Source: Paracoccaceae bacterium (GTDB taxonomy: Bacteria > Pseudomonadota > Alphaproteobacteria > Rhodobacterales > Rhodobacteraceae). From it: a DNA stretch of 64,000 nucleotides. Shown here in pieces: positions 1-64,000 of this stretch (positions within the stretch are counted from its first letter, which is position 1; the number at the start of each line of letters is the position of its first letter). The stretch is taken from the NCBI GenBank assembly GCA_947461435.1, contig CANHLE010000003.1:1-64000 (forward strand). The letters run 5' to 3'. The translations under genes and the position numbers were made by a program. Under the pieces are notes generated by a model. It was not told the DNA's origin. It saw only the letters and a list, made by a program, of their open reading frames with translations, and did no database searches.

Positions 1-1
1 G

Positions 2-1261
2 GCCCTGCAGGTGGACGGCACACAACAAAGGTTGTTCCTGTTTGGGGCCAGTTCCGCCCTGAGCATGAGTGTTATCAACGCGTCGGGCACGCCGGGTACG
101 GCGCAGTTGGTATCCACTTCCATCGGGTCACTGACCAAGGTCCAGACCTTTACCGTGGTGCCAGATTCCTTTGGTGATCTGACAGCCCTGTCGCGCAAGG
201 ATATCGCAGGCTTTCAGATTTTCGCGATCGGGGCGAATGGTTTTTTGACCCTGACCGCGACGATTCCGGACACGGGCAAATCCTATGTCAAGGATGTGGC
301 GGATTCGGCGTCGGTCTTGCTGGGCGGGCAGGCCTATCTGCTGACCATATCTGCGGGGGAGGCGGGGATGACCTGCTATACCGTCACGCCCCAAGGACAG
401 GCGGAGTTGAACGACAGTCTTGGGAATATTGACGGATTGGCGATTGCGGGGGCGGCGGCCTTGCAAACGGCGCAGGTTGGCGGGCAAACCTTTGCGATCA
501 TCGCCTCGGTGACCTCAAGCTCGCTGTCTGTCGTGCGGGTCAATGACATGGGCTGTCTGTTTGAAACCGATCATGTGGTGGATGACCACAGTTCGCGGAT
601 CAAGGGCGCATCTGCCTTGGATGTGTTCGAGGTTGGGGGCCGCGTTTTTGTGGTGGCCGGGGGCGCAGATGCGGGCCTGACAATCTACGAGGTCCTGCCC
701 GGCGGAACCTTGGGTCTGGTCAGTTCTGCCGCCTTTGAAACCGGACAGGGGATGGGCAACATCGCCTCGATCGACGCGGCGGTGAACGGGGATGTGGTGT
801 CGATTTTCGTGACCGAGGAAAGCGCGACCAGAGTGCAGGTTTTTCAATCGGATTTCAGTCAGTTGGGCAGTTTGATTGTGGCCACTGGCAACCAGACAAG
901 TGGAAGCGGGATGGATGACAGGCTGATGGGGCGCAGCAGCGCAGATACCCTGTCGGGCGGGGGAGGCGATGACTTTTTGCACGATGGCGCGGGCGCGGAT
1001 CGTTTGGTGGGCGGGGCGGGCGCGGATGTTTTCGTTCTGTGCGCCGATACATCAACCGATACGATTGCAGATTTTGAAAACGGGACCGACCGAATTGACC
1101 TGTCGGATTGGGGTCGCATTTACGCGGCGTCGGATCTGACGGTGGCCCAGACCGCAACGGGCGCGCAGATCAGTTTTGGCGGCCATGTTCTGGTGGTCAA
1201 CAGTTCAAACGGCGCGCCGCTTTCGGCGGGGGCGTTTACGGATGCGGATTTCATTTTCTGA
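2..1261 (+). CDS. RTX (hemolysin-type calcium-binding) repeat protein, 5' partial
   Basis: The reading frame is open to the left edge, so the N-terminus lies outside the window; a GTG at 11 is only the first possible internal start. The visible ~415 residues are a repetitive beta-rich region of unknown function. They are followed, about 305-345 residues in, by glycine/aspartate repeats of the GGxGxD type (GGGGDDF, GGAGADVF) and a closing segment DTIADFENGTDRIDLS. This C-terminal arrangement is typical of calcium-binding proteins exported by type I secretion. The last residues (ADFIF) resemble the hydrophobic end of such secretion signals. It is likely secreted or surface-bound. No catalytic domain is visible in this part. 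A different RTX gene sits at the other end of the window. Confidence 0.85.
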   Translation, partial: ALQVDGTQQRLFLFGASSALSMSVINASGTPGTAQLVSTSIGSLTKVQTFTVVPDSFGDLTALSRKDIAGFQIFAIGANGFLTLTATIPDTGKSYVKDVADSASVLLGGQAYLLTISAGEAGMTCYTVTPQGQAELNDSLGNIDGLAIAGAAALQTAQVGGQTFAIIASVTSSSLSVVRVNDMGCLFETDHVVDDHSSRIKGASALDVFEVGGRVFVVAGGADAGLTIYEVLPGGTLGLVSSAAFETGQGMGNIASIDAAVNGDVVSIFVTEESATRVQVFQSDFSQLGSLIVATGNQTSGSGMDDRLMGRSSADTLSGGGGDDFLHDGAGADRLVGGAGADVFVLCADTSTDTIADFENGTDRIDLSDWGRIYAASDLTVAQTATGAQISFGGHVLVVNSSNGAPLSAGAFTDADFIF

Positions 1262-1319
1262 TGGCTTGATCCGCGCGCGCCTTCAAGGCAGGAAGGCGGT
1301 GGGATGTGGAGGGTGAAAT

Positions 1320-2306
1320 ATGGCGGATCATGTGCTGGTGACGGGCGGTGCGGGATATATTGGGGCCCATGCCTGCAAGGCGCTGGCGCGGGCTGGTTTC
1401 ACGCCCGTTGCCTTTGACAACCTGTCGACCGGGTGGGCCGAGGCGGTGAAATTCGGGCCTTTGGTCAAGGGCGATCTGATGGACCGTGCCCAGATCGATG
1501 CGGCCTTTTCCAGCTTTCGGCCGATTGCGGTGATGCATTTCGCGGCCCTGTCGCTGGTCGGAGACAGCATGGCAGACCCCGGGCGGTATTGGCGGGTCAA
1601 TCTGGGCGGCGCTTTGAACCTGTTTGAGGCGGCCGTGGCGGCGGGATGCCAGAACGTGGTCTTTTCATCCACCTGTGCGACCTACGGCGATCAGGACGGG
1701 GTGGAGTTGACCGAAGACACGCCGCAGCGGCCAATCAACGCCTATGGGGCGTCCAAACGCGCCATTGAAGAGATGTTGGCCAATTTCGGCGCAAGCCACG
1801 CCTTGAACCACGTGATCTTTCGCTATTTCAACGTGGCGGGCGCAGACCCCGAAGGGGAGGTGGGCGAACAGCACCGGACCGAAACCCATCTTATTCCGCT
1901 GATGCTGGATGCCGTCGACGGTCGGCGCGGTGCCCTGACGCTGCACGGATCGGATTATCCGACGCGCGATGGCACCTGCGTGCGTGACTATGTGCATGTC
2001 AGCGATCTGGTTCAGGCCCATGTGGCGGGGCTGCGCTGGCTTTTGGAGGGCAAAGGCAGCCGCGCCTTCAATCTGGGGTCAGGGACGGGGTTCACCGTGC
2101 GGGAGGTGCTGGATGCGGCCCGTCTGGTCACCAACCGCGAGGTTCCCATTGTGATGGGGCCACGGCGGGTTGGGGATGCGGCCTCGTTGGTGTCGGGTTC
2201 TGCCCGGGCCCGCAGCGAACTGGGCTGGGAGCCGCAGCATTCCACCATGCCCAAGATGATTGAAGATGCGGCGCGCTGGGCGCGGGGGCCGGGCTATCAG
2301 ACGTAA
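1320..2306 (+). CDS. galE: UDP-glucose 4-epimerase
   Basis: Interconverts UDP-glucose and UDP-galactose in the cytoplasm, supplying galactose units for surface polysaccharides. The 328-residue length is normal. An N-terminal Rossmann NAD site TGGAGYIGA is at residues 8-16. The SSTCATYG segment is near 117 and the catalytic YGASK (Tyr142, Lys146) follows. The C-terminal half has the usual substrate-binding segments (RYFNVAGADPEGEVGE, RDYVHVSDL). It starts 58 bp after the RTX gene on the same strand and runs tail to tail into the nitrilase gene with 9 bp between. Specificity for other UDP-sugars cannot be excluded from sequence alone. Confidence 0.92.
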   Translation: MADHVLVTGGAGYIGAHACKALARAGFTPVAFDNLSTGWAEAVKFGPLVKGDLMDRAQIDAAFSSFRPIAVMHFAALSLVGDSMADPGRYWRVNLGGALNLFEAAVAAGCQNVVFSSTCATYGDQDGVELTEDTPQRPINAYGASKRAIEEMLANFGASHALNHVIFRYFNVAGADPEGEVGEQHRTETHLIPLMLDAVDGRRGALTLHGSDYPTRDGTCVRDYVHVSDLVQAHVAGLRWLLEGKGSRAFNLGSGTGFTVREVLDAARLVTNREVPIVMGPRRVGDAASLVSGSARARSELGWEPQHSTMPKMIEDAARWARGPGYQT

Positions 2307-2315
2307 GGCGCGGTG

Positions 2316-3071
2316 TCAGATCTGGCGCAGATCGGAGGCTTGGGTGGACAGGCGATACGCATCGCGGGCCGGCAGATCGGCCATCAGCAGGGCAGGGCCC
2401 TCTCCCGCTTGGGCCAGAACCTCGCCATGCGGCCCGGCGATCAGGCTGCCGCCCACATATGTCAAATCACCCTCGACCCCGCAATAATTGGCATAAACGA
2501 TGCTGACCCCGTGATTGGCCGCCATCGCTGGAACCGTATGGCGCACGACATGGGTAAAGGGCATCATATTGGCCGTTGGCACCAAGATCACCTGCGTTCC
2601 TTGATCGGCCAAGGCTTTGACATGGGGCGCAAATTCGACATCATAGCAGATCAGGATCGCGGCTTTCACCGATCCGAGGGTAAAGGTGACATAGGTATCG
2701 CCGGGCACATACAGCGCCGCTTCGCGCGGGCCGTAGAGTTGAATCTTGCGGTAATTGGCCAAAAGGGCGCCGTCTGCGCCGATGGCGAGGGCCGAATTGA
2801 AAACCGTTCCGGCAACCCGTTCGGCATATCCGACAACCAAGGCGCAGCCAGCGGTCTGGGCGGCATGGCGCAGCGCGCCGATGGCAGCGCTGTCTTGCGT
2901 CAGCGCTTGGGCGGCGACAGTGGGCTGGTTGTAGCCGGGAAAATAAATCTCGGGGGCGACCAACACGTCTGCGCCCATTGCACCTGCGGCGTTAAGGGCG
3001 CGCGTCAGTGTTTCAAGGGCCGTCTCAAGATTTCCGGCGGGCGAGGGTCCCTGCCAAAGTGCCAATCTCAT
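2316..3071 (-). CDS. Carbon-nitrogen hydrolase (nitrilase superfamily)
   Basis: A 251-residue cytoplasmic amide or nitrile hydrolase. The Glu-Lys-Cys triad of the superfamily is visible as Glu41 (VAPEIYFPGYN), Lys109 (NYRKIQLYG) and Cys142 (LICYDVEFAP). The start overlaps the stop of the upstream TetR gene (ATGA), so the two are almost certainly one transcript. The genomic partner suggests a substrate-induced catabolic amidase, but the substrate cannot be read from sequence. The length fits the short single-domain branches such as omega-amidase or R-amidase-like enzymes. Confidence 0.88.
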   Translation of the reverse strand: MRLALWQGPSPAGNLETALETLTRALNAAGAMGADVLVAPEIYFPGYNQPTVAAQALTQDSAAIGALRHAAQTAGCALVVGYAERVAGTVFNSALAIGADGALLANYRKIQLYGPREAALYVPGDTYVTFTLGSVKAAILICYDVEFAPHVKALADQGTQVILVPTANMMPFTHVVRHTVPAMAANHGVSIVYANYCGVEGDLTYVGGSLIAGPHGEVLAQAGEGPALLMADLPARDAYRLSTQASDLRQI

Positions 3072-3730
3072 GCTGTTGTCCTTCTGCCCGTTTCGTCAAA
3101 GTGCCGCGGAAAGAAGGCGGCGGCGCAGGTCATCACGGTGGCCAAAGCCTCAGAGCGGCCATAGGGTGGGGGGGTGGTCATCATGTCCAACCAAACGCCC
3201 TCGACCGCCGCGCGCAGGGTTCGTGCAATGCGGGCGGGGTTGCCATGATAGCCGTGATGGCTGATCATTTGGGCGCAAAGCCCTTCAAAAAGAGTGTTGT
3301 AGGCCGCATCGTTTGCGCCGCACCGCTGTTGATAGAGCGGCCGACTTTGCGCCTCGCCCCAAAAACTGCACCAGGCGGACAAACGGTCTGCGGTGCAAAT
3401 ATGCGGGTTGAAATCTGCGCCAAGCAGCGCGCCGATCTGATCGGCGGGGTCCGGACCGGCCAAGGATAGCGCCACCGTCCAATTCTGACGATATTCTTCG
3501 GCCATATACAGAAGGGTTTCCAGCAGCAGGTTTTCTTTGCTGAGGAAGTGAAAGTTCACCAAACCGTGCGACAAGCCCGCCGCGCGGGCCACGTCGCTGA
3601 GGGTGGAGCGGGCATAGCCTTGGCTGGCCAGAACGCGGATCGTCGCCTCGATCAACTGCACACGCCGCGCATCCCGGGGCAGTTTGCGCCGCGCCATGTC
3701 TGCTGTGCCGAGATCGGCGGATATGGCCAT
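3068..3730 (-). CDS. TetR-family transcriptional regulator (BetI-like)
   Basis: Has an N-terminal TetR helix-turn-helix (about residues 22-70, TLSDVARAAGLSHGLVNFHF) and an alpha-helical ligand domain of the BetI type. The frame is open further upstream to 3931. I place the start at 3730 because GGAG lies 8 nt before this ATG and because the longer version would read across the island boundary repeat at 3823-3846, giving a tail with no TetR resemblance. That makes 220 residues, a normal family length. It probably represses its own operon with the overlapping nitrilase gene. Only 92 bp of original chromosome remain between its start and the inserted island, so its natural promoter may be truncated or changed. 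Confidence 0.88.
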   Translation of the reverse strand: MAISADLGTADMARRKLPRDARRVQLIEATIRVLASQGYARSTLSDVARAAGLSHGLVNFHFLSKENLLLETLLYMAEEYRQNWTVALSLAGPDPADQIGALLGADFNPHICTADRLSAWCSFWGEAQSRPLYQQRCGANDAAYNTLFEGLCAQMISHHGYHGNPARIARTLRAAVEGVWLDMMTTPPPYGRSEALATVMTCAAAFFPRHFDETGRRTTA

Positions 3731-3822
3731 CTTAGGCTCCGGTTGCTGCGCGCGCAGGTTACCGAAAGCGCGGTGGAGTGCCAGCGCAAAAGCGGGCCAA
3801 TTCAGCGCGGACTCGGGAATAA

Positions 3823-3846
3823 ATGGTGCTGCAAGAGAGGATTGAA
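3823..3846 (+). repeat. Island boundary direct repeat, tRNA-distal copy (att site)
   Basis: This is a 24-bp exact copy of the last part of the tRNA-Thr gene (complement of the CCA end, acceptor strand and 3' T-arm), identical to 13678-13701. Homology to the tRNA stops abruptly after it. It is what remains of the original tRNA end, displaced by insertion of the island. Confidence 0.88.
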
Positions 3847-4263
3847 TTCGATGAGTTTCTCTGGTTAGCATTGATTTTATTGCATAATTTCGAGATGTCT
3901 GCAAGCGTGGTGTAGCACCCGAGTGTGGCATCGAAACAATGTTCGGTTTTCGCTCTCAAGACCTCGGTGGACACCTATCGGGGTGGTGTGGCCTGCAAGC
4001 GGGGAGCCGTTAAACGCTGGAGCCCGGTCATTTTCTTGCAGAGGGCGATCAGCAGCGTCCCGACGACCCGCTTTTGGACGGCCTTGGCATTGGTCTTGTC
4101 ACTCGGCAGGACCAGTTTGTGGAGGCCCACAAGAGAGGCGTAGATTTTGGGCAAGCCATTGAATTTGCTTCACCGTGCCCTAGCTATGAGGTCCTTGAGG
4201 TAAGTTTGCGGGCTCAAGAAACCCCATCAACGCAAATAAGCCCCAATAGCAGGTAGAGTCTCA
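3847..4263. other. Gene-poor left end of the island
   Basis: No convincing gene. The first part is AT-rich. It contains the near-palindromic 11-mer GGTGTAGCACC at 3909-3919, which recurs at 13612-13622 next to the other boundary. Open frames between 3925 and 4260 have no recognisable domain and no good ribosome-binding site. They may be decayed mobile-element sequence. Confidence 0.5.
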
Positions 4264-4560
4264 GTGAAAACTTTCGTTTATGACATTTGGAACTTTGTGT
4301 TCAATCATGAAACCAGTCCTCTTCGGCACATCCCTGACGTTGCGACGCGGCACTATGTGTTGCAAGCATTAGCCTTGATGTGGGCAACGGTTTTTTCAGT
4401 CGCTATCGGCAGTTACACCGTGTTTGGTATAAGTGTCTTAGGCCATGCTGTACTAATCGCAGCGGCCGCGATCACCGTTGCAACCTACTCGACAGCCGCA
4501 GTTAAACCCCAAATGTTTGCACGATTTGCATCGCGCCGGATCGACGGTGAGCACGAATAG
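4264..4560 (+). CDS. Small two-helix membrane protein of unknown function
   Basis: A 98-residue protein with a soluble N-terminus (about residues 1-30) and two hydrophobic helices (about 32-55 and 57-80), followed by a short basic tail ending in FASRRIDGEHE. I do not recognise a family. Coding likelihood rests on the clean amphipathic layout and an ATG start; the preceding sequence GTAGAGTCTCAGTG contains only a weak GAG. It lies inside the island between the boundary repeat and a broken transposase, so it may itself be a passenger or a remnant. Confidence 0.55.
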   Translation: MKTFVYDIWNFVFNHETSPLRHIPDVATRHYVLQALALMWATVFSVAIGSYTVFGISVLGHAVLIAAAAITVATYSTAAVKPQMFARFASRRIDGEHE

Positions 4561-4592
4561 GGCTCGCTCCTCGTGTTATTTCGGTTGGTAGA

Positions 4593-4778
4593 TCAGAAAG
4601 CGGAAGAGCCTGTTTGGTCATCGCCCTCAGCATCGGACAGGCGGGCCAAGACTGCGTGTGCAAACTCAGCGACTTCGCTCTCTTCACCCAGTTGGATGTC
4701 GTCGGCGTTGAAGCCATCATCCGCTTTGCCGAAGCCGTAATCGCTGGCCGACTTATCGCCGCCCACGACAGACATCAC
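4593..4778 (-). pseudogene. Possible gene fragment, acidic protein tail
   Basis: A 61-codon minus-strand frame with a coding-like, strongly acidic composition (segments DDGFNADDIQLGEESE and LSDAEGDDQTGSSAF). It has no recognisable full domain and runs into the truncated left edge of the transposase remnant. It could be the C-terminal end of a gene cut by the insertion sequence. Family unknown; I cannot exclude a chance frame. Confidence 0.25.
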
Positions 4779-5253
4779 CTACATCAAGACTCACGAGGGT
4801 TGGCCATACCTGTCTGTGGTCATCGACCTCATCTTGCGGCGTGTGGTCGGATGGTCCGCCCAGCCCAGCATGACAACCGACTTGGCGCTGCAGGCCTTGC
4901 TTGCGGCTGTCTGGCGGCGAAAGCCCAAGGCAAAAGTGATGATCCATTCAGACTAAGGATGGCAGGTCACCAGCCGCAAGTGGCAGCTATTCCTCAGCCA
5001 ACACAATCTAAAGGCCAGTATTTACCACCGCGGAACCTGTCCTGGCAATGCGGTCGCCGAAAGCTTCTTGCAACTCATGAAGCGTGAACGCATTCGCCGC
5101 CGCACGTACCTGACCCGCGGTGCAGCAAGGCAGGACGTCTTCGACTACATCGAGATGTTCTGCAACCCGAAGCGAAAGCACCCGAACAACGCAATGCAAT
5201 CGCCTGTTGCCTTCGAAATCAGACAACAAAAACTGAAAGAGGCAGGTGTCTAG
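4771..5253 (+). pseudogene. IS3-family transposase (OrfB) remnant with nonsense codon
   Basis: About 160 codons of an IS3-type DDE integrase core. They begin abruptly at DITYIKTHEGWPYLSVVIDL and end at the normal C-terminus (SPVAFEIRQQKLKEAGV in typical relatives, here QSPVAFEIRQQKL). All three acidic residues are present (Asp in DITYI, Asp in HSD, Glu in AVAESF). An in-frame TAA at 4954-4956 stands where relatives have Gln in HSDQG. The OrfA helix-turn-helix and the N-terminal part of OrfB are missing. It is inactive and shows that the island has been through insertion-sequence turnover. Confidence 0.82.
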
Positions 5254-5351
5254 GAAACTGCGGGCATTTCATTCGTTTCCCAAGCAGACATACGAAAGGC
5301 CTCTCCTGCGTCGTCAAATTCCGTTTGGCGAATGGGAAACAGGGCTATTTT

Positions 5352-6056
5352 TCAATTGGGAATAGCTCCAAACTTTGGATCGTATCTCATGGACATAGGA
5401 ACTCCTGCCAGTGTCGCAAACGATGACAGTTTCTCCAAAATGATGAACTCCGACTTGAATTCGTGAGCCAGATTTGTACGGCTTTCTTCTGACAGCCGGG
5501 TTGAGTCCGTCGCCTGGCGACGGTTGAGTGTCAAGCTGGGATAGAAACCCATATGTCTTTCAAAATCTGATGATAAGCGCTCCATACAAATCACTGCGAC
5601 AATCTGGTCTGGCCGGATATTGTCCAGAAGAGAGTCGAGATGCCACTGGAAACCCGTTGAGACGTGGCCAATCAACCTCATCAAAGACGAGGTTGTGTTT
5701 ATACCCTGACGTAATTCGCTCCCAAGGCACTCTGCGAGTGCATTGGCATTATCGAAGTGGAGGAGGAGTTCCCGCTCCGTACTGTGGCGCAATTCAATGA
5801 GTTGATTTTTTTGCTTATCGTAGGTAAGCTTTCCGTCCATATATAGATGTTTTCTCCAGTTAAAAGCGGAAACGAAACGCTCCAACGGATCGCGGACTAC
5901 AATCATATATCGGCCCTTAGGGTTAACTACTGGCCGTCGCACATGAAAATATTCGAAACGGTAATCCTTCGCTCGAAGCTCAGACAAAACGGTACTACCA
6001 CCACATTTTCCGACATGAATAAAATTAAAAGGTGTGTCCGGCGAGAGCAACGGCAT
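5352..6056 (-). CDS. Sulfotransferase family protein
   Basis: A predicted PAPS-dependent sulfotransferase of the short membrane-independent type. The 5'-phosphosulfate loop FIHVGKCGGSTV is at residues 12-23 and the 3'-phosphate motif MIVVRDPLERFVSAF at 51-65 (Arg55, Ser63). An ATG at 6080 is also in frame. I prefer 6056 because GGAG lies 9 nt before it and the P-loop then sits at the usual distance from the N-terminus (234 residues). It is the only full cargo gene on the minus strand, divergent from the next sulfotransferase. The acceptor is unknown; the neighbouring glycosyltransferases make a glycan likely. Confidence 0.83.
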   Translation of the reverse strand: MPLLSPDTPFNFIHVGKCGGSTVLSELRAKDYRFEYFHVRRPVVNPKGRYMIVVRDPLERFVSAFNWRKHLYMDGKLTYDKQKNQLIELRHSTERELLLHFDNANALAECLGSELRQGINTTSSLMRLIGHVSTGFQWHLDSLLDNIRPDQIVAVICMERLSSDFERHMGFYPSLTLNRRQATDSTRLSEESRTNLAHEFKSEFIILEKLSSFATLAGVPMSMRYDPKFGAIPN

Positions 6057-6435
6057 CTTCCCAGTCTCCATATACTTCATTACTATGAGTATATAACATT
6101 GAGTAATGCTGTACAGGTGGCATCTAGACTTACAGGCACGTTATGGTGATTAAATATCACAAAACATTTTTGAACAACAGTCGCACCCAAACGGCGGCCA
6201 ACCCTTACCAATGGGAGATTTGGCAACTAAGATCGGTGATATCGCTGAAGTTCAATTTTGACCTGCCGGTTAATGCCTTTATCATAGGAAAGCGCTTATC
6301 GTTTTTCCCGATGTTACCGAAAAAGGATTGCAAGCGCGATTTACGCTGTTCTATTCTGGCGTGCGCGAATTGCGGCCAGCGCTTGCTCACCTTCTCGAAT
6401 TGAGATAGAGTATTGGTTAGGCTGGAAGGACTTCA
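6057..6435. other. Intergenic region between divergent sulfotransferase genes
   Basis: AT-rich, and must contain the divergent promoters. At 6274-6408 (+) a stop-bounded stretch of 44 codons reads in protein-like fashion (VFPDVTEKGLQARFTLFYSG, then RELRPALAHLLELR, then stop). It lacks a start codon and may be the decayed C-terminal end of a lost gene. Nothing else recognised. Confidence 0.4.
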
Positions 6436-7233
6436 ATGCGCTTAAATGAAAAAATATTTCTGCTTGGTGTTGGAGCGCAGAAAGCCGGGACGACTTGGTT
6501 GCACCGAACCTTGCGTGCCAGCGATACGGTTAATTTTGGCATCGCGAAAGAATACCATATTTGGGACGTGCTATACACGGACCAGTTTCAGGAACTAAGG
6601 CCATCCGGCGAACCACCCCCCCCACATCCAGATCGCGATCGAATCCGCGACTTGATGCGGCGCGAACCAGGGTATTATGCAGAGTACTTCAATAGGATTC
6701 TGGCATCAGGTGTTCGCCTCACGGGCGATATCACACCTGCCTATTCCGCACTCAGCGCAGAGGACTTCATAAAGGTTCGCAGCCAGTTGGCAGCTATAGA
6801 TGCTAAAATACGCGTCGTTTTTTTGATGCGCGATCCCTTTGAGCGATGCTGGAGTGCAATCAGAATGATCAAGCAGGTCAAAAGAATCACTGAGCCGGAT
6901 GAATCATTGCTCTTGGCGAAATATACGACAAAGGATTTCTCTATGCGTACCCGCTATGACCGAACGATACAGAATCTCCGAGAAGTTTTTTCCGAAACGG
7001 AGCTGTATTTTGGCCTCTACGAAACCCTTCGCGAAGAAAGCCAGCTTCGTCGGTTATCGGAATTCCTGGGGGTCAACATCGACAGATCGATAGTACACAC
7101 CTTACATAATTCTTCGCCGAAGATCGAAAAAATTTCGTCCGAAACGAGGAAAGTCGTTCAAAGCTTCTATTCTGAGGTTTATGATTATTGCTGGAACGAA
7201 CTACCGGGGGCACGACAACATTGGTTCATTTGA
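6436..7233 (+). CDS. Sulfotransferase family protein
   Basis: 265 residues. The PAPS 5'-phosphosulfate loop is LLGVGAQKAGTTWLHRTL at 9-26, with the exact QKAGTTWL pattern of heparan-type sulfotransferases. The 3'-phosphate motif VVFLMRDPFERCWSAIRM is at 127-144 (Arg132, Ser140). An AAGGA ribosome-binding site is 6 nt before the ATG. Relatives act on glycans or other hydroxyl/amine acceptors. The position among glycosyltransferases suggests it decorates the polymer or oligosaccharide made by the island. Expected in the cytoplasm; no signal peptide or membrane segment. Confidence 0.88.
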   Translation: MRLNEKIFLLGVGAQKAGTTWLHRTLRASDTVNFGIAKEYHIWDVLYTDQFQELRPSGEPPPPHPDRDRIRDLMRREPGYYAEYFNRILASGVRLTGDITPAYSALSAEDFIKVRSQLAAIDAKIRVVFLMRDPFERCWSAIRMIKQVKRITEPDESLLLAKYTTKDFSMRTRYDRTIQNLREVFSETELYFGLYETLREESQLRRLSEFLGVNIDRSIVHTLHNSSPKIEKISSETRKVVQSFYSEVYDYCWNELPGARQHWFI

Positions 7234-7474
7234 AGTTAATGATAAGAACTTATTCTAGGCGTCTTTTGTTCGTGAGTGGTAATGGAAATTACCATCTTTT
7301 CTGCGAACGGTTTGGGAAAATTATCTAATGGAACCATCAGTGAACTTTCTTTTAAATCAACGGCCCCAAGGCCCCCTTAAGGTAATACATCTGGACGGGC
7401 GATTTTATCGGATAGTTTGCCTGCTTTCACGGATCTACACCCGACCCGGTAAGTTCTGATCTTAAGGAGATTAG

Positions 7475-8416
7475 ATGGAAAAGAAGGCTGAGATCATAAA
7501 ACCAAGCATACTATTCCACCGGAACTATCTTAGATTTAGGGGTGGGCATCTAAAGGTATTCGACTATTTTAACCACGCAAAGTTTTCCGATCAGTATCAC
7601 CCAGAGATTTACCTCACGCCGCAGAGTTGTTTGATTCATCCGTGGGTGGGTGAACCAAGGATCAAAGATCATTACAATCCCAAATCAGCAAGCATTCTAT
7701 TTCTTGCTGGTATGGATTGGACAGCACTGTCGGCATATCCCGACATTGAAAATAGCATTCCTGTGGTCAACTTGATCCAAGGATTTAGGCATTCGACTCC
7801 AAGTACTGCGCTTTTCCGCCTCCTTCGTCGTCGTGCAATTAGGATTTGTGTCAGCGATGAGTTGGCTATGGCGCTAGAGGCGACTGGAATTTGCAATGGA
7901 CCGATCTATGTTATTCAGAATGGGATCGACCTTGGGTTGTTGCCCAACAGCAGATGTCTTGGCTCTGAGACGATCTTCATAGGTGGCGTTAAGCAACCTT
8001 CATTAGCCTCGGCTCTTGCGGAACGACTGCGGGCGCAAGGTTATGCGGTCAACTGCCAGACAAGCCACATTCCCAGGAGCGAATTCCTTGAGCAACTTTC
8101 ACGATCAAAGATTGCTGTTCTGCTTCCTTTGGAGACAGAGGGCTTCTTTCTTCCCGCACTCGAGGCTATGGCTATGGGTATCGCTGTAATTTGCCCGGAT
8201 TGCGTTGGTAACCGTTCGTTCTGCGTTGACAAGCAAACGGCATTGATGCCCCTACTCGATCTTGAATGTTTGGAGGCGGCTGTGAAGCTACTTTTTCTCA
8301 ATCCAGGGCTCGCTGCCGCACTTTGCAGCAAGGGCAAAGAGATGAGTCTGCGGCATGATATCCGCACTGAACGCAACATGTTCCTGAACATCCTGCATCA
8401 AATTCGACCGCAATGA
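7475..8416 (+). CDS. Glycosyltransferase, GT4-like (group 1)
   Basis: A 313-residue GT-B fold transferase. A middle segment VIQNGID (146-152) and the donor-binding motif EGFFLPALEAMAMGIAVICPD (222-242, with the E-x7-E pair Glu222 and Glu230) are typical of group 1 enzymes. It is shorter than most (usually 350-400), mainly in the N-terminal acceptor domain. AAGGAG stands 7 nt before the ATG. Its stop codon overlaps the start of the next sulfotransferase (ATGA), so the two are translationally coupled. This supports sequential action: sugar transfer, then sulfation. Donor and acceptor unknown. Confidence 0.83.
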   Translation: MEKKAEIIKPSILFHRNYLRFRGGHLKVFDYFNHAKFSDQYHPEIYLTPQSCLIHPWVGEPRIKDHYNPKSASILFLAGMDWTALSAYPDIENSIPVVNLIQGFRHSTPSTALFRLLRRRAIRICVSDELAMALEATGICNGPIYVIQNGIDLGLLPNSRCLGSETIFIGGVKQPSLASALAERLRAQGYAVNCQTSHIPRSEFLEQLSRSKIAVLLPLETEGFFLPALEAMAMGIAVICPDCVGNRSFCVDKQTALMPLLDLECLEAAVKLLFLNPGLAAALCSKGKEMSLRHDIRTERNMFLNILHQIRPQ

Positions 8417-9246
8417 CGGCAAAGAAAGCACAGAATATCTTGTTAACGGGCCTGCCGCGATCTGGGACAACCCTAGCCTGCAATCTGTTAAACAGGATTC
8501 CAAACAGTGTAGCCTTGCATGAACCGATGCCGCCGACCTTGTTGCTACGTCTCGGTCCCGCAGGATTGCTGGAAGAAATTCAGCGATTCTTCTCGGAACA
8601 ACGGCTCCAAATCCTCATGCATGGGACGGCCAAAAGCAAAGCAAAGGATGGGATGGTTCCAACCAATCCTCTTTCTGAGGCCGATGCAAATGGCAAAAGA
8701 GATTTTGTTTTGAATGGTAAGGAAATTAGAGTTCCTAATGTGAGCAGCAACGACTTCGACCTGTACATTAAACATCCAGCCTTTTTTACGGGTGCGCTTT
8801 CCATATTGGCCAGCCAATTTATCTGTTTTGCGATTATCCGTAATCCATTGGCGATTTTATTGTCTTGGCGGGCAGCTGGCATGCCTATTACCGCTGGACG
8901 CTGGCCTTTGGCAGAGAAGTTCAATCCGGTCCTCGCAAAATCGCTTGAAGCAGAAACCGACGTGCTGCAAAGACAACTGATCATTCTCAATTTCGGTTTC
9001 TCACAATTTCTTAAGTTTTTGCCGGGGCGTACAATAAAATATGAAGAAATTATTGCGCTCTGTGGCCGCGCTCTTGCGCCGATGAATGTTTCAGCCCTGC
9101 ATCTCAATGAGCCGCTTGAGTCTCGCAATCTTCTGGGAATCCGTTCCGATCCCGCCGCCCGCGCGGTCGCAGAGCGGCTTCTTGGACATGATTCCGCCTG
9201 TTGGTCCTTTTATCAAAGGGCGGATGTCGAGGCGCTGCTGTGCTGA
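8413..9246 (+). CDS. Sulfotransferase family protein
   Basis: 277 residues. The P-loop ILLTGLPRSGTTLACNLL is at 9-26 (the PRSGTT form seen in many bacterial sulfotransferases) and the 3'-phosphate motif FAIIRNPLAILLSWRAAG at 139-156 (Arg143, Ser151). The start ATG overlaps the stop of the glycosyltransferase upstream by the ATGA arrangement. Codon use is that of the island. The acceptor is unknown; coupling with a glycosyltransferase favours a carbohydrate. Confidence 0.84.
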   Translation: MTAKKAQNILLTGLPRSGTTLACNLLNRIPNSVALHEPMPPTLLLRLGPAGLLEEIQRFFSEQRLQILMHGTAKSKAKDGMVPTNPLSEADANGKRDFVLNGKEIRVPNVSSNDFDLYIKHPAFFTGALSILASQFICFAIIRNPLAILLSWRAAGMPITAGRWPLAEKFNPVLAKSLEAETDVLQRQLIILNFGFSQFLKFLPGRTIKYEEIIALCGRALAPMNVSALHLNEPLESRNLLGIRSDPAARAVAERLLGHDSACWSFYQRADVEALLC

Positions 9247-9632
9247 AAAGGACCGGGCCCGCATTTATTTTCTGGTTCAGTTGTACATTCTGCACATATT
9301 TTGACACGCGGCGTTGGGTTCGGGTGCGCTCTGAGAAAACTTTTGTTCTGGCGCACGACATTAGTCTTCGCTGCGATCGACCGGACGGTCGGCTTATGAG
9401 CGCGGCGTTGGAAAATGTTGGCGAAAAAGTGCCGAAGCGATTCTTCACGCCTGGCATTTAAAAACGTACGCGAAGCCTGGCTCATAATGCTTGCTCTTTA
9501 TCGGCGGCCGAAGCCTCTTGAAAATCAGATGCGGTTCAGAAATGTCAAAACGAATTGATCTAGTCAGCCTTGAATATCGCTAGGGTATGATGTAATAAAA
9601 AATAATCGTAATGCTGGAAAGTAATCAATCTG
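9247..9632. other. Gene-poor interval inside the island
   Basis: About 386 bp without a supported gene. A plus-strand open frame continues to 9461 with a cysteine/aromatic-rich stretch, but it has no start signal or family resemblance. The stretch just before 9633 is AT-rich and is the likely promoter region of the next gene. Confidence 0.4.
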
Positions 9633-10529
9633 ATGTCCGAGCTGCACCTTTCGGTGGTCGTTGTGTTTCGGAATATGACAAGGGAGGCAACGCGAACTCT
9701 CTTTACATTAAGTCCCCTTTATCAACGTTTGGTGGCGGACTGTGATTACGAGGTAATTGCCGTTGATATCGGTTCCGAGATACCATTGGAGCTGGAAGAA
9801 GTAAGACAATTTGCTGGCAATGTGCGCCTAATGCGGTTTGCGGACGCACCTTCTCCGGTTGCTGCAGTCAACGAGGCGGTTCTACACTCTCGCGGCCGCG
9901 CTGTATCTATAGCGATCGACGGAGCGCGCATGCTTTCCCCAAGGGTCCTCTACTTTACACTGCAGGCGCTTAAGGCTTACGAGAACCCCGTTGTCGGCAC
10001 GCTTTCTTGGCATCTTGGGCCGAAAGTTCAACAATTATCTATGCTTGACGGTTATGATCAATCCGTTGAGGATCGTCTACTTGAGACGGTAAACTGGAGA
10101 AAAGACGGCTACGAGCTCTTCAAAATAGCAAGTCTCGCAGCAAGCAGCAGCAAGGGATGGTTCGGCCCAATTTCAGAAAGTAATTTCCTGACTATTCGGC
10201 GCGAGGCATGGCGTGATTTAGGCGGATTTGACGAGCGGTTCAGAACACCCGGCGGTGGATTTGCGAACCTCGACTTCTACCGCGAAGCCTGTGACAGACT
10301 CGGCCAGCTCGTGCTTCTTTTGGGCGAAGGCACTTTTCACCAGTTCCACGGCGGCGTCTCTACGAATGCGCCGCCCTCCGCACATCCTGGTGCAGCATTT
10401 CGAGCCGAATATTTCGACATTCGCGGAAAGCATTACCAAAACCCCACCCTAGCGGCCGAATACATCGGGGCTATTCACCCTCAAACGTACAGATTTTTTC
10501 CAGACAATGTAGTCGAAGGTTCGAAATAA
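9633..10529 (+). CDS. Glycosyltransferase family 2 protein
   Basis: 298 residues with a GT-A type N-terminus (LSVVVVFRNMTREA at 5-18), an acidic donor-site stretch AVSIAIDGARML near 90-101 and the later GGFDERF segment near 195-201, where GT2 enzymes contact the acceptor. The canonical DxD is replaced by IDGARM, as in a subset of family members, so activity is probable but not certain. Start ATG at 9633; the purine-rich GGAAAG upstream is rather distant. It is separated from the previous and next genes by gaps of several hundred bases, so it may have its own promoter. Confidence 0.8.
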   Translation: MSELHLSVVVVFRNMTREATRTLFTLSPLYQRLVADCDYEVIAVDIGSEIPLELEEVRQFAGNVRLMRFADAPSPVAAVNEAVLHSRGRAVSIAIDGARMLSPRVLYFTLQALKAYENPVVGTLSWHLGPKVQQLSMLDGYDQSVEDRLLETVNWRKDGYELFKIASLAASSSKGWFGPISESNFLTIRREAWRDLGGFDERFRTPGGGFANLDFYREACDRLGQLVLLLGEGTFHQFHGGVSTNAPPSAHPGAAFRAEYFDIRGKHYQNPTLAAEYIGAIHPQTYRFFPDNVVEGSK

Positions 10530-10726
10530 TGCAGGCAATGCGTTCAAGGCTGCATCCTAACTTCTAGTTCGCTTTAACATTATCTGCACAAGGAGAATCT
10601 CAATGCGGACGCAAGTAACTATCGGGAAGGCTTTCTGATTTTGCGGCATCAAGGAAAACTTTGTTGCGCCCGCGCCGTCAAAATTGACCTACGAGACGTC
10701 GTGGCCAAGCGCGGCATATTCAAATC
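10530..10726. promoter_or_regulatory. Intergenic region before the fusion gene
   Basis: 197 bp with no gene. It must hold the promoter of the long fusion gene. I see no confident -35/-10 pair or terminator. Confidence 0.3.
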
Positions 10727-12811
10727 GTGATAGCCAGTTCGGTAGAACGCAGGGCCCTCGTGGTTCTTGGTATGCATCGCAGCGGTACGTCAGCGCTGGC
10801 CCGAGTGCTTGTCATGGCCGGCGCTTCTCCGCCAAAGACACTCATGGCTGCCAACAGTGATAATCCGGGCGGATACTGGGAATCGACTGAGATTACGCAA
10901 TTCAACAACAGACTCCTTGCAAAAGCCGGCATGCGGTGGAGCGATCATGCACCTATTCCCCAAGCATGGTTTTTCGAAACGGCACGCGATGATGACCGGA
11001 AAGAAGCCAAAAACCTGCTCCAGCAAGAGTTTGGCCATTCAGATTGCTTCGTGCTAAAGGACCCACGCATCTGCAGGCTCCTTCCGTTTTGGTTGGAAGT
11101 GCTTTCGGACTTTGGAATCGAAACTCATATTATTACGATTGGCCGCGACCCTTTGGAAGTTGCGTGCTCTCTTGCAGCACGTGCCAAGGTTCCGGTCTTT
11201 CGACCTGCTTCTATCGAAGATCTTGAGGTCGGCCTGATGCTCTGGTTTAGATATATGCTGGACCTTGAGCGACACTCGAGACACTTGCCGCGAACGCATG
11301 TTTCTTATGCTGACCTGGTTGCCGACTGGCGAACCAGCCTACGCTGCTTCTTTTTGTCATCGCGGCTTCCATTCCCCTCGCCCGAAGACTCAGCCGCTAT
11401 TGATGCATTCATTGATCCGTCGTTGCGAAGGCAACAGTCTGATGCAGATTGCCCGAATGCCGTTGCTCCTTCCATCTTGGAATTCGTGAGGCAAATCGAA
11501 ACGCTGATTTGTTCACAGGACATAAGCGCATCTGCAGAACAACTTGATGTATTGGATAAGTTGCTGGACGAGGCATATTCGCTTTCTGACAGCAAAAATT
11601 TCCCAACAAAAAGCTTTGTGCCAGCAAGATTGACGGCACAAATCGCATTTGCTCACGTTGTCGCTCTAAGCGGAACATTTGATGGCCTAAGCCAGCGCCC
11701 TCGCGTTGCGCTCTTTCTGTCTGGGTCAGCGAAAAGTATAGGGCATGTCTACCGGGTCGAACATCAGATAGCTGCGTTGCTCGCAAATGGCTGGCAGGCC
11801 TACTGGCTGCCCGTCGAAGATGTCCGCGCCGCTTCGGCAGCAAGAGGCGCGGACATGGTTGTCACATTTCGTGCGCCGTGGAACGCTGCCCTAAAGGATA
11901 TTGCAACAGTATGCAGGCGCCAAAATATCCCACTTGTCTATGATATAGATGACCTAATCTTCGACCCCGCCATGATTGAAGGTGGCGAGATTGCCTTTTT
12001 GAATGACAAGTCTCCAGAAGTTCGAAGCATTTGGCGTGCTAACGCTGTTTTGCTTCGCACCGCCATTGAGTCTTCGGATTTTGCGGTTCTAACAACGGAG
12101 CCGCTCGCCGCGGCAGCGATGGAAATTAACCCGAACTGTTTCGTCGTTTCCAATGCCTTGGGCCAAGGAATGGAGAATATAGCAGCGAAGGCTGCCGCCC
12201 TTCCGAAACTTTCGAACGCCGACGGTATAGTTCGGATGCTTTTTGCAAGCGGAACGCCGACGCATCGACGTGATTTTTTGGTCGCGCTTGATGCTGTTGT
12301 TTCGGTGCTCGATAGAAACCAAAACGTCCGGTTGCGCCTTATCGGGCATATCGACCCTTGGCAATATCCGCAACTTTCCACGCGACGCGAGCAGATAGAA
12401 CAGGTTGACCGCGTTAATCTTGAGAAACTTTTTGAGGAGGTGGCGATCTGTGACATCAATCTTTGTCCACTAGAAGTTGGCAACCCCTTCTGCGAATCCA
12501 AGAGTGCCGTACGCTGGCTTACTGCAGCCTCCGTAGGGGTTCCGACCGTTGCATCTCCTACTGCACCTCTTCAGGCGGCAATTTTGCATGGCCATAATGG
12601 TCTTCTTGCCGCAAATGCGGACCAGTGGCGCAACGGTCTCGAACACCTCATTCGCGATGCAAGTCTTCGAAACGTGATGGGCCAACATGCAAAACGGGAT
12701 GCTATGGCACAGCATGGATTCGATATTTGGAGCCGTCGAGTAGCGGCAACATACGCATTGGTCTTGACCCTGAAATCGGATCGCATGGCTGACTCGCACG
12801 AGGATTCTTGA
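10727..12811 (+). CDS. Sulfotransferase-glycosyltransferase fusion protein
   Basis: 694 residues in two parts. Residues ~10-215 are a sulfotransferase: P-loop LVVLGMHRSGTSALARVL (11-28), FVLKDPRICRLLPFW (108-122) and 3'-phosphate motif ITIGRDPLEVACSLAAR (136-152, Arg140, Ser148). Residues ~324-690 are a GT4-like glycosyltransferase: RPRVALFLSGSAKSIGHVYR, then VYDIDDLIFD (404-413), NALGQG, and a donor segment ending VGVPTVASPTAPLQAAI. A helical linker (~215-322) joins them. The GTG at 10727 is the first possible start after an upstream in-frame stop. The fusion suggests one glycan receives both a sugar and a sulfate from one polypeptide. Domain families are clear; substrates are not. Confidence 0.85.
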   Translation: MIASSVERRALVVLGMHRSGTSALARVLVMAGASPPKTLMAANSDNPGGYWESTEITQFNNRLLAKAGMRWSDHAPIPQAWFFETARDDDRKEAKNLLQQEFGHSDCFVLKDPRICRLLPFWLEVLSDFGIETHIITIGRDPLEVACSLAARAKVPVFRPASIEDLEVGLMLWFRYMLDLERHSRHLPRTHVSYADLVADWRTSLRCFFLSSRLPFPSPEDSAAIDAFIDPSLRRQQSDADCPNAVAPSILEFVRQIETLICSQDISASAEQLDVLDKLLDEAYSLSDSKNFPTKSFVPARLTAQIAFAHVVALSGTFDGLSQRPRVALFLSGSAKSIGHVYRVEHQIAALLANGWQAYWLPVEDVRAASAARGADMVVTFRAPWNAALKDIATVCRRQNIPLVYDIDDLIFDPAMIEGGEIAFLNDKSPEVRSIWRANAVLLRTAIESSDFAVLTTEPLAAAAMEINPNCFVVSNALGQGMENIAAKAAALPKLSNADGIVRMLFASGTPTHRRDFLVALDAVVSVLDRNQNVRLRLIGHIDPWQYPQLSTRREQIEQVDRVNLEKLFEEVAICDINLCPLEVGNPFCESKSAVRWLTAASVGVPTVASPTAPLQAAILHGHNGLLAANADQWRNGLEHLIRDASLRNVMGQHAKRDAMAQHGFDIWSRRVAATYALVLTLKSDRMADSHEDS

Positions 12812-13188
12812 CGTAAGCTACAGGCCCGATGCTGATTTTTCCGGGGAGATGATCAAATTGGGTATCGCTAGGTTCGAAGGCCACAAGCAATTTACAGCCG
12901 AGGGCCGAGGGTTTTGGGAAAGTGTTTGTAAGGGCGCTTTAGGAACTAGAAGAGGTTTGACTGGACCTCGCGCTGGTTTTTCCATCTGCGCCCCGACTAG
13001 GTCAGTCTCTAAAGCATGGAAGAGGCTTTGGACGGCGGTATTCTATTTGCAAAGTGCACCTTGATGCCGACTGTCGGGTTTTTTTAGCTTCCGCTTCTCA
13101 ACCGCCAACAGGAAGAAAAGCTTTACGAAGGCAAGGTATTTCGGACGGACAGTTCGAGCCGCTAGCCCGTTATTATGAGCTACTCCCC
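12812..13188. other. Gene-poor interval with possible terminator
   Basis: No supported gene. A 71-codon frame at 12849-13064 has no family resemblance and a weak start. At 13066-13086 a short GC hairpin (CCGACTGTCGG) is followed by seven T, a plausible but weak terminator for the fusion gene. The rest looks like degenerate filler before the IS3 remnant. Confidence 0.4.
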
Positions 13189-13400
13189 TGACGTTGCCCC
13201 CAACTTTTATCCAGTGTGAGCGAGACTCCGGGTTTGAGTTTTGCTCATTTGGGCGGGTTGGGCAACGGGGGCTGGCGCGGAGCTTTTCGGGTTGCGCAGC
13301 GACGGGCCCCGTTGCGGGGTGAAGGTCTGGGCGGAGGCTGCAGGGGTCTGCCAGCCGAGGAGGGAGTGGGGGCGTTCGCTGTTGGTCTTGTCGCGGTTTG
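13189..13400 (-). mobile_element. IS3-family element remnant (transposase C-terminus and terminal repeat)
   Basis: The minus-strand frame ending at 13207 reads ERPHSLLGWQTPAASAQTF and then TPQRGPSLRNPKSSAPAPVA, the C-terminal end of an IS3-family OrfB (the RPHSxLG signature after the catalytic Glu). Its stop is followed by CAACTTTTGGG-type sequence ending in TGACGTTGCCCCC at 13189-13201, which looks like the IS terminal inverted repeat. About 60 codons remain. The rest of the element is deleted and the break joins integrase sequence at about 13400. It is a different IS from the one at 4771-5253. Confidence 0.75.
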
Positions 13401-13598
13401 GTGCCGCTCCCAAATGATCGCTTGTTCTTGTGCGATCACCGGATGGCGCAATTTTGCTTCTGCGGGGTCCTTGGTGCGCAACGAGCTGCTAACGATCTTG
13501 TCACCCAAGACCGTGCGCAAGTCTGAAGGGGTGCGTTGCCGAAAATAGTAGACACCCGTCCTTGGATGTTTGTAGGGACGTGTCATTTGCAATACCAT
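13400..13598 (-). pseudogene. Truncated site-specific (tyrosine) integrase, N-terminal DUF6538 domain only
   Basis: The first ~60 residues (TRPYKHPRTGVYYFRQRTPS, DLRTVLGDKIVSSSLRTKD, AEAKLRHPVIAQEQAIIWER) match the N-terminal domain of phage-type tyrosine integrases common in Rhodobacterales. The frame then runs out of homology at about 13400, where IS3 sequence begins. The catalytic R-H-R-Y domain is gone. The gene starts about 80 bp from the 3' end of tRNA-Thr and reads away from it, the normal place for the integrase of an island using that tRNA. Start at 13598 or 13586. Confidence 0.78.
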
Positions 13599-13611
13599 AA
13601 TGTAGCACCTT

Positions 13612-13622
13612 GGTGTAGCACC
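13612..13622. repeat. GGTGTAGCACC motif near the right boundary
   Basis: An 11-mer with inverted-repeat ends (GGTG/CACC; TTGGTG-TAG-CACCAA when extended). It occurs here, in part again at 13601-13609, and at 3909-3919 close to the other island boundary. The paired positions suggest recombinase or excisionase arm sites. This is inference. Confidence 0.4.
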
Positions 13623-13678
13623 AAAGACAACCTAAGCCCTTATAAACACGCAACTTCTTGATTTTATAGAAAGAAATA

Positions 13679-13753
<75 letters not shown>

Positions 13754-13914
13754 ATCTTCGGCGGTGGTCTGCGCAGGTTTTCCCTGCTCACCCCGTGCGT
13801 GGCGGGTGATTAAAGGGAATTTCCGCCCCATGCAACCCCCTTTCCAAGCTTTGTTCGGCCGCAGACGGGGCCGCATGACTGGACCCGGACGCGAAGCTGC
13901 GTTAGGAAGCCAAG

Positions 13915-14079
13915 ATGACAGAAAAGACCCAAAGCCAGCCTGCAAAAGAAGGCCGAAAGGCCCTGCTTTCCGCGCGTGAGCGCAGGCTGAAAGAGGCGTT
14001 GAAGGATAACATGGCCAAGCGCAAGGCCCAGGCAAAAGCGCGTACCGCCCCCGAGGCGGACGCGCAAACGGACAAGTGA
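13915..14079 (+). CDS. Small basic protein of unknown function upstream of murA
   Basis: 54 residues, highly charged and predicted fully helical: MTEKTQSQPAKEGRKALLSA followed by a Lys/Arg/Ala-rich helix (RERRLKEALKDNMAKRKAQA) ending in ADAQTDK. AGGAAG lies 5 nt before the ATG. Its stop is 6 bp before the murA start, so both are probably translated from one message. No known domain is recognised. Small lysine/alanine-rich proteins at this position are common in relatives and may bind nucleic acid or simply be conserved hypotheticals. Confidence 0.7.
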   Translation: MTEKTQSQPAKEGRKALLSARERRLKEALKDNMAKRKAQAKARTAPEADAQTDK

Positions 14080-14085
14080 GGCAGT

Positions 14086-15354
14086 ATGGATTCGATTCTG
14101 GTACGGGGTAATGGGGCACTGTCGGGGGCCATACCGATTGCGGGGGCCAAAAATGCCTGTTTGACGCTGATGCCCGCGACGCTTCTGAGTGATGAACCGC
14201 TGACGTTGACCAACGCGCCGCGACTGTCTGACATTCGCACGATGACGCAGTTGCTGGGCTCTTTGGGGGCCGAGGTTGCCAGTTTGCAGGACGGCCAAGT
14301 CCTTGCCATGTCGAGCCATGCCATCACCAATCACACGGCTGATTATGATATTGTGCGCAAAATGCGCGCCTCTATTCTGGTGTTGGGGCCGATGTTGGCG
14401 CGCGATGGGCATGCGATCGTGTCCTTGCCAGGCGGATGCGCCATTGGCGCGCGGCCGGTTGATCTGCATCTGAAGGCGCTCGAAGCGATGGGCGCGGAAT
14501 TGGACCTGCGGGATGGGTATATTCATGCCAAGGCCCCCGGTGGAAAGCTGCGCGGGGCGGTGGTGGAGTTTCCCTTCGTATCGGTCGGGGCGACGGAGAA
14601 TGCGCTGATGGCAGCCACCTTGGCCCGAGGCACCACGGTGTTGAAGAATGCCGCACGCGAGCCTGAGATTGTGGATCTGGCCCAATGCCTGCGCAAGATG
14701 GGCGCGCAGATTGATGGCGAGGGCACCAGCACCATCACGGTGCAAGGTGTGGACCGCCTGCACGGGGCCACGCACCCCGTGGTGACCGACCGAATTGAAC
14801 TGGGCACTTATATGCTGGTGCCGGCGATTGCGGGCGGCGAGGTGGAATGCATCGGCGGCCGCATGGATCTGGTGGGCGCCTTTGCTGAAAAGCTGGATGC
14901 CGCAGGGGTGACGGTGACCGAAACGGCGCGGGGCCTGAAGGTCAAGCGGACGGGGGACCGTGTCAGGGCGGTGGATGTGGTGACAGAGCCTTTCCCGGGC
15001 TTTCCCACGGATTTGCAGGCGCAGATGATGGCCCTGCTGTGCACGGCAAGCGGAACCAGTGTTCTGGAAGAAAAGATTTTTGAAAACAGGTTCATGCATG
15101 CGCCAGAATTGATCCGGATGGGGGCCAAGATTGATGTGCATGGGGGAACGGCCACGGTTACAGGCGTTGACCGTTTGAAAGGGGCCCGCGTGATGGCGAC
15201 CGATCTGCGCGCGTCTGTGTCCTTGATCCTGGCTGCGCTGGCCGCCGAGGGTGAAACCGTGGTGAGCCGCGTTTATCATCTGGACCGCGGATATGAGCGG
15301 GTCGAAGAAAAGTTGCGGGCCTGCGGCGCGCAGATCGAGCGGATCAGCGCATGA
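14086..15354 (+). CDS. murA: UDP-N-acetylglucosamine 1-carboxyvinyltransferase
   Basis: The first committed step of peptidoglycan synthesis: transfers enolpyruvate from PEP to UDP-GlcNAc in the cytoplasm. 422 residues, the family length. Lys22-Asn23 in [12 protein letters not shown] and the active-site loop [15 protein letters not shown] with Cys118 are present, so the enzyme should be sensitive to fosfomycin-type alkylation. The late conserved stretch [16 protein letters not shown] is also intact. It is followed by the DUF2948 gene through an ATGA overlap. Confidence 0.97.
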
Positions 15355-15833
15355 GCGATGCCCGGTTCGAAGAGGGCGCATCCGAGGCCCCGCTGCGCCT
15401 TTTGGCGCGCGAGGTTCAGGATCTTGCTGTCATATCGACCTTGGTGCAAGACGCGGTTCTGACGCCCGGGCAAATGGTTTTTGCGGCCAAGCGCAGGCGG
15501 TTCGCGTTGGGCCTGAACCGGTTCAGATGGGAAGATGCCGCGCGGGCCAAGGACGCCGGGCGCGGCTTTGAGCGGGTGCAATCCTTGTTGGTGGTCGAAG
15601 AGGTGCTGTTGGTGCAATCGGCCGGGATCGACCGGGGGGATGCGACGCAGGCGCTGGAGCTTTTGGCGCTTTCCTTTGCCCCCGAGGATGACTTGGGGGG
15701 CTGGCTGCATCTGCATTTGTCGGGGGGCACGGATTTGCGGGTGAAGGTGGAAGCGTTGGATGTGTCTTTGCGCGATGTGACACGCCCCTATCTTGCGCCG
15801 TCGGGCAAGATGCCAGATCACGGTGATGTCTAA
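15351..15833 (+). CDS. DUF2948 family protein
   Basis: A 160-residue alphaproteobacterial protein of unknown function. Conserved stretches are [20 protein letters not shown] near the N-terminus, [12 protein letters not shown] in the middle and [19 protein letters not shown] at the end. The start overlaps the murA stop, so it is co-translated with murA. In relatives the same gene follows murA and precedes hisD. Here hisD is absent and rpmG comes next. No catalytic motif or membrane segment is visible. Confidence 0.85.
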
Positions 15834-16029
15834 GACCTGACCGGATGCGCGGCCGGATTGGCCCGCAGTTCTGCGAAGTCTTGGGTCTTACATTGCCGGG
15901 CAGCGGGATCGTTGCAATTAGATGTGGCCGATTGGCGTTTGGTTGTTGACTCTGCCGCTCTCATTCGTAAAAGGCGGAGACAAAGATTTCACCAGATCCG
16001 TGGCGGTCTGGGCTGCAGGAGAATATACT

Positions 16030-16197
16030 ATGGCGAAGCCGGTTACGATCAAGATCCGTCTGAACTCGACGGCAGGCACCGGGCACTTTTATGTGACCAA
16101 GAAGAATGCCCGCACCATGACCGAAAAGATGACGGTCAAGAAATATGATCCCGTCAAGCGGGAGCACGTGGAATACAAGGAAGGCAAGATCAAGTAA
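16030..16197 (+). CDS. rpmG: 50S ribosomal protein L33
   Basis: A 55-residue basic protein of the large ribosomal subunit: [20 protein letters not shown], then [13 protein letters not shown] and [18 protein letters not shown]. It is the zinc-free form, lacking the four cysteines of the C+ paralogue. A longer frame exists upstream, but AGGAG 8 nt before this ATG and the family N-terminus fix the start. A strong terminator follows at 16227-16250, so it is a separate short transcript. Confidence 0.96.
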
Positions 16198-16226
16198 GAT
16201 CTTGCGGTCTTGTGACGTTGCAAATG

Positions 16227-16250
16227 CCGCGCCCTTTGGGCGCGGTTTTT
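16227..16250 (+). terminator. Rho-independent terminator of rpmG
   Basis: Perfect 8-bp stem CCGCGCCC/GGGCGCGG with TTT loop followed by five T, 29 bp after the rpmG stop. Confidence 0.88.
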
Positions 16251-16366
16251 CGTTATGCGCTTGTTTGGCCTGAGCTGCAAAAAATTTTACTAAACTTGAT
16301 TGTCTATGCGTTTCGGACCGATTAGCTTTGTCTTTAACGGTGACGGGAGAGCGGAGGTTGGGCCCC

Positions 16367-17197
16367 ATGGTTGAGCATGACTTGCAAGATTATCTTTTTG
16401 ATCTGAATGGCTATCTGATCTTGGAAAATGTTCTGGATCCGGGCCATCTGGCGGCCTTGAATGCGGCATTTGACGATTTCCCCGATCTTGGGTTCAAGGA
16501 ATGGTGGGGCGATGTTCAGCGGTTGGACAACAACGCCCGGGCCGGGATGGAGTTGCAGAATATCGTCCATGCCGGCAAGCCCTTTGAGGATCTGATCGAC
16601 CATCCCGGCTGGATTGACCGGATGCGGCGCTATTGCGGTGAAGACCAGACGTGGATTGCGGGGTTGTTCATTGACGAATGCTTTGCCTCGGTCCGCCGCT
16701 CGGGTGGGTTTTTTCCGATGCATTCGGGCGGTCACGAACGGGCGATCCGCAACCAATACGGCTATGCCGATGGGCGCTGGCAGTGCGGGCAGGTCAATAT
16801 CCTTGTGGCGCTGACCGATATCGGGCCGGGTGACGGGGGAACGCGGATCATTCCGGGCAGCCACAAAAGCAGTTTTGGTCATCCGATCTTTCGCCAATCC
16901 TATGCAGACCGCTGCAAGCTTGACGATGAGGTTGTGGAAGGATCAATCGAAGTGAACATGAAGGCGGGGTCGGCGCTGTTGTTTTCGGATGCCATATCGC
17001 ACGGGGCAACGCGGCGCACCAATCCGGGCGAGCGGCGCGTGGTGATCTATCGCTATGGTCCGGGATGGGGCAACACGCGCTATGGCTATCGTTATTCGCA
17101 GGCCTTGTTGGACAGGATCACCCCGTCGCAGCGGGCGGTGTTGCAGCCTGTCGTGCCGCGCCTGCCGGGTGTGCAGGCGGGGTTGGAGCGGGGCTGA
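16367..17197 (+). CDS. Phytanoyl-CoA dioxygenase (PhyH) family protein
   Basis: A 276-residue Fe(II)/2-oxoglutarate-type oxygenase. The N-terminal DYLFDLNGYLILENVLDPGH and the core GDGGTRIIPGSHKSSF and ISHGATRRTNPGERRVVIYR are the usual PhyH landmarks; the distal His and the Arg that binds 2-oxoglutarate lie in the last two. The proximal HxD/E pair is less clear (perhaps HSGGHE). I use ATG 16367, with GGAGG 10 nt upstream; a TTG at 16328 is also in frame. Substrate unknown: relatives hydroxylate lipids, ectoine or secondary metabolites. Single gene, closed by a terminator shared with the convergent Bax inhibitor gene. Confidence 0.8.
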   Translation: MVEHDLQDYLFDLNGYLILENVLDPGHLAALNAAFDDFPDLGFKEWWGDVQRLDNNARAGMELQNIVHAGKPFEDLIDHPGWIDRMRRYCGEDQTWIAGLFIDECFASVRRSGGFFPMHSGGHERAIRNQYGYADGRWQCGQVNILVALTDIGPGDGGTRIIPGSHKSSFGHPIFRQSYADRCKLDDEVVEGSIEVNMKAGSALLFSDAISHGATRRTNPGERRVVIYRYGPGWGNTRYGYRYSQALLDRITPSQRAVLQPVVPRLPGVQAGLERG

Positions 17198-17225
17198 GCC
17201 GGAGGCTGCCCGGATTCATCGCCAT

Positions 17226-17256
17226 GAAAAAGGCCGGGGAAATCCCCGGCCTTTTT
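17226..17256. terminator. Bidirectional terminator
   Basis: AAAAA-GGCCGGGG-AAAT-CCCCGGCC-TTTTT, a perfect 8-bp stem with A/T tails on both sides. It lies between the convergent PhyH and Bax inhibitor genes and serves both. Confidence 0.9.
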
Positions 17257-17276
17257 GTTTTGCGGTCAACCGATCC

Positions 17277-17999
17277 TTAGTCGCGGTTGCCCAAGAACTG
17301 CAGCAGGAACATGAACATGTTGATAAAGTCGAGGTACAGGTTCAAGGCGCCCATGATCGCGGCTTTGCCGAGCCAATCCTGATCACCAGCCTGTGCATGG
17401 GCCAGATAGGTGGTCTTGATCGACTGGGTGTCAAAGGCGGTCAGGCCAGCGAAAATCAGCACGCCAATCACGGAAATCGCAAAGGCCAGCGCCGAGGAAG
17501 CCAGGAAGATGTTCACGATCGAGGCGACGATCAGACCGATCAGGCCCATCACAAGGAAGGTGCCGAAGCCCGACAGATCCCGCTTGGTCGTGTAGCCATA
17601 TAGCGACAAGCCCGCGAAGGCGATGGCCGTGACCAAGAAGGTGGTGGCGATCGAGGTGCCGGTGAAGACCGCGAAGATATAGGCGAGCGACAGGCCAACC
17701 GAGGCGGCGTAGACGTAGAAGAACAGTTGCGCTGCGGCCACGGACAGGCGGCCGATCACGGCGCCAAAGGCAAAGACCATGACAAGCGGCAGGAACATGA
17801 CCACCCACTTCAGCGGCGTGGTGTAAATCGCGGCCAGCATCGCCTCGTTGGTGCCCACGGCCCAAGCAACGCCCGCCGTGATGACCATCGCCACCGACAT
17901 CAGGCCGTACACTTTATTCATATGGGCGCGCAGCCCTGCGTCGATTGCGGCCGAACGCGTTCCGACGCCTACGGTATTGATCGTCTCATATTGTGCCAT
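17277..17999 (-). CDS. Bax inhibitor-1/YccA family membrane protein
   Basis: 240 residues with a short cytoplasmic N-terminus and seven predicted transmembrane helices, the BI-1 family layout. Conserved segments include VYGLMSVAMVITAGVAWAVG at helix 1 and TAFDTQSIKTTYLA before the last helix. Bacterial relatives (YccA, YbhL, BsYetJ) are linked to FtsH protease control or pH-gated calcium leak. Which applies here cannot be told. Start ATG at 17999; it ends at the bidirectional terminator. Single-gene unit. Confidence 0.92.
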   Translation of the reverse strand: MAQYETINTVGVGTRSAAIDAGLRAHMNKVYGLMSVAMVITAGVAWAVGTNEAMLAAIYTTPLKWVVMFLPLVMVFAFGAVIGRLSVAAAQLFFYVYAASVGLSLAYIFAVFTGTSIATTFLVTAIAFAGLSLYGYTTKRDLSGFGTFLVMGLIGLIVASIVNIFLASSALAFAISVIGVLIFAGLTAFDTQSIKTTYLAHAQAGDQDWLGKAAIMGALNLYLDFINMFMFLLQFLGNRD

Positions 18000-18174
18000 T
18001 CAAGCCTCCGCTAGATCCCTTACGGCGCCCAAGCCAAACCCAAGCGCGTTATGCGGTCGATATTGGCATGGCGAAAAGGGTTTTCAAGCGGTGATCCAAG
18101 CAAAAAGCGGTTTTGAACCGCCAAATTTGTGCCGAAATGTCGCAGTTTGGCCGTATCACCGGCTGAATACCCCA
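18000..18174. promoter_or_regulatory. Intergenic region upstream of the Bax inhibitor gene
   Basis: 175 bp between the oxidoreductase stop and the Bax inhibitor start, both on the minus strand. It probably carries the Bax inhibitor promoter. No clear terminator for the oxidoreductase is seen. Confidence 0.3.
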
Positions 18175-19152
18175 CTATTGCGCAACGTCGATCACAACCT
18201 TGCCCGTCGCCTTGCGGGTTTTGAGCAGATCCAGCCCTTCGGCAAGCGCACCGAAGGCCAGGGTATGGCTGATGTGCAGCCGCAGCGGGGCGGCGGTGTG
18301 CAGGGCCAAAATCTCTGTCAGGCTTTGGCGCAACAACGCCGGGCGAAAGGACAGATAGCCCCCCCAATAAAGACCGATCACAGAAATATTCTTGACCAGC
18401 AGAATATTCGCCGGAACCTGCGGCACCTGACCCGAGGCAAAGCCGATCGCCAAAAAGCGCCCTTCGGGCCGCAGGCTGCGCAAGCAGGGGTCAAACACCG
18501 CGCCGCCTACGGTGTCATAAATCACATCCGCCCCGCCCAGCGATCTGAGGGCCGCGCGCAGATCTGGCGTCTCGCTGTCGATCAGATGGTCAGCGCCGGC
18601 GTCTTGGGCCACCGCGAGTTTTTCTGCGCCGCGCGCGATGGCGATCACCTGCGCGCCCAAACGTTTTCCCAGTTCGACAGCGGTCAATCCCACGCCGCCT
18701 GACGCGCCCGTCACAACCAAGGTCTCTCCCGGTTGCAAATGCGCGCGGTGGGCGAGGGCGAGGTGCGATGTTCCGTAGGCAATTTGAAATCCCGATGCCT
18801 GCGGCAGGGTCATGCCGGGTGGGACAGCAAGAACGCGGTCGGCGGGCAAACAGGCATAGTCTGCAAGGCCCCCTTGGCCGCCATAGGCCGCCACCGCCTG
18901 CCCCAAGCTAAGACCCAGACCGACCGGATCAACCCCCGCCCCAAAGGCGGTGATATGGCCGGAAAATTCCAATCCGGGAATATAGGGGCGCGCGGGCGTG
19001 TCTTGATAGCGGCCTTCGATCATCAGAAGATCGGCAAAATTCAAACCGCAACAGGACACTCGGATCTTGACCTGACCGGCGGATGGTTCAGGTTCGTGAT
19101 CAAGCGACAGCACCGGTTCATTCCCCCCGGGAGCAACTTTCCAGCATCGCAT
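18175..19152 (-). CDS. NADPH:quinone oxidoreductase (zinc-free MDR family)
   Basis: A 325-residue medium-chain dehydrogenase/reductase. N-terminal GroES-like domain (VKIRVSCCGLNFADLLMIEG) without the zinc ligands of alcohol dehydrogenases; Rossmann domain with TLVVTGASGGVGLTAVELGK around 141-160; later VIYDTVGGAVFDPCLRSL. These are typical of quinone reductase/crotonase-type MDR proteins. An in-frame ATG exists at 19215, but MRCWKVAPGG at 19152 is the family start. The exact acceptor (quinone, enone, enoyl-CoA) is not determined. Confidence 0.86.
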   Translation of the reverse strand: MRCWKVAPGGNEPVLSLDHEPEPSAGQVKIRVSCCGLNFADLLMIEGRYQDTPARPYIPGLEFSGHITAFGAGVDPVGLGLSLGQAVAAYGGQGGLADYACLPADRVLAVPPGMTLPQASGFQIAYGTSHLALAHRAHLQPGETLVVTGASGGVGLTAVELGKRLGAQVIAIARGAEKLAVAQDAGADHLIDSETPDLRAALRSLGGADVIYDTVGGAVFDPCLRSLRPEGRFLAIGFASGQVPQVPANILLVKNISVIGLYWGGYLSFRPALLRQSLTEILALHTAAPLRLHISHTLAFGALAEGLDLLKTRKATGKVVIDVAQ

Positions 19153-19504
19153 GGTGGTCTTTCTGTGATTCGGGTGTTTGACAGTTTCATGAAGGACTGT
19201 GGGACATTTGGGCAAGGGCTGGAAAAAATCTTTGCGAAATGTTTCTTTTTCGTGCCGAGGATTTGCTTGTCAGATCGGGTTTTGCCGCGCACGCCCTGCG
19301 TGTTTTTGCAAAAAAACACTCCACCTGAGAGGTTTTTAGGACCCGTAGGAATAGTTCTTGTGCGTTTGTGCAATTGAACATATCCAAATGGATAGCCCGC
19401 CCATTACTTGGTGAATCCTTAATGAATCTTGACCCAAGTGATAGAAATGGAATGATTTGTATCGCAGAAATGGTTATAGTAGCGCTACGAAAATGGAGAG
19501 ATGA
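19153..19504. promoter_or_regulatory. Divergent promoter region with several inverted repeats
   Basis: 352 bp between the divergent oxidoreductase and HTH regulator genes. Three perfect inverted repeats precede the regulator: TATCCA-AA-TGGATA (19381-19394), ACTTGG-N22-CCAAGT (19406-19411 and 19434-19439) and GTAGCGCTAC (19479-19488), the last just after a TATAGT -10-like hexamer at 19475-19480. These are candidate operators, perhaps autoregulatory. Confidence 0.45.
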
Positions 19505-19867
19505 ATGAAACATCCCGTAGACGCGCATGTAGGTAAACGTATCCGGCATCGCCGTTGGATGGTGGGCATGACCCAACAACAATTGGCCGATAAAGTAGGG
19601 ATCAAATTCCAGCAGATCCAGAAATACGAAACCGGAATGAACCGGGTTTCTGCGTCGCGCTTGTGGGATATTTCTGAAACACTCGGCGTGACCATCGCGT
19701 TCTTCTTCGAAGGATTGCAAGACGCAGGCGCTGCCCCGCAAGTGGCTGGTACCGATCTGATGGCCGACAAAGAAGCGTTGGAGTTGGTCCGTTCGTACTA
19801 TGCTATTCCAGAAGCGCAACGTCGTCGGTTGTTCGATCTGGCGCGCGTTCTATCTGACGCGGCATAA
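19505..19867 (+). CDS. XRE-family helix-turn-helix transcriptional regulator
   Basis: 120 residues. The Cro/CI-type HTH fills residues ~10-66 (VGKRIRHRRWMVGMTQQQLA, then FQQIQKYETGMNRVSASRLW), followed by a C-terminal helical tail ending LVRSYYAIPEAQRRRLFDLA that probably dimerises. This two-part layout matches the short alphaproteobacterial XRE regulators (PraR/SinR-like) that control symbiosis, biofilm or quorum genes. GGAGAG lies 4 nt before the ATG. Palindromes in the upstream region could be its own operators. A terminator-like hairpin follows at 19887-19927. Confidence 0.9.
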   Translation: MKHPVDAHVGKRIRHRRWMVGMTQQQLADKVGIKFQQIQKYETGMNRVSASRLWDISETLGVTIAFFFEGLQDAGAAPQVAGTDLMADKEALELVRSYYAIPEAQRRRLFDLARVLSDAA

Positions 19868-19886
19868 CCGACCTGTGTCTTGACCC

Positions 19887-19927
19887 GCCGCCCCCAAGCC
19901 AGTAGCGGCTAGGGGCGGCTTTTCTTT
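19887..19927 (+). terminator. Probable terminator after the HTH regulator
   Basis: GCCGCCCC ... GGGGCGGC stem of 8 bp with a long loop (the loop contains a further AGCC/GGCT pairing) and TTTTCTTTT tail, 20 bp after the stop codon and before hisN. Confidence 0.75.
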
Positions 19928-19949
19928 TCCAGTAAGGGGCAAGACAATC

Positions 19950-20750
19950 ATGAGCACTCTTTCGACAAGCGAGATGGCGGAAATCATGGATGTCGCCCAC
20001 GCGCTTGCGGATGCGGCCCGGGTGGCAACGCTGCTTCATTTTCGATCCGAAGGATTGGTGGCCGACACCAAAGAGACCCACCGATTTGATCCGGTGACGG
20101 TGGCCGACAAATTGTCGGAAGAGCGGATGCGCGCGATCCTGGCCGAGCGGCGCCCGCAGGATTCGATCTTGGGCGAAGAGTTTGCCGCAAAGACGGGCGT
20201 GTCGGGGCTGACGTGGGTTCTGGATCCCATCGACGGCACGCGCGGGTATTTGTCGGGAACGCCGACTTGGGGCGTTCTTATCTCGGTTCGCGATGAGACG
20301 GGGCCGATCTATGGCATTATCGACCAGCCTTATATTCAAGAACGGTTCGAGGGTGGGTTTGGCCGGGCCTTGGTCAATGGGCCGATGGGGCAAAAAGCGC
20401 TGAAGACACGGGCGGCGCGTAACCTGTCGGACGCCATTTTATTCACCACATTTCCAGAGGTGGGCAGCGCCGAAGAAGGCGCCTTGTTCCGCCGTGTGTC
20501 GCAAAATGTTCGGCTGACGCGCTATGGCACCGATTGCTATGCCTATGCTTTGATCGCCGCAGGACAAATCGATCTGGTGATCGAGGCCGGCCTTCAGGCC
20601 TATGATGTTCAGGCCCCGATCGCGGTGATCGAGGCTGCCGGCGGCATCGTGACCGACTGGCAGGGGCATCCGGCGCATGAGGGGGGGCAAGTGCTTGCCG
20701 CTGCCAACCGCGAGGTTCACGCGGCTGCCTTGGCCTTGCTGAATTCCTGA
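19950..20750 (+). CDS. hisN: Histidinol-phosphatase, inositol monophosphatase family
   Basis: Dephosphorylates L-histidinol phosphate, the penultimate step of histidine synthesis, in organisms that use the IMPase-type enzyme. 266 residues. Metal ligands are visible as Glu76/Glu77 in ILGEEF and Asp92/Asp95 in the signature WVLDPIDGTRGYLSG; the late Asp lies in YDVQAPIAVIEAAGG. The first part (TVADKLSEERMRAIL) is the usual helix before the ligands. The family also contains inositol- and CysQ-type phosphatases. The HisN assignment rests on overall resemblance to alphaproteobacterial HisN. Single gene. Confidence 0.84.
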   Translation: MSTLSTSEMAEIMDVAHALADAARVATLLHFRSEGLVADTKETHRFDPVTVADKLSEERMRAILAERRPQDSILGEEFAAKTGVSGLTWVLDPIDGTRGYLSGTPTWGVLISVRDETGPIYGIIDQPYIQERFEGGFGRALVNGPMGQKALKTRAARNLSDAILFTTFPEVGSAEEGALFRRVSQNVRLTRYGTDCYAYALIAAGQIDLVIEAGLQAYDVQAPIAVIEAAGGIVTDWQGHPAHEGGQVLAAANREVHAAALALLNS

Positions 20751-20891
20751 AGCAAGCGTTGTGCCGAGACTTTCTGGTTTCAACCGAACTGTCCCTTGGG
20801 GTAGGGAGGGAAAGCCGGGCATGAGTCCTTTTCCCTTCTGTCATCCCGGGGGTTTGAAGATGCCGAAGGGTCACGCCAAGAGGGACGGCAG

Positions 20892-22232
20892 ATGAACGAG
20901 ATCTTGATCAAGAATGCCGACGTCGTTGTGACGATGAACGCGGAGCGGGCCGAAATTGCGGGCGGCGATATTCTGATCCGCGGCGGCGTTATCGCGCAGG
21001 TCGGGCATAATTTACAGGCGGCGGGGGCGACGATTGTGCAAGCGCAGGGGTGCGTTGTCACGCCGGGTTTGGTCAACACGCATCATCATTTGTATCAAAC
21101 GCTGACACGGGCCGTTCCGGGCGGCCAAGACGCGCTGCTGTTTGGCTGGCTGAAAACATTATATCCGATCTGGGCGCGGTTTGGTCCGGCAGAGATGTTT
21201 ACCTCGGCGCAGGTGGGATTGGCCGAGTTGGCCTTGTCGGGCTGCACGATGACGTCAGACCATCTGTACCTGTTTCCCAACGGGGCGCGGCTGGAAGATA
21301 CGATCGATGCCGCAGCAGAGGTGGGTCTGCGCTTTCATCCCACGCGCGGTGCGATGAGCATTGGACAAAGCGCGGGCGGCCTGCCCCCCGACAGCCTGGT
21401 TGAAGCGGAAGCAAAGATTTTGGAAGACATGATCCGTCTTGTGGATGCGCATCACGATCCGCGCGAGGGGTCGATGCTGCGCATTGGTTTGGCGCCCTGT
21501 TCCCCTTTTTCGGTCAGCCGCGAATTGATGCGCGATGCGGCCCTTTTGGCGCGCGACAAGAAGGTGATGCTGCATACGCATCTGGCCGAAAATGATGAAG
21601 ACGTGGCCTATTCTCTGGCCAGATTTGGGTGCCGACCGGGGCAATATGCCGAAGATCTGGGCTGGACCGGGGATGATGTCTGGCATGCGCATTGCGTCAA
21701 GCTTGATGCGCAAGAGATTGACCTTTTTGCGCGCAGCCGAACCGGCGTGGCCCATTGCCCCTGTTCGAATTGTCGTTTGGGGTCGGGCATTGCCCCGGTG
21801 CGGGCGATGCGCGATGCGGGGGTCAAGGTTGGGCTGGGGGTGGACGGATCGGCCAGCAACGATGCCGGCAATCTGGTGAGCGAAGCGCGGCAAACCCTGC
21901 TGTTGCAGCGCGTCACCCGAGGGGCTGACGCCATGTCGGCGCGCGAGGCGCTGGAAATTGCAACTTTGGGCGGCGCGCAGGTTTTGGGCCGCCCCGACTG
22001 CGGATCCATCGCGCCGGGCAAGCGCGCCGATATCGCCTTGTGGGATATCACAGGCGTTCAATCTGCCGGAACATGGGACCCTGTGGCGGCATTGATTCTG
22101 TGCGGGCCGACGACGGTACGGGATCTGTTTGTTGAAGGGCGCGCGGTCGTGTCGGGCGGGCAGATGGTGACGTTGGATTTGCCGGTGGTTATCGAACGTC
22201 AAAACCGGCTTGCTCGGGCCTTGATGGCCTGA
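20892..22232 (+). CDS. 8-oxoguanine deaminase (amidohydrolase superfamily)
   Basis: 446 residues. Metal ligands of a deaminase-type amidohydrolase are visible: VNTHHHLYQTLTR (His64, His66), the HTHLAENDED motif, HCVKLDAQEI and the late Asp in GLGVDGSASNDAGNL. The FGWLKTLYPIW and CPCSNCRLGSGIAP segments are characteristic of the 8-oxoguanine deaminase/atzA-like branch. It would turn 8-oxoguanine into urate, a salvage or clean-up reaction. Other members take isoguanine, cytosine analogues or triazines, so specificity is a family-level inference. It has its own promoter region of about 140 bp; the Met is preceded by GACGGCAG, a weak ribosome-binding site. Confidence 0.82.
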   Translation: MNEILIKNADVVVTMNAERAEIAGGDILIRGGVIAQVGHNLQAAGATIVQAQGCVVTPGLVNTHHHLYQTLTRAVPGGQDALLFGWLKTLYPIWARFGPAEMFTSAQVGLAELALSGCTMTSDHLYLFPNGARLEDTIDAAAEVGLRFHPTRGAMSIGQSAGGLPPDSLVEAEAKILEDMIRLVDAHHDPREGSMLRIGLAPCSPFSVSRELMRDAALLARDKKVMLHTHLAENDEDVAYSLARFGCRPGQYAEDLGWTGDDVWHAHCVKLDAQEIDLFARSRTGVAHCPCSNCRLGSGIAPVRAMRDAGVKVGLGVDGSASNDAGNLVSEARQTLLLQRVTRGADAMSAREALEIATLGGAQVLGRPDCGSIAPGKRADIALWDITGVQSAGTWDPVAALILCGPTTVRDLFVEGRAVVSGGQMVTLDLPVVIERQNRLARALMA

Positions 22233-22670
22233 TCAATTCGTCTTGCGCGCGGGCATGAAAGGCAGGGGGGCGATTGGAATGCCGTCTTCCAGCAGGGCCT
22301 TGGCCTCTTCGAACTTTGCTTCGCCGTAGATGGAGCGTTCGGGGCTTTCACCGCTGTGCATTTTACGGGCTTCGGCCACGAAATTGACGCCGACATAGTC
22401 AGAATTTGCTTCAACCTGCCGGCGCATCTCGGCCAGTGCCGCTTCGGCGTCGGTTTGGGGCTGTGTCAGGCTGCCTTTGGCGTCGGGCGGGGTTGCGGCG
22501 GTTCGGGCGGGGCGCACAGCAGGGGCCATGAGTGATTTTTCCACCTGACCAGATCCGCAAGTCGGGCAGGTCAGCTGACCCGCGCGCTGCAATCCGCCAA
22601 AAGCCTCGGCACTGGCGAACCAACTGTCGAAACTGTGATCTTTGTGGCAGGTCAGGCTGTAGAGGATCAT
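22233..22670 (-). CDS. DUF1178 family protein
   Basis: 145 residues. The N-terminus MILYSLTCHKDHSFDSWFAS and the zinc-finger-like pair CPTCGSGQVEKSLMAPAV define DUF1178, a small cytoplasmic protein of unknown function found mainly in alpha- and betaproteobacteria. Cys8, His9 and the later CPxC could bind zinc. The start is taken at 22670, where family members begin, rather than an earlier ATG. It lies 40 bp downstream of the Nudix gene on the same strand and is probably co-transcribed with it. Confidence 0.88.
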   Translation of the reverse strand: MILYSLTCHKDHSFDSWFASAEAFGGLQRAGQLTCPTCGSGQVEKSLMAPAVRPARTAATPPDAKGSLTQPQTDAEAALAEMRRQVEANSDYVGVNFVAEARKMHSGESPERSIYGEAKFEEAKALLEDGIPIAPLPFMPARKTN

Positions 22671-22710
22671 GGTATGGCCTTGAGTCAGATGCTCAAATAT
22701 GGCGATGAAG

Positions 22711-23226
22711 TCAGGTCGCGGCAAGGCCTGTCGGTGCCTCTGGCGGAGTCAATTTTACCGGGAGTTCTGCCAGCAAAAGCCGAAGGCTGGGTTCGTTGAC
22801 CTTGCGGGCAGCTGTATCAAGATCGAACCACTTTCGGCTGCGTTGGTGGCGTTCGGGGAAGCGGCTGGCCAATCGGGTGACACGCAGCGCAAAGACCTGA
22901 ACGTCGCAGGGCACCAACTTTGACGGTCTGAGAACCTTGTCATAGTGGAACATGCCCACGGATTCTTCTGCCATTTCGCCTTCTACCCCGGCCTCTTCCC
23001 ACGCCTCGCGGGCGGCGGCCATGGACGGTGTACGCCCCTCCATCGCCCAACCCTTCGGGATGACCCAGCGGCCGGTTTCGCGGCTGGTGATCAATAAGAC
23101 CTGAATGCGCGATTTGTGCATGCGCCAGCAAAGTGCAGCGATCTGCGGAACGCCGGCCGGCGCCGTGGTGTTTACTGCGGTATTGAAGGTCATTTGCTGT
23201 TCCACTCGTGCGCGGGTCGCTTTCAT
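22711..23226 (-). CDS. NUDIX hydrolase
   Basis: 171 residues with a complete Nudix box (G-x5-E-x7-REAWEEAG, in GWAMEGRTPS followed by AAAREAWEEAGVEGE). The preceding VLLITSRETGRWVIPKG is typical of the diphosphoinositol-polyphosphate/ADCPase-like bacterial branch. It hydrolyses a nucleoside diphosphate linked to another moiety; the actual substrate is unknown. I choose the ATG at 23226 with AGAAG 5 nt before it; 23193 is also possible. It precedes the DUF1178 gene. Confidence 0.87.
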   Translation of the reverse strand: MKATRARVEQQMTFNTAVNTTAPAGVPQIAALCWRMHKSRIQVLLITSRETGRWVIPKGWAMEGRTPSMAAAREAWEEAGVEGEMAEESVGMFHYDKVLRPSKLVPCDVQVFALRVTRLASRFPERHQRSRKWFDLDTAARKVNEPSLRLLLAELPVKLTPPEAPTGLAAT

Positions 23227-23372
23227 ACGACTTCTGGAATATGACTGTGGACCGGTTTCAAGATTCAGCAAGACCAGATCACGGAAAATCAGCAAAGAAT
23301 GCCGCAGTGTTACCAAAAATATCAGAAAATTGATGAATTAGCCCGTCTCGCTGAAGATTTGAGCGGCGCAGG

Positions 23373-24602
23373 TCAGCGCAGGTCTTTTGGCAAGACGGAA
23401 AGCAGACGGTCGATGATGGTGCCCGAACCCTGCGCGAAGGGCGCAAGGCAGGCGGGCATGGACCCTGCAACGCTGGCCTGACGGTCTTCGGTCATTGCCA
23501 AAAGGGCCTGTTCCAGCGCGCCAAGATGGGCCACGCGCACCGCCCCGCCCCCGGAATCCAAGGCTGCGAAAGGTGCTGCGAAATTGTGAACCGAGGGGCC
23601 GTGCAGCAGCGCGCAGCCAAAGCTTGCCGGTTCAAAGGGCGTATGGCCGCCGCGATCTGAAAAACTGCCGCCAATCAGGCATATGCCCGACATGGCATAC
23701 CACAATGACATCTCGCCCATTGTGTCGGCCAGCAAAACGGCCGTACCGGGGGGGGGCACGGGTCCTTTTGACCGGCGCGCGAAACTGAGCCCCCGAGCGC
23801 TTATCATGGCCGCAATCTGATCGCCCCGGTCTGGGTGGCGCGGGGCAAGGATCAGGGTCTGCGGGCCGCCGATCTTGCGCGCATGCGCGAAGGCCTGAAG
23901 GATGTCGTCTTCTTCGCCTTCATGCGTTGAGGCGGCCAACAGGGTTTTGGCGCGCGGGGCAAGGGGGGCGAACGGGGGGGGCTGAAGGCCGGGCAACGCA
24001 TGGGCTTTCAACGTGACGACGGGACCAAGTGATGCCGGCGGAAGGCCAAGATCAAGCAAGCGCGCGGCCGAGGCGTCATCCTGAGCAGAAAGCCAATCGA
24101 TCTGAGACAGGGTTGTTTCGATCAGATCGGGCCAGCGCGCCCAGCGCCCGGCAGATCGTGCGGACAGACGGGCGCCAATCACCAAGACCTGCGCCCCGCG
24201 CCGACTGGCGGCGGCAATGCGGGCCGGCCAAAGTTCGTTTTCGATGATGATGAGGGCGCGCGGCGCCATATCATCCAGCATGCGCCCAGCCGCGCCTGCG
24301 CCGTCGATCGGGGCCAGGCGGGATGTAATGCCCCCAAGGCCCCAACTGTCCACCAAGCGGCGCCCGGTTTGGGTGTTGGACGTGACCACCAGTGTCAGCC
24401 CCGGTCGGGCGGCAATCAATGCGTCGATCACCCATTTGGCCGAGGTCAATTCGCCGACCGAGGCCCCGTGAATCCACAGATGGGCGGGCCCTGCGCCCAA
24501 TCCCAAGCGTTGGCGCACCTCGGGCCAGCCGCCCCGCCACAAGGCGTGCAGCAGAAAGCCGGGCAGGGCAAAGGCCATAAGGATCTGATACAGGATCATC
24601 AC
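23373..24602 (-). CDS. waaA: 3-deoxy-D-manno-octulosonic acid (Kdo) transferase
   Basis: Adds Kdo to lipid IVA in lipopolysaccharide assembly on the inner face of the inner membrane. 409 residues. An N-terminal hydrophobic anchor (MMILYQILMAFALPGFLLHA) is followed by the acceptor-domain motif LWIHGASVGELTSAK with the general base Glu51 and IIENELWPARI (118-128). The C-terminal GT-B half contains LAASTHEGEEDDIL and ICLIGGSFSDRGGHTPFEPA, both typical of WaaA. Single gene in this orientation; lpxK is not next to it. Confidence 0.92.
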   Translation of the reverse strand: MMILYQILMAFALPGFLLHALWRGGWPEVRQRLGLGAGPAHLWIHGASVGELTSAKWVIDALIAARPGLTLVVTSNTQTGRRLVDSWGLGGITSRLAPIDGAGAAGRMLDDMAPRALIIIENELWPARIAAASRRGAQVLVIGARLSARSAGRWARWPDLIETTLSQIDWLSAQDDASAARLLDLGLPPASLGPVVTLKAHALPGLQPPPFAPLAPRAKTLLAASTHEGEEDDILQAFAHARKIGGPQTLILAPRHPDRGDQIAAMISARGLSFARRSKGPVPPPGTAVLLADTMGEMSLWYAMSGICLIGGSFSDRGGHTPFEPASFGCALLHGPSVHNFAAPFAALDSGGGAVRVAHLGALEQALLAMTEDRQASVAGSMPACLAPFAQGSGTIIDRLLSVLPKDLR

Positions 24603-24645
24603 AGCGAAGTACGGTGGTCTTTGCCGTCAGGCAAGTCTTTGGTCC

Positions 24646-26061
24646 TTATGGCAGCTGCGGTGGGCGCGCTTTGGGCCAATTGGTCGCCTCATGCCAAGCC
24701 TGTCCCATGGCGAGAATCCCGGCGTCATTGCCAACCCGTCCGGCCAGTTGCAGGCCCATGGGCAAACCGTTGAACCCAAAACCGACCGGCACGGACAGGG
24801 CGGGCAAGCCGATCAGGCTGACCGGAATGACCACCTCCATCCAGCGGTGATAGGTATCCATCTTGTGGCCATTGATGTCTTGGGGCCAACGCCAGTCTGT
24901 CGGGAAGGGCCAGACTTGGGCGGTTGGCAAAACGATGGCGTCGTAGCTGTCAAACAACCGGGCCATATGAGCATAATAAGACGAGCGGATTGTGCTTGCC
25001 TCATAGATGGCTTGGGCTGTCAGGCTTCGGCCTTGCTCGATCTCCCATATCGTTTCGGGCTTGATCTGGGCACGACGTTCGGGTGCGTCGTACAAGGGCT
25101 TGAACCCACCAGCATTGAGCATGGCGCGCAGAGTTGTCCACGATTGCCACAACTTATGGGCGGGAAAGGGCGGTGCGATCGGCTCTACGATGGCGCCCAT
25201 ATCTTGCATCTGGCGCAGCGCTATTTCGCACAGGTCCAGAATTCCGGGTTCGATCTGATAGGCGCCGCCCCAATCTGCGGCCCAGGCAATCCGTTTGCCT
25301 TTGAGGGTTGCGCCGGTCAAGGCGGCTGCGAAATCTTGGGAGTTGCGTGCAAAGGGGGTTTGCGGGTTCTCTCCGGCCTGTACCGACAAAAGGCGCGCGA
25401 TATCTTCGACGGTGCGGCCCATGGGCCCTTCGGTGGACAAGGTGGCAAGATGGGTGTCGCCGTCGGCATCGCTTGGAACGAGGCCCCAGGTGGGCCGATA
25501 GCCATAGACGTTGCAAAAGGCCGCCGGGTTGCGCAGGCTGCCCATCATGTCGGACCCATCGGCCACGGGCAGCATTCCGGTGGCCAGCCCTGCGGCCGCG
25601 CCGCCAGAGGATCCACCTGCGGTGCGCGACAGATCATAGGGATTTCGGGTGACGCCAAACAGCGGGTTGAAGCTGTGGCTGCCGTGGCCCCATTCGGGTG
25701 TGTTCGACTTGCCGATGAAAATCGCGCCGGATCCGCGCATCCGCGCGGCAAGAAGATCATCCTTTTCCGGTATGAAATCCTTGAACAGCGGTGAGCCCCA
25801 TGTGGTTCTTAGCCCTTTTGTGGCACATAAGTCTTTGACTGCCATGGGAATACCATGGAGCCAGCCGGATGACGGAGCGTTATCCGCGGCGCGCGCCTCG
25901 TTCATCAGCTCATCAGGGTCGCGCAAGGAGATCACCGCGTTGACCGCGCCGTTCACGGCCGCGATCCTGTCAAGATGGGCCTGCATCACCTCGCTGGGCG
26001 AGGTTTGCCGTGCGGCAATCATCCGCGACAGATCAGAAGCGGACTGCTTCCAAAGCTCCAT
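24646..26061 (-). CDS. Amidase (amidase-signature family)
   Basis: 471 residues. The Ser-cisSer-Lys triad is visible as Lys76 (GIPMAVKDLCA), Ser151 (RTAGGSSGGAAAG) and Ser175 (DGSDMMGSLRNPA). A longer frame to 26160 exists, but its extra N-terminus is translated from the GC hairpins behind the binding-protein gene, so the start is MELWKQ at 26061. It is the last gene of the minus-strand polyamine-type transport cluster. With a second amidase at the other end of the cluster it probably releases amines or ammonia from an imported amide. The substrate is not determined. Confidence 0.87.
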   Translation of the reverse strand: MELWKQSASDLSRMIAARQTSPSEVMQAHLDRIAAVNGAVNAVISLRDPDELMNEARAADNAPSSGWLHGIPMAVKDLCATKGLRTTWGSPLFKDFIPEKDDLLAARMRGSGAIFIGKSNTPEWGHGSHSFNPLFGVTRNPYDLSRTAGGSSGGAAAGLATGMLPVADGSDMMGSLRNPAAFCNVYGYRPTWGLVPSDADGDTHLATLSTEGPMGRTVEDIARLLSVQAGENPQTPFARNSQDFAAALTGATLKGKRIAWAADWGGAYQIEPGILDLCEIALRQMQDMGAIVEPIAPPFPAHKLWQSWTTLRAMLNAGGFKPLYDAPERRAQIKPETIWEIEQGRSLTAQAIYEASTIRSSYYAHMARLFDSYDAIVLPTAQVWPFPTDWRWPQDINGHKMDTYHRWMEVVIPVSLIGLPALSVPVGFGFNGLPMGLQLAGRVGNDAGILAMGQAWHEATNWPKARPPQLP

Positions 26062-26111
26062 GATAACCTCATGTTCCGGGTTGAAGGGCCCCAAGGGGGT
26101 GGGGGGGTGGG

Positions 26112-26158
26112 GTGGGGGGCATGGCCCCCCACGGGGCGCCCAAGGCGTTACCTTGGGC
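26112..26158 (-). terminator. Two adjacent GC hairpins after the binding-protein gene
   Basis: Reading on the minus strand, an 8-bp stem GCCCAAGG/CCTTGGGC with a 5-nt loop (26138-26158) is followed by a 9-bp stem GTGGGGGGC/GCCCCCCAC (26112-26132). There is no T run. It probably slows RNases or partly terminates transcription, raising binding-protein expression over the distal amidase. Confidence 0.65.
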
Positions 26159-26166
26159 AAGACCCC

Positions 26167-27192
26167 TTACTTTTGCAGCTCTGTCCAGATTGCGGTCATG
26201 TATTCCTGAGCCTTGGGCGAGCAGGTTGGAATGAACTTTCCTGCGGCCTTGAACTCTTCTGGGATCACAACTTCGGGCGCTGTCTTCATGTCTTCTGGCA
26301 TGAAGGCTTCGGATCCGGCGATGCCGTTCGCATAGCGCGCAAAGGCCGAGATCATGCCGGCATTTTCAGGCTCTGCGATGAAGTTCAGGAACTTGTAGGC
26401 TTCTTCGACGTTCTGCGCATCTTTCAGAAGAGCGACCGAATCCATCCAGACCGGATACCCTTCTTTTGGATAGCCATAGGCGGCGGTTGGCAGGGCCAGA
26501 CGGATCCGCATGGTGGATCCGTTCCAGTTGACCGAGGCCTTCCATTCGCCCGATGACATCTTTTCCGTGGCGCCGTAATCCATCGAAATCCAGTTCGGCT
26601 TGGCTGCCAGCAGGGCATCGCGGGCTTTTTTCAGCACGGCGGTGTCTTCGGAACATGGCTCTCCGCCAGCCCACATCACGGCCAGGTTCACGACATCGTT
26701 CATTTCAGGAACGATGTTGATTTTGCCAACCAGTTCCGGCGGAACGTTCAGGAAGACATCAGAGGTATTGATGTCACCGCTGTAGACGGCGGTATCGACG
26801 GCGATCCCGGTCGTGCCCCACTGCCATGGAATGGTCAAGGTGCGGCCCGGATCCCAGGCAACATCCATCCACTCGGGTGCGATGTTGGCATGGTTCGGGA
26901 TCTTTGACAGGTCCAAGGGAACAATCAGACCCTTTTCTGCATAGATCGGCACATATTGGTGGGTCGGCACCACGAGGTCAAAGCCATGGCCGCCCGCTTC
27001 GATTTTCGCCAGCGCCGCATCATTGCTGTCGTAGTCGGTGACGGTGACCTTGATACCGGTTTCGGCTTCGAATTTGGCAAGCAATTCGGGGCTGGTGTAG
27101 TTGCCCCAGTTGAACAATTGCAGTTGGCCTTCGGCGCTGGCAAGCGAACTTGTTGCCAGAAGAAGGGCCGTTGCTGTCAGTAGTTTTTTCAT
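26167..27192 (-). CDS. Polyamine-type ABC transporter, periplasmic binding protein
   Basis: 341 residues. The signal peptide MKKLLTATALLLATSSLASA is cleaved before EGQLQLFNWGNYTSPELLAK, the usual start of PotD/PotF-type proteins. The central TLTIPWQWGTTGIAVDTAVY is another landmark. It captures a cationic substrate such as spermidine or putrescine in the periplasm for the two permeases and ATPase encoded upstream in the same operon. The flanking amidases hint that amide-linked amines may be the natural substrate. Hairpins follow its stop. Confidence 0.9.
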   Translation of the reverse strand: MKKLLTATALLLATSSLASAEGQLQLFNWGNYTSPELLAKFEAETGIKVTVTDYDSNDAALAKIEAGGHGFDLVVPTHQYVPIYAEKGLIVPLDLSKIPNHANIAPEWMDVAWDPGRTLTIPWQWGTTGIAVDTAVYSGDINTSDVFLNVPPELVGKINIVPEMNDVVNLAVMWAGGEPCSEDTAVLKKARDALLAAKPNWISMDYGATEKMSSGEWKASVNWNGSTMRIRLALPTAAYGYPKEGYPVWMDSVALLKDAQNVEEAYKFLNFIAEPENAGMISAFARYANGIAGSEAFMPEDMKTAPEVVIPEEFKAAGKFIPTCSPKAQEYMTAIWTELQK

Positions 27193-27220
27193 AGCAGGCT
27201 CCCTGGTTTTCGGATTTTGG

Positions 27221-28024
27221 TTAGTCGTTCTTGCGGGTCAAAAGGAAAAAGGCGGTCAACAAAAGCACCGTGAGTGCCAGCAAGACCGACGAGATGGCGT
27301 TCACCTCGGGTGTCATCACACGGCGCAGTTGGCCCATCATGTAGGTTGGCAGCGTATCCTGTCCGCCTGATTTCACAAACTCGGTAATCACCACATCATC
27401 AAGAGAAATCACGAAGGCCAGCATGGCCCCTGCGATGATGCCCGGTGCCAGAAGCGGCAGGGTGACCCGGCGAAATGTCATCCATGGGGTGGCGTAAAGG
27501 TCGGCGGCTGCGGTTTCCAACGACAGGTCCATCCCTTCCAATCTGGCGCGGATCGGCAGGTAGGCAAAGGGAATGCAAAAGGCCGAATGGGCGGCAATCA
27601 GATAGCCCAGACCTTGATAGCCTGTTGCGACCTTGATGGAGGCGAAGAAAATCAGCAGGGCCACGGCGGTGACGATTTCAGGCACCATCAAGGGTTGGTT
27701 GATCATGACATAGATGAAGGTTTGCCCGCGAAAGGACTTGCGGCGTGTGGTGCCAAGGGCGGCAAGGGTGGCGCAAAACGTGGCGATGATCGACGCCGAG
27801 ACAGCAATTCCCAGCGAACGCAAGGTTGCCGACTGAACCGCATCATTCTGCCAGGCCGTGCCATACCATCTGAACGAAAACCCCTCCCACAGGCCAGAGG
27901 TTGTTCCTGCGTTGAACGAATAGACCACCAGGACGGCGATGGGCAGATAGAGAAGCGCAAAAACCAAGAGGGCGATTTGCGTGAACCCCGGAAGGTGAGA
28001 GGCCGAAAAATTGCGATCAGCCAT
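27221..28024 (-). CDS. Polyamine-type ABC transporter permease (PotC/PotI-like)
   Basis: 267 residues, six predicted transmembrane helices. The binding-protein-dependent transport signature (EAA loop) is visible as LETAAADLYATPWMTFRRVT, followed by LPLLAPGIIAGAMLAFVIS. The FxxxFxY-type N-terminus LLYLPIAVLVVYSFNAG is typical of PotC. The start at 28024 has GGGAG 8 nt upstream and overlaps the end of the first permease gene by 8 bp; an earlier ATG at 28054 is less likely. Forms the inner-membrane channel with the other permease. Confidence 0.9.
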   Translation of the reverse strand: MADRNFSASHLPGFTQIALLVFALLYLPIAVLVVYSFNAGTTSGLWEGFSFRWYGTAWQNDAVQSATLRSLGIAVSASIIATFCATLAALGTTRRKSFRGQTFIYVMINQPLMVPEIVTAVALLIFFASIKVATGYQGLGYLIAAHSAFCIPFAYLPIRARLEGMDLSLETAAADLYATPWMTFRRVTLPLLAPGIIAGAMLAFVISLDDVVITEFVKSGGQDTLPTYMMGQLRRVMTPEVNAISSVLLALTVLLLTAFFLLTRKND

Positions 28025-28928
28025 GCGACGTCTCCCGGTTGGCGGCGCGCACATAGACCAAAAGGGCGACGGTGACGATCACCAGCAGGGTCATCGACAA
28101 GGCCGCCCCCAAGGGCCAGTTGCGCCCTTGTCCGAACTGCAACTCGATGAAATTGCCGATCATCATGTTTTTGCCCCCCCCCAAGATGCGCGGGGTCACG
28201 ACCGCCCCCAAAGAGGGCACAAAGACCAAGATGGATCCGGCGATGACCCCGGGCCGGACGATGGGCAGGATCACGCGGCGCAAAACCGCAAAACGGCTGG
28301 CGTACAGATCATAGGCGGCTTCGATTAGGCGCATGTCGAAGCGGTCAATCGCGGCAAAAAGTGGCAAGACCATCAGGGGCAGAAAGACATAGGCCATGCC
28401 GATGAAGACCGCCGTATCGGTATAGGTGATCTGAAACGGCACGGTGATCAGTCCCGACCACAGCAGGACGGTGTTGATGACCCCTTCGTTCCGGATCACC
28501 TCAAAGATCGCGACGGTGCGGATCAACAGATTGGTCCAAAAGGGAATCGTGATCAGGAAAAGCCAAAGGGGCCGGGATTTGGGTGGGCGGGTTGCAATGA
28601 ACCAAGCAGTTGGAAACCCGATCAGCAGCGTCAACAAAGTGGTCAGGATCGAGAGTTTCACAGACCGCCAAAAGATCGTCAGATGCGCGTCAGCCCAGAC
28701 AAAGACGCCCGGATCGAAGATGTCTTCGGAATACAGGATTGACCGCCAACCTTCGAGGCTGAACACGCCCTCGACATTGCCATATTGGCCTTTGGTCAGG
28801 AAGGAATAGACCAGCATGATCAACAGCGGGCCACAGGCTGCGAAGGTCAACACAAAGATGGCGGGGGCAGACAGCAGCCAGGCGCTGCGCACCGAGGCCT
28901 TGTCGCGGGAGTCTTCGGCGGCGCTCAT
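28017..28928 (-). CDS. Polyamine-type ABC transporter permease (PotB/PotH-like)
   Basis: 303 residues with six predicted transmembrane helices. N-terminal LLSAPAIFVLTFAACGPLLI is helix 1. The EAA loop reads LIEAAYDLYASRFAVLRRVI, followed by LPIVRPGVIAGSILVFVPSL. The start MSAAEDSRDK at 28928 lies 2 nt after the ATPase stop, so the genes are tightly coupled; a longer frame to 29069 would overlap the ATPase by 140 bp and is rejected. Works with the second permease as the transmembrane pair. Confidence 0.9.
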   Translation of the reverse strand: MSAAEDSRDKASVRSAWLLSAPAIFVLTFAACGPLLIMLVYSFLTKGQYGNVEGVFSLEGWRSILYSEDIFDPGVFVWADAHLTIFWRSVKLSILTTLLTLLIGFPTAWFIATRPPKSRPLWLFLITIPFWTNLLIRTVAIFEVIRNEGVINTVLLWSGLITVPFQITYTDTAVFIGMAYVFLPLMVLPLFAAIDRFDMRLIEAAYDLYASRFAVLRRVILPIVRPGVIAGSILVFVPSLGAVVTPRILGGGKNMMIGNFIELQFGQGRNWPLGAALSMTLLVIVTVALLVYVRAANRETSHG

Positions 28929-28930
28929 GA

Positions 28931-29998
28931 TCAATCCGCCAGAACTTGGGCCGCGCCGGGCACAAAACGCAGGGCAACCGATTGCCCCTTTTGAAGGCCG
29001 ACTTCGCCGTTGGAGGGGCTTTGCAACCGCGCGATCACTTCGGCCCCATCGGCCAAAGACAGATAGCAATGCGTATCGGTGCCAAAGTAGACCAGATTTG
29101 AAACCTGTGCCGCGATGGCCCCAGGCTCTGCCGCGTCGGCGAGCCGCACCTGTTCAGGGCGGATGGTAAGGGTTGTGGGGCCCGATCCTGCAAGGCCAGA
29201 CATTTCCACCATCGCACCGCATCCAAGCCTGACCCCGCCGGGAACGACCGTGGCGGGCAGGAAGTTGGTCTCGCCGATGAAGGAGGCCACAAAGCGATTG
29301 CGCGGCGCTGTGTAAATCTCGCGCGGGGAGCCGACCTGCTGCAATTTGCCGGACGACATCACGCCGACGCGGTCTGACATGGTCAAGGCTTCTTCCTGAT
29401 CGTGGGTCACGAAAACAAAGGTGATGCCGGTTTCAAGTTGCAGCCGCTTCAGTTCGATCTGCATTTCCTTGCGTAGCTTGTAGTCGAGCGCGGAGAGAGG
29501 TTCGTCCAGCAGCAGGACCTTGGGCTGCGGCGCAAGGGCCCGCGCCAGCGCGACGCGCTGCTGTTGGCCGCCCGACAGCTGCGATGTCTTTCGTCCGGCC
29601 ATCGCATCCAACTGCACCAAGGCAATCATCTTTTCAGTGCGTGCCTTTACTTCGGCAGCGGGTTTGCCCAGCATTTGAAGGCCAAAAGCGATGTTTTGTG
29701 CCACGGTCAGGTGCGGGAACAGGGCATAGCTTTGAAACACCGTGTTCACGGGCCGTTGGTTGGGCGGCAAATAGGTGATGTCTGCGCCGTCCAACAAGAT
29801 TGTTCCATCGGTGGGCATTTCGAACCCGGCGATCAGGCGCAACAGCGTGGTCTTTCCACATCCCGAGGGGCCCAGAAGTGTAAAGAATTCCCCTTTGCGA
29901 ATCTCGACAGAAACGTCGTCCAGCGCGCGCACGGCCCCGTCGCCTTGTCCAAAGGCCTTCACGACATGGCGGGCCTCGATGGCTGTATCCGTGCTCAA
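28931..29998 (-). CDS. Polyamine-type ABC transporter ATP-binding protein (PotA-like)
   Basis: About 355 residues. Walker [16 protein letters not shown], signature [18 protein letters not shown], Walker [13 protein letters not shown] and the switch His in VTHDQEEAL are all present, followed by the C-terminal TOBE regulatory domain of PotA-type ATPases. I choose the TTG at 29998 because AGGAG lies 9 nt before it and the protein then begins about ten residues before [13 protein letters not shown] codons at 30040 and 30055 lack a good ribosome-binding site. It energises uptake by the two permeases downstream. Confidence 0.9.
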
Positions 29999-30061
29999 GG
30001 TGACTCGCTCCTGTTTGTTTTGATCATATTGAAAGGGCATTTCTCTGCCATGCAAGAAAAT

Positions 30062-31504
30062 TCACTGGCCCTGCGCCATAGGGGCGCGTCTTGCACGCCA
30101 TGGTTGAGCCTGCTCAAGTTCTGAGCACAGGCTGATCAATTCTTCATCTTGTCCGAAAGGCGCGGCCAGATGAACCCCGATCGGAAGGCCCGTGGACGAC
30201 CACCCCAAGGGAAGACTTGCGGCAGGTTGGCCGGAGGCGTTGAAGATGGCGCAGAATGGAGAATAGGCGAAAATCCCGTTTGGTCCGATGCGGAAATCAA
30301 CATAATCGGTTGTCTTGTGGCTGAACCTGCCGACCTTGGCGGGCGGCTCTGCCAAGGTGGCGGACAACAGAATGTCAAAGTGACCGTCAAAGGCCGCAGC
30401 CATATCGCGGCCAAAGGCGTGGATTTCGCCGACCGCCTGCAAATAGCGGGTGGGATGCAAGGTTTCAGCATAGGCGCAAGCCCCCCGGCTGACGCCTTCG
30501 ACCAGCGTGTCATCAAGGGTTCGCCCCTTCAGGGCCGAGCGGATGGACAGGGCGCTTCCCACTGCGACGATGTCGGTCCAGGCGCGCATCATGCCCTTGA
30601 AATCGGCCTTGGGAAGGGCCGGCGCCACATGGTGGCCAAGACTTTCCAGCAACCGGCCGGTGGCGCGCACCGCCTCGGCCACGTCGGGATCGATCGGGTC
30701 TGCGGTGAAGGTCGTATCGCAGATCCCGACGCGCAGGCGGCGCGGGGGGCGGCTGATGGCGTCCGCGTGCCCGCGGGCAAGGGGCGGGGCGGCATAGGGT
30801 GCCCCCAGATCGGCGCCTTCGCAGGCATCCAGCATTCGGGCGGTATCGCGCACAGAGCGGGTCAGGAACCCGTCAATGGCCATGCCCGCCCAGCCTTCGC
30901 CGGCATAGGGGCCGTCGGGCAACCGGGCGCGGGTGGGTTTGAACCCAAACAGGCCGCAGCTTGAGGCGGGGATACGCACCGATCCGCCGCCGTCTGATCC
31001 ATGGGCGAAAGCCACGATTCCGGCAGCCACGGCAGCGCCCGCGCCCCCTGAGGAGCCCCCCGAGGTATGATCCAAATTCCACGGGTTGCGGGTTGGGCCG
31101 CCGTATACGGCCGCTTCGGTGGCACCGCCGATGCCGCCTTCGGGGCTTGTGGTTCGTCCGAAGGTGACAAGGCCCGTGGCGCGCATGCGGGTGTAGATCG
31201 CCGAATCGAGGGAATAGCGGGTGTTGGCAAACAGACGCGAGCCGTTGTGACTGGGAAAATCGCGCGCTTCGGCCCCCAGATCCTTGAGCAAGAAGGGCAC
31301 ACCGCGGAACGGACCCGCAGGCAGCCCTTCGGCGATAGCCCGGCGCGCCACGTCTTCCTGAATCAAAACGACCGCATTCAGGGCTGGGTTGCGCGCCTCT
31401 ACTGCGGCGAGGGCTGCATCCAGCAGTTCGCTTGGCGACACCTCGCCCGAGGCGACCCAAGCCGCCAGTTCCGTTGCATCTTGTGCGCCCAGATCGCCGA
31501 TCAT
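30062..31504 (-). CDS. Amidase (amidase-signature family)
   Basis: 480 residues. The triad is Lys74 ([11 protein letters not shown]), Ser151 ([15 protein letters not shown]) and Ser175 ([14 protein letters not shown]), with the same spacing as the other amidase of this cluster. AGGAG stands 6 nt before the ATG at 31504. It is the first gene of the transport operon; its stop lies about 60 bp before the ATPase start. Relatives include aryl-acylamidases and 6-aminohexanoate-cyclic-dimer hydrolases, so the substrate could be an N-acylated or cyclic amide. The two amidases are clearly different sequences, not a recent duplication. Confidence 0.87.
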
Positions 31505-31604
31505 CGTCTTGCTCCTATCCGTTCGCTGTACAGTGGCCGTCCAAGCCCGTTTGTGCCATTCTGCCCGCGCCATGGGACAGGTCGCAATCGGGGCAAATGG
31601 CGAT

Positions 31605-31907
31605 TCAGGGTGTGATCGTCAGTTCTTGCCGCAAGCTTCCATCCGGGCGGAAGATCAGGAAACGGCTGTCTTGTGTCACCACGCCGATCCATCCCGGACC
31701 TTGGGTGATCGACAAGGGCTTTGCGCCTTGGGGGAGGGCCAAACTTTGCGGAAGCGCGGGCAAAACATTGCCATCGGGCATACGGGTGACAAGCAGGCCG
31801 ACCACGGTTATGACACCCACGATCATGGTGATCATCAAGACGGTCACCAAAGTTTTCAGAAATCTCAGTCCCGGCGGCAGCTGTGGCTCTTGTGTAGGAT
31901 CAGACAT
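31605..31907 (-). CDS. DUF6476 family protein, single membrane helix
   Basis: 100 residues: cytoplasmic N-terminus MSDPTQEPQLPPGLRFLKTL, one transmembrane helix (about 22-44, VLMITMIVGVITVVGLLVT), and a periplasmic beta-rich tail (GWIGVVTQDSRFLIFRPDGS). This is the layout of DUF6476, known mainly from Rhodobacterales and always close to rluD/rpoH-type neighbours. Its ATG (31907-31905) overlaps the ATG of rluD (31906-31908) on the opposite strand, so each gene's leader lies inside the other. Function unknown. Confidence 0.85.
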   Translation of the reverse strand: MSDPTQEPQLPPGLRFLKTLVTVLMITMIVGVITVVGLLVTRMPDGNVLPALPQSLALPQGAKPLSITQGPGWIGVVTQDSRFLIFRPDGSLRQELTITP

Positions 31908-32955
31908 GGCTTTCCTTTCAGGCGACGACGACGAGCTGGGCGAGGTCCTGCAGATCGTTCTGGGCGAAGACCCGCCCGAGCGTCTTGATAAGGCCCTTGC
32001 CGCTGCTGTGCCAGAGGACGCGGCGCTGTCACGCTCTCGGCTGATGAAGATGATTGCCGAAGGGGACGTCTTTCGGGACGGGATGGCCATCACCGATCCC
32101 AAGACAAAAGTGCATGCGGGAGAGGCTTATGCTCTGCGGCTAGCCCCGGCGATTGCGGTGGAAACGAAGGCCGAAGACATTCCGCTGACGGTCATCTGGG
32201 AGGACGGCGATCTGATCGTGATCGACAAGCCTGCCGGAATGGTTGTGCACCCGGCACCGGGAACACCCAGCGGCACCTTGGTGAACGCGCTGCTGCATCA
32301 TTGCGGCGATACCTTGTCGGGCATTGGCGGCGAACGGCGGCCGGGCATTGTGCACCGCATTGATAAAGACACCACGGGGCTTTTGGTTGTGGCCAAGTCG
32401 GACCGGGCCCATCACGGTTTGGCCGCCCAATTTGAGGCCCATACCGTCAATCGCCATTATATGGCGGTCGTCCATGGGGTGCCGTCCGCTTACGATCCGC
32501 GTCTGCGCGGGATGCGCGGTGTGACCTTTGAGGCGGGCGGTATCTTGCGCATCGCGACGCATTTGGCGCGCCACAAGACCGACCGTCAACGGCAGGCGGT
32601 TGTCTGGGATCAGGGCCGGCACGCGATCACGCGGGCGCATGTGGTGGAATCGTACCGCGATCAGGCCGCCTTGGTGGAATGTTGGCTTGAAACCGGGCGT
32701 ACCCATCAGATTCGGGTGCATATGGCCTATGGCGGGCATGGGTTGATCGGCGATCAAACCTATGGCGGCAAGCGGCGTTTGCCCGAAAAGCTGTTTGGTC
32801 CGGCGGCGGATTTGGCCAATGGCTTTGCCCGTCAGGCGCTGCATGCGGCGACCTTGGGCTTTGATCATCCCGTTACGGGCGAGACGCTGAAGTTCTCATC
32901 ACCTTTGCCGGGGGACATGGCGGCCTTGCTGGCGGGGCTGCGCGGCATGCCCTAA
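31906..32955 (+). CDS. rluD: RluA/RluD-family 23S rRNA pseudouridine synthase
   Basis: 349 residues. An N-terminal S4 RNA-binding domain (~24-75, ERLDKALAAAVPEDAALSRS) precedes a catalytic domain with HRIDKDTTGLLVVAKS, in which Asp153 is the catalytic nucleophile, and later GRTHQIRVHMAYGGHGLIGD. It isomerises uridines in 23S rRNA; RluD-type enzymes modify helix 69. A longer frame reaches 31432, but AGGATCAG before the ATG at 31906 and the family start support this choice. Its ATG overlaps that of the divergent DUF6476 gene; its stop overlaps the convergent membrane protein by 4 bp. Exact target (RluD against RluA/C) is a family-level call. Confidence 0.88.
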   Translation: MAFLSGDDDELGEVLQIVLGEDPPERLDKALAAAVPEDAALSRSRLMKMIAEGDVFRDGMAITDPKTKVHAGEAYALRLAPAIAVETKAEDIPLTVIWEDGDLIVIDKPAGMVVHPAPGTPSGTLVNALLHHCGDTLSGIGGERRPGIVHRIDKDTTGLLVVAKSDRAHHGLAAQFEAHTVNRHYMAVVHGVPSAYDPRLRGMRGVTFEAGGILRIATHLARHKTDRQRQAVVWDQGRHAITRAHVVESYRDQAALVECWLETGRTHQIRVHMAYGGHGLIGDQTYGGKRRLPEKLFGPAADLANGFARQALHAATLGFDHPVTGETLKFSSPLPGDMAALLAGLRGMP

Positions 32956-33401
32956 CGGGCGAGCCACCCCAGCGCCAAGGCTTTGCGTGAAACCCACAAC
33001 AAGCCTGCGGCAATCAGCACAACCAGGCTGAGGATAACAACCTGCGGTGTTCCAAGGGCGGCGAAAACCCCGTGAATTGCGTCCCCGATCCAAAGGGCGA
33101 TGTACCCAGCAAGGGACAGGGCGAAAACCAGAACCGACGTGGCCTTGCGCAAGGCAAGCAAGACGGCTCCCAAAACGCCGCCCAAGACGCCAACCGCAAA
33201 AGCCACCGTCATCCATGCCGGGTAGCCGAGCATGGCACTGGCCTGCTCGGCCGTCATGCCCGAGGCCGTCAAACTTTGCTGCGTGGCCCCAAGGCTGCCG
33301 ATGAATTGCACCAGACCGAACAGATTCCACGCGAGGCCAAGAGCCGCGGCGACCCAGAACCATTTTGCCGGCTTCGAAGAAAGGGTTGTTTCGGTTTGCA
33401 T
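32952..33401 (-). CDS. Four-helix membrane protein of unknown function
   Basis: 149 residues with four predicted transmembrane helices (about 13-36, 60-82, 88-108, 116-137). The first contains WFWVAAALGLAWNLFGLVQF and the second AFAVGVLGGVLGAVLLAL. It matches small hypothetical membrane proteins that often sit beside TetR regulators. The divergent TetR gene and the palindrome at 33451-33474 suggest this gene is under its control. Convergent with rluD, overlapping by 4 bp at the stops. No known transport motif. Confidence 0.75.
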   Translation of the reverse strand: MQTETTLSSKPAKWFWVAAALGLAWNLFGLVQFIGSLGATQQSLTASGMTAEQASAMLGYPAWMTVAFAVGVLGGVLGAVLLALRKATSVLVFALSLAGYIALWIGDAIHGVFAALGTPQVVILSLVVLIAAGLLWVSRKALALGWLAR

Positions 33402-33450
33402 TCTGACTTCATCTCCTAAGCTTGGGATTGCGGATGCGCGTTGGGTTGCT

Positions 33451-33474
33451 TAATGATTATGACCGCAATCATTA
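33451..33474. promoter_or_regulatory. Putative TetR operator (perfect inverted repeat)
   Basis: TAATGATT-N8-AATCATTA, a perfect 8-bp inverted repeat between the divergent membrane-protein and TetR genes. Size and place are typical of a TetR operator. A second pair, GATTGCGG (33426-33433) and CCGCAATC (33463-33470), overlaps its right half. Confidence 0.6.
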
Positions 33475-33490
33475 GATTGGGAGACGTGGC

Positions 33491-34078
33491 TTGGTCAAGC
33501 TTAACAAAGATGAGACCGAGAAAAATCATGCGGCGCTTATGGCGGCCGCAAGTGAAGACATTCGCAGAAATGGGATCGGCGCAGCATCCGTTGCCGACAT
33601 TGCAAAGTCGGCCGGGCTGACACACGGCGCTGTCTATCGCCGGTTTCCCAGCAAGGCGGCCCTTGCGGCCGAAGTCGTGACGCAAGACTTTGACAGAATC
33701 GTCAACCTTCTGACCCAGATGGCCAGCCTTGATGATGGATTTGCGGCCTATGTTACGGCCTATCTGGGCCCGGGCCACCGCGATTACTTTCCATGGGGTT
33801 GCCCGGCGGCGCCGCTCGCCTCGGAAATCGCGCGCGTCGAGATGGAAGTGCAACAGGCGTTCTGTGATGGGTTGAAGCGCAATCTTGATGGGATCGCCGC
33901 CCTGGACAAGGATGCCGACCGCACCGCGGCCCAGGCCCGCGCGATGGTTGCCCTTGCCACATTGGTCGGTTCCCTGTCCTTGGCCCGCGCGTGCAAGGCA
34001 AGTGATCCCGAATTGTCGGATGGATTCCTGACACAGGCGCGCGACGCACTTTTGCGCAACCGCAACCCGGAAACGTGA
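33491..34078 (+). CDS. TetR-family transcriptional regulator
   Basis: 195 residues. The TetR helix-turn-helix lies at ~14-60 (GIGAASVADIAKSAGLTHGA, VYRRFPSKAALAAEVV), followed by a helical ligand domain with a Cys in FPWGCPAAPLASEI. The start is a TTG at 33491 with GGGAG 7 nt upstream; an in-frame stop at 33473 rules out a longer protein, and the next ATG would remove part of the first helix. Divergent from the membrane protein, with a perfect inverted repeat between them, so it likely represses both genes in response to an unknown ligand. Confidence 0.88.
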   Translation: MVKLNKDETEKNHAALMAAASEDIRRNGIGAASVADIAKSAGLTHGAVYRRFPSKAALAAEVVTQDFDRIVNLLTQMASLDDGFAAYVTAYLGPGHRDYFPWGCPAAPLASEIARVEMEVQQAFCDGLKRNLDGIAALDKDADRTAAQARAMVALATLVGSLSLARACKASDPELSDGFLTQARDALLRNRNPET

Positions 34079-34312
34079 CCGACGGGCACTTGCTGCAAGA
34101 AAACACCGACTTTTCGGCGGAAATCCGCCGAGTGACCGCTCCCGCTGCAACGCAGCATATCCACAGAATTGGAACAGGTGTAATCGGACCGCTTGCCGCA
34201 GTGCCGGCGACCCATACGGAGCATCCGTTCGCCCCTGCCAGGGCATGCCCACTACTTCAATCGCCGGGTTTGCGATTTGATGCATCGGGCGGCACACCCC
34301 ACGTCATAACCA

Positions 34313-36319
34313 ATGTTGGAAATCATGATCTACGACCCTGTCCGCCCTGCGGACCCTAAAGTTTTGGCCAATGATGATGCAGGCGATCTGGATATCGCCG
34401 ACTATTTGCGGGCCGCCGAGGCGGACCTGCACGAGGAAACCGCCCTGCCAGAGGCACAGCGGCAAAGCTTTGCGGCCTTGCTGATTGGCGCTGTTGGTGT
34501 TGTCTACGGTGATATTGGCACAAGCCCCATCTATGCCTTCCGCGAGGCGCTGCGTGCGACGTCATCAGACGGCTCGGCGGCGGTTGGCCGGCCCGAGGTG
34601 TTGGGTGTGCTGTCGCTTTTGATCTGGACGCTGATTTTGATCGTAACGGTCAAATATGTCTTTGTTCTGCTGCGTGCCGACAACCGGGGAGAGGGCGGCA
34701 TTTTGGCACTTTATACGCTTGTTCGTCTGGCCGCGCGGCGCCGATCGGTGCCTGTTTTGATCTTGGCGATGGCAGGCGCGGCCTTGTTTGCGGGTGATGC
34801 TGCCATCACGCCGGCGATTTCGGTTTTGTCCGCCGTTGAGGGGATGGAACTGATCTTGCCCAGTTTGAACCCGTGGATTTTGCCCGTGACCTTGGCTGTT
34901 CTTGTGGGATTGTTCGTTGCACAAAGGCGCGGCACAGCCTCGGTCGCGGGTCTTTTCGGTCCGGTGACCGTGGTTTGGTTTTTGGCGCTGGCCGGACTTG
35001 GCCTATGGCACATGGCGGCCAACCCCGGAGTTTTGGCGGCCTTCAACCCGGTTTGGGGCGTTCAGTTTCTGGCAAACCATCTGGGGGTTTCGATGGTGGT
35101 CCTTGGCGCGGTGTTTCTGGCCGTGACGGGGGGCGAGGCGCTGTATGCCGATCTGGGGCATTTTGGCCGCAAACCGATCATGGCTGCGTGGTTTGTACTT
35201 GTCTTTCCGGCCCTTGTCTTGAACTACCTTGGGCAGGGGGCCTTGGTACTGTCCAATCCATCGGCCGCTGAAAACCCGTTCTTCAGCATGACACCAGAAT
35301 GGGGCCTGCCGGTGTTGGTGATTTTGGCCACAGCGGCCACAGTTATCGCCAGTCAGGCCGTGATTTCGGGCGCGTTTTCCATGGCACGGGCCGCTATCCA
35401 GCTGGGTTTCTTGCCGCGCCTGACCATTCGCCATACGGCCGAAGGTCAATCGGGACAGATCTATATCGGGGCGGTCAATTGGTTGCTTTTGGGCGGGGTG
35501 ATCTGGCTTGTTGTCAGCTTTGGCTCCTCTGGGGCTTTGGCGTCGGCCTATGGGATCGCCGTCAGCGGGACGATGGTGCTGACCACCGTGCTTGGCTTTT
35601 TGTATATCCTGCGCTCTGGCGTCATCGCGCCGTGGCTTGCCGTGGTATTCATCGCCCCGATCGCGGCGATAGAGACCGGGTTTCTGGCCGCCAATCTGAC
35701 CAAATTGCACGATGGCGGCTATGTGCCGGTGATCGTGGCGGTTGTTCTGGGGGCGCTGATGTGGGCGTGGTGGCGCGGGACGCAAAAGGCGCAGGCGCGC
35801 GCGCGAAAATTGGCGATCGACACGCGAAGCTTTGTGCGATCGATGCGCAGCAGTTCGGTTCTGGCCATCCCAGGCACCGCGTTCTTCTTGACCTCTGATC
35901 CGGATATCGTGCCTTCCGCCTTGTTGCACAACATCAAGCATAACCGCGTCCTGCACGAACAAACCGTTCTTTTGACGGTTGAGACGCTGCGGGTGCCCTT
36001 TGCCTCCGCCGAAGAGCGCGCCCAGATCGAGCGTTTGGGCGGCCCTTTCGTGCGGTTGAGCCTGCGCTTTGGTTTCATGGAAACGCCCAATGTTTCAAAG
36101 GCCATTTCATCGGCGCGCCGGGCCGGATTGAAGTTTGACGTGATGGCGTCAACGTTCTTTTTGGGCCGCAAACGCACCGTTCTGCGCGGCAAGGTCGGCC
36201 CTAGTCGCGGGATGGACGTGCTGTACGCGGTGACGGCGCGGTTTGCGGCAGATCCGACCGATTTTTATCACTTGCCGCGCGACCGTGTCGTGGAATTGGG
36301 CGAGCGCGTTGCGATGTGA
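34313..36319 (+). CDS. kup: Low-affinity potassium transporter Kup
   Basis: 668 residues. A variable acidic N-terminus (~50 residues) precedes twelve predicted transmembrane helices. Landmarks are GAVGVVYGDIGTSPIYAFRE (the family signature), LLRADNRGEGGILALY, VTGGEALYADLGHFG and the late NLTKLHDGGYVPVIVA. A cytoplasmic C-terminal domain follows. It takes up K+ with H+. An in-frame ATG at 34325 has GGAA upstream and may be the true start. Single-gene unit; the ~230 bp before it hold no gene. Confidence 0.94.
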   Translation: MLEIMIYDPVRPADPKVLANDDAGDLDIADYLRAAEADLHEETALPEAQRQSFAALLIGAVGVVYGDIGTSPIYAFREALRATSSDGSAAVGRPEVLGVLSLLIWTLILIVTVKYVFVLLRADNRGEGGILALYTLVRLAARRRSVPVLILAMAGAALFAGDAAITPAISVLSAVEGMELILPSLNPWILPVTLAVLVGLFVAQRRGTASVAGLFGPVTVVWFLALAGLGLWHMAANPGVLAAFNPVWGVQFLANHLGVSMVVLGAVFLAVTGGEALYADLGHFGRKPIMAAWFVLVFPALVLNYLGQGALVLSNPSAAENPFFSMTPEWGLPVLVILATAATVIASQAVISGAFSMARAAIQLGFLPRLTIRHTAEGQSGQIYIGAVNWLLLGGVIWLVVSFGSSGALASAYGIAVSGTMVLTTVLGFLYILRSGVIAPWLAVVFIAPIAAIETGFLAANLTKLHDGGYVPVIVAVVLGALMWAWWRGTQKAQARARKLAIDTRSFVRSMRSSSVLAIPGTAFFLTSDPDIVPSALLHNIKHNRVLHEQTVLLTVETLRVPFASAEERAQIERLGGPFVRLSLRFGFMETPNVSKAISSARRAGLKFDVMASTFFLGRKRTVLRGKVGPSRGMDVLYAVTARFAADPTDFYHLPRDRVVELGERVAM

Positions 36320-36417
36320 CCTTGTGCCCATGACGAGATCGTGATCGGGATGTAACACACCTTCACATTAGCATCCGCGATCCCAAATAGATGATAAGAA
36401 ATTGACGGGGGTCCCCT

Positions 36418-36449
36418 CTTGAACGGCGGCGGCGGGCTTCCTAAATCGG
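36418..36449 (+). promoter_or_regulatory. Possible sigma-32-type promoter of rpoH
   Basis: CTTGAA at 36418-36423, a 16-17 bp GC-rich spacer and CCTAAATCGG at 36440-36449 resemble the heat-shock consensus (CTTGAA, CCTATnT) with one mismatch. It would start transcription about 40 nt before the rpoH GTG. Judged by eye only. Confidence 0.35.
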
Positions 36450-36500
36450 GTCAACCCCCGGGGGCCGCAATCGGACCCGGGCAAAAAGGGAGCGTCAAAC

Positions 36501-37397
36501 GTGAGCACCTATGCCAATCTGCCTGCCCCATCCCCCGAACAGGGGCTGAACCGGTACATGCAGGAAATCCGCAAGTTCCCCATGCTGGAACCGGAAGAAG
36601 AATATATGCTGGCGAAGGCTTGGGTGGATCACGAAGATCCCAAGGCCGCGCATCGTCTTGTGACCAGCCATCTGCGATTGGCGGCGAAAATTGCCATGGG
36701 TTACCGCGGCTATGGACTGCCGCAAGCCGAGGTGATTTCCGAAGCCAATGTCGGGTTGATGCAGGCGGTCAAGCGGTTCGACCCCGAAAAGGGCTTTCGG
36801 CTTGCGACCTATGCCATGTGGTGGATTCGCGCCTCGATCCAGGAATACATCCTGCGGTCCTGGTCCCTGGTTAAGCTGGGCACGACGAGCGCGCAGAAGA
36901 AACTGTTCTTCAATCTGCGCAAGGCCAAGGCCAAAGTTGGTGCGCTGGAAGAGGGCGATTTGCGCCCGGAAAATGTGACGAAGATCGCGCATGATCTGTC
37001 GGTGTCCGAAGAGGAAGTGGTGGCAATGAACCGCCGCCTTGCCGGGTCTGATGCCAGCCTGAACGTGACCGTCGGCAGCGATGGCGACAGCACCACCCAG
37101 TGGCAAGACTGGCTGGAGGACGAAGACAGTGATCAGGCGGGCGCCTATGCTGAAAAGGACGAATTTGACACCCGCATTGCGCTTTTGACCGAGGCTATGT
37201 CGGCGTTGAATGAGCGTGAGCGGGATGTTTTGGCCAAGCGGCGTTTGGCCGAAGATCCGATCACGCTGGAAGAACTGTCTGAAAGCTATGGCGTCAGCCG
37301 CGAACGCATTCGCCAGATCGAAGTGCGCGCGTTTGAGAAGTTGCAAGAGCGCATGCGCCTGCTGGCCAAGGGCAAGGGTATGGTGGTTCCGGCCTGA
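36501..37397 (+). CDS. rpoH: RNA polymerase sigma-32 (heat shock) factor RpoH
   Basis: 298 residues. Regions 2.1-2.4 (LRLAAKIAMGYRGYGLPQAE, FDPEKGFRLATYAMWWIRAS) and region 4 (LEELSESYGVSRERIRQIEV) are typical. The RpoH box QKKLFFNLRKAK at 132-143 separates it from RpoD and RpoS. The GTG start has GGGAG 8 nt upstream. It directs transcription of chaperone and protease genes; alphaproteobacteria often have two copies. A 12-bp stem hairpin follows the stop. A heat-shock-like promoter upstream would give autoregulation. Confidence 0.95.
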   Translation: MSTYANLPAPSPEQGLNRYMQEIRKFPMLEPEEEYMLAKAWVDHEDPKAAHRLVTSHLRLAAKIAMGYRGYGLPQAEVISEANVGLMQAVKRFDPEKGFRLATYAMWWIRASIQEYILRSWSLVKLGTTSAQKKLFFNLRKAKAKVGALEEGDLRPENVTKIAHDLSVSEEEVVAMNRRLAGSDASLNVTVGSDGDSTTQWQDWLEDEDSDQAGAYAEKDEFDTRIALLTEAMSALNERERDVLAKRRLAEDPITLEELSESYGVSRERIRQIEVRAFEKLQERMRLLAKGKGMVVPA

Positions 37398-37424
37398 TAC
37401 CGGCCCGGCGCGGACAAGGTTTGA

Positions 37425-37449
37425 CGCGGGCACGATGATCGTGCCCGCG
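37425..37449 (+). terminator. Strong hairpin after rpoH
   Basis: CGCGGGCACGAT/ATCGTGCCCGCG, a perfect 12-bp inverted repeat around one base, 27 bp after the stop. The following GTCTTGTTC is only mildly T-rich, so it is a weak terminator or an mRNA-stabilising hairpin. Confidence 0.65.
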
Positions 37450-37531
37450 GTCTTGTTCGGTGCTGCGGCCTTGCTCTGCCCCCGTCAGAACGATAAAGAC
37501 ATAGTCTGATCACAAGAAGGACGCGCGCGAG

Positions 37532-38230
37532 ATGGCAATGAATCTGAAAGACAGCTTCTTGCCGCCCATGCATCCTGAAGGGCGCAAGTTTGTCGCGATC
37601 TTTGCGGCCATCACGGTTGTTCTTTTCCTGATCTGGCATGTCTTGGGCTGGATCGGAATCGGTCTGACCATCTGGTGCTATTACTTCTTTCGCGATCCGG
37701 TACGCTCTGTTCCGACGGGGGACAGCCTTGTTCTGTCACCGGCCGATGGGGTTGTGTCCTTGATCGAACAGGTCGCACCGCCAACGGGCCTTGGGATGGA
37801 TTCGGCGCCGCTTTGGCGGGTTTCTGTATTCATGTCGGTGTTCAATTGCCATGTGAACCGGGCCGTGACGCGTGCCACGGTCGGGGCGGTGGCCTATCAT
37901 CCGGGCGCATTTTTGTCGGCCAGTCTTGATAAGGCCAGTGAAGAAAACGAGCGAAATGCCGTGCGGTTTGACTTGGCGGATGGCCGCCAGATCGCGGTGG
38001 TGCAAATCGCCGGTCTGATCGCGCGGCGGATTGTCTGTTGGGTCAGCCCCGGCACCGTATTGCGCGCAGGAGAGCGGTTTGGCCTGATCCGGTTCGGATC
38101 GCGGTTGGATATCTATTTGCCGCCGGGGGTGAACCCCTTTGTCAGTCTGGGCCAAACCATGGTCGCCGGCGAGACGGTGATCGCCGATCTGTCCAGCACA
38201 GCGCCTGCTGCAGCCTGCCGGCGTGATTGA
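37532..38230 (+). CDS. psd: Phosphatidylserine decarboxylase proenzyme
   Basis: Makes phosphatidylethanolamine from phosphatidylserine at the inner membrane. 232 residues, the short archaeal/alphaproteobacterial form. Two hydrophobic segments lie at 20-52. Later motifs are [14 protein letters not shown] and the self-cleavage site [12 protein letters not shown], where the chain is cut between Gly189 and Ser190 so that the Ser becomes the pyruvoyl group. The GS replaces the LGST of long forms as expected. The next gene, pssA, begins 3 bp after the stop; the two form the complete PE pathway. Confidence 0.93.
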
Positions 38231-38233
38231 GCC

Positions 38234-38992
38234 ATGCCAGACCCCAAGCGCGAAATTGCCCTTGTCCAGTTTTTGCCAAATGCGATGACGCTTGGGGCCA
38301 TTGCGGCCGGGGTTACGGCGCTGCGGATGGCCTTTGCGGGCAACCTTGATCTGGCGATGTTGTTGATATTGCTGGCGGCCATTCTGGATGGGCTGGATGG
38401 CCGTATTGCCCGGGCGCTGGGCAGCGAAAGCCTGATTGGTGCCGAACTGGATTCCTTGGCCGATCTGGTGAACTTTGGCGTCGCCCCGGCCTTTATTCTG
38501 GGGGTTTGGTCGCTTTTGGACGTGCCTATCTTGGGCTGGGGGGCGGCCCTGTTTTACGTGATCTGTGCGGCGTTGCGGTTGGCCCGGTTCAATGTGGGCC
38601 TTAAATCAGGGACGGTGCATGACCCGAGGTTCTTTACCGGCGTTCCGTCGCCGGCAGGGGCCTTGCTGGCGCTGACGCCGATCATCCTGTCCAATGCGTT
38701 TCCGATGCTGACGCCGCCCGGGCTGGTGTGTGCGATGTGGCTGATCGGTTGCGGGATCTTGATGATCAGCACGCTGCCGAGCTTTTCCTTGAAAATGCGG
38801 ATCCCGCGCGCTTGGAAACGGCCGGGCCTGTTCCTGTTGGCCGGTGTTTTTGCATTTTTGGTGTTTTTCCCATGGTCTACCTTGTTCGTCTTCAACATGG
38901 CGTATCTGTTGTCGATCCCTGTTGCGATGCGCAAGGCGGCCGAAGCTGCCAAGAACCGCACGGAAAGCCCCGCAAACGTGGCGGGCAAGTAA
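38234..38992 (+). CDS. pssA: CDP-diacylglycerol-serine O-phosphatidyltransferase
   Basis: 252 residues, about eight hydrophobic helices. The CDP-alcohol phosphotransferase motif D-G-x2-D-G-x2-A-R-x8-G-x3-D-x3-D is complete (LDGLDGRIARALGSES, with Asp52, Asp55, Asp73, Asp77). It joins serine to CDP-diacylglycerol in the inner membrane and feeds psd, encoded 3 bp upstream. A gap of about 100 bp follows before the oxidoreductase gene. Confidence 0.93.
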   Translation: MPDPKREIALVQFLPNAMTLGAIAAGVTALRMAFAGNLDLAMLLILLAAILDGLDGRIARALGSESLIGAELDSLADLVNFGVAPAFILGVWSLLDVPILGWGAALFYVICAALRLARFNVGLKSGTVHDPRFFTGVPSPAGALLALTPIILSNAFPMLTPPGLVCAMWLIGCGILMISTLPSFSLKMRIPRAWKRPGLFLLAGVFAFLVFFPWSTLFVFNMAYLLSIPVAMRKAAEAAKNRTESPANVAGK

Positions 38993-39099
38993 CGCTGCGG
39001 CAATTTCTTCGCCCCGGGCGGGCGTGATTTGAAGCAATGGTTTGAATTATCAAGATTTATCGGGCATACGGCGGGAATACACCTTCTGGGGGGAAGAAC

Positions 39100-40092
39100 A
39101 TGAAACCTGTAAAATGGGGCATTCTTGGCGCGGCGAATTTTGCGCGTCAGCATATGGCACCGGCGATCCATGCCGCCAAAGGGGCCGAGCTTTATGCGCT
39201 TGCGACAGCCAGCCCGGAAAAGGCCGAAGGGTTTACCGAGTTTTGCCCCGGGTTGAAAGTTCACAGCACCTATGAGGCGCTGCTGGCTGATCCAGAGGTT
39301 GAGGCGGTTTATATTCCCTTGCCGAACCATCTTCATGTGGTCTGGACATTGAAGGCGATTGCCGCTGGCAAACATGTTCTGTGCGAAAAGCCGATTGCCC
39401 TGCATGCCCGCGAGATCGAGCAGATCATTCTGGCGCGCGATGCGTCGCGCTTGCTGGTGGCCGAGGCCTATATGATTGTGCATCACCCCCAATGGCAGCG
39501 CGCCCGGGAGTGGGTTCAATCGGGCGAGATCGGCGATATTCGCCACGTTGATGCGGCGTTTTCCTTTGATATTACAGAAGCGAAGGACAACATCCGCAAC
39601 AAGCCGGAAACGGGTGGTGGATCGTTGCGCGATATTGGGGTTTATACCTTTGGCAGCATGCGTTTTGTCACCGGTGCCGAACCTGTCGATGTTCAGGCCC
39701 GCATGATCCGCGACAACAAGATCGACAGCTGGGCGCAGGTGACCGGTGTCATGGAAACCGGCAAGACCCGTTTCACCTATTCGTCCATGACGTCCATGCG
39801 GTTGCCCAACCGCCAAGAGGTGACCTTTCAGGGCACCAAGGGCATGATCCGGGTTGCCAGCGCGCCGTTCAACGCAAATGTCCATGACGTGGCCGAGATC
39901 GAGCTTCACAAACCCGCAATGACCGTGCGTACCGAACGTTTTCCGACGGCGAACCACTATGTTCTGCAGGTTGAGGCCTTTGGCAAAAGTATGCGCGACG
40001 GCTCGGTCTATCCGTGTTCCTTGGAATTTGTTCGCGGCACGCAGGCGATGATGGATCGGGCCTATAGTGTGGCCACGGATTTTCAGATCTGA
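39100..40092 (+). CDS. Gfo/Idh/MocA family oxidoreductase
   Basis: 330 residues. N-terminal NAD(P)-binding fold (VKWGILGAANFARQHMAPAI), the conserved EKPIALHAREIE with the catalytic-site Lys near 96, then the larger C-terminal domain (GGGSLRDIGVYTFGSMRFVT). The family acts on sugars, inositol, dihydrodiols or biliverdin; the substrate here is unknown. GGGGGGAAGA before the ATG is a good ribosome-binding site. It stands alone between pssA and the DUF4389 gene. Confidence 0.87.
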   Translation: MKPVKWGILGAANFARQHMAPAIHAAKGAELYALATASPEKAEGFTEFCPGLKVHSTYEALLADPEVEAVYIPLPNHLHVVWTLKAIAAGKHVLCEKPIALHAREIEQIILARDASRLLVAEAYMIVHHPQWQRAREWVQSGEIGDIRHVDAAFSFDITEAKDNIRNKPETGGGSLRDIGVYTFGSMRFVTGAEPVDVQARMIRDNKIDSWAQVTGVMETGKTRFTYSSMTSMRLPNRQEVTFQGTKGMIRVASAPFNANVHDVAEIELHKPAMTVRTERFPTANHYVLQVEAFGKSMRDGSVYPCSLEFVRGTQAMMDRAYSVATDFQI

Positions 40093-40179
40093 CATCGGCG
40101 AATTTTAGCGCATCCTTGCCGCGCGCGCCTTAAACGTGCGGCAAGCCTGCCTATATGCGGGGGGAAGGAGGACCAATCC

Positions 40180-40509
40180 ATGTCCGATGCCATTCCTGAC
40201 CCCATGATCGACCCCGGCCCGCGCAGTCAGCCAGAGCCGGGCGCCCCAAAATCCCTTCATCCGGCCACCAAGGCGGTCTGGACACGGGGCCTGTATATGC
40301 TGGCCATTGCGGTGCTGTACGGCTTGGCCCAAACGGCGCTGCATGTCATGACGCTTGTGCAGTTCATCGTGATGGTGACGGGACGCGGGCAGCCCAATGA
40401 ACAGATTGCCAAGTTTGGAAAGACCATGGGCAGCTGGCAATTGAAAGCAGCCCGCTTTCAAACGGCGGATAGCGAAGAAAAGCCCTGGCCCTGGTCGGCG
40501 GTCGACTGA
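40180..40509 (+). CDS. DUF4389 domain-containing membrane protein
   Basis: 109 residues. A proline-rich cytoplasmic start is followed by two close hydrophobic helices around GLYMLAIAVLYGLAQTALHV and VMTLVQFIVMVTGRGQPN, then KFGKTMGSWQLKAARF and a PWPWS ending. These are the recurring features of DUF4389 proteins, which are inner-membrane and of unknown function. GGAAGGAGG before the ATG is a strong ribosome-binding site. Possibly co-transcribed with the next gene, 85 bp away. Confidence 0.82.
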   Translation: MSDAIPDPMIDPGPRSQPEPGAPKSLHPATKAVWTRGLYMLAIAVLYGLAQTALHVMTLVQFIVMVTGRGQPNEQIAKFGKTMGSWQLKAARFQTADSEEKPWPWSAVD

Positions 40510-40593
40510 AAAAGCGACACCGGCTTGCTTTGGATCATGGCGGCGCGCGCAAACCGCGCGTCTGATCGCACCACAATCCCTGTGGAGCGAGCC

Positions 40594-41028
40594 ATGAAAT
40601 CACCGTGCATCTTATTTTTACTGGCGTCAGAAGAAGAGTTTCGACTGCTTAAGGGGCAGGGCGAAAGTTTGAAGGATATCTTGCAGCGCCGCGCCGACAG
40701 TTTTGCCGACGGGGACTATGAGTTTGACACGCCGAAGGGCAAGAATCGCAGCGGCAGCGTCAGCTATGACATCAGCAGCGGGCAAACCGAGACGGATATC
40801 GAACGCCCGCGACTGGCCCGGCACGCCGCCGAAGCGCTGAAGGCGGAATGGGACAAGGGCGGCTATGACCAGATTGTGCTGTCGGCAGGCCCTAAACTTT
40901 TGGGGGCGCTGCGGAAGGCCCTGCCTGCGTCACTGGAGCCGCATATCGCAAGCGAGTTGCACAAGGATTTGGTGAAACTGTCCGCGCACGACCTGCACCC
41001 GCATTTGGTCAGCCGCGCGCCGAATTGA
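40594..41028 (+). CDS. Host attachment protein family (RNase eL/Vms1-like fold), short
   Basis: 144 residues. An N-terminal strand CILFLLASEEEFRLLKGQGE, a middle helix LARHAAEALKAEWDKGGYDQ and then IVLSAGPKLLGALRKALP match the bacterial family first named for attachment to host cells and later grouped with eRF1-like folds. The C-terminus HKDLVKLSAHDLHPHL is normal. GGAG 7 nt before the ATG at 40594 sets the start. Molecular function is not established; the name is a family label. Confidence 0.72.
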   Translation: MKSPCILFLLASEEEFRLLKGQGESLKDILQRRADSFADGDYEFDTPKGKNRSGSVSYDISSGQTETDIERPRLARHAAEALKAEWDKGGYDQIVLSAGPKLLGALRKALPASLEPHIASELHKDLVKLSAHDLHPHLVSRAPN

Positions 41029-41129
41029 CCGGCGCGTTGGCCCGATAAAGGCTGCGTTCGGCGGCAAGGATACGCCCAAATTCAGGGACGAATTCTTGCC
41101 ACCTTGGATTCCCGCAACTTGGGCGCTGC

Positions 41130-42956
41130 CTAGGCCTCCAGCGCTTCCAACTCGTCGATGAAGCCGGCGATCATCGACAGACCCTTGTCCCAGAAGGTTG
41201 GATCTGACGCATCCAGTCCGAAGGGGGCAAGCAGGTCTTTGTGGTGTTTGGAACCGCCCGCCTTCAGCATGTCAAAATACTTTTCTTCAAACCCTTCCAG
41301 CCCGCCAGCGTAGGCCGCGTAAAGTGCGTTCACGAGCCCATCACCAAAGGCATAGGCATAGACATAGAAGGGCGAGTGGATGAAGTGCGGAATGTAAGAC
41401 CAGAAGGTTTCATATCCATCCATGAATTCAAAGGCATCGCCCAGGCTTTGGGCCTGCACCGACATCCACAGCGCGTTGATGTCATCGGGCGTCAGTTCGC
41501 CTTCGGCCCGCGCGGCGTGCAGTTTGCATTCGAAATCATAAAAGGCGATCTGCCGAACAACGGTGTTGATCATGTCTTCGACCTTCCCGGCCAGAAGCGT
41601 TTTCTTTTCGGCCGGAGTTTGCGCCTTGTCCAGCAAGGCCCGGAATGTCAGCATTTCGCCGAAGACCGAGGCTGTTTCTGCCAGAGTCAGGGGCGTTGAT
41701 GACAATAATTCGCCTTGGCCCGCCGCCAGAACCTGATGCACGCCGTGGCCCAATTCATGCGCCAGCGTCATCACATCGCGCGGTTTGCCAAGATAATTCA
41801 GCATGACATAGGGGTGAACGGTGGTCACGGTTGGATGGGCAAAAGCGCCGGGCGCCTTGCCCGGTTTGACACCGGCGTCAATCCAGCCGTCCGTGAAGAA
41901 GGGTTTGGCAATGTCTGCCATGCGCGGATCAAAGGCCTTGTAGGCATTCAAGACTGTCTGCGTCGCCTCGTCCCAGCCGACGATTTTTGGCACCTCGATC
42001 GGCAGGGGCGCGTTGCGGTCCCAGGTCTGCAACCGGTCCAGCCCCATCCATTTGGCCTTGAGACGGTAGTAGCGGTGCGAAATCTTGGGATAGGCCGCCA
42101 CGACGGCATTGCGCAGCGCCTCGACCACTTCGGGTTCGACGTGGTTGGCCAAATGGCGGGCGTATTGCGGGCTGGGCATCTTGCGCCAGCGATCGTCGAT
42201 CTCTTTTTCCTTGGCGAGGGTGTTGGTGATCCGCGCGAAGAGTTTGATATGCTTGTCAAACACCGTTGCAAGTGCGCGCGATGCCGCCTCGCGTTTGGAG
42301 CGGTCTGCATCCGTCAGAAGGTTCAATGTCGCTTCGAGGTTCAGATCTTCCTCTTCGCCCGCCACGGCAAACATCAGACCCGCCATGGTTTCATCGAACA
42401 GCTTGTTCCAAGCGGATGCCCCCACGACCGACGCATCGTGCAGATAGGTTTCCATCTCGTCGGACAATTGATGCGGACGCATGGCGCGCAAACGGTCAAA
42501 CACCGGCTTGTAGCGGGCCAGATCCGAATTGGCCGCCAAGAGGCTGGTCAGATGGCTTTCGTCCAGACGATTGAATTCAAGGCTGTAGAACACCAGGGGC
42601 GTGGTCGCGTTGGTGATGGCATCTTGCATGTCGGCCATGAATTTGGCGCGGTCACTGTCCATGGTGTTTTGATAGTATCGCAGGCCGGCATAGGACATGA
42701 TCCGCCCGGCGGCGATATCGATCGCCTCGTATCTTTGGACGGCCGACAGCAGGCCAGCTGCATCCAAGTGCGCCAACTTGCCCTGATAATCGGCGGCGAA
42801 GGCCTTTACCTCAGACTCGACGAATTGAAGATCTGCGGTCAGCGCGGGCGCATCCGGAGCCTCATAAAGATCAGAAAGATTCCATTCAGGAAGATTGCCA
42901 AAGGCATTGGAGCCCATGCGGGCGTCAAAAACGGGGCGGGGCAGGGGAAGGGTCAT
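41130..42956 (-). CDS. pepF: Oligoendopeptidase F (M3 family)
   Basis: 608 residues. The zinc site TLAHELGHGVHQVL (HExxH near residue 400) and the later GEMLTFRALLDKAQTP region supply the ligands. N-terminal helical domain ~1-190 as in PepF. It cuts oligopeptides in the cytoplasm. AGGAG 6 nt before the ATG at 42956 fixes the start against a longer frame to 43043. Divergent from the Anbu operon (189 bp between starts); as a peptidase beside a peptide-tagging type operon it may be more than a chance neighbour. Confidence 0.92.
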   Translation of the reverse strand: MTLPLPRPVFDARMGSNAFGNLPEWNLSDLYEAPDAPALTADLQFVESEVKAFAADYQGKLAHLDAAGLLSAVQRYEAIDIAAGRIMSYAGLRYYQNTMDSDRAKFMADMQDAITNATTPLVFYSLEFNRLDESHLTSLLAANSDLARYKPVFDRLRAMRPHQLSDEMETYLHDASVVGASAWNKLFDETMAGLMFAVAGEEEDLNLEATLNLLTDADRSKREAASRALATVFDKHIKLFARITNTLAKEKEIDDRWRKMPSPQYARHLANHVEPEVVEALRNAVVAAYPKISHRYYRLKAKWMGLDRLQTWDRNAPLPIEVPKIVGWDEATQTVLNAYKAFDPRMADIAKPFFTDGWIDAGVKPGKAPGAFAHPTVTTVHPYVMLNYLGKPRDVMTLAHELGHGVHQVLAAGQGELLSSTPLTLAETASVFGEMLTFRALLDKAQTPAEKKTLLAGKVEDMINTVVRQIAFYDFECKLHAARAEGELTPDDINALWMSVQAQSLGDAFEFMDGYETFWSYIPHFIHSPFYVYAYAFGDGLVNALYAAYAGGLEGFEEKYFDMLKAGGSKHHKDLLAPFGLDASDPTFWDKGLSMIAGFIDELEALEA

Positions 42957-43145
42957 GGCAGCTCCTATACAGCTTTGACTCACATCTAGGGGGAAGGGTG
43001 GGGGGGCTGCAACCCCGGCGGGGAAATTGGCTGGATTGCCCAAAAAATAGGCGCAATTGCCGGAATGCTTGGAAAATGCGCCTGCTGGGCTTTACCTTTG
43101 CAAAGTCGCGGTCCTAACCTGCGAAAGAACGGGGAGGCGGCCAAG

Positions 43146-44558
43146 ATGACCACCTATTTCAATGAAATGTTTGACGCGGGCCAGGTGCGCGACCCCTATG
43201 CGAGGTTGCAAGACTGGATGCAGTCCATGCCCGCAGACCGCCGCCTTGAAAAACAAGCCGAGGCCGAGGAACTGTTTCGGCGCATCGGCATTACCTTTGC
43301 CGTCTATGGCGAAGGCGGCGATCCGGACCGGTTGATTCCCTTTGACATGTTTCCGCGTGTCTTTACGGCGCAGGAATGGGCCAAGCTGGACCGCGGCATC
43401 AAACAAAGGGCCCGCGCGCTGAATGCCTTTTTGGTTGATGTCTATGGCCGGGGGGAGATTGTGCGTGCCGGCCGCATCCCGGGCAATCTGGTGTATCAAA
43501 ACGCCGCTTATGAGATATCGGTATCCGGGTTCGTGCCGCCCAAGGGCGTGTATTCCCACATCGTGGGTATCGACATCGTACGGACCGGACCCACGGATTT
43601 TTACGTGCTTGAGGACAATTGCCGCACGCCGTCGGGCGTTTCGTACATGCTGGAAAGCCGCGAGATGATGATGCGGATGTTCCCCGACCTTTTTCGTGAA
43701 AACCGGATTCAACCGGTGGATCGCTACCCCGACCTTTTGCGGCGCACTTTCGCCTCGGTGGCGCCGGCGAAATGCGACCGTGAACCAACGGTGGTCATCC
43801 TGACGCCGGGCCATTTCAATTCGGCGTACTACGAGCACAGCTTTCTGGCGGATCTGATGGGTGTCGAACTGGTCGAGGGGCAGGATCTGTTCGTGGATGG
43901 TGCCTTTGTTTACATGCGCACAACCCAAGGGCCAAAGCGCGTGGATGTCATCTATCGCCGCATTGATGATGCCTTCATCGACCCTTTGTGTTTTCGACCC
44001 GATTCCATGTTGGGCGTGCCGGGATTGATGGATGTCTACCGATCGGGCGGTGTGACGATCTGTTCGGCCCCCGGCGCGGGTGTGGCCGATGACAAGGCCG
44101 TCTATACCTATGTGCCTGAGATGATCCGGTTTTATCTGGGTGAAGAGCCGATTTTGGAAAACGTGCCCACGTGGAAATGTGCCGAAGCGGATGATCACAA
44201 ATATGTGGATGAGAACATGGCCGACCTTGTGGTGAAAGAGGTGCACGGATCTGGCGGCTATGGCATGCTGGTGGGGCCAAAATCCACCAAGGCCGAGGTT
44301 GAAGAGTTTCGGGCCCGTGTGCGTGCCAATCCTTCAAACTATATCGCCCAGCCAACGCTGGCCCTGTCCACGACGCCGACATTTGTGGCCGAAGGGGTTG
44401 CGCCGCGCCATGTTGATTTGCGGCCCTACTGTCTGGTTGGCGAGCGGATCGAACTTGTGCCCGGCGGCATGACCCGCGTGGCGCTGAAGGACGGCTCTTT
44501 GGTGGTGAACTCGTCGCAGGGCGGGGGCGTCAAAGACACTTGGGTTCTGGCGGAGTAG
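43146..44558 (+). CDS. Circularly permuted type 2 ATP-grasp protein (Anbu operon)
   Basis: 470 residues (COG2308, DUF404/DUF407). Landmarks are TFAVYGEGGDPDRLIPFDMF, VYQNAAYEISVSGFVPPKGV, VLEDNCRTPSGVSYMLESRE and the late VVKEVHGSGGYGMLVGP, with ATP-grasp acidic and basic residues. Predicted to make a carboxylate-amine (peptide-like) bond using ATP. AGATG context and family start support 43146 over 43065. First gene of a four-gene operon with alpha-E, transglutaminase-like and Anbu genes. Reaction and substrate are not known for this protein. Confidence 0.9.
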   Translation: MTTYFNEMFDAGQVRDPYARLQDWMQSMPADRRLEKQAEAEELFRRIGITFAVYGEGGDPDRLIPFDMFPRVFTAQEWAKLDRGIKQRARALNAFLVDVYGRGEIVRAGRIPGNLVYQNAAYEISVSGFVPPKGVYSHIVGIDIVRTGPTDFYVLEDNCRTPSGVSYMLESREMMMRMFPDLFRENRIQPVDRYPDLLRRTFASVAPAKCDREPTVVILTPGHFNSAYYEHSFLADLMGVELVEGQDLFVDGAFVYMRTTQGPKRVDVIYRRIDDAFIDPLCFRPDSMLGVPGLMDVYRSGGVTICSAPGAGVADDKAVYTYVPEMIRFYLGEEPILENVPTWKCAEADDHKYVDENMADLVVKEVHGSGGYGMLVGPKSTKAEVEEFRARVRANPSNYIAQPTLALSTTPTFVAEGVAPRHVDLRPYCLVGERIELVPGGMTRVALKDGSLVVNSSQGGGVKDTWVLAE

Positions 44559-44562
44559 ACAG

Positions 44563-45513
44563 ATGCTTTCAAGAACCGCCGACAATTTATACTGGATCGC
44601 CCGTTATATGGAGCGGGCGGAAACGGTGGCGCGCCTGCTGGAAGTGGGGGCGCGCATTGCGCTTTTGCCATCGGCAAAGGGGTATCGCAGCGATTGGGAC
44701 AGCTTGCTGCGCGCTTCGGGAAATGCGAGCGGATATGCGCAAAAATATGGTGAGCCGGACCAAAAATCGATTGAGGACTATCTTTTCTTTGATCGGGACA
44801 ATCCCAATTCGGTTGCCAATTGCATCACCTCTGCCCGCGAGAATGGGCGTATTGTTCGCACGGCCCTGACCACGCAGGTTTGGGACGCGCTGAACACCGC
44901 CTTTCAAGAGTTGCGGCGGATCGAAACGGCCCGCAAACGGCAAGAGTTGTCGCAATTGACCGATTGGGTGATGAAACAGACAGCCATGGTGCGCGGGGCG
45001 ATCGATGCGACGCTGCTGCGCGATGCCGGCTATAACTTTTTGAATATCGGATATTATCTGGAACGCGGTGACAGCACCGCGCGCCTGATGGATGTCAAAT
45101 ACTATGTCCTTTTGCCGCGCGCGGATTTTGTTGGGTCTGGCTTGGACAACGACCAATGGATGATGCTTTTGCGCGCGCTGGGCAGCCATCGGGCCTTTCG
45201 CTGGGCCTATGGGGGGGATTTGACGGCCAGCAAGATCGCCCATTTCCTGATCTTGAACCCCCAGTGCCCGCGGGCGCTGATCACTTGCGTGGCGGGCATG
45301 GCAAATCATTTGGGGCGGCTGGCCAAATTGTATGACACAGAAACGCCCGCACAGGCGGCGGTGCGCGCGCTGTTGGCGGAACTGGAAGGCCAGAGCACCG
45401 AAAAGATCTTTGACGAGGGCCTGCATGAATTCCTGACGCGCTTTGTGCGTCAGGCGGCGGGATTGGGGGCTGTCATTCATGACAGCTATTTGTCGGGGGA
45501 TATGGCGCTGTGA
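44563..45513 (+). CDS. Alpha-E domain-containing protein (Anbu operon)
   Basis: 316 residues, all alpha-helical (COG2307, DUF403). Typical start MLSRTADNLYWIARYMERAE; then DWVMKQTAMVRGAIDATLLR and NIGYYLERGDSTARLMDVKY, where the repeated E-R pairs give the domain its name. Always found with the ATP-grasp protein, sometimes fused to it, and probably its partner. Starts 4 bp after the ATP-grasp stop and ends in a GTGA overlap with the next gene. Biochemical role unknown. Confidence 0.9.
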   Translation: MLSRTADNLYWIARYMERAETVARLLEVGARIALLPSAKGYRSDWDSLLRASGNASGYAQKYGEPDQKSIEDYLFFDRDNPNSVANCITSARENGRIVRTALTTQVWDALNTAFQELRRIETARKRQELSQLTDWVMKQTAMVRGAIDATLLRDAGYNFLNIGYYLERGDSTARLMDVKYYVLLPRADFVGSGLDNDQWMMLLRALGSHRAFRWAYGGDLTASKIAHFLILNPQCPRALITCVAGMANHLGRLAKLYDTETPAQAAVRALLAELEGQSTEKIFDEGLHEFLTRFVRQAAGLGAVIHDSYLSGDMAL

Positions 45514-46316
45514 TCCTGACCATTCAGCATATGACACGGTATGATTACGCGAGTCCGGCCCGGGCCGTTGTGCAAAGCCATCGCATCACCCCAACACGCT
45601 GTGACGGACAAAAGGTGATGTCGTGGCAAGTTTCGGTGACCGGTGGGCGCAAGGGGGGCGAATTTCGCGATGGCGCAGGGGATCTTGTGACCGCGTGGAC
45701 CATTCCGGGCCCTGTCGATTCAGTGGAAGTTTCGGTTCAAGGCATGGTCGAGACGACCGACATGGCAGGGATCTTGAAAGGCAACCGCGAAACGGTGCCG
45801 CCCGAGGCCTATCTTCGCGATTCGGTGGCCACCAAGGTGGATGCGGCATTGCGCGATCTTGCCCAATCGGTCAGCGAAACTGCGCCTTTGGATGTGGCGC
45901 ATGGGCTTTCGCGGGCGGTCACAAAGGCCATTCTTTACAGGCCGGGGGTGACCCATTCCTTCACCACCGCTGCGGCCGCCTTGGCGCAGGGCGAAGGCGT
46001 TTGTCAGGATCATGCCCAGGTGATGGTTGCCATCGCGCGGCATCGCGGTCTGCCCGCGCGCTATGTTTCGGGGTATCTTTTTGCCGATGCCGCGGGCGTG
46101 GCGCATGAGGCGGCGCATGCCTGGGCCGAAGTGTATGTACCCGGGTTCGGTTGGATCGGGTTTGATCCAGCCAATGAATGCTGTCCGGATGCCCGATATC
46201 TACGGCTGGGTTCCGGATTGGATGCCAAAGAGGCCGCCCCTATTCGCGGGACAACGCGCGGCACGGGCGAGGAAAGCCTGTCGGTTACGGTTGCTGTTCA
46301 GGCGCAGGCCCAATAG
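45510..46316 (+). CDS. Transglutaminase-like cysteine protease/transferase (Anbu operon)
   Basis: 268 residues. N-terminal beta domain (MILTIQHMTRYDYASPARAV) and papain-like core with catalytic Cys165 (GEGVCQDHAQVM), His203 (EAAHAWAEVYVPG) and Asp219 (GWIGFDPANECCPD). The family cleaves or exchanges amide bonds. The GTG start overlaps the stop of the alpha-E gene. In the Anbu operon it would process or attach the peptide made by the ATP-grasp enzyme; this is inference from gene context. Confidence 0.9.
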   Translation: MILTIQHMTRYDYASPARAVVQSHRITPTRCDGQKVMSWQVSVTGGRKGGEFRDGAGDLVTAWTIPGPVDSVEVSVQGMVETTDMAGILKGNRETVPPEAYLRDSVATKVDAALRDLAQSVSETAPLDVAHGLSRAVTKAILYRPGVTHSFTTAAAALAQGEGVCQDHAQVMVAIARHRGLPARYVSGYLFADAAGVAHEAAHAWAEVYVPGFGWIGFDPANECCPDARYLRLGSGLDAKEAAPIRGTTRGTGEESLSVTVAVQAQAQ

Positions 46317-46352
46317 GGTCAGGTACCACAAAAAATCTGGGGGGCGCGGCGC

Positions 46353-47078
46353 ATGACCTATTGCGTAGGATTACTGTTGAACGAGGGGATGGTCTGCCTT
46401 TCGGACACGCGCACGAATGCGGGGCTTGATAACATATCGACCTATCGCAAGATGTTCTTCTTCGAAGACCCCGGTGAGAGGGTAATCACCATCATGACCG
46501 CGGGGTCGCTGTCGATTTCCCAGACCACCATCGCGCGCCTGCGCGAGGCCATCGACGATCCGGATGCCAGTGTTGATACGTCGATCATGTTGGCGCCAAC
46601 GATGTTGAAGGTGGCGCTGATCATCGGAAACGCGCTTGCTGCTGTGCGGTCGGAGATTGACGAAAAATTGTCCGCAATGAATCAGGGCGCGTCCGCCAGC
46701 ATGATTGTCGCGGCCCAGCGAAAAGGCGGGGCGATGCGGTTGTTTCTGATCTACCCCGAAGGAAATTTCATCGAGGCGACGGAAGACACGCCTTTCCTGC
46801 AAATCGGCGAGCATAAATACGGCAAGCCCATTCTGGACCGGGTGGTCAAGCCATCGACGTCGCTGGCTGATGCCGAAAAGGCGGTCTTACTGTCGATGGA
46901 TTCGACGCTGCGATCCAATTTGTCTGTTGGGATGCCTTTGGATCTGTGCGTGATCGAAAAGGATGCGTGCAAGGTCAGCCGCAAACGCCGAATAGAAGCG
47001 GGAGACCCGTCTTTCCGTGCGATGTCAGAGGCTTGGTCTGGCGCTTTGCGCGATGGGTTCACGCAGATAAAGTTATAG
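46353..47078 (+). CDS. Anbu, proteasome-like peptidase
   Basis: 241 residues (COG3484, ancestral beta subunit). MTYCVGLLLNEGMVCLSDTR places a Thr directly after the initiator Met, the N-terminal nucleophile of proteasome-type proteases. Later TIMTAGSLSISQTTIARLRE and LLSMDSTLRSNLSVGMPLDL are family landmarks. Anbu subunits assemble into open helical or ring structures in other bacteria. It ends the four-gene operon, 36 bp after the transglutaminase gene. Its stop is 5 bp from the convergent hydrolase stop. Confidence 0.92.
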   Translation: MTYCVGLLLNEGMVCLSDTRTNAGLDNISTYRKMFFFEDPGERVITIMTAGSLSISQTTIARLREAIDDPDASVDTSIMLAPTMLKVALIIGNALAAVRSEIDEKLSAMNQGASASMIVAAQRKGGAMRLFLIYPEGNFIEATEDTPFLQIGEHKYGKPILDRVVKPSTSLADAEKAVLLSMDSTLRSNLSVGMPLDLCVIEKDACKVSRKRRIEAGDPSFRAMSEAWSGALRDGFTQIKL

Positions 47079-47083
47079 GCGGG

Positions 47084-48025
47084 CTATCTGTTCGCGCTGA
47101 AAAGGGCGACGGCTTCGTCGACAAATTGGGTGCGGTGCGCCGAGCGTTCCATCAAGACCTCATGCTCGGCGCCGGGGAACATGGCAAGCCGCCCCTTTGG
47201 CCACATGGCCATGCGGGCATGGATCGGGCCGGTATCGACGATCTTTTCAGCTGTGCCCAATGCAGTCAGGGTGGGAAAGTTCGGCGAAGGCAGAAGCGCC
47301 AAGGCGCTGCATTCACTCAAGGCCGCCTTCAACCAGCCCAAGGACGGGCCACCCAACGTCAATTCAGGATGGGCTTGGGCCTGCCTGCGCATGTAATCCC
47401 ACATCTCGGCATCGGTGGTCAGTGTGTTGCCGGCAAAGGGCTGTTCCAGCACATATGTGGACGGTTTGGTTCCGGGGGCGTAGCGATCGTCAAAGCTGAA
47501 CCACCGCGAGGCGGTTGACAGGGCAATGGCAACCGGGCGCATCCATGCCGCCATCAAGATTCCCCACATTGGCGCGGAAAATGCTGCCGCGTGAAAGGGG
47601 TGGCGGCCGGTCAGGGTGCGCAGGCCAATACAGCCCCCCATCGAATGCGCCATCAGATACCAAGGCTTTGGCAACGAGGCCGCTTCGGCATGGCCGATGA
47701 CGGCTGCCAGATCGGTTTGATATTCAGCAAAGTCTGTGACATGGCCTGCCATCGGATCGCTTAAGGCCCGGTTGGCCAAGCCCTGCCCCCGCCAGTCGAT
47801 TGACACCATGGCATAGCCGCGTTCGGCCAGATCCCCGGCCGTACGCCCATATTTTTCAACATATTCCGTGCGGCCAGGCAGCAAAAAGACCGTGCCTTTT
47901 GCGGCTGCCGGCCCCGGCCAGATCGCGGCCCTGATCCGAATCCCGTCCGCCGTGCGCAGCCAGACCGCATGCGCGGATTTGGGCCCTTCGGCCAGATCGT
48001 GGAAATAGGGGGCTGCGTCGTTCAC
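47084..48025 (-). CDS. Alpha/beta hydrolase, lysophospholipase-like
   Basis: 313 residues. The nucleophile elbow is MAHSMGGCIGL (Ser128), an oxyanion-type TVFLLPGRTEYVEKYGR lies at 45-61, and a late His in GAEHEVLMERSAHR. This matches PldB/monoglyceride lipase-type hydrolases. No signal peptide, so cytoplasmic. The ATG overlaps the stop of the SCP2 gene (ATGA), linking a lipid-binding protein with a lipase. Substrate inferred from family only. Confidence 0.86.
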   Translation of the reverse strand: MNDAAPYFHDLAEGPKSAHAVWLRTADGIRIRAAIWPGPAAAKGTVFLLPGRTEYVEKYGRTAGDLAERGYAMVSIDWRGQGLANRALSDPMAGHVTDFAEYQTDLAAVIGHAEAASLPKPWYLMAHSMGGCIGLRTLTGRHPFHAAAFSAPMWGILMAAWMRPVAIALSTASRWFSFDDRYAPGTKPSTYVLEQPFAGNTLTTDAEMWDYMRRQAQAHPELTLGGPSLGWLKAALSECSALALLPSPNFPTLTALGTAEKIVDTGPIHARMAMWPKGRLAMFPGAEHEVLMERSAHRTQFVDEAVALFSANR

Positions 48026-48309
48026 GCCAGCGCCGAGCCCAGTTTCATCGCCAGACCCATGTTTCCTTCGACTTTCAGCTTTCCGGTCATGAAGGCCGAG
48101 GTGGGCGATAGATCGCCGTCAAACATCGCCTGAAAATCGTCAACGCTGGCCGTCAGGGTAACGTCTGCTTCGTCATCGCCGGCGTGAACGCCGGTGGCAT
48201 CCACCATGATGGAGCCTTCGCCAATCATCACGAACTTGGCCACAGCATCAAAGCCACCCGTGAATTTTGCCGACAACGCCGTTACTGCTGCAGAAATCAC
48301 ATCGCTCAT
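48022..48309 (-). CDS. SCP2 sterol-binding domain protein
   Basis: 95 residues, a single SCP2 domain: FTGGFDAVAKFVMIGEGSIM, then VTLTASVDDFQAMFDGDLSP, and FMTGKLKVEGNMGLAMKLGS. It binds hydrophobic ligands such as fatty acyl chains in the cytoplasm. The start at 48309 has GGAG 6 nt upstream; an ATG at 48324 is less likely. It is co-translated with the downstream lysophospholipase-like gene. Confidence 0.88.
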   Translation of the reverse strand: MSDVISAAVTALSAKFTGGFDAVAKFVMIGEGSIMVDATGVHAGDDEADVTLTASVDDFQAMFDGDLSPTSAFMTGKLKVEGNMGLAMKLGSALA

Positions 48310-48380
48310 CTTTTCTCCAATCAAGTGACTTTGAACCCGTGACCACTGGAATTTTGTGCAGGTTCCGCTACCTTGGTCTT

Positions 48381-48941
48381 ATGAAAGCGCTTCGGTCATT
48401 ACTCAATCGTTTCGTTGCGGCAGTTTTGGTGCTGCTCTTTGCATTTGGGCCGTCTTTCGCCGATCAGGCAACCTTGGATGACCTTTTTTCACGTCTTCCC
48501 GATGCGAGTGAGGACGAAGCCCAACGCATCACCGAATCTATCTGGATCGAATGGTCAAAATCTGGCTCTGCCTCGATGGATTTACTGTTGGAGAGGGGAC
48601 GTGATGCGATGGCTGCGGGGGAGTTCAATGCGGCAATCGAACATTTTACTGCGCTGATCGACCATGCGCCCGACTTTGCCGAAGCCTATAATGCGCGGGC
48701 AACGGCCTATTACCAAACGGGTGACCTTGGACCATCGGTGGCCGATATTGCCAAGGCGCTGGATCTGAACCCACGGCATTTTGGGGCCTTGTCTGGCCTT
48801 GGCATGATCTTCGAAGAGATTGGCCGTCCGGAAAAGGCGCTGGAGGCTTATCGGGCCGCGCTGTCTGTCAATCCGCATTTGTCTGAGGTAAACGAGTCTG
48901 TACAGCGGCTTGAAGCTGATCTGGCGGGGCAAGATCTTTAA
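48381..48941 (+). CDS. TPR-repeat protein, exported
   Basis: 186 residues. A signal peptide (MKALRSLLNRFVAAVLVLLF, then AFGPSFA) is followed by two to three tetratricopeptide repeats: GEFNAAIEHFTALIDHAPDF, AYYQTGDLGPSVADIAKALD and GRPEKALEAYRAALSVNPHL. Likely periplasmic, a protein-protein interaction module. A longer frame begins at 48267 across the SCP2 promoter; the start is placed at the signal peptide although its ribosome-binding site is weak. It ends 6 bp before the helicase start. Partner unknown. Confidence 0.82.
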   Translation: MKALRSLLNRFVAAVLVLLFAFGPSFADQATLDDLFSRLPDASEDEAQRITESIWIEWSKSGSASMDLLLERGRDAMAAGEFNAAIEHFTALIDHAPDFAEAYNARATAYYQTGDLGPSVADIAKALDLNPRHFGALSGLGMIFEEIGRPEKALEAYRAALSVNPHLSEVNESVQRLEADLAGQDL

Positions 48942-48947
48942 GGCAAT

Positions 48948-51869
48948 ATGATGGACATGACCCCGCGGGTCACGGCGGTCTTGGGGCCGACCAACACCGG
49001 CAAGACCCACTTTGCGATCGACAGGATGCTGGCGCATCGGACGGGCGTTATCGGCCTGCCGCTGCGTCTTCTGGCGCGCGAGGTTTATGACCGCATCGTG
49101 CAGCAACGGGGCCCGTCTGTGGTGGCGCTGGTGACCGGCGAAGAACGGATTGTGCCGGATCGAACCCAATATTGGGTTTGCACCGTTGAAGCCATGCCCC
49201 AAGAAATCGGCGCAGACTTTGTGGCCATCGACGAAATTCAACTGTGTGCAGATCCCGACCGAGGGCATGTTTTTACCGACCGGCTTTTGCGGGCGCGGGG
49301 CCTGCACGAGACGCTGTTCATGGGCGCGGAAACCATGCGGCAGGTGATCGCCAACCTGGTGCCCGGGGTGACCTTCCTGAAACGCGAACGTTTTTCGCAA
49401 TTGACCTATACGGGTTCGAAAAAGATAAGCAGGATGCCGCCGCGAACCGCAATTGTGGGGTTTTCGGTTGAAAATGTCTATGCCATTGCCGAACTGATCA
49501 AGCGTCAGAAGGGGGGGTGTGCGGTGGTCATGGGGGCCTTGTCACCCCGCACACGCAACGCGCAGGTCGCGCTGTATCAGAACGGCGATGTTGACTATCT
49601 GGTGGCGACCGATGCCATCGGGATGGGTTTGAATCTGGATATCAAACATGTGGCCTTCTCTGCGACGGCGAAATTTGACGGTCGCCGGATGCGGGGGCTT
49701 TACCCGCAAGAGTTGGGTCAGATCGCGGGCCGGGCGGGCCGTTACCTTGAAAACGGATCCTTCGGTGTCACGGGCGAGGCGCGCCCTTTTGACCCTGAGG
49801 TGATCGAGGCCATCGAAAACCACCAGTTTCAGCCGATCCGAAAGCTGCATTGGCGCAACCACGCCCTTGAATTTGGAACGGTGGAAAAGCTGCTGCGCAG
49901 CCTTGAGGCGCCCACCGACAACGATTGGCTGACCCGTGCGCGCGATGCCGATGATGTGCTGGCCCTCAAGGCGCTGAAAGAGATGCCAGAGGTCCAAGAG
50001 CGGTTGGACAGCCCCAAAAGGGTGCGGCTGCTGTGGGATGTCTGCCGCATCCCCGATTTTCGCGGCGCGTCGGAAAATGAACATTTTACGCTGCTTGCCA
50101 GAATCTACGAATTTCTGTGCGGCCGCGGCCTTGGCGGCGGGAAAGTCCCGTCAGAATGGTTGAAAAAGGCCGTCGAACGTATCGATAAACCCGGCGGAGA
50201 TATTGATACGATCTCCAAAAGGTTGGCTTATATCCGCACTTGGACCTATGTGGCGCAACGCAAAGGCTGGGTTGAAGACGAAAGCCATTGGAAAGATGAG
50301 ACGCGCGCGGTAGAAGACCGCCTGTCGGATGCTTTGCACATGGCACTGACACAAAGATTTGTTGACCGGCGTACCAGTGTCTTGTTGCGGCGGTTGAAGC
50401 AGAAGGAGACCCTCGTGGCCGAGGTTAATGACAAAGGCGAAGTAACGGTAGAAGGCGAATTCGTTGGCCGTCTGGAAGGGTTCCGCTTCAAGCAGGATGC
50501 CTCTGGATCGTCTCACGAAGCGCGCACGCTGCATCAGGCGGCGCATCAGGCGCTGAAGCCGGAATTTCATTTGCGGGCGGACCGTTTCTATAACGCTCCG
50601 GATACGGAAATGGATTTTACCGAACAGGGGGGCCTTATGTGGGGCACCAATGCGGTTGGCAAACTGGTCAAGGGACCCGAGCCGACGCGCCCCGTGGTTG
50701 ATGCCTTTGTAGATGAAGAAGCGGGCGAAGAGGTGATCGAAAAGGTCCGTCGCCGGCTGCAACACTTCATCGACCGCAAGGTCGCAGCGCAGTTCGAACC
50801 CCTGCTGGCCATGGGCCGAGATGAGGCGCTGCAAGGGCTGGCGAAGGGCTTTGCCTTCCGCATGGCCGAATCGATGGGCGTGATCGCGCGCGATGCGGTG
50901 GCCACCGAAGTCAAAGACCTTGATCAAGAGGCCCGCGGCGCCCTGCGCAAACATGGGATCCGCTTTGGTCAGTACACCATTTTCCTGCCATCGCTGCTGA
51001 AGCCCGCCCCGACGCGGCTGAGGCTGGTGCTTTGGTCCCTTTGGAATGGCCTGTCGGAATTCCCTGAAAGCCCCCCTCCGGGGCTTGTGACCATTCCCAA
51101 CATCGCCGAAGTGCCGAAGATGCACTATACGCTAGCCGGATATCATCCCGCAGGCAGCCGCGCGATTCGGATCGACATGCTGGAGCGGTTGGCCGATATC
51201 TTGCGCCAAAAAGACAGCCGCGCGGGTTTTGAAGCGACCCCGGACATGCTGTCGATCACCGGCATGACGTTGGAACAGTTCAACGATCTGATGACGGGTC
51301 TTGGCTACAAGGGCGAAAAAGCGGAACGTGTCAAAGTAAAGACCGCCCCCGTTGTTGCGCCGGTTGTGGTGGATCCAAACGCGCCGATCCTTCCGATTCC
51401 TGAAGAAGTGTCGGTCTTGGCCCCCATCCCCGAGCCTGAGCCGGCCGAAGATGCCGCCCCGCCAGAGATGGAAGCCTTTTATACTTTCACCTGGGCACCC
51501 AAGCCGCGGTTCGTGCGGCCTGAACGTGGCCCGCGTCCAGAGCGCAAAGAGGCAGAGGCCCCTGCGGCAGATCGGCCCGCCCGCGCGCCGCGCCCCGAGG
51601 GCGAAAAGCGCGACAGGCCGCAAAATCGGCGTCCGCCCAAGCCGGATGGTGCAAAGCCCGAGGGTGCCAAATCGGAGGCTTCGCGCCCTGAGGGTGGTGA
51701 GAAGCGCCGCGATCATGGGTCCAAGGGTGGCAAGACCTTTGACAAATCGCGCGACCGCGAACAGCCGAAGAAAACACATCTCTTTGAGGCCCGCCCACCG
51801 CGCCCAGAAAAGCCCATCGATCCTGATAATCCTTTCGCCGTCTTGATGGCGCTTAAGGGCAAGGTTTGA
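48948..51869 (+). CDS. SUV3-like DExH RNA helicase with disordered basic tail
   Basis: 973 residues. Walker A LGPTNTGKTHF (12-22), the DEIQ box VAIDEIQLC (about 91-99), and later motifs YLVATDAIGMGLNLDIKHVA and GQIAGRAGRYLENGSFGV are those of SUV3-type helicases, whose mitochondrial relative works with RNA degradation. The C-terminal ~170 residues are low-complexity, rich in Pro/Glu/Lys/Arg (RPERGPRPERKEAEAPAADR), probably RNA-binding or degradosome contacts. Only a TGA separates it in frame from the S4 gene that follows. Likely acts in RNA decay or ribosome assembly with that protein. Confidence 0.88.
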   Translation: MMDMTPRVTAVLGPTNTGKTHFAIDRMLAHRTGVIGLPLRLLAREVYDRIVQQRGPSVVALVTGEERIVPDRTQYWVCTVEAMPQEIGADFVAIDEIQLCADPDRGHVFTDRLLRARGLHETLFMGAETMRQVIANLVPGVTFLKRERFSQLTYTGSKKISRMPPRTAIVGFSVENVYAIAELIKRQKGGCAVVMGALSPRTRNAQVALYQNGDVDYLVATDAIGMGLNLDIKHVAFSATAKFDGRRMRGLYPQELGQIAGRAGRYLENGSFGVTGEARPFDPEVIEAIENHQFQPIRKLHWRNHALEFGTVEKLLRSLEAPTDNDWLTRARDADDVLALKALKEMPEVQERLDSPKRVRLLWDVCRIPDFRGASENEHFTLLARIYEFLCGRGLGGGKVPSEWLKKAVERIDKPGGDIDTISKRLAYIRTWTYVAQRKGWVEDESHWKDETRAVEDRLSDALHMALTQRFVDRRTSVLLRRLKQKETLVAEVNDKGEVTVEGEFVGRLEGFRFKQDASGSSHEARTLHQAAHQALKPEFHLRADRFYNAPDTEMDFTEQGGLMWGTNAVGKLVKGPEPTRPVVDAFVDEEAGEEVIEKVRRRLQHFIDRKVAAQFEPLLAMGRDEALQGLAKGFAFRMAESMGVIARDAVATEVKDLDQEARGALRKHGIRFGQYTIFLPSLLKPAPTRLRLVLWSLWNGLSEFPESPPPGLVTIPNIAEVPKMHYTLAGYHPAGSRAIRIDMLERLADILRQKDSRAGFEATPDMLSITGMTLEQFNDLMTGLGYKGEKAERVKVKTAPVVAPVVVDPNAPILPIPEEVSVLAPIPEPEPAEDAAPPEMEAFYTFTWAPKPRFVRPERGPRPERKEAEAPAADRPARAPRPEGEKRDRPQNRRPPKPDGAKPEGAKSEASRPEGGEKRRDHGSKGGKTFDKSRDREQPKKTHLFEARPPRPEKPIDPDNPFAVLMALKGKV

Positions 51870-52190
51870 TTGCCAGGGCCTTCGGGCAAGCATAATCCTG
51901 CGGTCCAGCCGAAACTGCGGCTGGATAAATGGCTTTTTGTGGCCCGGTTCTTCAAATCCCGCGATCTTGCCGCTGAAACGGTAGAAAGTGGTCATCTGCG
52001 CGTGAATGGTCATCGCTGTACAAAGCCGGGGTATGGTCTGGGCATCGGAGATGTTTTGACGTTTCCGCAAGCAAACCGCATTCGGGTCGTCAAGGTGACC
52101 TCTTTGAGTGAACGGCGTGGCCCGGCGAGCATAGCCCAGTTACTTTATGTCGACTTGGATGCGACATCCCCGATCGCCCCGCTTGAATGA
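51870..52190 (+). CDS. S4-domain RNA-binding protein (HslR-like)
   Basis: 106 residues. One S4 domain: [40 protein letters not shown], then a basic tail. HslR relatives bind stalled 50S subunits with nascent chains. No ATG or GTG exists before the domain. The only start is a TTG directly after the helicase TGA, in the same frame, with AAGG 5 nt upstream. It is therefore coupled to the helicase, or the two could be read through as one protein at low rate. Confidence 0.82.
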
Positions 52191-52242
52191 TCTTGCGGAC
52201 CGGGCTAAGTCCCGGTTTGCGACCCAAAAGAAGAGCTGTTTT

Positions 52243-52581
52243 ATGACCTATGTCGTGATCGACAACTGCATCTCTTGCAAATACACCGACTGTGTCGAGG
52301 TATGCCCCGTAGATTGCTTCTATGAGGGCGAGAATATGCTCGTCATCCATCCGGATGAATGCATCGACTGCGGAGTATGCGAGCCTGAATGTCCCGCTGA
52401 TGCGATCCGCCCGGATACCGAGCCGAACATGGCCGAATGGGTAGAGTTCAATCGCAAATATTCGATCAAGTGGCCGGTGATCGTGACCAAAAAAGACCCA
52501 TTGCCCGAAGCCACCGAGCGCGACGGTGAGACCGGAAAACTTGAAAAGTACTTTTCCGAGGCCCCCGGCGAAGGCGGCTGA
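52243..52581 (+). CDS. fdxA: 7Fe ferredoxin (FdxA-type)
   Basis: 112 residues. Cysteines in [17 protein letters not shown] and [12 protein letters not shown] supply one [3Fe-4S] cluster (Cys9, Cys17, Cys50) and one [4Fe-4S] cluster (Cys21, Cys40, Cys43, Cys46), with a C-terminal extension ([20 protein letters not shown]) as usual for alphaproteobacterial FdxA. An electron carrier in the cytoplasm. It starts 52 bp after the S4 gene. In relatives it is found between the same helicase/S4 genes and carD, so the order is conserved. Confidence 0.93.
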
Positions 52582-52669
52582 TCCAAACTGCTTCGGAAAT
52601 GGCAACTATGAGTTGCCGTATTTGCGGGCATAACGGCGCTGGATTGACCCTGACAGCGCTGTGCGGCTG

Positions 52670-52698
52670 TTGGAATCAGTCGGTTTTTGTGTTATAGA
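52670..52698 (+). promoter_or_regulatory. Sigma-70-type promoter of carD
   Basis: TTGGAA (52670-52675), exactly 17 bp, TATAGA (52693-52698). An inverted repeat GTTAC-N6-GTAAC (52702-52717) covers the expected start site. A 6-bp hairpin CTCAGC/GCTGAG lies in the ~145-nt leader at 52730-52749. Confidence 0.6.
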
Positions 52699-52847
52699 AT
52701 CGTTACCATCTCGTAACAAACCCGCCAGCCTCAGCGTTGCGAAGCTGAGACCTCAGATTTACGGCAAAATCGTCCACCTTAGCGGCAGTCTTGCTGGCTA
52801 TGGACCTTTTTGCCCAAAAATGGCGATCGCCACCAAGGGAAGACCCC

Positions 52848-53357
52848 ATGACCAAATCGAAGCGGCCCGATTTCCACCCCAATGACTTCGTCGTGTATCC
52901 GGCGCATGGCGTGGGCAAGATCGTCTCCATTGAAGAGCAGGAAATTGCTGGCATCCATCTGGAACTGTTTGTTGTTTCGTTCGAAAAGGACAAAATGACG
53001 CTGCGGGTTCCGACGCACAAGGCCACGGATATCGGCATGCGCAGCCTGTCGTCGCCGGATGTTGTCAACAAGGCTTTGGATACGCTGAAGGGCAAGGCCC
53101 GCGTCAAGCGCGCCATGTGGTCGCGGCGTGCGCAAGAATACGAACAGAAAATCAACTCGGGTGATTTGATGGCCATCGCAGAAGTGGTGCGTGATTTGCA
53201 CCGCAATGATGACCAGCGCGAACAAAGCTACTCTGAACGCCAGCTTTACGAAGCGGCGCTTGAGCGGCTGACGCGCGAAGTTGCGGCCGTGTCAGGCGTT
53301 GATGAGGCCGGCGCACAGAAAAAAGTGGATGACGTTTTGGTGACCCGCGCCGCGTGA
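52848..53357 (+). CDS. carD: CarD-family transcriptional regulator
   Basis: 169 residues. The N-terminal RNA-polymerase-interacting domain (NDFVVYPAHGVGKIVSIEEQ, ELFVVSFEKDKMTLRVPTHK) is followed by a helical DNA-binding domain containing the conserved Trp in RAMWSRRAQEYEQKINSGD. CarD stabilises open promoter complexes, notably at rRNA promoters. AGGGAAG lies before the ATG at 52848; a longer frame to 52791 has no signal. A sigma-70-type promoter and a long leader precede it; a terminator follows at 53380. Confidence 0.94.
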   Translation: MTKSKRPDFHPNDFVVYPAHGVGKIVSIEEQEIAGIHLELFVVSFEKDKMTLRVPTHKATDIGMRSLSSPDVVNKALDTLKGKARVKRAMWSRRAQEYEQKINSGDLMAIAEVVRDLHRNDDQREQSYSERQLYEAALERLTREVAAVSGVDEAGAQKKVDDVLVTRAA

Positions 53358-53379
53358 TGCGGGCGGTGGTCGGCAAGAG

Positions 53380-53404
53380 GACGGTCCTTCGGGGCCGTCT
53401 TTTG
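53380..53404 (+). terminator. Terminator of carD
   Basis: GACGGTCC-TTCG-GGGCCGTC type stem (about 8 bp with one wobble) with UUCG-like loop and TTTT tail, 22 bp after the stop. Confidence 0.82.
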
Positions 53405-53518
53405 CATTTTGCCGGGTGGCCATGGCGCGTCGCGCGCCGACCAGATCGGTCGGTCTGTGTCTGGCGCAGATGAGTGCGGGGCGTTAAGGCTTGGCCAGCC
53501 GCCCCATACAGGAAACCC

Positions 53519-54526
53519 ATGATGGCCTTTGCGTCCCTTTCCGATATCCATTCTGCGCTGCAAGATCTGCCCTGTGCCGATGCAACGGCCATCGCATCTG
53601 CGGCCGCGCGCAACGGTCAATTGACGAAACCGCCGGGGGCCTTGGCAAGACTTGAAGATCTGGCGATTTGGGTTGCGGGTTGGCAGGGCACGGACAAACC
53701 CGCGCTGAACGCGCCGCAAGTGCTGATCTTTGCGGGCAATCATGGTGTGACGGCACAAGGAATTTCGGCCTTTCCGGCGGATGTGACCGTGCAGATGGTG
53801 GCGAATTTTGAACATGGTGGCGCGGCGATCAACCAATTGTCGAACCTGTACGGCGCGAAGATGCAGGTTCACGCCTTGGAACTTGATCGACCAACAGGGG
53901 ATTTCACCCAGACCGAGGCGATGAGCGAGGCGGAGACCGCCGCGGCCTTTGGCACCGGGTGGGATGCGGTGGATCCGAAGGCGGATCTGCTGGTCGTGGG
54001 CGAGATGGGGATCGGCAACACCACCGTCGCGGCGGCGCTGTGTTTGGCGTTGTTTGGGGGCACGGCGCAGGATTGGGTTGGTCGGGGCACGGGCGTTGAT
54101 GATGCCGGGCTGGCACGCAAGGCCAAAGCCGTGAGCGAAGGTGTTCTGCGCCACGCGCCGGCAGAGCCGTTGCAGATCTTGCAGCGGCTGGGTGGACGCG
54201 AGATTGCGGCGATGGCGGGGGCGATGGCGCGTGCGCACGCTTTGCGTATTCCGCTGATCCTTGATGGCTTCATCGCCTGTTCGGCCGCCGCCATCTTGCA
54301 GGCCGTCACCCCGGATGCATTGGATCATGCGGTTGCGGGCCATCTGTCGGCCGAAGGGGCGCATGGGCGTTTGTTGGCCAAACTGGGCAAAGAGCCCCTT
54401 TTGTCGCTGGGTCTAAGGCTTGGTGAAGGCTCTGGCGCGGCCATTGCCATTGGGATTTTGAAATCGGCGGTTGCGTGTCATTCCGGGATGATGACTTTTT
54501 CCGAGGCGGGAGTATCGGCCGGTTGA
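53519..54526 (+). CDS. cobT: Nicotinate-nucleotide-dimethylbenzimidazole phosphoribosyltransferase
   Basis: Activates the lower ligand for cobalamin assembly. 335 residues. The conserved stretches [59 protein letters not shown] and [20 protein letters not shown] (catalytic Glu near 303) are complete. Two ATG codons in a row stand after AGGAAACCC; either may be used. cobS/cobU are not adjacent. The 3' end overlaps the convergent antiporter gene by 49 bp. No cobalamin riboswitch was recognised upstream. Confidence 0.94.
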
Positions 54527-56439
54527 TCGTCGACCTCGATCAGATCGGCCGTCACTTCCAAGGGACGAACCTCATAAATCTCGCCCATGATCGCGGCTTC
54601 CAATTCTTGCTCAAGCTCCTGCGAGCGCCGGATATAGGCTTCGTTCTTGTCCACGGGCTGTCCGGGAACCCAAACCTCGGCCAGCCCGCGCATGGCCTGC
54701 CGGTCCATGCGCCAGAAGGTCTGTGACAGCTTGGAGGCTTCGTATTCGGAATAGCCAACGTTTTCCAAAACATAGCGGCCCGCGCGGACCGCGCTGTCAA
54801 AGGTTTCGCGCACGGTATCATTGGCGCCAGCCTGATAAAGTTCATAGACATGCACCCTGTCCCGGGCGCGGGCCACGATGTGAAGATCAGGCCGCATGGT
54901 GCGGGCATAGCGGACGATCTGGGTGGAAATTTTTGGGTCGTTAACCGCGACAACCAGCACAGAGGCCTCCATCAGGCCCGCACTTTGCAACAGTTCGGGC
55001 CGTGACGGATCCCCAAAGAAGCCCTTGACCCCAAACCGGCGGAGCCGCTCGATGATGGCGAGGTCATTGTCAAGAACAACGGCCCGCCGCCCGGTTGAGC
55101 GGACCAACCGGTTCACCACCTGGCCGAAGCGTCCGACTCCGGCAATGATGATTTGGCCCTTTTCATCAATCTCATCATGCGCCGTTTGGGCGCGCGACGC
55201 CTCTATGCGCTTGGCGGCGCGTTCGTAGGCCAGAAACATGATCGGCGCCAGAAGCATGGACAAGCTGACCACCAACAGGGCCATTTGCCCGGCCCCCAGG
55301 GGCAATGTGCCGGAAGATCGGGCAAAGGAGACCAGAAGAAAGCCAAACTCGCCGCCTTGGGCCAAGGAAAAGGCAAAAAGCCAGCGATCGCGGCCCTTTA
55401 TCTTGAAGACAACGCTGATGACCAGAAGGACGATGACCTTGATGGCGATCAATCCAAAAGTGAGGAGCAAGACCAGCAGCGGTTCGCGTGCCAGTATCGC
55501 GAAGTTCACGCCCATCCCGACCGTGATAAAGAACAAGCCCAAAAGCAGCCCTTTGAAGGGCTTCAACTCTGCCTCCAGCTGATGCCGGAATTCCGACCCG
55601 GCCAAGACAACGCCTGCCACGAAGGTTCCCAAAGCGGGCGACAGGCCGACGATCATCATCAAGAAGGCGGCGCCCAAGACCAACAGAAGGGCGAAGAAGG
55701 TGGACATTTCCGGCAGGCGCGCGGCATGCACAAAGCGAAACATGGGCCGGCTGAGGTAATGGCCCCCCAGCACGATGGAAGCGACGATGGCCAAGGTCAG
55801 CCCCGTCGCCGCCCAACCCGGCAATGTCTGGATCAAGGTCATGATGGGTTCGGCCGCGCCCGTCGTGGCCTCGGCCGCATTTGGATTGAGGATGCCAAAC
55901 ATGTTTGACGTCGGACCATCAATGACCCCAAGGGTCAGAAGCGGAATGATCGCCAGCATTGGAATGACGGCCATGTCCTGCATCAACAGCACCGAGAAGG
56001 TCGCCCGTCCGCCAGATGTGCGCAGCAGGTTCTTTTCGGTCAAGGTTTGCAGCACGATGGCGGTGGAGGACAAGGATCCCACCATGCCTGCAATCAGGGA
56101 AATTCCAAAACTGACACCGAAGGCCATCAGGATGGCGCTGATCAAGGCGGTTGTGCCTAAAACCTGCGCACCGCCAAGGCCGATCAAGCGGTGGCGCATG
56201 TCCCACAACGCTTTTGGTTCCAGTTCAAGCCCGATCAAAAACAGCATGATGACGACGCCGAATTCAGCCACATGCTGCAAATCGGTTGTGTCGGCGCCCA
56301 CCAGACCAAAGACGGGGCCCATCAAGATCCCGGCAGCAAGATATCCTAAAACCGAACCAAGTCCTGCCCGCACCGCCAAGGGAACAATCAGCACAGCCGC
56401 CCCGAGATAGATCAACGCTTCGTAGAGCACATTTTCCAT
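54478..56439 (-). CDS. KefB/KefC-type cation:proton antiporter
   Basis: 653 residues. About twelve N-terminal transmembrane helices form a CPA2 exchanger (first half [20 protein letters not shown]). A TrkA-N/RCK Rossmann domain follows ([20 protein letters not shown] near 421-440) that senses NAD(H) or glutathione adducts. The C-terminal tail carries [11 protein letters not shown]-type acidic sequence. It probably exports K+ (or Na+) in exchange for H+ under electrophile or pH stress. Named YbaL/KefB-like by layout; the ion is not determined. Its end overlaps cobT by 49 bp. Confidence 0.9.
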
Positions 56440-56459
56440 TTAAGTCCTTTCGGGCAGTG

Positions 56460-56933
56460 TCAGGTTGGCAACGGGGTGTCAGATTTCATTTGATCCATGA
56501 CGATCTGGCTTTCGACCCGCGCCACGCTGGCATGGGCCAGAAGGCGGCCGTGGATAAGTTGGTTCAGGGCGGGCAAATCGGCGCACCAGATGCGCAACAG
56601 ATAGTCGGTGCTGCCCGTAAGGGTCCAGGCGCTGATGACTTCAGGCATGGACGCCAAAAGCTGGCCAAAGGCCTTTGCGGCTTCGGGTGCATGGCTGGCC
56701 ATCTGAACTTGGATAAAGGCCTGAACCGTCAATCCCAGTTTGGAAGGTGCCAGCCGTGCGCCATAGTTCAGAATATAGCCCTCACTTTCAAGCCTTTGCC
56801 GTCGGCGGGCGGCCTGACTTGCCGACAGGTTCAGGATTTCGCCAAGATCCTGGGCGGTCAACGTGGCGTTTTTCTGAATTTCGGCCAAGAGCCGGGAATC
56901 GGTGGCATCAAGCATGCGGAATTCTCGCATCAT
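56460..56933 (-). CDS. Lrp/AsnC-family transcriptional regulator
   Basis: 157 residues. An N-terminal winged helix-turn-helix (MLDATDSRLLAEIQKNATLT, ILNLSASQAARRRQRLESEG) and the RAM/AsnC ligand domain (PEVISAWTLTGSTDYLLRIW) are complete. Divergent from hppD with 114 bp between the two starts. Members of this family often control the neighbouring amino-acid catabolic gene in response to the amino acid, here likely tyrosine or phenylalanine. Gene order supports regulation of hppD; ligand is inferred. Confidence 0.9.
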   Translation of the reverse strand: MMREFRMLDATDSRLLAEIQKNATLTAQDLGEILNLSASQAARRRQRLESEGYILNYGARLAPSKLGLTVQAFIQVQMASHAPEAAKAFGQLLASMPEVISAWTLTGSTDYLLRIWCADLPALNQLIHGRLLAHASVARVESQIVMDQMKSDTPLPT

Positions 56934-57047
56934 TTATGGATTGGATGCGACTATGTGGTAATAAATCACAATAATACAATGAAGTTTGCGTGAAGAATGC
57001 GGATTCTTTGCGTTACTTTCCTGATGAGATTTATGCAGGAGTATCCC

Positions 57048-58133
57048 GTGGGCCCCTTTCCCCATTCCGCGCCGCGTTCCACCCGCACTGCCGACAATCC
57101 GGCGGGGACGGACGGGTTTGAATTTGTCGAGTTCGCCCATCCGGAACCGGATAAACTGCGCGCAACGTTTGCGCGGATGGGCTTTGCGAAGGTTGCCCAG
57201 CATCGGACCAAAGCCATCGAGCTTTGGCAGCAGGGGGATATCAGCTATCTTCTGAATGACGAACCGGACAGCCACGCGCGCCGATTTGTTGCCGATCACG
57301 GCCCTTGCGCCCCCTCGATGTGTTGGCGGGTGGCAGATGCGCCTGCCGCCTTTGCGCAGGCCGTGGCCAAAGGGGCGACGCCCTTTGACGGGCCCGGCAA
57401 AACGTTGGACTTGCCGGCGATCGTCGGAATTGGCGGGTCCTTACTGTATTTCACGGACCTTTATGGCGACACCAACCCCTATGATGACGCCTTTGATTGG
57501 GTGGCGGCTGCAAAACCTGCTGGCGTGGGTTTTTACTATCTGGATCATCTGACCCACAATGTTCATCGCGGGAATATGGACACGTGGTTTGCCTTTTATC
57601 AGTCCTTGTTCAACTTTCGTCAGATTCGGTTCTTTGACATCGAGGGAAAGTTCACGGGTTTGCATAGCCGCGCCTTGACCTCACCCTGCGGTCGTATCCG
57701 AATTCCGATCAACGAAGATCGCGGTGAAACAGGGCAAATCGTTGAATACTTACGACGCTATAACGGTGAGGGAATACAGCATATTGCCGTGGGATCTGAG
57801 GATATTTACGCGGCGACGGACCGGATCGCCGATATGGGTTTGTCCTTTATGCCAAAGCCGCCGACATCGTATTACGACCTATCCACCACACGCGTCTTGG
57901 GACATATGGAGCCGTTGGACCGTTTGGAGAAGCATGGGATCCTGATCGATGGAGAAGGCGTGGTTGACGGTGGGGAGACCCGCATTTTGCTGCAGATCTT
58001 CAGCAAGACCATGATAGGGCCGATCTTTTTTGAATTCATCCAGCGCAAAGGCGACGATGGATTTGGTGAGGGAAACTTCAAGGCGCTGTTTGAGTCGATT
58101 GAGGCTGACCAAGTTGCCAGAGGCGTGCTGTAA
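57048..58133 (+). CDS. hppD: 4-Hydroxyphenylpyruvate dioxygenase
   Basis: Converts 4-hydroxyphenylpyruvate to homogentisate in tyrosine degradation. 361 residues. Iron ligands are His167 (DHLTHNVHRG), His245 (GIQHIAVGS) and Glu329 (GPIFFEFIQRKG). The frame is open upstream to 56997 and an ATG is at 57033. I choose the GTG at 57048 because AGGAG lies 7 nt before it and family proteins begin with GPFPH. Divergent Lrp/AsnC regulator next door. Downstream homogentisate genes are not in the window. Confidence 0.94.
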   Translation: MGPFPHSAPRSTRTADNPAGTDGFEFVEFAHPEPDKLRATFARMGFAKVAQHRTKAIELWQQGDISYLLNDEPDSHARRFVADHGPCAPSMCWRVADAPAAFAQAVAKGATPFDGPGKTLDLPAIVGIGGSLLYFTDLYGDTNPYDDAFDWVAAAKPAGVGFYYLDHLTHNVHRGNMDTWFAFYQSLFNFRQIRFFDIEGKFTGLHSRALTSPCGRIRIPINEDRGETGQIVEYLRRYNGEGIQHIAVGSEDIYAATDRIADMGLSFMPKPPTSYYDLSTTRVLGHMEPLDRLEKHGILIDGEGVVDGGETRILLQIFSKTMIGPIFFEFIQRKGDDGFGEGNFKALFESIEADQVARGVL

Positions 58134-58151
58134 GCGCGAAACCGGCCGAGA

Positions 58152-61100
58152 TCAGGTGCGCGGCAGTTCCAAGGTCAGTGCGCGGCCACCTTTTTGATAG
58201 GTCAATTCGGATGTCGAAATGGCCGCCACTTTTCCGCCGTCCAAGCGGTCGCCAACTTTGACTTTGACAAGCCTGCCGTTTGGCTGGCGCACCAAGGCAT
58301 ATCGGCGCCCGTCACTGCCGTAGATCCCGATCAGCGTCAGTTTTGACAGGTTCACCGCGTTTTTGACCGTGGCCTGTTTGGCCACGGAGGCGCTGGTTGG
58401 CAGGCTGGGCATTGCGCCCTCATGTTCGGGCTCTGCATCTGCCTCTGCCGCCGGGGCGGCACTGGCGGAGACTTCTTCAACCGCAGCTTCGGAGGAAACC
58501 GAGGCCGTCTGAAGGGTCTTTGGACGGGTTTCAGGTTTGCGAGACACCGAAACAGCCAAAGGGCTTCGGTCTTGGGGCAGGACTGCGCCCCCGTTCACCA
58601 AGGACGCCGACTGGACGGCGCTTTCAATGGAGGCCTGATCAACCGATGTTTCGGAATCGGCGGGCGGCGCTGCGAGCGCCAAGATGGCTGGTGGACGGGC
58701 TTGAGGGCGCAGGCTGGCAAAGCGGGTGCCAGCGCCGGGTGCCAAGGTGGGGTCTTCGGCGGTTCCGGTCTGACTTGGCACTTGCAGCCCGGCGGGCCTT
58801 GGCTGCGGTCTAAAGTCTTTCAGCGCAGGATCGGCAAATGCCGGAACTTCGATGGCCGGATCGGTGACCACTGTGGAGGGATTACCAATGCTGGTCGGCG
58901 TTCCGGCCTCTGGCACCGCTGCGGAGGGTGCGGCGGCTGCAACAGCAGCCACCACCGCAGGGGTGCGAGAGGTCGGAACGACCGGCGGACGACCGGCCAC
59001 AAGCAAAACGCCCTCGGGTGTTGCGATCCCCTCGGGCGTCGGGATGATCAGGCCATCCGCGTCAAACTGGTAGACCGTCCCGAAGGGAGGGGGCGGGACC
59101 GCCGGCGACGGCATGGCATCGGTGCGCGCTGCAGGCACCCCCAAGGCCGAGGGGTCTGGCGGTTGCGGCGGGGTATCGATGGCGGCCAAAAAAATCTCGT
59201 CTTGCGCGTCGCCTGCGGGGCTGACGGCGGCGGCGCCGGTTTCGGCGACAAGGCCCGTGTCCGGCGCAGCCTCAAGCGGCTGTTGTTCGGCCGCAGGATC
59301 GGTGGCTGGATCGACGGCGGCCGCAATTTCCTCTGTCGCCCCGGTGGTTCCGGCGACTTCTGCTTCGGTGAAGTCGGCCGGATCTTGCATATCCGCCAGC
59401 ATCTCATCTTCAGGTGCAGGCACGTCCGCGGCCGCAGGCTGTTCGACGGCGGCGACATTTGTGGTGGCTGCGCCATCTTCATTGAAGGCCAAGAAGAAAC
59501 TGGCCCATGCGGCGACCAGCGCCAAAAGCACCAGAAGGATCCCCGTCAGGATCAGCCCCAAGAACCGGGGTTTGCCCCGTGCCTGGACCGGGCGCGCGCC
59601 GAGGCCAATGGGCCGCGTGCCGGGCCGCGCCGGGCTGACGCCCGACGGATTGGCGGAAGGAGCGTTGAGCGGCCCCTTTTGTGCGACGGGCGCCCGCGGG
59701 CCTTTGGCGCCCGGAATGCTGGGTGCGGTGACGAATGCGCCAAATCCCTTAGACGCCTTGCTTGCTTTGCCTGCACTGGCCTTTGAGGGGGCTGTTCCTG
59801 GCAATGGCCGGGCCAAAGCGGGACGCTCGGCCGTCATCTTGGCGGGGGAAGTTGCGCGCGCAGCGGTCCCGGCAGCGCCAATCACGGCCAGACCGGAGGT
59901 TTCGGGGGCCGCTGTCTGGGCGGCCTCGATCGGGGTATCAATAAAGGCTTCGATCTGCGGCGCGGTAACCGAAGCGGTCAAAGGAGGGGTGGGCGGTAGA
60001 TCTGGTGCCCGGTCCACCACCGGGGGCAAGGATGCAACAGTAGGTTCAGCCTTCAATGGGGCCGGTGCCGAGGGTTCCTTTCGGCGAGAGGAGAAGGCCC
60101 GCAGCAAAGAAAAACCTGAAGACGGTGCAGCCGCGCCAGCGTCGGTGTTGCCCCGAGGTGGCAGAAAGGTTTCCGAGCGCGGGACAGGCGCCGAGTCCGC
60201 CGCATCTTCGTCCACGTCTATGGCCATCGGCGCTTCTTCGGTGGCGATCTCAACTGTTTTGCGCGGCGCATTTTGGTCAGGTAGCGTTGTGGTAGGTTCG
60301 AACGTTGGCGCAAGCACGTCTTCGATGGCAGGTGCATCAGCGGGATTGAGTGGCGCCTCTGCTTCTTCCGGGCTGAAAGAGCCGACAAACTTCGCCTCGG
60401 GCGCGGCTTTGGGGAAGCTGGGTTCTGGCGCTATGTCGCGCCCGATATCAGCGCTTGTTGGGTTTTGAGCTGCGGCAGATGCCGGCACATCTTCATTGCG
60501 GACGTCTTTTGCAGGTATCGGTGCTTCCGATGCCCTTGCCGGTTCTTGCACCGAAGCAAGATTGAGATTCGGGGCCAATTCAGTGATTGGATCTGAGGTT
60601 GCCGCCAGATCGGAGCCGAATTCCGGGATCGGTTTGCTCAGCGGATCTGCCACAGGCGCCTGATTCAACACGGCTTCAGGGTCTTGAAACGGTTCGGCTG
60701 TGAATGATGGTGCCTCGGGTGCGGCCGGTTCACGATCCGCCTTTAAAACCGGTGCGGGCTTTTCGGAAACAGGTTCGATCGTGGTGCCAGCATCGCGCCC
60801 GATGATCCGAACCGGATCTTGATCACGGTCTACCTTTTCCCCGGCGGCCAGTATCTGCGTGGCGACGCTGGACATTCCGAACCAAGGCTCACCCTGGAAC
60901 ACGCCATTGTCCGGCACGGCGACGAAGGAGACCGGATTGAACCGGTGCAAATGGGCAAACCCTTCTGCTTCCGCAAGGGTTTCGCGCGCGATGACGGCAA
61001 CATTGACTTCGTCACCTTTGCCCCACCAGTCAAAAACCAGGTCGGCCACATCGTAGGGTGTGCGCCCAACCAACGCGGCAGCGATCTGCTTGCGCCGCTT

Positions 61101-61340
61101 GGCCGCGTCGGGGCCGGGGGCATGCACGCTGGCATACAAGATCTGATCATTCGGGATGATCAGTTTTGTCGCAACCCCGCCCGGCGACAAGCCCAAGGCG
61201 GTTGAGCGAAGAAAAGACAGCGCCTCTTCCATGTCGGGACTGTCAAAGGTGGTCTGACCAACCGCCATCCAGCCCCGCGCGGTGCGGTGCAACACTGCGA
61301 CGGCGCCGTCGCGAAAATCCAGGGCAAATGTAGGCTTCAT
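58152..61340 (-). CDS. Large membrane protein with GspL/PilM-like N-terminus and GspC-like C-terminus
   Basis: 1062 residues. The N-terminal ~150 residues resemble the ASKHA-like domain of PilM/GspL (TFALDFRDGAVAVLHRTARG, LSPGGVATKLIIPNDQILYA). A long Ala/Pro/Glu-rich disordered region follows, then one transmembrane helix at ~590-617 (LGLILTGILLVLLALVAAWA), a second Pro/Ala-rich stretch, and a C-terminal GspC/PilP-like beta domain (TLIGIYGSDGRRYALVRQPN, VKVGDRLDGGKVAAISTSEL). The layout combines parts of type II secretion or pilus inner-membrane platforms in one chain. Often mislabelled as translation initiation factor 2 because of its composition. The resemblance is by eye; function unknown. 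Confidence 0.7.
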   Translation of the reverse strand: MKPTFALDFRDGAVAVLHRTARGWMAVGQTTFDSPDMEEALSFLRSTALGLSPGGVATKLIIPNDQILYASVHAPGPDAAKRRKQIAAALVGRTPYDVADLVFDWWGKGDEVNVAVIARETLAEAEGFAHLHRFNPVSFVAVPDNGVFQGEPWFGMSSVATQILAAGEKVDRDQDPVRIIGRDAGTTIEPVSEKPAPVLKADREPAAPEAPSFTAEPFQDPEAVLNQAPVADPLSKPIPEFGSDLAATSDPITELAPNLNLASVQEPARASEAPIPAKDVRNEDVPASAAAQNPTSADIGRDIAPEPSFPKAAPEAKFVGSFSPEEAEAPLNPADAPAIEDVLAPTFEPTTTLPDQNAPRKTVEIATEEAPMAIDVDEDAADSAPVPRSETFLPPRGNTDAGAAAPSSGFSLLRAFSSRRKEPSAPAPLKAEPTVASLPPVVDRAPDLPPTPPLTASVTAPQIEAFIDTPIEAAQTAAPETSGLAVIGAAGTAARATSPAKMTAERPALARPLPGTAPSKASAGKASKASKGFGAFVTAPSIPGAKGPRAPVAQKGPLNAPSANPSGVSPARPGTRPIGLGARPVQARGKPRFLGLILTGILLVLLALVAAWASFFLAFNEDGAATTNVAAVEQPAAADVPAPEDEMLADMQDPADFTEAEVAGTTGATEEIAAAVDPATDPAAEQQPLEAAPDTGLVAETGAAAVSPAGDAQDEIFLAAIDTPPQPPDPSALGVPAARTDAMPSPAVPPPPFGTVYQFDADGLIIPTPEGIATPEGVLLVAGRPPVVPTSRTPAVVAAVAAAAPSAAVPEAGTPTSIGNPSTVVTDPAIEVPAFADPALKDFRPQPRPAGLQVPSQTGTAEDPTLAPGAGTRFASLRPQARPPAILALAAPPADSETSVDQASIESAVQSASLVNGGAVLPQDRSPLAVSVSRKPETRPKTLQTASVSSEAAVEEVSASAAPAAEADAEPEHEGAMPSLPTSASVAKQATVKNAVNLSKLTLIGIYGSDGRRYALVRQPNGRLVKVKVGDRLDGGKVAAISTSELTYQKGGRALTLELPRT

Positions 61341-61513
61341 ACCGTCCGTCTAACACAGCGAAAGGGGGTCCGGCAGCCTTGGTAGCCGCCCGCGTTGTTC
61401 CTAAAGCAATTTTTTGCCGAATGAAAGAAAAAGCCAAATTTTTCCCAAGGATTGGGCGGTCAAATGCGTCACAAGGGCAGGATTGAAACAACGCATCCTT
61501 TTGGAGGTTCTTT

Positions 61514-62206
61514 ATGCGTCACCTTGCAGCTTTGTCCCTTGGACTTGCGCTCGTTTTGCCGATCGCCCCCGCCGCCCAAGCCGAGGGGGGCAGCATCACC
61601 GTTACGGGCGAGGCCACGGTTCAGGCGACACCTGACATGGCCACCATCATGCTGGGCGTTACCACGGATGGCGAAACGGCGGCAGCGGCCATGAAAGCCA
61701 ACAACGAAGCGGTCACGGCCGTCATCGCGCGGCTGACCGAGGCCGGGATCGAAGAGCGTGATCTTCAAACGTCGAACTTGTCGTTGAACCCCAATTGGGT
61801 TGGTTATGATTCAGGCGCCATGCCAACGATTGCAGGGTATTCCGCGATGAATATGCTGAATGTGCGGGTTCGTGATCTGTCCAAACTTGGTGTTCTTCTG
61901 GATGCGTCCATTACAGACGGGGCCAATACGTTGAACGGGATTACCTTTGAATTGGCCACCCCGCGCCCCGTCATGGACGAGGCCCGCAAAATGGCTGTTG
62001 CCGACGCCTTGGCGCGGGCGGAGTTGCTGGCAACGGCCGCCGGCGAAACCTTGGGGGCCGTCTTGTCGATCTCGGAGGTGCCAAACTACAGCAGCCCGAT
62101 GCCGATGTTCCGGGCGGATTCCGCTGCGGCCGGGGCGGTGCCGGTGGCGTCTGGGCAAATCGGCTTGATGGCCTCGGTTACCGTCACCTATGAATTGGCC
62201 GATTGA
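61514..62206 (+). CDS. SIMPL domain-containing protein (DUF541), exported
   Basis: 230 residues. A signal peptide (MRHLAALSLGLALVLPIAPA, cleaved after AQA) precedes a SIMPL domain: ITVTGEATVQATPDMATIML, AAAAMKANNEAVTAVIARLT and later VADALARAELLATAAGETLG. Periplasmic; members are linked to oxidative stress and envelope integrity (YggE). AGG is close before the ATG (TTGGAGGTTCTTT). Divergent from the large GspL/GspC-like gene; ends at a bidirectional terminator. Confidence 0.9.
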   Translation: MRHLAALSLGLALVLPIAPAAQAEGGSITVTGEATVQATPDMATIMLGVTTDGETAAAAMKANNEAVTAVIARLTEAGIEERDLQTSNLSLNPNWVGYDSGAMPTIAGYSAMNMLNVRVRDLSKLGVLLDASITDGANTLNGITFELATPRPVMDEARKMAVADALARAELLATAAGETLGAVLSISEVPNYSSPMPMFRADSAAAGAVPVASGQIGLMASVTVTYELAD

Positions 62207-62237
62207 CGGCAGGATCTTTCGGATCCCTGACAAAAAG

Positions 62238-62269
62238 AAAAGCCAAGGGACCCTTGTCCCTTGGCTTTT
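62238..62269. terminator. Bidirectional terminator
   Basis: AAAAGCCAAGGGA/TCCCTTGGCTTTT, a perfect 13-bp stem with CCCTTG loop and A/T-rich flanks, between the convergent SIMPL and metY genes. Confidence 0.92.
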
Positions 62270-62296
62270 ACGTTGTTCTGGCTTTGACCGTTTGGG

Positions 62297-63586
62297 TCAG
62301 CCCATCGCCGCCGTCATGGCTTGATCCAGATCGGCAATGATGTCGGCCACATCCTCAATACCGATGGACAGGCGCACCACGTTTGGCGCCGCCCCTGCCT
62401 TGATCTGCTGTTCCTCACTCAACTGCCGATGGGTGGTTGACGCCGAATGAATGATCAAACTGCGCGTGTCGCCCAGATTGGCCACGTGGCTGAACAGCTT
62501 TACATTGTCGATCAGCTTTACGCAGGCGTCATAGCCCCCCTTCATGGCGAAGGTGAACAAGGCGCCGGCCCCCTTCGGGACAATCTTTTTGGCCCGTTTG
62601 TTGTAGGGGCTGGATTTCAAACCGGCATAGGTGACGAATTCCACCCGAGGGTCTTTTTCCAGCCATTCCGCGACCTTGACCGCATTTTCAACATGACGCT
62701 GCATCCGCAATCCAAGCGTTTCGATCCCCATCAAGGTGTAATGTGCCCCTTGTGGGTTCATGGTCATGCCCAAATCGCGCAGACCGACGGCGATGGAATG
62801 GAAGGTAAAGGCCATGCCGCCCAATGTCGGGTGGAAGGTTAGCCCGTGATAGGCCGGTTCGGGTTGGGACAGGCTTGGAAACTTGTCAGAGGCTGACCAG
62901 TCAAATTTGCCCGAATCCACAACGATCCCGCCCGTGACCGTGCCATTGCCGGTCAGATATTTGGTGGCGGAATGAACAACCAACGTCGCGCCCAAATCGA
63001 TGGGGCGGCACAGATAGGGGGTGGCTGTTGTATTGTCGACAATCAAGGGGATGCCCTTCTTGTCGGCGATCTTGGCGAGCGCTGGAATATCCGTGACATA
63101 GCCGCCGGGGTTCGCGATGGTTTCGCAGAAAATCGCCCGGGTGTTTTTGTCGACGGCGCGCGCGACGGCCGCAAGATCTTCGGTATCCACGAACTTGGCC
63201 GACCAGCCGAACCGCTTGATCGTTTGGCTGAATTGGGTGATCGTGCCGCCATAAAGGCGCGACGAGGCAACGATGTTCTTGCCCGGTCCCATAAGTGGAA
63301 ACAGCGCCATGATTTGCGCCGCATGGCCTGAAGAGCACCCAATCGCGCCCGCACCGCCTTCAAGGGCACAGACCCGCGCGGCCAAGGCCGAAACTGTCGG
63401 GTTTGTCAGCCGGGAGTAGATGTAACCCACTTCCTGCAAGTTAAACAGTTTGGCCGCATGATCGGCATCGCGAAACACATAGGCGGTCGTTTGATAGATC
63501 GGAACTTGCCGTGCGCCCGTTGCTGGATCGGGCGCAGCGCCGGCATGAATGGCAAGGGTATCAAAACCCTGTGGTTTGTCTGTCAT
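62297..63586 (-). CDS. metY: O-acetylhomoserine aminocarboxypropyltransferase
   Basis: 429 residues, PLP-dependent. Makes homocysteine from O-acetylhomoserine and sulfide for methionine synthesis. The PLP lysine is in VVHSATKYLTGNGTVTGG (near 207). Other landmarks are TLAIHAGAAPDPATGARQVP, YSRLTNPTVSALAARVCALE and the long RSLIIHSASTTHRQLSEEQQ, which distinguishes OAH sulfhydrylases from cystathionine enzymes. GGGGAGG before the ATG at 63586 fixes the start; a longer frame to 63754 would run into the RTX gene. A SAM-type riboswitch was looked for upstream and not found. Confidence 0.93.
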   Translation of the reverse strand: MTDKPQGFDTLAIHAGAAPDPATGARQVPIYQTTAYVFRDADHAAKLFNLQEVGYIYSRLTNPTVSALAARVCALEGGAGAIGCSSGHAAQIMALFPLMGPGKNIVASSRLYGGTITQFSQTIKRFGWSAKFVDTEDLAAVARAVDKNTRAIFCETIANPGGYVTDIPALAKIADKKGIPLIVDNTTATPYLCRPIDLGATLVVHSATKYLTGNGTVTGGIVVDSGKFDWSASDKFPSLSQPEPAYHGLTFHPTLGGMAFTFHSIAVGLRDLGMTMNPQGAHYTLMGIETLGLRMQRHVENAVKVAEWLEKDPRVEFVTYAGLKSSPYNKRAKKIVPKGAGALFTFAMKGGYDACVKLIDNVKLFSHVANLGDTRSLIIHSASTTHRQLSEEQQIKAGAAPNVVRLSIGIEDVADIIADLDQAMTAAMG

Positions 63587-63654
63587 GGAATCCTCCCCAG
63601 TAAGATGTTCAGCGTACGGGAAGGATTGAAAGCTGTGAAGGGCGCGATTTTGGA

Positions 63655-64000
63655 TTAAATCAGCCAAAGATCCTCGTGAGTGAGGGTTGCCCCACTTTGA
63701 AGATCGGCGATCAAGACCGCGGCTTTCTTTCCGCTTCCGTCTTTGTCGTACCACAGGGTGTTATCCGTGGTTCGGAAGATGAAGCGGTCGCTTGAATCCA
63801 AAGCGGCATTTGTTGTTGAAACGACCAGATCGGACGCCGAAACCATCCCGGTGGCCGTTCCATAGCCAAACGCAGATCCTTCGAGGTGAATTCGGTCAGA
63901 TCCGGACGCGAAATCGGTGATGATGTCGCCTCCGCCTTGCAGAGTGACGAAGACAAACACATCATTGCCTGACCCGCCCGAGACCGTGTCTTTTGACGTT
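63655..64000 (-). CDS. RTX (hemolysin-type calcium-binding) protein, C-terminal end only
   Basis: The frame is open to the right edge; ~114 residues of the C-terminus are visible. TVSGGSGNDVFVFVTLQGG contains the GGxGND nonapeptide, followed by DIITDFASGSDRIHLEG and the closing ADLQSGATLTHEDLWLI. These are the standard end of secreted RTX proteins of the serralysin type. The upstream part, including any enzymatic domain, lies outside. It ends 69 bp before metY on the same strand. It is unlike the RTX end at position 1-1261 except for the general layout. Confidence 0.85.
   Translation of the reverse strand, partial: TSKDTVSGGSGNDVFVFVTLQGGGDIITDFASGSDRIHLEGSAFGYGTATGMVSASDLVVSTTNAALDSSDRFIFRTTDNTLWYDKDGSGKKAAVLIADLQSGATLTHEDLWLI

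Follow-up and report, generated by a model that had tools for sequence, protein, structure and literature searches.

A gene block in a tRNA-Thr island of a Paracoccaceae bacterium, probably a transferable module for a sulfated surface glycan, contains a recurrent glycosyltransferase-sulfotransferase pair

Six open reading frames (ORFs) at positions 5352-12811 of the window, the 64,000-nucleotide stretch of Paracoccaceae bacterium DNA that was analyzed, encode four sulfotransferase (ST) and three glycosyltransferase (GT) domains, as read from the ORF list and Pfam. Judged from its sequence and surroundings, this block is probably a transferable module for a sulfated surface glycan. Two of its genes, GT4a and ST3, overlap and form an apparently coupled pair that was found in several bacterial classes; the coupled pair and its spread were absent from the libraries and literature searched. 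Clusters of STs for sulfated surface glycans are themselves already known. The initial annotation had proposed the grouping of four ST and three GT domains, and Pfam, model and motif evidence bears it out for the following six genes:

5352..6080, minus strand: ST1, a Sulfotransfer_2-like ST of 242 aa; near-threshold match to PF03567 (20.6 bits, cut-off 22)
6436..7233, plus strand: ST2, an ST with the motif GAQKAGTT, 265 aa; PF00685 and PF13469 above cut-off
7475..8416, plus strand: GT4a, a GT4-type GT of 313 aa; PF13692, PF00534, and PF13439 above cut-off
8413..9246, plus strand: ST3, an ST of 277 aa; ATGA overlap with GT4a
9633..10529, plus strand: GT2-like GT, 298 aa; PF10111 at 20.9 bits, below the cut-off of 27.3
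10727..12811, plus strand: FUS, an ST (residues ~1-290) fused to a GT4 (residues ~310-690), 694 aa; PF13469 and PF13692 above cut-off

As had been claimed, the 5' and 3' motifs of PAPS-dependent STs are readable in all four ST domains (5'/3' pairs: GVGAQKAGTT/LMRDPFERCWS, GLPRSGTT/IRNPLAILLS, GMHRSGTS/GRDPLEVACS, and HVGKCGGST/VRDPLERFVS). The overlap announced for two of the genes lies at 8413-8416, where the GT4a stop and the ST3 start share ATGA, and the reported fusion of two catalytic types is the ST-GT4 protein FUS, in which residues 506-644 match a GT4-type family above cut-off. The statement that each GT is of a different kind was not quite accurate, the order in the block being GT4, GT2, GT4, so that two of the three are GT4-like. 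In a random-placement simulation, the chance of finding four of the 10-15 STs of the 3.78-Mb genome inside 6 kb was ~1e-5.

The check that the initial annotation had suggested, by structure prediction and family search, succeeded for part of the set. ST2, FUS, and both GT4 domains score above cut-off and the model of ST3 has a mean pLDDT of 88, whereas ST1 and the GT2-like protein fall below cut-off. Structural confirmation of ST1 was also attempted, and none was gained from its model, which at a mean pLDDT of 45 is too poor for use. The Pfam family PF13469 matches only the N-terminal end of ST3 (18.2 bits against 27), and an 11-sequence alignment of ST3 relatives contains an invariant G13, an R-S-G-T-T loop at R16-T20, R143, and S151. 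Foldseek placed PAP-bound tyrosylprotein sulfotransferases at the top for the ST3 model (E value, 2e-5; probability, 1.0), with a TM-score of only ~0.4, which is silent on the substrate of ST3. As regards fold, ST3 is assigned as a putative sulfotransferase from the model and Foldseek only. ST3 also resembles the Nod-factor sulfotransferase NoeE in its N-terminal PAPS motif, and the NoeE model scores 19.4 bits over ST3 residues 10-48; however, the NCBIfam cut-off is 500, and the island is without nod genes. None of the six proteins scored above the cut-off of an NCBIfam family, and PDB sequence searches with ST1, ST2, ST3, and FUS gave no useful match. The enzymatic activities of the proteins are predictions.

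The block does not form a single operon: ST1 runs in the opposite direction, and most of the other genes are 200-390 bp apart. No recognizable gene was found in the gaps between the ORFs, and the one gap peptide compared with Pfam had no match. Around the block lies a wider island, at 3823-13704, which the initial annotation had overlooked, with the following boundary and mobile-element features:

3823..3849, no strand: left 27-bp direct repeat of the tRNA-Thr 3' end, a putative att site; 26/27 identical to 13678-13704
4769..5253 (approximate), plus strand: DDE (rve) transposase remnant with an internal stop; Pfam rve (E value, 2.6e-18) and rve_2 (E value, 7e-8)
13259..13609 (approximate), minus strand: truncated integrase remnant, N-terminal DUF6538 only; PF20172 (E value, 1.2e-16)
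13678..13704, no strand: right 27-bp direct repeat, within the tRNA-Thr 3' end, from the repeat comparison
13679..13753, minus strand: tRNA-Thr (GGT), the insertion site; ARAGORN and Rfam RF00005 (64 bits)

The two repeats are 9855 bp apart. The GC content of the island is 50.5%, compared with flanking values of 61.7% and 59.4%, and drops to 45-53% from 5 to 13 kb. DUF6538 is a domain that heads tyrosine integrases. Only this N-terminal fragment is present beside tRNA-Thr, its frame encoding no catalytic domain, and the island is therefore a remnant with no intact integrase. The tRNA-Thr and the adjacent MurA were kept in all nine relatives scanned, which indicates that the right flank is ancestral and that the block is an insertion; in the same genomes, the left flank of the island was not seen adjoining tRNA-Thr/MurA, and no empty left junction turned up. 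Taken from these sequence features, the block is probably the cargo of a horizontally acquired and now immobile genomic island. Truncation of the integrase and transposase would also be expected of a decaying island whose genes are out of use, and in the congener G001, GT4a and ST3 lie in one frame but the ST3 part contains stops. In the window, however, all six ORFs are full length, their motifs are intact, and the ATGA overlap is preserved, and we consider decay very unlikely.

A scan of species genomes with the GT4a alignment as query, in which the motif EGF-LPALEAMA is conserved, returned 16 related loci. In 10 of these 16 (L099, L100, L101, L102, L103, L105, L109, L112, L113, and L114), ST3 lies directly 3' of GT4a on the same strand. 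The identical ATGA overlap occurs in six loci, namely, the window and those of Puniceibacterium antarcticum, Aquibium carbonis, a Sphingomonadaceae MAG, a Rhodocyclaceae MAG, and a Syntrophales MAG; in four other loci, the two genes either overlap by a short stretch or are separated by a small gap. In L100, a long ORF suggested a GT4a-ST3 fusion, which was rejected because the two genes overlap by ATGA in separate reading frames. The distance matrices of GT4a and ST3 agree (Mantel r, 0.87; 0/5000 permutations). In 12 of the 14 pair loci examined, a third ST, of the GxQKxGT type, lies no more than 3.5 kb from GT4a, as identified by motif or, in L101 and L114, by sequence and Pfam; the other two pairs are near contig ends. 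In L105, this ST is fused to ST3. The pair was seen in Alpha-, Beta-, and Gammaproteobacteria, a Syntrophales MAG, and an actinomycete MAG. Some pair loci are on MAG contigs, so the named host may be wrong in those cases; isolates among the hosts are Puniceibacterium antarcticum SM1211 for L099, Aquibium, and Marimonas arenosa KCTC 52189 for L109.

The Rhodocyclaceae MAG locus, L102, contains counterparts of all six window genes. There, the ST-GT4 fusion recurs at full length (43% identity over FUS residues 3-680) and is adjoined by the counterpart of the GT2-like protein, itself fused to an ST; a PF03567 ST is also present. Relatives of the GT2-like protein overall are 38-56% identical, with 56% in L102 and 47% in G332. 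A scan of the genome collection with FUS as the sole query gave no match.

These distributions bear on whether accessory decoration enzymes could have been gathered singly in an insertion hot spot, each modifying a glycan of its host, with no single pathway among them. The large gaps, the reversed ST1, the insertion remnants, and the different distribution of relatives for each gene would fit such a history. Relatives of ST2 occur in many genomes of the family (best, 42-44%), and in other genomes, the relatives of ST2, the GT2-like protein, and the fused ST frequently lie at a distance from one another; in L099, many STs and short transposase-like ORFs also surround the pair. Against this, the set is not random: the GT4a-ST3 pair and the third ST recur across classes, as do all six types in L102. 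We therefore regard piecemeal assembly as quite unlikely. GT4a had no relative among viral contigs or in the plasmid collection, which leaves the idea that the pair came from a phage or a plasmid without support.

The island contains no exporter, polymerase, initiating GT, nucleotide-sugar, or PAPS gene. The initial annotation had noted missing export genes and suggested that the glycan may be made elsewhere, which fits the rest of the genome. On contig C20 are a UDP-glucose dehydrogenase (UGD), a 1208-aa ST-GT2-GT4 protein, a KpsM-like permease, a KpsT-like ABC ATPase, a KpsE-family protein (TIGR01010, 206 bits, below the cut-off of 437), and a 1091-aa protein whose N terminus reads as an ST. 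Two VexA-like polysaccharide export proteins are encoded on C34 and C166, a single APS kinase on C17, and further STs on C70, C82, and C116.

We consider it somewhat better than an even chance that the island set makes a sulfated cell-surface polysaccharide that is exported by machinery encoded elsewhere. No obvious membrane span was found in the six proteins by hydropathy, which makes cytoplasmic assembly the simplest scheme. In this scheme, the soluble GTs would add sugars to a carrier-linked glycan on the cytoplasmic side, and the PAPS-dependent STs would sulfate that glycan in the cytoplasm. GT4a and ST3 would be made together via translational coupling, with the stop-start overlap suggesting matched amounts, and ST3 may act on the product of GT4a. 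The fusion of ST to GT domains in several ways (in the window, in L102, on C20, and, by motif, in L125) supports a coupling of both reactions. The glycan would then leave through an exporter elsewhere, here most likely the KpsM/E/T-like system on C20, to give a sulfated cell-surface polysaccharide as the end product. We infer the cytoplasmic location, the coupling, the acceptor, the product, and the use of the C20 exporter. Counting against this reading are the lack of an exporter or polymerase inside the island, the non-operon layout, the eroded mobile genes, the broken ST3 of G001, and four relatives in which the module is found by type II secretion-like and surface-protein genes and not by a glycan exporter.

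The neighborhoods of the pair in other bacteria point in two directions. In L112, the order is GT4a, ST3, ST, an ABC-2 permease, and a Wzt/TagH-like ATPase, and in L114, an ABC-2 permease and ATPase are followed by STs and GTs. The best matches of both ATPases are galactan/teichoic export models, below the cut-offs of those models. Relatives of the FUS ST domain adjoin a sugar transporter and an ABC exporter on Rhodobacteraceae plasmids. A sulfated surface glycan, as initially proposed, is the best reading, the same gene types lying beside exporters in L112 and L114 and relatives of the FUS ST domain doing so on these plasmids. The loci L099 and L101 and the window have no obvious exporter or secretion context.

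In L113, L124, L125, and L126, the module is instead next to type II secretion-like genes and the gene of an exported protein without annotation. The order in L124 and L125 is type II secretion-like genes, exported protein, and ST3, with ~70 bp between the last two; in L126, TPR-like genes intervene between the exported protein and ST3. GT4a and a GxQKxGT ST are close by in L124-L126, as are FUS-like STs in L125 and L126. In L113, GT4a is preceded by pseudopilin-like genes and a gene for a signal-peptide protein, and in L109, by five paralogues of this protein. Among the type II genes, Pfam confirmed only the GspE of L124, and the remaining assignments come from pseudopilin-like motifs at the protein N termini. 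Pfam gave no match for the exported proteins of L124-L126 and L109/L113, so an "S-layer" label for them rests on location and composition.

This second context raises the alternative that a sulfated oligosaccharide is attached to a secreted surface protein of the S-layer or fiber type, a protein sulfoglycosylation rather than a free polysaccharide. The initial annotation had allowed for a glycoprotein, and the four loci above, together with the five paralogues in L109, speak for it. For Slr4 and NpdA, the S-layer genes are known to be accompanied by type II clusters of their own (PMC7821379, PMC10765051), and the module in L124-L126 adjoins a cluster with this layout; the window has no such cluster, and the main text of both papers is without an ST or glycosyl- term (PMC7821379, PMC10765051). 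Tyrosylprotein sulfotransferases are the nearest solved folds of ST3, but at the TM-scores obtained, this is uninformative on substrate. Furthermore, the surface proteins lack Pfam matches, L112 and L114 carry glycan exporters instead, and the window's own genome yielded neither a T2SSG type II pseudopilin nor a relative of the L109-type protein, in a search part of which had no positive control. We therefore think a glycoprotein target unlikely. Gene neighborhoods alone also suggest, tentatively and with a rather low likelihood, that GT4a-ST3 and the third ST could be a transferable core, so far undescribed, of a system for sulfoglycosylation in bacteria, plugged into either a glycan exporter or a type II/surface-protein locus. 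If so, some bacteria would have sulfated surface-layer glycoproteins.

The polysaccharide reading has parallels in known systems. Sulfated polysaccharides have been reported from few bacteria: cyanobacteria, certain marine bacteria including a Vibrio and a Cobetia, and, as a suspected case, Actinoplanes (PMC8205485, PMC11641403, PMC11766843, PMC13390465). The marine Vibrio sp. KMM 8419 has a sulfated capsule proven by chemistry, and its predicted gene cluster combines GTs and STs with PAPS genes and an ABC transporter (PMC11641403). The likeness to the island lies in GTs and PAPS-dependent STs proposed for an ABC-exported surface polysaccharide and in mobile elements; in contrast, the Vibrio cluster has exporter, nucleotide-sugar, and cysNDC genes and an NMR-solved polysaccharide (PMC11641403), whereas the island contains none of these genes. 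The plasmid-borne synechan xss cluster of Synechocystis 6803 has two STs of distinct subfamilies and several GTs for a sulfated exopolysaccharide, but it comprises a complete Wzx/Wzy pathway, regulators, and tested mutants (PMC8205485). Of an ABC-transporter-dependent sulfated capsule locus, the island has the GTs and STs together, while the KpsM/E/T-like exporter genes are outside it (C20) and PAPS synthesis is outside the cluster (APS kinase on C17). Clusters on plasmids of Cereibacter sphaeroides 2.4.1 (pA), Rhodobacter sp. CZR27, and Phaeobacter sp. G2 contain relatives of the FUS ST domain at 37-45%, and the Cereibacter ST/exporter cluster also encodes a protein with 28% identity to ST1, but no GT4a relative and no full-length ST-GT4 fusion occur in the plasmid collection.

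As a small, mobile unit with apparent translational coupling, the GT-ST pair would allow sulfated glycans to be sought widely by sequence, and its two genes would form a compact unit for a joint assay of sugar transfer and sulfation. A search of the literature for STs in Rhodobacteraceae glycan loci found nothing specific. The set had been described as uncommon in its group, which does not hold for STs as such, present in 55 of 61 family genomes, and does hold for GT4a, present in only 3 of 397 genomes of the window's own family. The host had also been taken for a marine type, which gained no support: the sole congener to emerge is a MAG that takes its name from Lake Erken.

In the congeneric genome G001, a single reading frame (locus L103, 5415-6650) was found to be common to the GT4-type glycosyltransferase GT4a and the sulfotransferase ST3, and internal stops were present in the ST3 part of this shared frame.

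At three further loci, an exported protein was identified adjoining the type II secretion-like genes that lie next to the GT4a-ST3 module:

L124, 9993-11372, exported protein
L125, 3051-4820, exported protein
L126, 14411-17525, exported protein

Sequence comparison revealed that these three proteins are relatives of one another (24-38%), and a Pfam search with them returned no match. We consider them candidate S-layer proteins.

In both Marimonas arenosa (L109, 11328-14411) and Tateyamaria (L113, 12576-15647), the neighbour of the GT4a-ST3-sulfotransferase set is a large protein in which an ArsP-type permease is combined with FG-GAP repeats and an UnbV_ASPIC domain. Additional sulfotransferase genes were also present in the window's own genome. 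On contig C116 (L062, 1749-7899), one adjoins a WsaF-like glycosyltransferase and a protein of 838 aa, and nearby open reading frames include transposase-like and RTX-like ones; on contig C70 (L089), a closely spaced pair adjoins a gene that reads like an alkaline-phosphatase-superfamily enzyme. At 11-1261, where the contig ends upstream of the island, the window encodes an RTX calcium-binding protein with a GalE-like epimerase after it.
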